Of a stretch of 7,439 bases of DNA, positions 1-7,439 are shown in pieces. The stretch is taken from assembly GCA_021781255.1 (NCBI GenBank), contig JAJXXG010000581.1:1-7439 (forward strand), read 5' to 3'. Positions within the stretch are counted from its first letter, which is position 1. Each line of letters begins with the position of its first letter. Both the position numbers and the translations under genes were made by a program. The notes below the pieces were generated by a model that was not told the DNA's origin, made no database searches, and saw only the letters and a list, made by a program, of their open reading frames with translations. The stretch is from Acidobacteriota bacterium. Its GTDB lineage: Bacteria; Acidobacteriota; Terriglobia; Terriglobales; Acidobacteriaceae.

Positions 1-1036
1 GGCCACGCGCGCGGTCATAGTCGATGGCGCGCGGGTGCTCCGGGTAAAGCTCGCGTGTGTACTTGACGCGGACCAGCTCACGCATCACCGCGAACATATT
101 TACGTCTCCTTCATCGATAAAGCCCTCGTCATATTTCACATATGGCTTCATCACATGCGGGTTCCGGTAATGCATGTGATTGATGCGATCGCGGCTGCCG
201 AAGTACCGGCACACGGCCACCGGATCTTCTCCCATCTCGCGCGTCACGCCGCAGTCAAACGTAATTCCGTTCGATGGGCTGTCCACGATCTCGATCAGGT
301 GCTTCCATCCAGCGAGCGTTGCCATGATCTGCTGCGAACCGCGACTCAACGGAAACGGCGGGTCGTTGGGATGAAGCGCCAGCCGCACATTCGCCTTCTC
401 CGCTACCGGAATTACAGCCTTGAGAAAGTAGGTGATGTTGGCCCACATCTCATCGAGCGTGTTCTTTCCCTCCTCGGCGAGCGGCGGAAGGTCTTTCATG
501 CGGTCGTAGTCCACGCCTGTCAGCCCGGCGCCCCCACGGCCGACCTCCTCGTAGTAGCCTTCCATAGCGCGATGCGCATAAAAGTTGTACTCAACGACCG
601 GAATGCCTGCCTGGCCCGCCGCTTGTATCGATTGGCGAATCTTGTCGATTTCTTCATCCCGGCCGCGGTGCCCATAGAGCGTGTTCGGGAAGCCGTCAAT
701 CATCAGGTTGCCCAGCGTCACGCCGTCGGCCTTGAGCTTGTCCACGAGCGGCTGAGTCTGGCTGACGGTCCAGGGTATTGGCGGCCCGCCGGACAATACG
801 TGATACACGCCGAGTTCAACAACGCTGCGAATCGCCTCGTCTGTGACCCCATTGCTCAGGTCGATTGCGCAGGAAATCTTCGGCGTGCCTGCGCTCTCCT
901 GCGGCATGCCATCGCCCAGCCACCAGGGTTTCTTCTCCTGCTGCGCAGCGCCCGCCAGGGGCAGCATTGCGGGAGCCAATGCCGCGGCTCCCATACCTTT
1001 CATGAGGCTGCGGCGAGAAATGCTGGATTTCATCAT
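1..1036 (-). CDS. UxuA-type mannonate dehydratase family protein with Tat signal, 3' end beyond window
   Basis: Family role: UxuA removes water from D-mannonate to give 2-keto-3-deoxy-D-gluconate, in a metal-dependent TIM barrel. Seen: 345 codons are open from the start to the window edge. Residues 1-31 are a Tat signal (SRRSLMKG at 7-14, then a hydrophobic Ala-rich stretch). The family block HPNDPP is at 222-227, after an aligned stretch KAVIPVAEKANVRLAL; FDCG is at 260-263, NHMHYRN at 286-292 and EGDVNMF at 309-315. H222, C262 and H287 or H289 fit the family's His/Cys/His metal ligands. The usual RPDHG near the C-terminus appears as YPEHP (E333), so Glu seems to replace the ligand Asp. The start at 1036 has AGAGGA six bases upstream; the next codon is also ATG (1033) and could be used instead. 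It is divergent from the enolase gene at 1268. Export of a UxuA protein is unusual. The family call is firm; the substrate is inferred. Confidence 0.85.
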   Translation of the reverse strand, partial: MMKSSISRRSLMKGMGAAALAPAMLPLAGAAQQEKKPWWLGDGMPQESAGTPKISCAIDLSNGVTDEAIRSVVELGVYHVLSGGPPIPWTVSQTQPLVDKLKADGVTLGNLMIDGFPNTLYGHRGRDEEIDKIRQSIQAAGQAGIPVVEYNFYAHRAMEGYYEEVGRGGAGLTGVDYDRMKDLPPLAEEGKNTLDEMWANITYFLKAVIPVAEKANVRLALHPNDPPFPLSRGSQQIMATLAGWKHLIEIVDSPSNGITFDCGVTREMGEDPVAVCRYFGSRDRINHMHYRNPHVMKPYVKYDEGFIDEGDVNMFAVMRELVRVKYTRELYPEHPRAIDYDRARG

Positions 1037-1267
1037 TGAGCATCCTCTTGAAAATGAATCTGCCGCGCTGACCGCATGGAATGGCCTGCGCAGCGTAGTG
1101 GGCCGGTTCGCTGCCAGCCGGCAGCAACCATCAATGACCACGGCACGCATTCTTCCACATGCCTGTCCGCCTCGTCCACAGAATCACATCGCGTGACTGG
1201 GCAAAGCCCGCGGACACAGGAGTAAGATGGGACTTCGAAATTCTTCCCCTGGAGGGGATCCGCCGAA
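1037..1267. promoter_or_regulatory. Divergent intergenic region between two sugar-acid dehydratase genes
   Basis: These 231 bp lie between the starts of two divergent genes and must hold both promoters if each gene is first in its unit. I see no convincing -35/-10 pair. Two inverted repeats are visible. GCTGCC (1110-1115) and GGCAGC (1120-1125) flank a 4-base loop. TGTCCGC (1164-1170) and GCGGACA (1210-1216) are 39 bp apart and enclose a small GGGC-AAA-GCCC hairpin (1199-1209). GGAGG at 1251-1255, 12 bases before the ATG at 1268, is the likely ribosome site of the rightward gene. No credible small gene was found here. Confidence 0.5.
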
Positions 1268-2635
1268 ATGCCCGATGAAACGTGCTTCCGCTCGAACCGC
1301 CGCAGCATTCTGAAATCTTCACTTGCCTTACTCGCCGGTGGGGCTGTCGGACAAGTCGCAAAGGCTGAACCGGAAATCAAGAATGTGAATCCCGCCTCCA
1401 GTCCGTCGAGCCTCAAGATTACCGACATGCGCTATGCAGTCATCGTCAAGCCGGGTCCGAGTCCGTGCGTGCTGATCCGCATCGACACCAACCATGGCGT
1501 CTCTGGCCTGGGCGAGGTGCGCGATGTCGCAGGCCCGCAATACGCAATGGTGCTCAAGAGCCGCCTGCTTGGTGAGAATCCCCTGCGCATCGACTATCTG
1601 TTTCAGAAAATCGCCCAGTTCGGCGGCGGAGCGCGTCAGGCTGGCGGCGTCTGCGCCGTCGAAATGGCCCTGTGGGACATCGCGGGCAAGGTCTACAACA
1701 TTCCCGTCTATCAGATGCTCGGTGGCAAATGGCGCGATGAGATTCGCATCTACGCCGACACAACCGAATCCATGGATCCCGCCGAGTACGGCCGCCGCGC
1801 AAAAGAGCGCAAGCAGATGGGGCTCACGTGGGTGAAGATGGACCTCGGCATCAACGTCCTAGAAGGCATACCGGGCACGGTGATGCAGCCGGCAGGCATG
1901 AGCAAGTGGGAGCTGCGCGACCAGCCGCATCCTTTCATCGCCACGGAAGTGACCGACAAAGGCATCGACCGGCTCTGCGAGTATGTGGCTGCCGTGCGCG
2001 ACAACATCGGCTATGACATGCCGCTCTCAATGGATCACCTCGGCCACATCGGCGTGAAGTCGGCCATCCGCCTCGGCAAGGCTTACGAGAAGTTCAATCT
2101 GGAATGGATCGAGGATGTGATTCCCTGGTACTACACGGACTTGCTCAAAGAAATCACCCAGGAAAGCCCAACGCCCACTCTCACTGGCGAGGACATCTAC
2201 AAGTTTGAAGATTTCGAGACCCTGTGCAAAGAGCACGCAGTCGACAAAATTCATCCCGACCTAGCGACTTCCGGCGGAATCCTGCAGACGCATCGCATCG
2301 GCGACATGGCCTTCCGCTACGGCGTTCCCATGGCAATGCACTTTGCAGGCACGCCCGTCAGTTGCATGGCCAATGTGCACTGCGCTGCCGCCACGCGCAA
2401 CTTCCTCGCGCTTGAGAACCACTCGCTCGACGTGCCCTTCTGGCAGGACCTTGTGACCGGCATCGAAAAGCCCATCGTCAACAAGGGTTATATCAAGGTG
2501 CCCGATACGCCGGGCCTGGGCATCACGCTGAATGACGACGAACTCAAGCGTCACCTGAAGCCCGGCACAGGCTACTTTGAACCCACGCCAATGTGGAACG
2601 AAGTACAGTCATGGGATGATGCGCTCTTCAGTTGA
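1268..2635 (+). CDS. Mandelate racemase-subgroup enolase superfamily protein (acid-sugar dehydratase-like), Tat-exported
   Basis: The protein has 455 residues. It starts with a Tat signal (NRRSILK at 10-16, hydrophobic 17-30, likely cleavage after AKA at 33), then an enolase-type capping domain (about 50-160) and a barrel. Visible active-site residues are KMD at 190-192, metal ligands D256, E282 and E308, the D331/H358 dyad, and E383. The intervals 26-26-50-25 match those I recall for D-galactonate dehydratase (D183, E209, E235, H285, E310), so a metal-dependent proton-abstraction fold is well supported. In that enzyme a His two residues after the first Asp acts as acid; here the motif reads DHLGH, so that place is Leu258, with His257 and His260 beside it. 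The second Lys of a racemase KxK motif is Asp192. The reaction may therefore be dehydration of an unidentified sugar acid, or something else. The stop lies 8 bp from the stop of the convergent ManD gene. Family sure, substrate unknown. Confidence 0.88.
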   Translation: MPDETCFRSNRRSILKSSLALLAGGAVGQVAKAEPEIKNVNPASSPSSLKITDMRYAVIVKPGPSPCVLIRIDTNHGVSGLGEVRDVAGPQYAMVLKSRLLGENPLRIDYLFQKIAQFGGGARQAGGVCAVEMALWDIAGKVYNIPVYQMLGGKWRDEIRIYADTTESMDPAEYGRRAKERKQMGLTWVKMDLGINVLEGIPGTVMQPAGMSKWELRDQPHPFIATEVTDKGIDRLCEYVAAVRDNIGYDMPLSMDHLGHIGVKSAIRLGKAYEKFNLEWIEDVIPWYYTDLLKEITQESPTPTLTGEDIYKFEDFETLCKEHAVDKIHPDLATSGGILQTHRIGDMAFRYGVPMAMHFAGTPVSCMANVHCAAATRNFLALENHSLDVPFWQDLVTGIEKPIVNKGYIKVPDTPGLGITLNDDELKRHLKPGTGYFEPTPMWNEVQSWDDALFS

Positions 2636-2643
2636 GCCCGCCG

Positions 2644-3978
2644 TCACTGCTTGATCACCGTACCGTCCCGCAGCCGAATCTCGCCCCAGCCGCCGTTGAG
2701 CGGGCTCGCGGTGAACGGAGCTTTGGCTGCTTCTTTCTCGTCAATCTCAATGCCCCATCCCGGCTTTTTACTTGCCCAGAGATAGCCGTCCCGCATCTCC
2801 GGACAGCCCTGAAAAATCGCCTGCGTTCGCTCGTTGAACGGCGAATACTCCTGAATCCCAAAGTTATAACTGACAAGGTCCAGAGTTACATTGGCCATGT
2901 GACCAACCGGCGAAACATCGCCTGGCCCGTGCCATGCCGTCTTCACGCCGAACTGCTCGGCAAGAATCGCGATCTTACGTGCGGGGCTGAATCCGCCTGC
3001 CTGCGATACATGCACGCGGATGTAGTCGATCAGCTGCCCTGTGATCAAAGGCTGCCACTCATGCGGGCTGTTGAACAGTTCGCCCATCGCAATCGGCGTG
3101 GCACAGTTCTCGCGTATCTGCCGGAAGTATCCGAGATCTTCGGGAGAGAGCGGGTCCTCAAGAAAAAACATCCTGTACTGTTCAGCCTGCTTGCAGAACT
3201 GTACAGCCTCGTTCGGTGTCAGCCGCTCATGCATGTCATGCAACAGCTCAACTTCATCGCCGAGCTCGCGACGGCAAATCTCCAGCAGCTTCAGTGCGCG
3301 CCGCGACTGGGCCGCGGGGTCAAAGAGCGGCTTGTCATGGAGCGCCTTCGGCCTGCCTGCATCCTTGTGCTGCGAGCCATACCCTGCCATTCCCGGCAGT
3401 CCCACCTGAACCCGCACATGCCGAAACCCCTGCGCCATATATTTCCTTGCTTCTTCAACCACGTCCTCAAACTCGGCTCCGCTTGCGTGCGCATAACAAT
3501 CGGCAGCCTCGCGGCACTTGCCGCCCGCGAGCTGGTAGACGGGCATCCCGGCCTGGCGTCCCTTGATGTCCCATAGCGCCTGATCGATGCCGCTGATCGC
3601 ATTGTTCAGCACCGGCCCGTTCTTCCAATACGAGCTGTCGTAGCAGGATTGCCAGATGTCCTCAATGCGGTCCGTCGTCTTGCCCAGCAGAAACGGCTTC
3701 AAATATTTCTCCACCGCAGGCTTCACCAGGTCCGCTCGCTGCGTGAACGTTGCGCAGCCGTATCCGTAGAGACCGTCCTGATCCGTGGTGATCTTGACCA
3801 CGGTCAAGCGCGCGCCGTCCGGTTCGCACTCAATCACGCTGATGTCTTTGATGCGCGGAGTCGGCGTTCCTCGCGTTGCGCGCGCCACCTGCGCTTCTGC
3901 CTCAACAAGGCGCGGAGCCAGGGCAAGCGCCCCCGCTCCAGCAAAAGTCTTCATGAAATCACGGCGTTCAATGGGCAT
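2644..3978 (-). CDS. ManD/RspA-type D-mannonate (or D-gluconate) dehydratase, Tat-exported
   Basis: The protein has 444 residues and belongs to the ManD subgroup of the enolase superfamily, which dehydrates D-mannonate and in some members D-gluconate to 2-keto-3-deoxy-D-gluconate. A Tat signal covers residues 1-29 (ERRDFMK at 4-10, cleavage near VEAEA). The barrel motifs are D248 and H250 (HDMHERLTP), E274 (FFLEDPL), E300 (MGELFN), R321, H350 (WHGPGD) and E377 (GIQE). These sit exactly 38 residues after the D210, H212, E236, E262, R283, H312 and E339 I recall for characterised ManD. The loop Arg and Tyr are likely R189 and Y200. The C-terminal RLRDGT is also family-like. Pro352 falls at ManD position 314, where, as I recall, Pro goes with low-efficiency or gluconate-active members and Ala with efficient mannonate dehydratases. 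The nearest ribosome site is weak (AGG, seven bases before ATG). It is the last gene of the leftward set, with a 262-bp spacer in front that may hold its own promoter. Confidence 0.93.
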   Translation of the reverse strand: MPIERRDFMKTFAGAGALALAPRLVEAEAQVARATRGTPTPRIKDISVIECEPDGARLTVVKITTDQDGLYGYGCATFTQRADLVKPAVEKYLKPFLLGKTTDRIEDIWQSCYDSSYWKNGPVLNNAISGIDQALWDIKGRQAGMPVYQLAGGKCREAADCYAHASGAEFEDVVEEARKYMAQGFRHVRVQVGLPGMAGYGSQHKDAGRPKALHDKPLFDPAAQSRRALKLLEICRRELGDEVELLHDMHERLTPNEAVQFCKQAEQYRMFFLEDPLSPEDLGYFRQIRENCATPIAMGELFNSPHEWQPLITGQLIDYIRVHVSQAGGFSPARKIAILAEQFGVKTAWHGPGDVSPVGHMANVTLDLVSYNFGIQEYSPFNERTQAIFQGCPEMRDGYLWASKKPGWGIEIDEKEAAKAPFTASPLNGGWGEIRLRDGTVIKQ

Positions 3979-4034
3979 TGCCAGGCCTCACTCTTCTTGG
4001 ATTGCGCAGAATTTTTCGACACAGCAGAAACGCA

Positions 4035-4040
4035 ATTCTA
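4035..4040 (-). promoter_or_regulatory. Candidate -10 hexamer for the ManD gene
   Basis: On the minus strand this reads TAGAAT, one base off the TATAAT consensus, about 57 bp upstream of the ManD start. The -35 position is poor. The palindrome at 4068-4083 would sit near or just upstream of a -35 element, where a regulator could act. This is a guess from one hexamer. Confidence 0.25.
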
Positions 4041-4067
4041 CCCCTCGAACGCAACGGAGCGCATCCT

Positions 4068-4083
4068 GCGAAGATGTCTTCGC
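4068..4083. promoter_or_regulatory. 16-nt palindrome, possible operator of the ManD gene
   Basis: GCGAAGA (4068-4074) and TCTTCGC (4077-4083) are perfect inverted arms around a 2-base centre. Size and symmetry suit a dimeric regulator such as a LacI- or GntR-type protein, and the site is 90-105 bp upstream of the ManD start. It does not match the ExuR/UxuR-type site I know, and no regulator gene is in the window. Confidence 0.35.
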
Positions 4084-4140
4084 TGTCTCTTGAATTTCAG
4101 CGGAATGCACGGCGTCCCATCACCGGCAATACAAATGGAA

Positions 4141-4182
4141 AGCCGGCAATCCCGCGAAGATAAATACGCGAAACTGCCGGCT
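4141..4182 (-). terminator. Symmetrical interrupted hairpin after the DUF362 gene, possible terminator or attenuator
   Basis: The outer arms AGCCGGCA (4141-4148) and TGCCGGCT (4175-4182) pair over 8 bp. Inside, 4-base internal loops on each side lead to an inner CGCG/CGCG stem (4153-4156 and 4167-4170) closed by a 10-base A/T-rich loop. Read leftward it begins 59 bp after the DUF362 stop and is followed by an interrupted T-rich run (TTCCATTTGTATT), weaker than a classic terminator tail. It could terminate the permease-DUF362 transcript or act as a leader structure for the ManD gene. Confidence 0.35.
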
Positions 4183-4240
4183 ATGGTGTACCGCTTCCTC
4201 AATGCCGGCCAGACGAAAGCTCGTTCGCCTGATCGCAAGG

Positions 4241-5410
4241 CTAGGTCGTCAGTTGCGTGAGCGTCGGGAACCGATACCGCGCCTTCGAAATCGGCGTGCC
4301 TGTCACCTCAATGCGGCTCAGGTCGCGCGATCCAACGCCCAGATGCTCAGCCAGCCGCAGCGTGCTGTCGCACGTCTCAAACGGCGCGGACCCGCGGTCC
4401 GCCATCGGGTCAAATCCCATCGTGGCCATCGCCACCGCATCCGTTGAGACGCAGTTCATGCCCGCGATCAGCAGCCCGGGATGAACGGGCTTATGAATCC
4501 AATTGCGCTCCTGATTCGGCAGCTCGCCGCCCGTCATCGTATAAATTCCGTCAATCACGGCCAGGTGAATCGGTCGGGCCGCCACCAGGTCAGCCGTAAT
4601 GCGCGGCACGCGAAAGCCGGGGTCTTTCGATTCGGCCACAGGCTGCGGCGCGCTCTTCGGCGGCACCCGCGATCCAGAGTGCATCGGCCCACGGTATCCC
4701 ACCGGCACGATGCTCGGCTCATCCTCGGGAGCCTCCTGGCTATAAATCGTGCAGGGCGTGATGCCGAAACAGTTCTTCATCGAGAGCGTAACGCCGGCGG
4801 TCCTGTGTTCTTTCAGCTTCGCGAGCGATACAAACACGTCCGTGTCCTCATACGAGTGGTTCAGATCGTAGCCCGCATACATCAACCCTCCGCCCGGCAC
4901 CATGAATCGTGCATACTTCTTTCCGCTGCCGAGAAAGTTGGTGTTCTCGAATTCCACGTGGTTCGCCGCACTCGCAAAATCCTGCGGCCGCCAACCGGCG
5001 GAGATCATAAACTCCTCCAGAGGCTTGGTCCCCACCGGCGCGCTCTCCAGCAGCCGGATTCGCCGCGCTCCCGCCTTGCCCAGCAGCGAGACCAGTGACC
5101 CAATCACCTGCGGGTGGACCCAGTGCGTCATCTGGTTCGGCATGGAGTTCAGCTTGTCGCTCGGCGGCCCTGTCATGTTCAGCTTGATGGCCACCGTCTT
5201 GCCCTGCACCAGTTTCTGCAGCCCGCCAAGCTGGTCAAACATGGTCGAAAGCACGTCCGACACTTGCTTGTTGTATTCCGGGCACACACCGATGGCCACG
5301 CGACCCGCAGGCGCCTTCATGGTGGTTGCAAAAGCGGGCTGCGCCAGGGCAGCTCCGGCTGCCATTCCCATGGCGCCAAGAAACTCCCTGCGCGAATAAT
5401 CCATCTTCAT
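4241..5410 (-). CDS. DUF362 domain protein with Tat signal, function unknown
   Basis: The protein has 389 residues. Residues 1-28 are a canonical Tat signal (SRREFLG at 6-12, hydrophobic Ala/Gly stretch, cleavage near ALA 23 or AFA 28). The DUF362 hallmarks are VAIKLNMTGPP at 73-83, THWVHPQVIGSLVSLL at 95-110, an Ala/Gly-Arg strand IRLLES at 118-123, the block AKLKEHRTAGVTLSMKNCFG at 197-216, HLAVIDGIYTMTGG at 282-295 and STDAVA at 322-327. No ferredoxin-type CxxCxxC cluster is present, although some DUF362 proteins have one; the five cysteines (43, 214, 219, 320, 347) are scattered. The biochemical role of this family is not established. GGAGG ten bases before the ATG at 5410 supports that start; a second ATG two codons later is less well placed. 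It follows the permease gene by 61 bp on the same strand, so the two are probably cotranscribed, which hints at a role in sugar-acid use. Family confident, function open. Confidence 0.88.
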   Translation of the reverse strand: MKMDYSRREFLGAMGMAAGAALAQPAFATTMKAPAGRVAIGVCPEYNKQVSDVLSTMFDQLGGLQKLVQGKTVAIKLNMTGPPSDKLNSMPNQMTHWVHPQVIGSLVSLLGKAGARRIRLLESAPVGTKPLEEFMISAGWRPQDFASAANHVEFENTNFLGSGKKYARFMVPGGGLMYAGYDLNHSYEDTDVFVSLAKLKEHRTAGVTLSMKNCFGITPCTIYSQEAPEDEPSIVPVGYRGPMHSGSRVPPKSAPQPVAESKDPGFRVPRITADLVAARPIHLAVIDGIYTMTGGELPNQERNWIHKPVHPGLLIAGMNCVSTDAVAMATMGFDPMADRGSAPFETCDSTLRLAEHLGVGSRDLSRIEVTGTPISKARYRFPTLTQLTT

Positions 5411-5471
5411 CTCGGGCCGACCTCCGGACTCCTCAGTAGTATGCTCCTGGCCGCGCGGCTTTGGCCAGATT

Positions 5472-6803
5472 TTATCCGCCGCCTGCCGGTGCTGGCTCGT
5501 TGTTTGCCGTGGCGCGAGAGCTTGCGGCGAACGGGCGTCCCGGGTCCACCATCAGCCACAGCAGCCCGCCCAGCGCTGCAAGCGTCGCTGCAAAAATAAA
5601 CGCGAAGTTCCATCCGTACCGGCCTGCCAGATAAGGCGTAAGAGATGCGGTGACTGCCCCGCCCATCTGCCCGCCCATGTTCATCACGCCGGAGACCACG
5701 CCCGACCGCTCGCCAAAAATGTCCGCGCTCACCGCCCAGAACGAACTCTGCGACAGATACAGCGCGCCTGCGCCGCCTGCCAGAATCACGCTCGCCGCGT
5801 AGGGGCCCTGCACGTGCGAGCCGACCACAAGGAACACGCCCGTAAGCAGCAGCGAGACCACCGCAATGCCGCAGCGCCCGCGACGCAGCCCAAGCCTTTT
5901 TGAGAGCGCGTCGCTCACGGCGCCGCCCACCAGGCAACAAACCGTCATGGCCAGAAATGGAATCATGGAAAAGAACGAGTTGGCCTTCATGTTCAGGCCG
6001 CGCACCTGCGCCAGATAGATGAAGAACCAGCTGAAGAAAATCCACGCCACATAGCCAAAGCTGAAGTAGCTCAGCGTAAGAGCCGCCACATTCAGATTCA
6101 GGAGCGTGGCGCGCCACGGAACAGGCTTGTCCGAGCGGTGCGTTCCCTCCGCCGAGCGCGTGGCCTGGATAAGCGTCAGTTCTTCCGGGGAGATATGCGG
6201 ATGCTGTTCCGGCAGGTCGCGCGCCATCGCGTACCAGGCGAGCCCGGCTGCAATGCCCGCCAACGCGCTTAACCAGAACGAAGCTCGCCAGCCGTAGTGG
6301 CTGATGATCCAGGTCAGAACAGGAATGCTCACTCCCGCGCCCGCGCCAACACCGGCAAAAATCCAGCCATTCGCGCGGCCCCGCTCAGCAACGGGAATCC
6401 ACTGGGATACAAACTGATTGGAAGCCGGATATATCACAGCTTCTCCCGCGCCAAGCGAGAAACGAATCAGAAGCAGCAGCAGAAGCGCGTGCCCCAGCCT
6501 CGGATACGCCATGGTTGTGAGCACTGTAAATACACCCCACCACAGCACCCCTGCGGCAAGCACGCGGCGCGGTCCATAGCGGCCGGCCATCCAGCCCCCG
6601 GGAATCTGAAAGGCGGCATAGCCCAGCAGAAATGCGCTGAAGATCCATCCCAGTTGAACGTTGCTGATGCCCAGCTCGTCGCGAAGCAACGCGCCCGCAA
6701 TCGCGATGTTGGTGCGATCCAGATACGCGATGGCGCTCAGCACGAAAAGCCAGACAACCAGAAAACTTCGCACCTGCAAGCGCTGCGTCAGAGCCATCCT
6801 CAT
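5472..6803 (-). CDS. MFS permease, anion:cation symporter type (hexuronate/aldonate transporter-like)
   Basis: The protein has 443 residues with the usual 12-helix MFS layout: six hydrophobic segments, a charged central loop (about 195-232), then six more. Family marks are YLDRTNIAIA at 27-36, the loop-2/3 signature GGWMAGRYGPRR at 69-80, RFSLGAGEAVIYPA at 114-127 and QWIPVAERGRANG at 134-146. These resemble the ACS group that includes ExuT, GudP and DgoT, proton-coupled importers of hexuronates, aldarates and galactonate. The C-terminus ends in a polar Ala/Pro/Gly-rich tail (about 420-443). Helix-bearing segments begin near residue 11 and there is no Tat signal. The start at 6803 has only a weak GAAAGA upstream; an ATG two codons in (6797) is a possible alternative. 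It is first in the leftward set, so it likely carries the promoter for itself and DUF362. Substrate is inferred from the dehydratases around it: a sugar acid or a keto-deoxy acid. Confidence 0.9.
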   Translation of the reverse strand: MRMALTQRLQVRSFLVVWLFVLSAIAYLDRTNIAIAGALLRDELGISNVQLGWIFSAFLLGYAAFQIPGGWMAGRYGPRRVLAAGVLWWGVFTVLTTMAYPRLGHALLLLLLIRFSLGAGEAVIYPASNQFVSQWIPVAERGRANGWIFAGVGAGAGVSIPVLTWIISHYGWRASFWLSALAGIAAGLAWYAMARDLPEQHPHISPEELTLIQATRSAEGTHRSDKPVPWRATLLNLNVAALTLSYFSFGYVAWIFFSWFFIYLAQVRGLNMKANSFFSMIPFLAMTVCCLVGGAVSDALSKRLGLRRGRCGIAVVSLLLTGVFLVVGSHVQGPYAASVILAGGAGALYLSQSSFWAVSADIFGERSGVVSGVMNMGGQMGGAVTASLTPYLAGRYGWNFAFIFAATLAALGGLLWLMVDPGRPFAASSRATANNEPAPAGGG

Positions 6804-6832
6804 ATTCTTTCGTCGAATTCAGGGGACTTCAC

Positions 6833-6979
6833 AGGCTGCGGAAAAAATCGCCGCGGGCAATGTCTTGTGTCATGGCACGAGTTTACTCGTGCGCAAGTAG
6901 CGTAAAACAACGTGGCCTTCAGGCCCTGCGGTTCTCTGTGACCTCCTTGGGGCTACTCTTTTGAGTTTTTCCGCAGCCT
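6833..6979. repeat. Candidate intergenic repeat or MITE-like element bounded by 14-bp inverted repeats
   Basis: AGGCTGCGGAAAAA (6833-6846) and its exact reverse complement TTTTTCCGCAGCCT (6966-6979) bound 147 bp of non-coding DNA. Inside are a perfect 18-nt palindrome (6875-6892), a GGCCT/AGGCC hairpin (6914-6925) and a short ACTC/GAGT hairpin (6955-6966, 4-base loop). Density of symmetry and the absence of a gene suggest a repeat family or a small structured RNA. Whether other copies exist cannot be seen here. No target-site duplication was recognised. Confidence 0.5.
6875..6892. promoter_or_regulatory. Perfect 18-nt palindrome upstream of the permease gene
   Basis: GCACGAGT and ACTCGTGC are perfect 8-bp arms around a TT centre. 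The site is 72-89 bp before the permease start, a fitting place for an operator controlling the permease-DUF362 unit. It also lies in the middle of the inverted-repeat element, so it may instead be the core hairpin of that element. Confidence 0.4.
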
Positions 6980-7075
6980 CTTCAGCCTCGGTTCCCTGGC
7001 CGCTTCCGCGCGCATCGCGGATCGTCAGGCCGTGCGCTCGTCCCCGCGCTGTCATTATGTGGTGATTTCAGTCGC
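6980..7075. other. Remainder of the intergenic region before the small zinc-ribbon gene
   Basis: Together with 6804-6979 this makes a 272-bp gene-free stretch between the permease start and the stop of the small gene at 7076. Outside the inverted-repeat element I see no clear promoter, terminator or RNA gene. The sequence is GC-rich with several CGCG-type short palindromes that are expected by composition. Confidence 0.4.
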
Positions 7076-7339
7076 CTACTGCGGGCCGCGGAAGCAGATC
7101 GTCTCGCCGTCCAGCCGGTATTCGGCTGAGCAGTTCTCGCCGCCGCAGATCATCGTTTCGCCGCCGCATAGCTGGCGGCGCGTGATGAGCCCCAGCGTGC
7201 CGCAGCGCGGGCAAGACATCACTGCCACGTAGGGATTCTCCACCTGACCCAGCTTGGCCTGGTTTTCCAGCACAAAGACTGTTCCGGGGTCCATTCTCTC
7301 GGGGATCCATTCTTCCAGAAACTGCAGGTCGGCTGGCAT
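7076..7339 (-). CDS. Small zinc-ribbon-like protein of unknown function
   Basis: With the start at 7339 the product has 87 residues. An acidic, hydrophobic N-terminal part (LQFLEEWIPERMDPGTVFVLEN) precedes a Cys-rich C-terminal half: CPRCG at 43-47, then C58, C65, C70 (CGGENC at 65-70) and C82. CxxC followed by CxxxxC suggests a four-Cys metal site of zinc-ribbon type, though the 4-residue gap in the second pair is unusual. The start was chosen because GGAGG lies five bases upstream; an earlier in-frame ATG at 7375 (99 residues) has only a distant AGAGGGG, and the frame stays open to the window edge. No signal peptide is visible, so it is probably cytoplasmic. It is on the same strand as the permease but 272 bp away and shows no link to sugar-acid use. 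The gene is not recognised; a nucleic-acid or protein-binding role is only a possibility. Confidence 0.65.
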   Translation of the reverse strand: MPADLQFLEEWIPERMDPGTVFVLENQAKLGQVENPYVAVMSCPRCGTLGLITRRQLCGGETMICGGENCSAEYRLDGETICFRGPQ

Positions 7340-7344
7340 CCTTC

Positions 7345-7349
7345 CCTCC
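7345..7349 (-). promoter_or_regulatory. Ribosome binding site deciding the start of the small zinc-ribbon gene
   Basis: On the minus strand GGAGG lies five bases before the ATG at 7339. It is far better placed than anything before the upstream in-frame ATG at 7375, and so favours the shorter product. Confidence 0.6.
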
Positions 7350-7439
7350 GTGGGGTTAAGGTGGCGGAGCAGCATCTCGCATTCGCCGCCCCTCTGTCGC
7401 GCAACTTCACCAGGCTGCGAATGGCTCGCCGCAGGCCGC
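7350..7439. other. Window edge upstream of the zinc-ribbon gene
   Basis: Two minus-strand frames stay open across this 90-bp edge, one of them in frame with the zinc-ribbon gene. Either an upstream gene ends here or the small protein is longer at its N-terminus. The stretch is too short to decide. Confidence 0.25.

What the first reader, a model, noticed from the sequence alone, without database searches (positions are those of the whole stretch)
1..5410. Four neighbouring Tat-tagged proteins point to sugar-acid dehydration outside the cytoplasm
Seen: the UxuA-type, MR-type and ManD-type enzymes and DUF362 all begin with a twin-arginine motif, a hydrophobic stretch and an AxA-like cleavage site, and an ACS-type MFS permease is adjacent. 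Known: UxuA, ManD and DgoD pathways are described as cytoplasmic. Inferred: aldonates are dehydrated to keto-deoxy acids in the periplasm, then taken up by the permease. That would be a periplasmic counterpart of the hexuronate pathway. Tat suits proteins that fold around a metal before export.
Basis: partly seen in the sequence, partly recalled or inferred. Interest (0 to 1): 0.75.

Follow-up and report, generated by a model that had tools for sequence, protein, structure and literature searches.

The report
Exported sugar-acid dehydratase gene cluster
A soil acidobacterium seems to send a set of sugar-acid-processing enzymes, normally found inside cells, out through its inner membrane already folded, so that part of sugar-acid breakdown may happen before uptake.

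Summary
Three enzymes of sugar-acid dehydratase families (A UxuA-like, B MR-like, C ManD-subgroup) and a DUF362 protein (D) each start with a twin-arginine signal; a DgoT-like permease (E) is adjacent. In relatives the RR pair is invariant wherever the N-terminus is present: A 128/128, B 15/15, C 192/192, D 136/136. A, D, B and C form one co-directional run in a genome only 53-65% identical. C keeps the ManD catalytic set in 99-100% of 201 rows. The inference is partly supported. Relatives add a Sec-type RraA-like aldolase near A (11 of 12 loci), PQQ dehydrogenase, lactonase and, in one complete genome, a KDG-kinase-like gene and KDPG aldolase between B and A. DUF362 is predicted to fold like LarA, whose family includes gluconate/mannonate 2-epimerases; cofactor residues are only partly matched. 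Against: A, B, C and E miss their curated cut-offs; C lies without partners in 56 of 80 loci; two genomes with A and B lack DUF362. Best reading: an exported aldonate-processing module feeding a cytoplasmic KDG route. Export is predicted, not measured.

The parts
2..1036 (-). A: UxuA-like (PF03786) Tat-tagged protein, cut off at its C-terminus by the window edge
   Evidence: full length P0121
944..1036 (-). Tat signal of A (SRRSLMK ... AGA), cleavage site guessed by eye
   Evidence: PF10518 20.5 of 22.7 bits; RR 128/128
1268..2635 (+). B: MR_MLE-family (DgoD/ManD-like) Tat-tagged protein, divergent from A
1268..1366 (+). Tat signal of B (NRRSILK ... AKA), cleavage site guessed by eye
   Evidence: RR 15/15; PF10518 E 0.03
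2644..3978 (-). C: ManD-subgroup enolase-superfamily Tat-tagged protein, catalytic residues intact
3898..3978 (-). Tat signal of C (ERRDFMK ... VEA), cleavage site guessed by eye
   Evidence: PF10518 20.1 of 22.7 bits; RR 192/192
4241..5410 (-). D: DUF362 (PF04015) Tat-tagged protein with a LarA-like predicted fold
5327..5410 (-). Tat signal of D (SRREFLG ... AFA), cleavage site guessed by eye
   Evidence: TIGR01409 14.5 of 16.7 bits; RR 136/136
5472..6803 (-). E: MFS permease of the DgoT/sialin type; D29, R30, E121 align with DgoT D46, R47, E133

Best explanation
The window carries most of an exported sugar-acid-processing module of Terracidiphilus-like Acidobacteriota. A, B and C are dehydratase-family enzymes that fold around their metal in the cytoplasm and are exported by Tat; in the periplasm they remove water from aldonate-type sugar acids, giving 2-keto-3-deoxy acids. 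D, exported the same way, is a LarA-fold protein that probably acts on C2 of the same hydroxy acids (for example gluconate/mannonate interconversion); it is an optional part. In relatives a RraA-like class II aldolase with a Sec-type signal sits near A and may cleave part of the keto-deoxy product. The DgoT-like permease E imports the remaining acid by proton symport, and cytoplasmic KDG kinase and KDPG aldolase finish the job. Shown here: the tags and their strict conservation, the active site of C, the predicted fold of D, the gene linkage. Inferred: location, substrates, direction of flow, roles of D and RraA.
For: RR invariant in 471 of 471 residue-bearing rows over four protein sets. TatC in 15/15 genomes. 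A, B, D, E or RraA within the held flank of C in 24 of 80 loci, in shuffled orders; A-D-B-C co-directional and all RR-tagged in L178 at 53-65% identity. C: R189, Y200, D248, H250, E274, E300, H350 at 99-100% in 201 rows and the same in a signal-less ManD of L073. An untagged C homologue (58%, L080) begins about where the mature part begins, so the tag is an added piece. Exported or periplasm-bound neighbours: RraA with a Sec-type signal by eye, PQQ dehydrogenase with cytochrome c domain in one run with A and RraA in L154, PQQ-dehydrogenase homologue beside RraA in L176, RR-tagged lactonase ahead of E, D and C in L007. Complete genome G015: B / IclR / KDG-kinase-like PfkB / KDPG aldolase / A / RraA. 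A and RraA both found in 5 of 297 phylum genomes (A in 9, RraA in 18; 0.55 expected, p 5e-5); without the centre genome G015, 4 of 296 (0.46 expected, p 5e-4).
Against: No localisation data. A, B, C and E all miss their curated cut-offs: A 82 of 199.6 bits, B 192 of 311, C 399 of 550, E 232 of 395; the KDG-kinase-like genes also score under the KDG-kinase cut-offs. In A two of four recalled metal-ligand columns differ from solved UxuA (C to D, D to E). B has DHL where its two best structural hits have DMH and ENH. C stands without A, B, D, E or RraA in 56 of 80 loci, and in 29 of the 46 with at least 5 kb held on both sides. In G015 C lies about 1.6 Mb from A and B, and G015 and G011, which have A, B and RraA, have no DUF362 match. 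E is in 11 of 80 loci. RraA occurs without A in 13 of 18 phylum genomes and A without RraA in 4 of 9. Mature pI shows no exported signature.
Confidence: 0.55

Rival explanations
1. Exported by Tat, but no longer sugar-acid dehydratases: the paralogues have taken up another exported chemistry (cycloisomerase, epimerase or lyase on oxidised, keto- or anhydro-sugars or other acids) within the same folds.
For: A, B and C fall under their equivalog cut-offs; ligand-column changes in A and DHL in B; 3,6-anhydrogalactonate cycloisomerase is among C's structural hits; that enolase-superfamily and UxuA/AP_endonuc_2 folds host many reactions is established knowledge.
Against: C keeps every ManD catalytic residue checked; a KDG-kinase-like gene and KDPG aldolase sit between B and A in a complete genome, and the same two with a signal-less ManD stand with C and D in L073.
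Confidence: 0.27
2. The enzymes work in the cytoplasm; the RR segments are uncleaved tags, and E imports intact aldonates for ordinary cytoplasmic dehydration.
For: The KDG-kinase-like and KDPG aldolase neighbours show no signal by eye; E resembles an aldonate importer.
Against: RR is invariant over four protein sets while the rest of the signal drifts; RraA has a Sec-type signal by eye, and a PQQ dehydrogenase (periplasmic by established knowledge) stands in one run with A in L154; signal-less UxuA-like and ManD paralogues exist in several of the same genomes and in L073.
Confidence: 0.1
3. Unrelated orphan Tat paralogues that happen to be neighbours; no common pathway.
For: These genomes carry many Tat-tagged paralogues; C is often alone and 1.6 Mb from A and B in G015.
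Against: Repeated co-location in reshuffled order, including a run of all four at 53-65% identity, and 11 of 12 A-bearing loci with RraA within 3.6 kb.
Confidence: 0.07

Closest known systems
ManD subgroup of the enolase superfamily (PDB 3t6c, 3tw9, 4ihc nearest to C)
   Same: Same families; metal ligand and catalytic columns kept
   Different: Tat tag; 399 bits under the 550-bit ManD cut-off; E for H at 251, H for A at 323, W for C at 349 against a signal-less ManD
UxuA D-mannonate dehydratase (PDB 1tz9, 3ban, 4eac)
   Same: PF03786 at 129 bits; two His ligand columns kept
   Different: Tat tag; 82 of 199.6 bits for the equivalog; D for C and E for D at ligand columns (ligand identities recalled)
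DgoD galactonate dehydratase / MR_MLE family
   Same: MR_MLE domains over cut-off; acidic columns and late His in line with 2qq6
   Different: Tat tag; 192 of 311 bits; DHL in place of DMH
DgoT D-galactonate:H+ symporter (6e9n; PMC6532931, passages read)
   Same: D46, R47, E133 counterparts
   Different: 232 of 395 bits for TIGR00893; substrate unknown
LarA superfamily, incl. GntE2 gluconate 2-epimerase 4nar (PMC7583248, passages read) and single-histidine LarA-like 9q3j (PMC12611868, passages read)
   Different: No conserved DxxR at the N-terminal place expected; Tat-tagged; whole-chain TM-scores only 0.29-0.35 by query length in Foldseek
Periplasmic direct oxidation and periplasmic dehydroquinate dehydration in acetic acid bacteria (recalled, no call)
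   Same: Oxidation, and in one case dehydration, before uptake
   Different: Other substrates and families, not Tat-tagged UxuA/ManD/MR enzymes (recalled)

Membership tests
Tat substrates | RR-x-hydrophobic motif, apolar stretch, AxA-like site | tested here: met
Tat substrates | Curated Tat model over its cut-off | tested here: not met
   PF10518 20.5 (A) and 20.1 (C) of 22.7 bits, 14.7 for B; TIGR01409 15.7 (C) and 14.5 (D) of 16.7
Tat substrates | Export and processing in cells | not testable with these tools
   needs fractionation or reporter fusions
ManD (NF043051) | Equivalog score of 550 bits | tested here: not met
   C 399.4 bits; a signal-less ManD in L073 scores 709.5
ManD (NF043051) | Catalytic Arg/Tyr, Asp-x-His, two Glu, late His | tested here: met
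   99-100% in 201 rows; residue roles recalled from NaManD
UxuA (TIGR00695) | Equivalog score of 199.55 bits | tested here: not met
   A 82.1 bits, with its last 35 residues missing in the window
UxuA (TIGR00695) | His, Cys, His, Asp metal ligands (recalled) | tested here: inconclusive
   two His columns kept, C to D and D to E
DgoD (PRK14017) | Equivalog score of 311 bits | tested here: not met
   B 191.5 bits
DgoT / TIGR00893 | Subfamily score of 395 bits | tested here: not met
   E 231.6 bits
DgoT / TIGR00893 | D46, R47, E133 counterparts | tested here: met
LarA superfamily | LarA fold | tested here: met
   on a predicted model, pLDDT 89: Foldseek rows 1-11 and VIA rows 1-12 are LarA family; whole-chain TM-scores are low (0.29-0.35 by query length), 212-231 of 389 residues aligned by VIA
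LarA superfamily | D72/R75, H174, K184 set | tested here: inconclusive
   H202 and K212, invariant in 57 rows, align with the H174 and K184 equivalents, but hhalign probability is 1.1%; no conserved DxxR near the N-terminal place (K76-x-N78 there; a D363-x-x-R366 pair is conserved near the C-terminus)
LarA superfamily | Nickel-pincer cofactor bound | not testable with these tools
   LarC and LarE over cut-off in 16/16 genomes, but so is Lar_N
RraA-like class II aldolase (neighbour, not in window) | PF03737 over cut-off with Arg-Asp motif | tested here: met
   L010 copy 54.6 bits, cut-off 24.5; GIRD in 9 of 9 aligned rows; motif role recalled

The most novel reading that the evidence does not exclude
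A largely complete extracytoplasmic Entner-Doudoroff-like route: PQQ dehydrogenase and lactonase make aldonates, a Tat-exported DUF362 protein of the LarA fold, possibly holding a nickel-pincer-type cofactor, epimerises them at C2, Tat-exported dehydratases make keto-deoxy acids, and a Sec-exported RraA aldolase cleaves these in the periplasm, so that only small products or keto-deoxy acids cross the inner membrane.
Probability: 0.15. Interest if true: 0.87.

Novelty: new variant of a known kind. Interest (0 to 1): 0.62.

Why it matters
Aldonate and uronate dehydration is described as a cytoplasmic step (established knowledge). A conserved exported set would move part of sugar-acid catabolism outside the inner membrane in soil bacteria, would explain why Tat-tagged UxuA-like and enolase-superfamily paralogues exist beside untagged ones, and would give DUF362, a Pfam domain of unknown function, a testable role as an exported hydroxy-acid epimerase.

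Tried and rejected

Papers: searches gave 1, 0, 0, 1, 7 and 4 papers; I saw listings, and passages of PMC7953866 and PMC5673643, and met no report of Tat-exported UxuA/ManD/DgoD-type enzymes. The other listed papers were not opened. (11 papers, 10 listed) was a listing only; (7 papers, 6 listed) one, PMC12611868, was seen in passages. Nine papers hold the word DUF362 (listing); one, PMC11770544, was seen in passages. The library holds open-access papers only.

After checking against the calls I lowered the novel case from 0.18 to 0.15 and the common-pathway estimate from 0.8 to 0.75, because DUF362 is missing in two genomes with A and B and C lies 1.6 Mb from A and B in G015; the orphan rival went from 0.05 to 0.07.
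Full report
What is there. The window is from a Terracidiphilus-like acidobacterium: named proteins close to C are from Terracidiphilus MAGs, and the closest locus is L001, 95-96% identical over B, C, D and F and 92% over E. It carries six genes: A (UxuA-like), B (MR_MLE), C (ManD subgroup), D (DUF362), E (MFS) and F (99 aa, no Pfam match). A and B diverge; C, D and E lie on the minus strand. A loses its last 35 residues at the window edge.

Tags. All four N-termini read as Tat signals. Curated Tat models fall short of their cut-offs (A 20.5 and C 20.1 of 22.7 bits; C 15.7 and D 14.5 of 16.7); 27 of 53 A/B/C members match PF10518 at E<=0.05. My rule gives 1.5% on shuffled N-termini (49 of 3175) and, searched evenly, 53 of 635 on other ORFs against 11/12, 8/13, 59/80 and 12/16 for A, B, C and D. 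The strongest evidence is conservation: at the RR columns, A 128 of 134 rows, B 15 of 15, C 192 of 201 and D 136 of 138 have residues, and all are RR, while the other signal columns average 56-70% identity. The rows are related and not deduplicated. Rows without residues start later; several are plainly miscalled starts, and one, L080 of a Chloroflexi MAG, looks like an untagged enzyme. TatC is in 15 of 15 relatives' genomes tested.

Chemistry. C: its catalytic columns are 99-100% conserved in 201 rows and the same in the signal-less ManD of L073, which scores 709.5 bits for ManD where C scores 399.4 of 550. Its nearest solved relatives are 3t6c, 3tw9 and 4ihc. So C should work like a ManD-subgroup dehydratase but is not filed as ManD. 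A: PF03786 at 129 bits but 82 of 199.6 for UxuA; two His columns are kept, two other ligand columns changed (ligands recalled). B: MR_MLE with acidic columns and late His in line with 2qq6, but DHL where 2qq6 has DMH. E: counterparts of D46, R47 and E133 of DgoT; D46N and E133Q abolish transport and R47 contacts the substrate (PMC6532931, passages).

Neighbourhood in relatives. One scan of genome contigs with C gave 80 loci (127 confirmed, the best 80 kept). At least one of A, B, D, E or RraA lies within the held flank in 24 of 80 (A 12, B 13, D 17, E 11, RraA 13); of 46 loci with at least 5 kb on both sides, 17 have one and 29 have none. So C is often alone, and the module is not universal. 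Where partners occur, order is reshuffled: E-D-C-B-A in L006, C-RraA-E-A-B-D in L010, D-C-UxuA2-RraA-E-A in L014.

The missing partner. A RraA-like protein with a Sec-type signal (judged by eye) is within 3.6 kb of A in 11 of 12 A-bearing loci; the twelfth is a 4.9 kb contig. In the genome of the closest relative, RraA is tail to tail with A, so it probably lies just left of base 1 of the window. In 297 genomes drawn from the phylum, A was found in 9, RraA in 18, both in 5 (0.55 expected; p 5e-5; without the centre genome G015, p 5e-4); 13 of the 18 lack A and 4 of the 9 lack RraA. In L154 A, a PQQ dehydrogenase with cytochrome c domain (best model glucose/quinate/shikimate family, under its cut-off), a secreted protein and RraA are co-directional; in L176 RraA stands next to a homologue of that PQQ dehydrogenase; in L007 a lactonase with an RR start precedes E, D and C.

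Link to the cytoplasm. In complete genome G015 (ZG23-2) the order is B, IclR regulator, KDG-kinase-like PfkB (under the KDG-kinase cut-offs), KDPG aldolase, A, RraA. In L073 a KDG-kinase-like PfkB, KDPG aldolase, an SDR and a signal-less ManD stand with C and D. KDPG aldolase is in 15 of 15 genomes. Signal-less UxuA-like proteins occur in several of the same genomes. Against a fixed set: in G015 C lies about 1.6 Mb from A and B, and neither G015 nor G011, which have A, B and RraA, has a DUF362 match (DUF362 in 6 of 10 genomes tested, one of those being a single weak match, to a protein that looks LarA-like by eye).

Verdict. Tat targeting of the set: very likely (about 0.9). Common pathway: likely (0.75). 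Sugar-acid dehydration outside the cytoplasm as its core: more likely than not (0.55). Uptake of the product by E, and external cleavage by RraA, are open. The finding is a real variant that I did not meet in the papers searched, not a new kind of enzyme.

Noticed in passing
window 7076-7375 (-): F, a 99-aa protein with paired cysteines, 95% conserved in L001, no Pfam or NCBIfam match.
   Followed up: partly
L051, L053, L057, L058, L060-L062, L064, L066, L068, L075, L076: In these loci the Tat-tagged ManD-like gene lies near a conserved set of genes (clusters c6-c13) that look by eye like haem export / cytochrome c maturation genes.
   Followed up: no
L012:11395-12564, L014:11421-12539, L016:10397-11536, L115-L118, L121: At least two further groups of Tat-type UxuA-like proteins exist besides A, with signal-less UxuA-like paralogues (L113, L114, L123, L128, L129) in several of the same genomes.
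   Followed up: partly
G002:C122, G007:C46, G009:C12: DUF362 paralogues not close to D lie 4-7 kb from larC, the nickel-pincer cofactor gene, and larE stands beside larC there.
   Followed up: partly
L037:12458-13534, L029:3569-4674, L036:8786-9895, L067:4507-5499: Protein family without Pfam match (L037 copy tested), in loci of the Tat-tagged ManD-like gene, in L037 also next to a PQQ dehydrogenase.
   Followed up: partly
L153:6216-10109: A signal-less RraA-like protein and an SDR (both recognised by eye) lie near a signal-less UxuA-like protein: a possible cytoplasmic parallel of the A-RraA pair.
   Followed up: no
G014:C1:2367969-2368882: The RraA match in isolate TAA 166 falls into two pieces, and its genome shows a single UxuA match, at 332 bits.
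   Followed up: no
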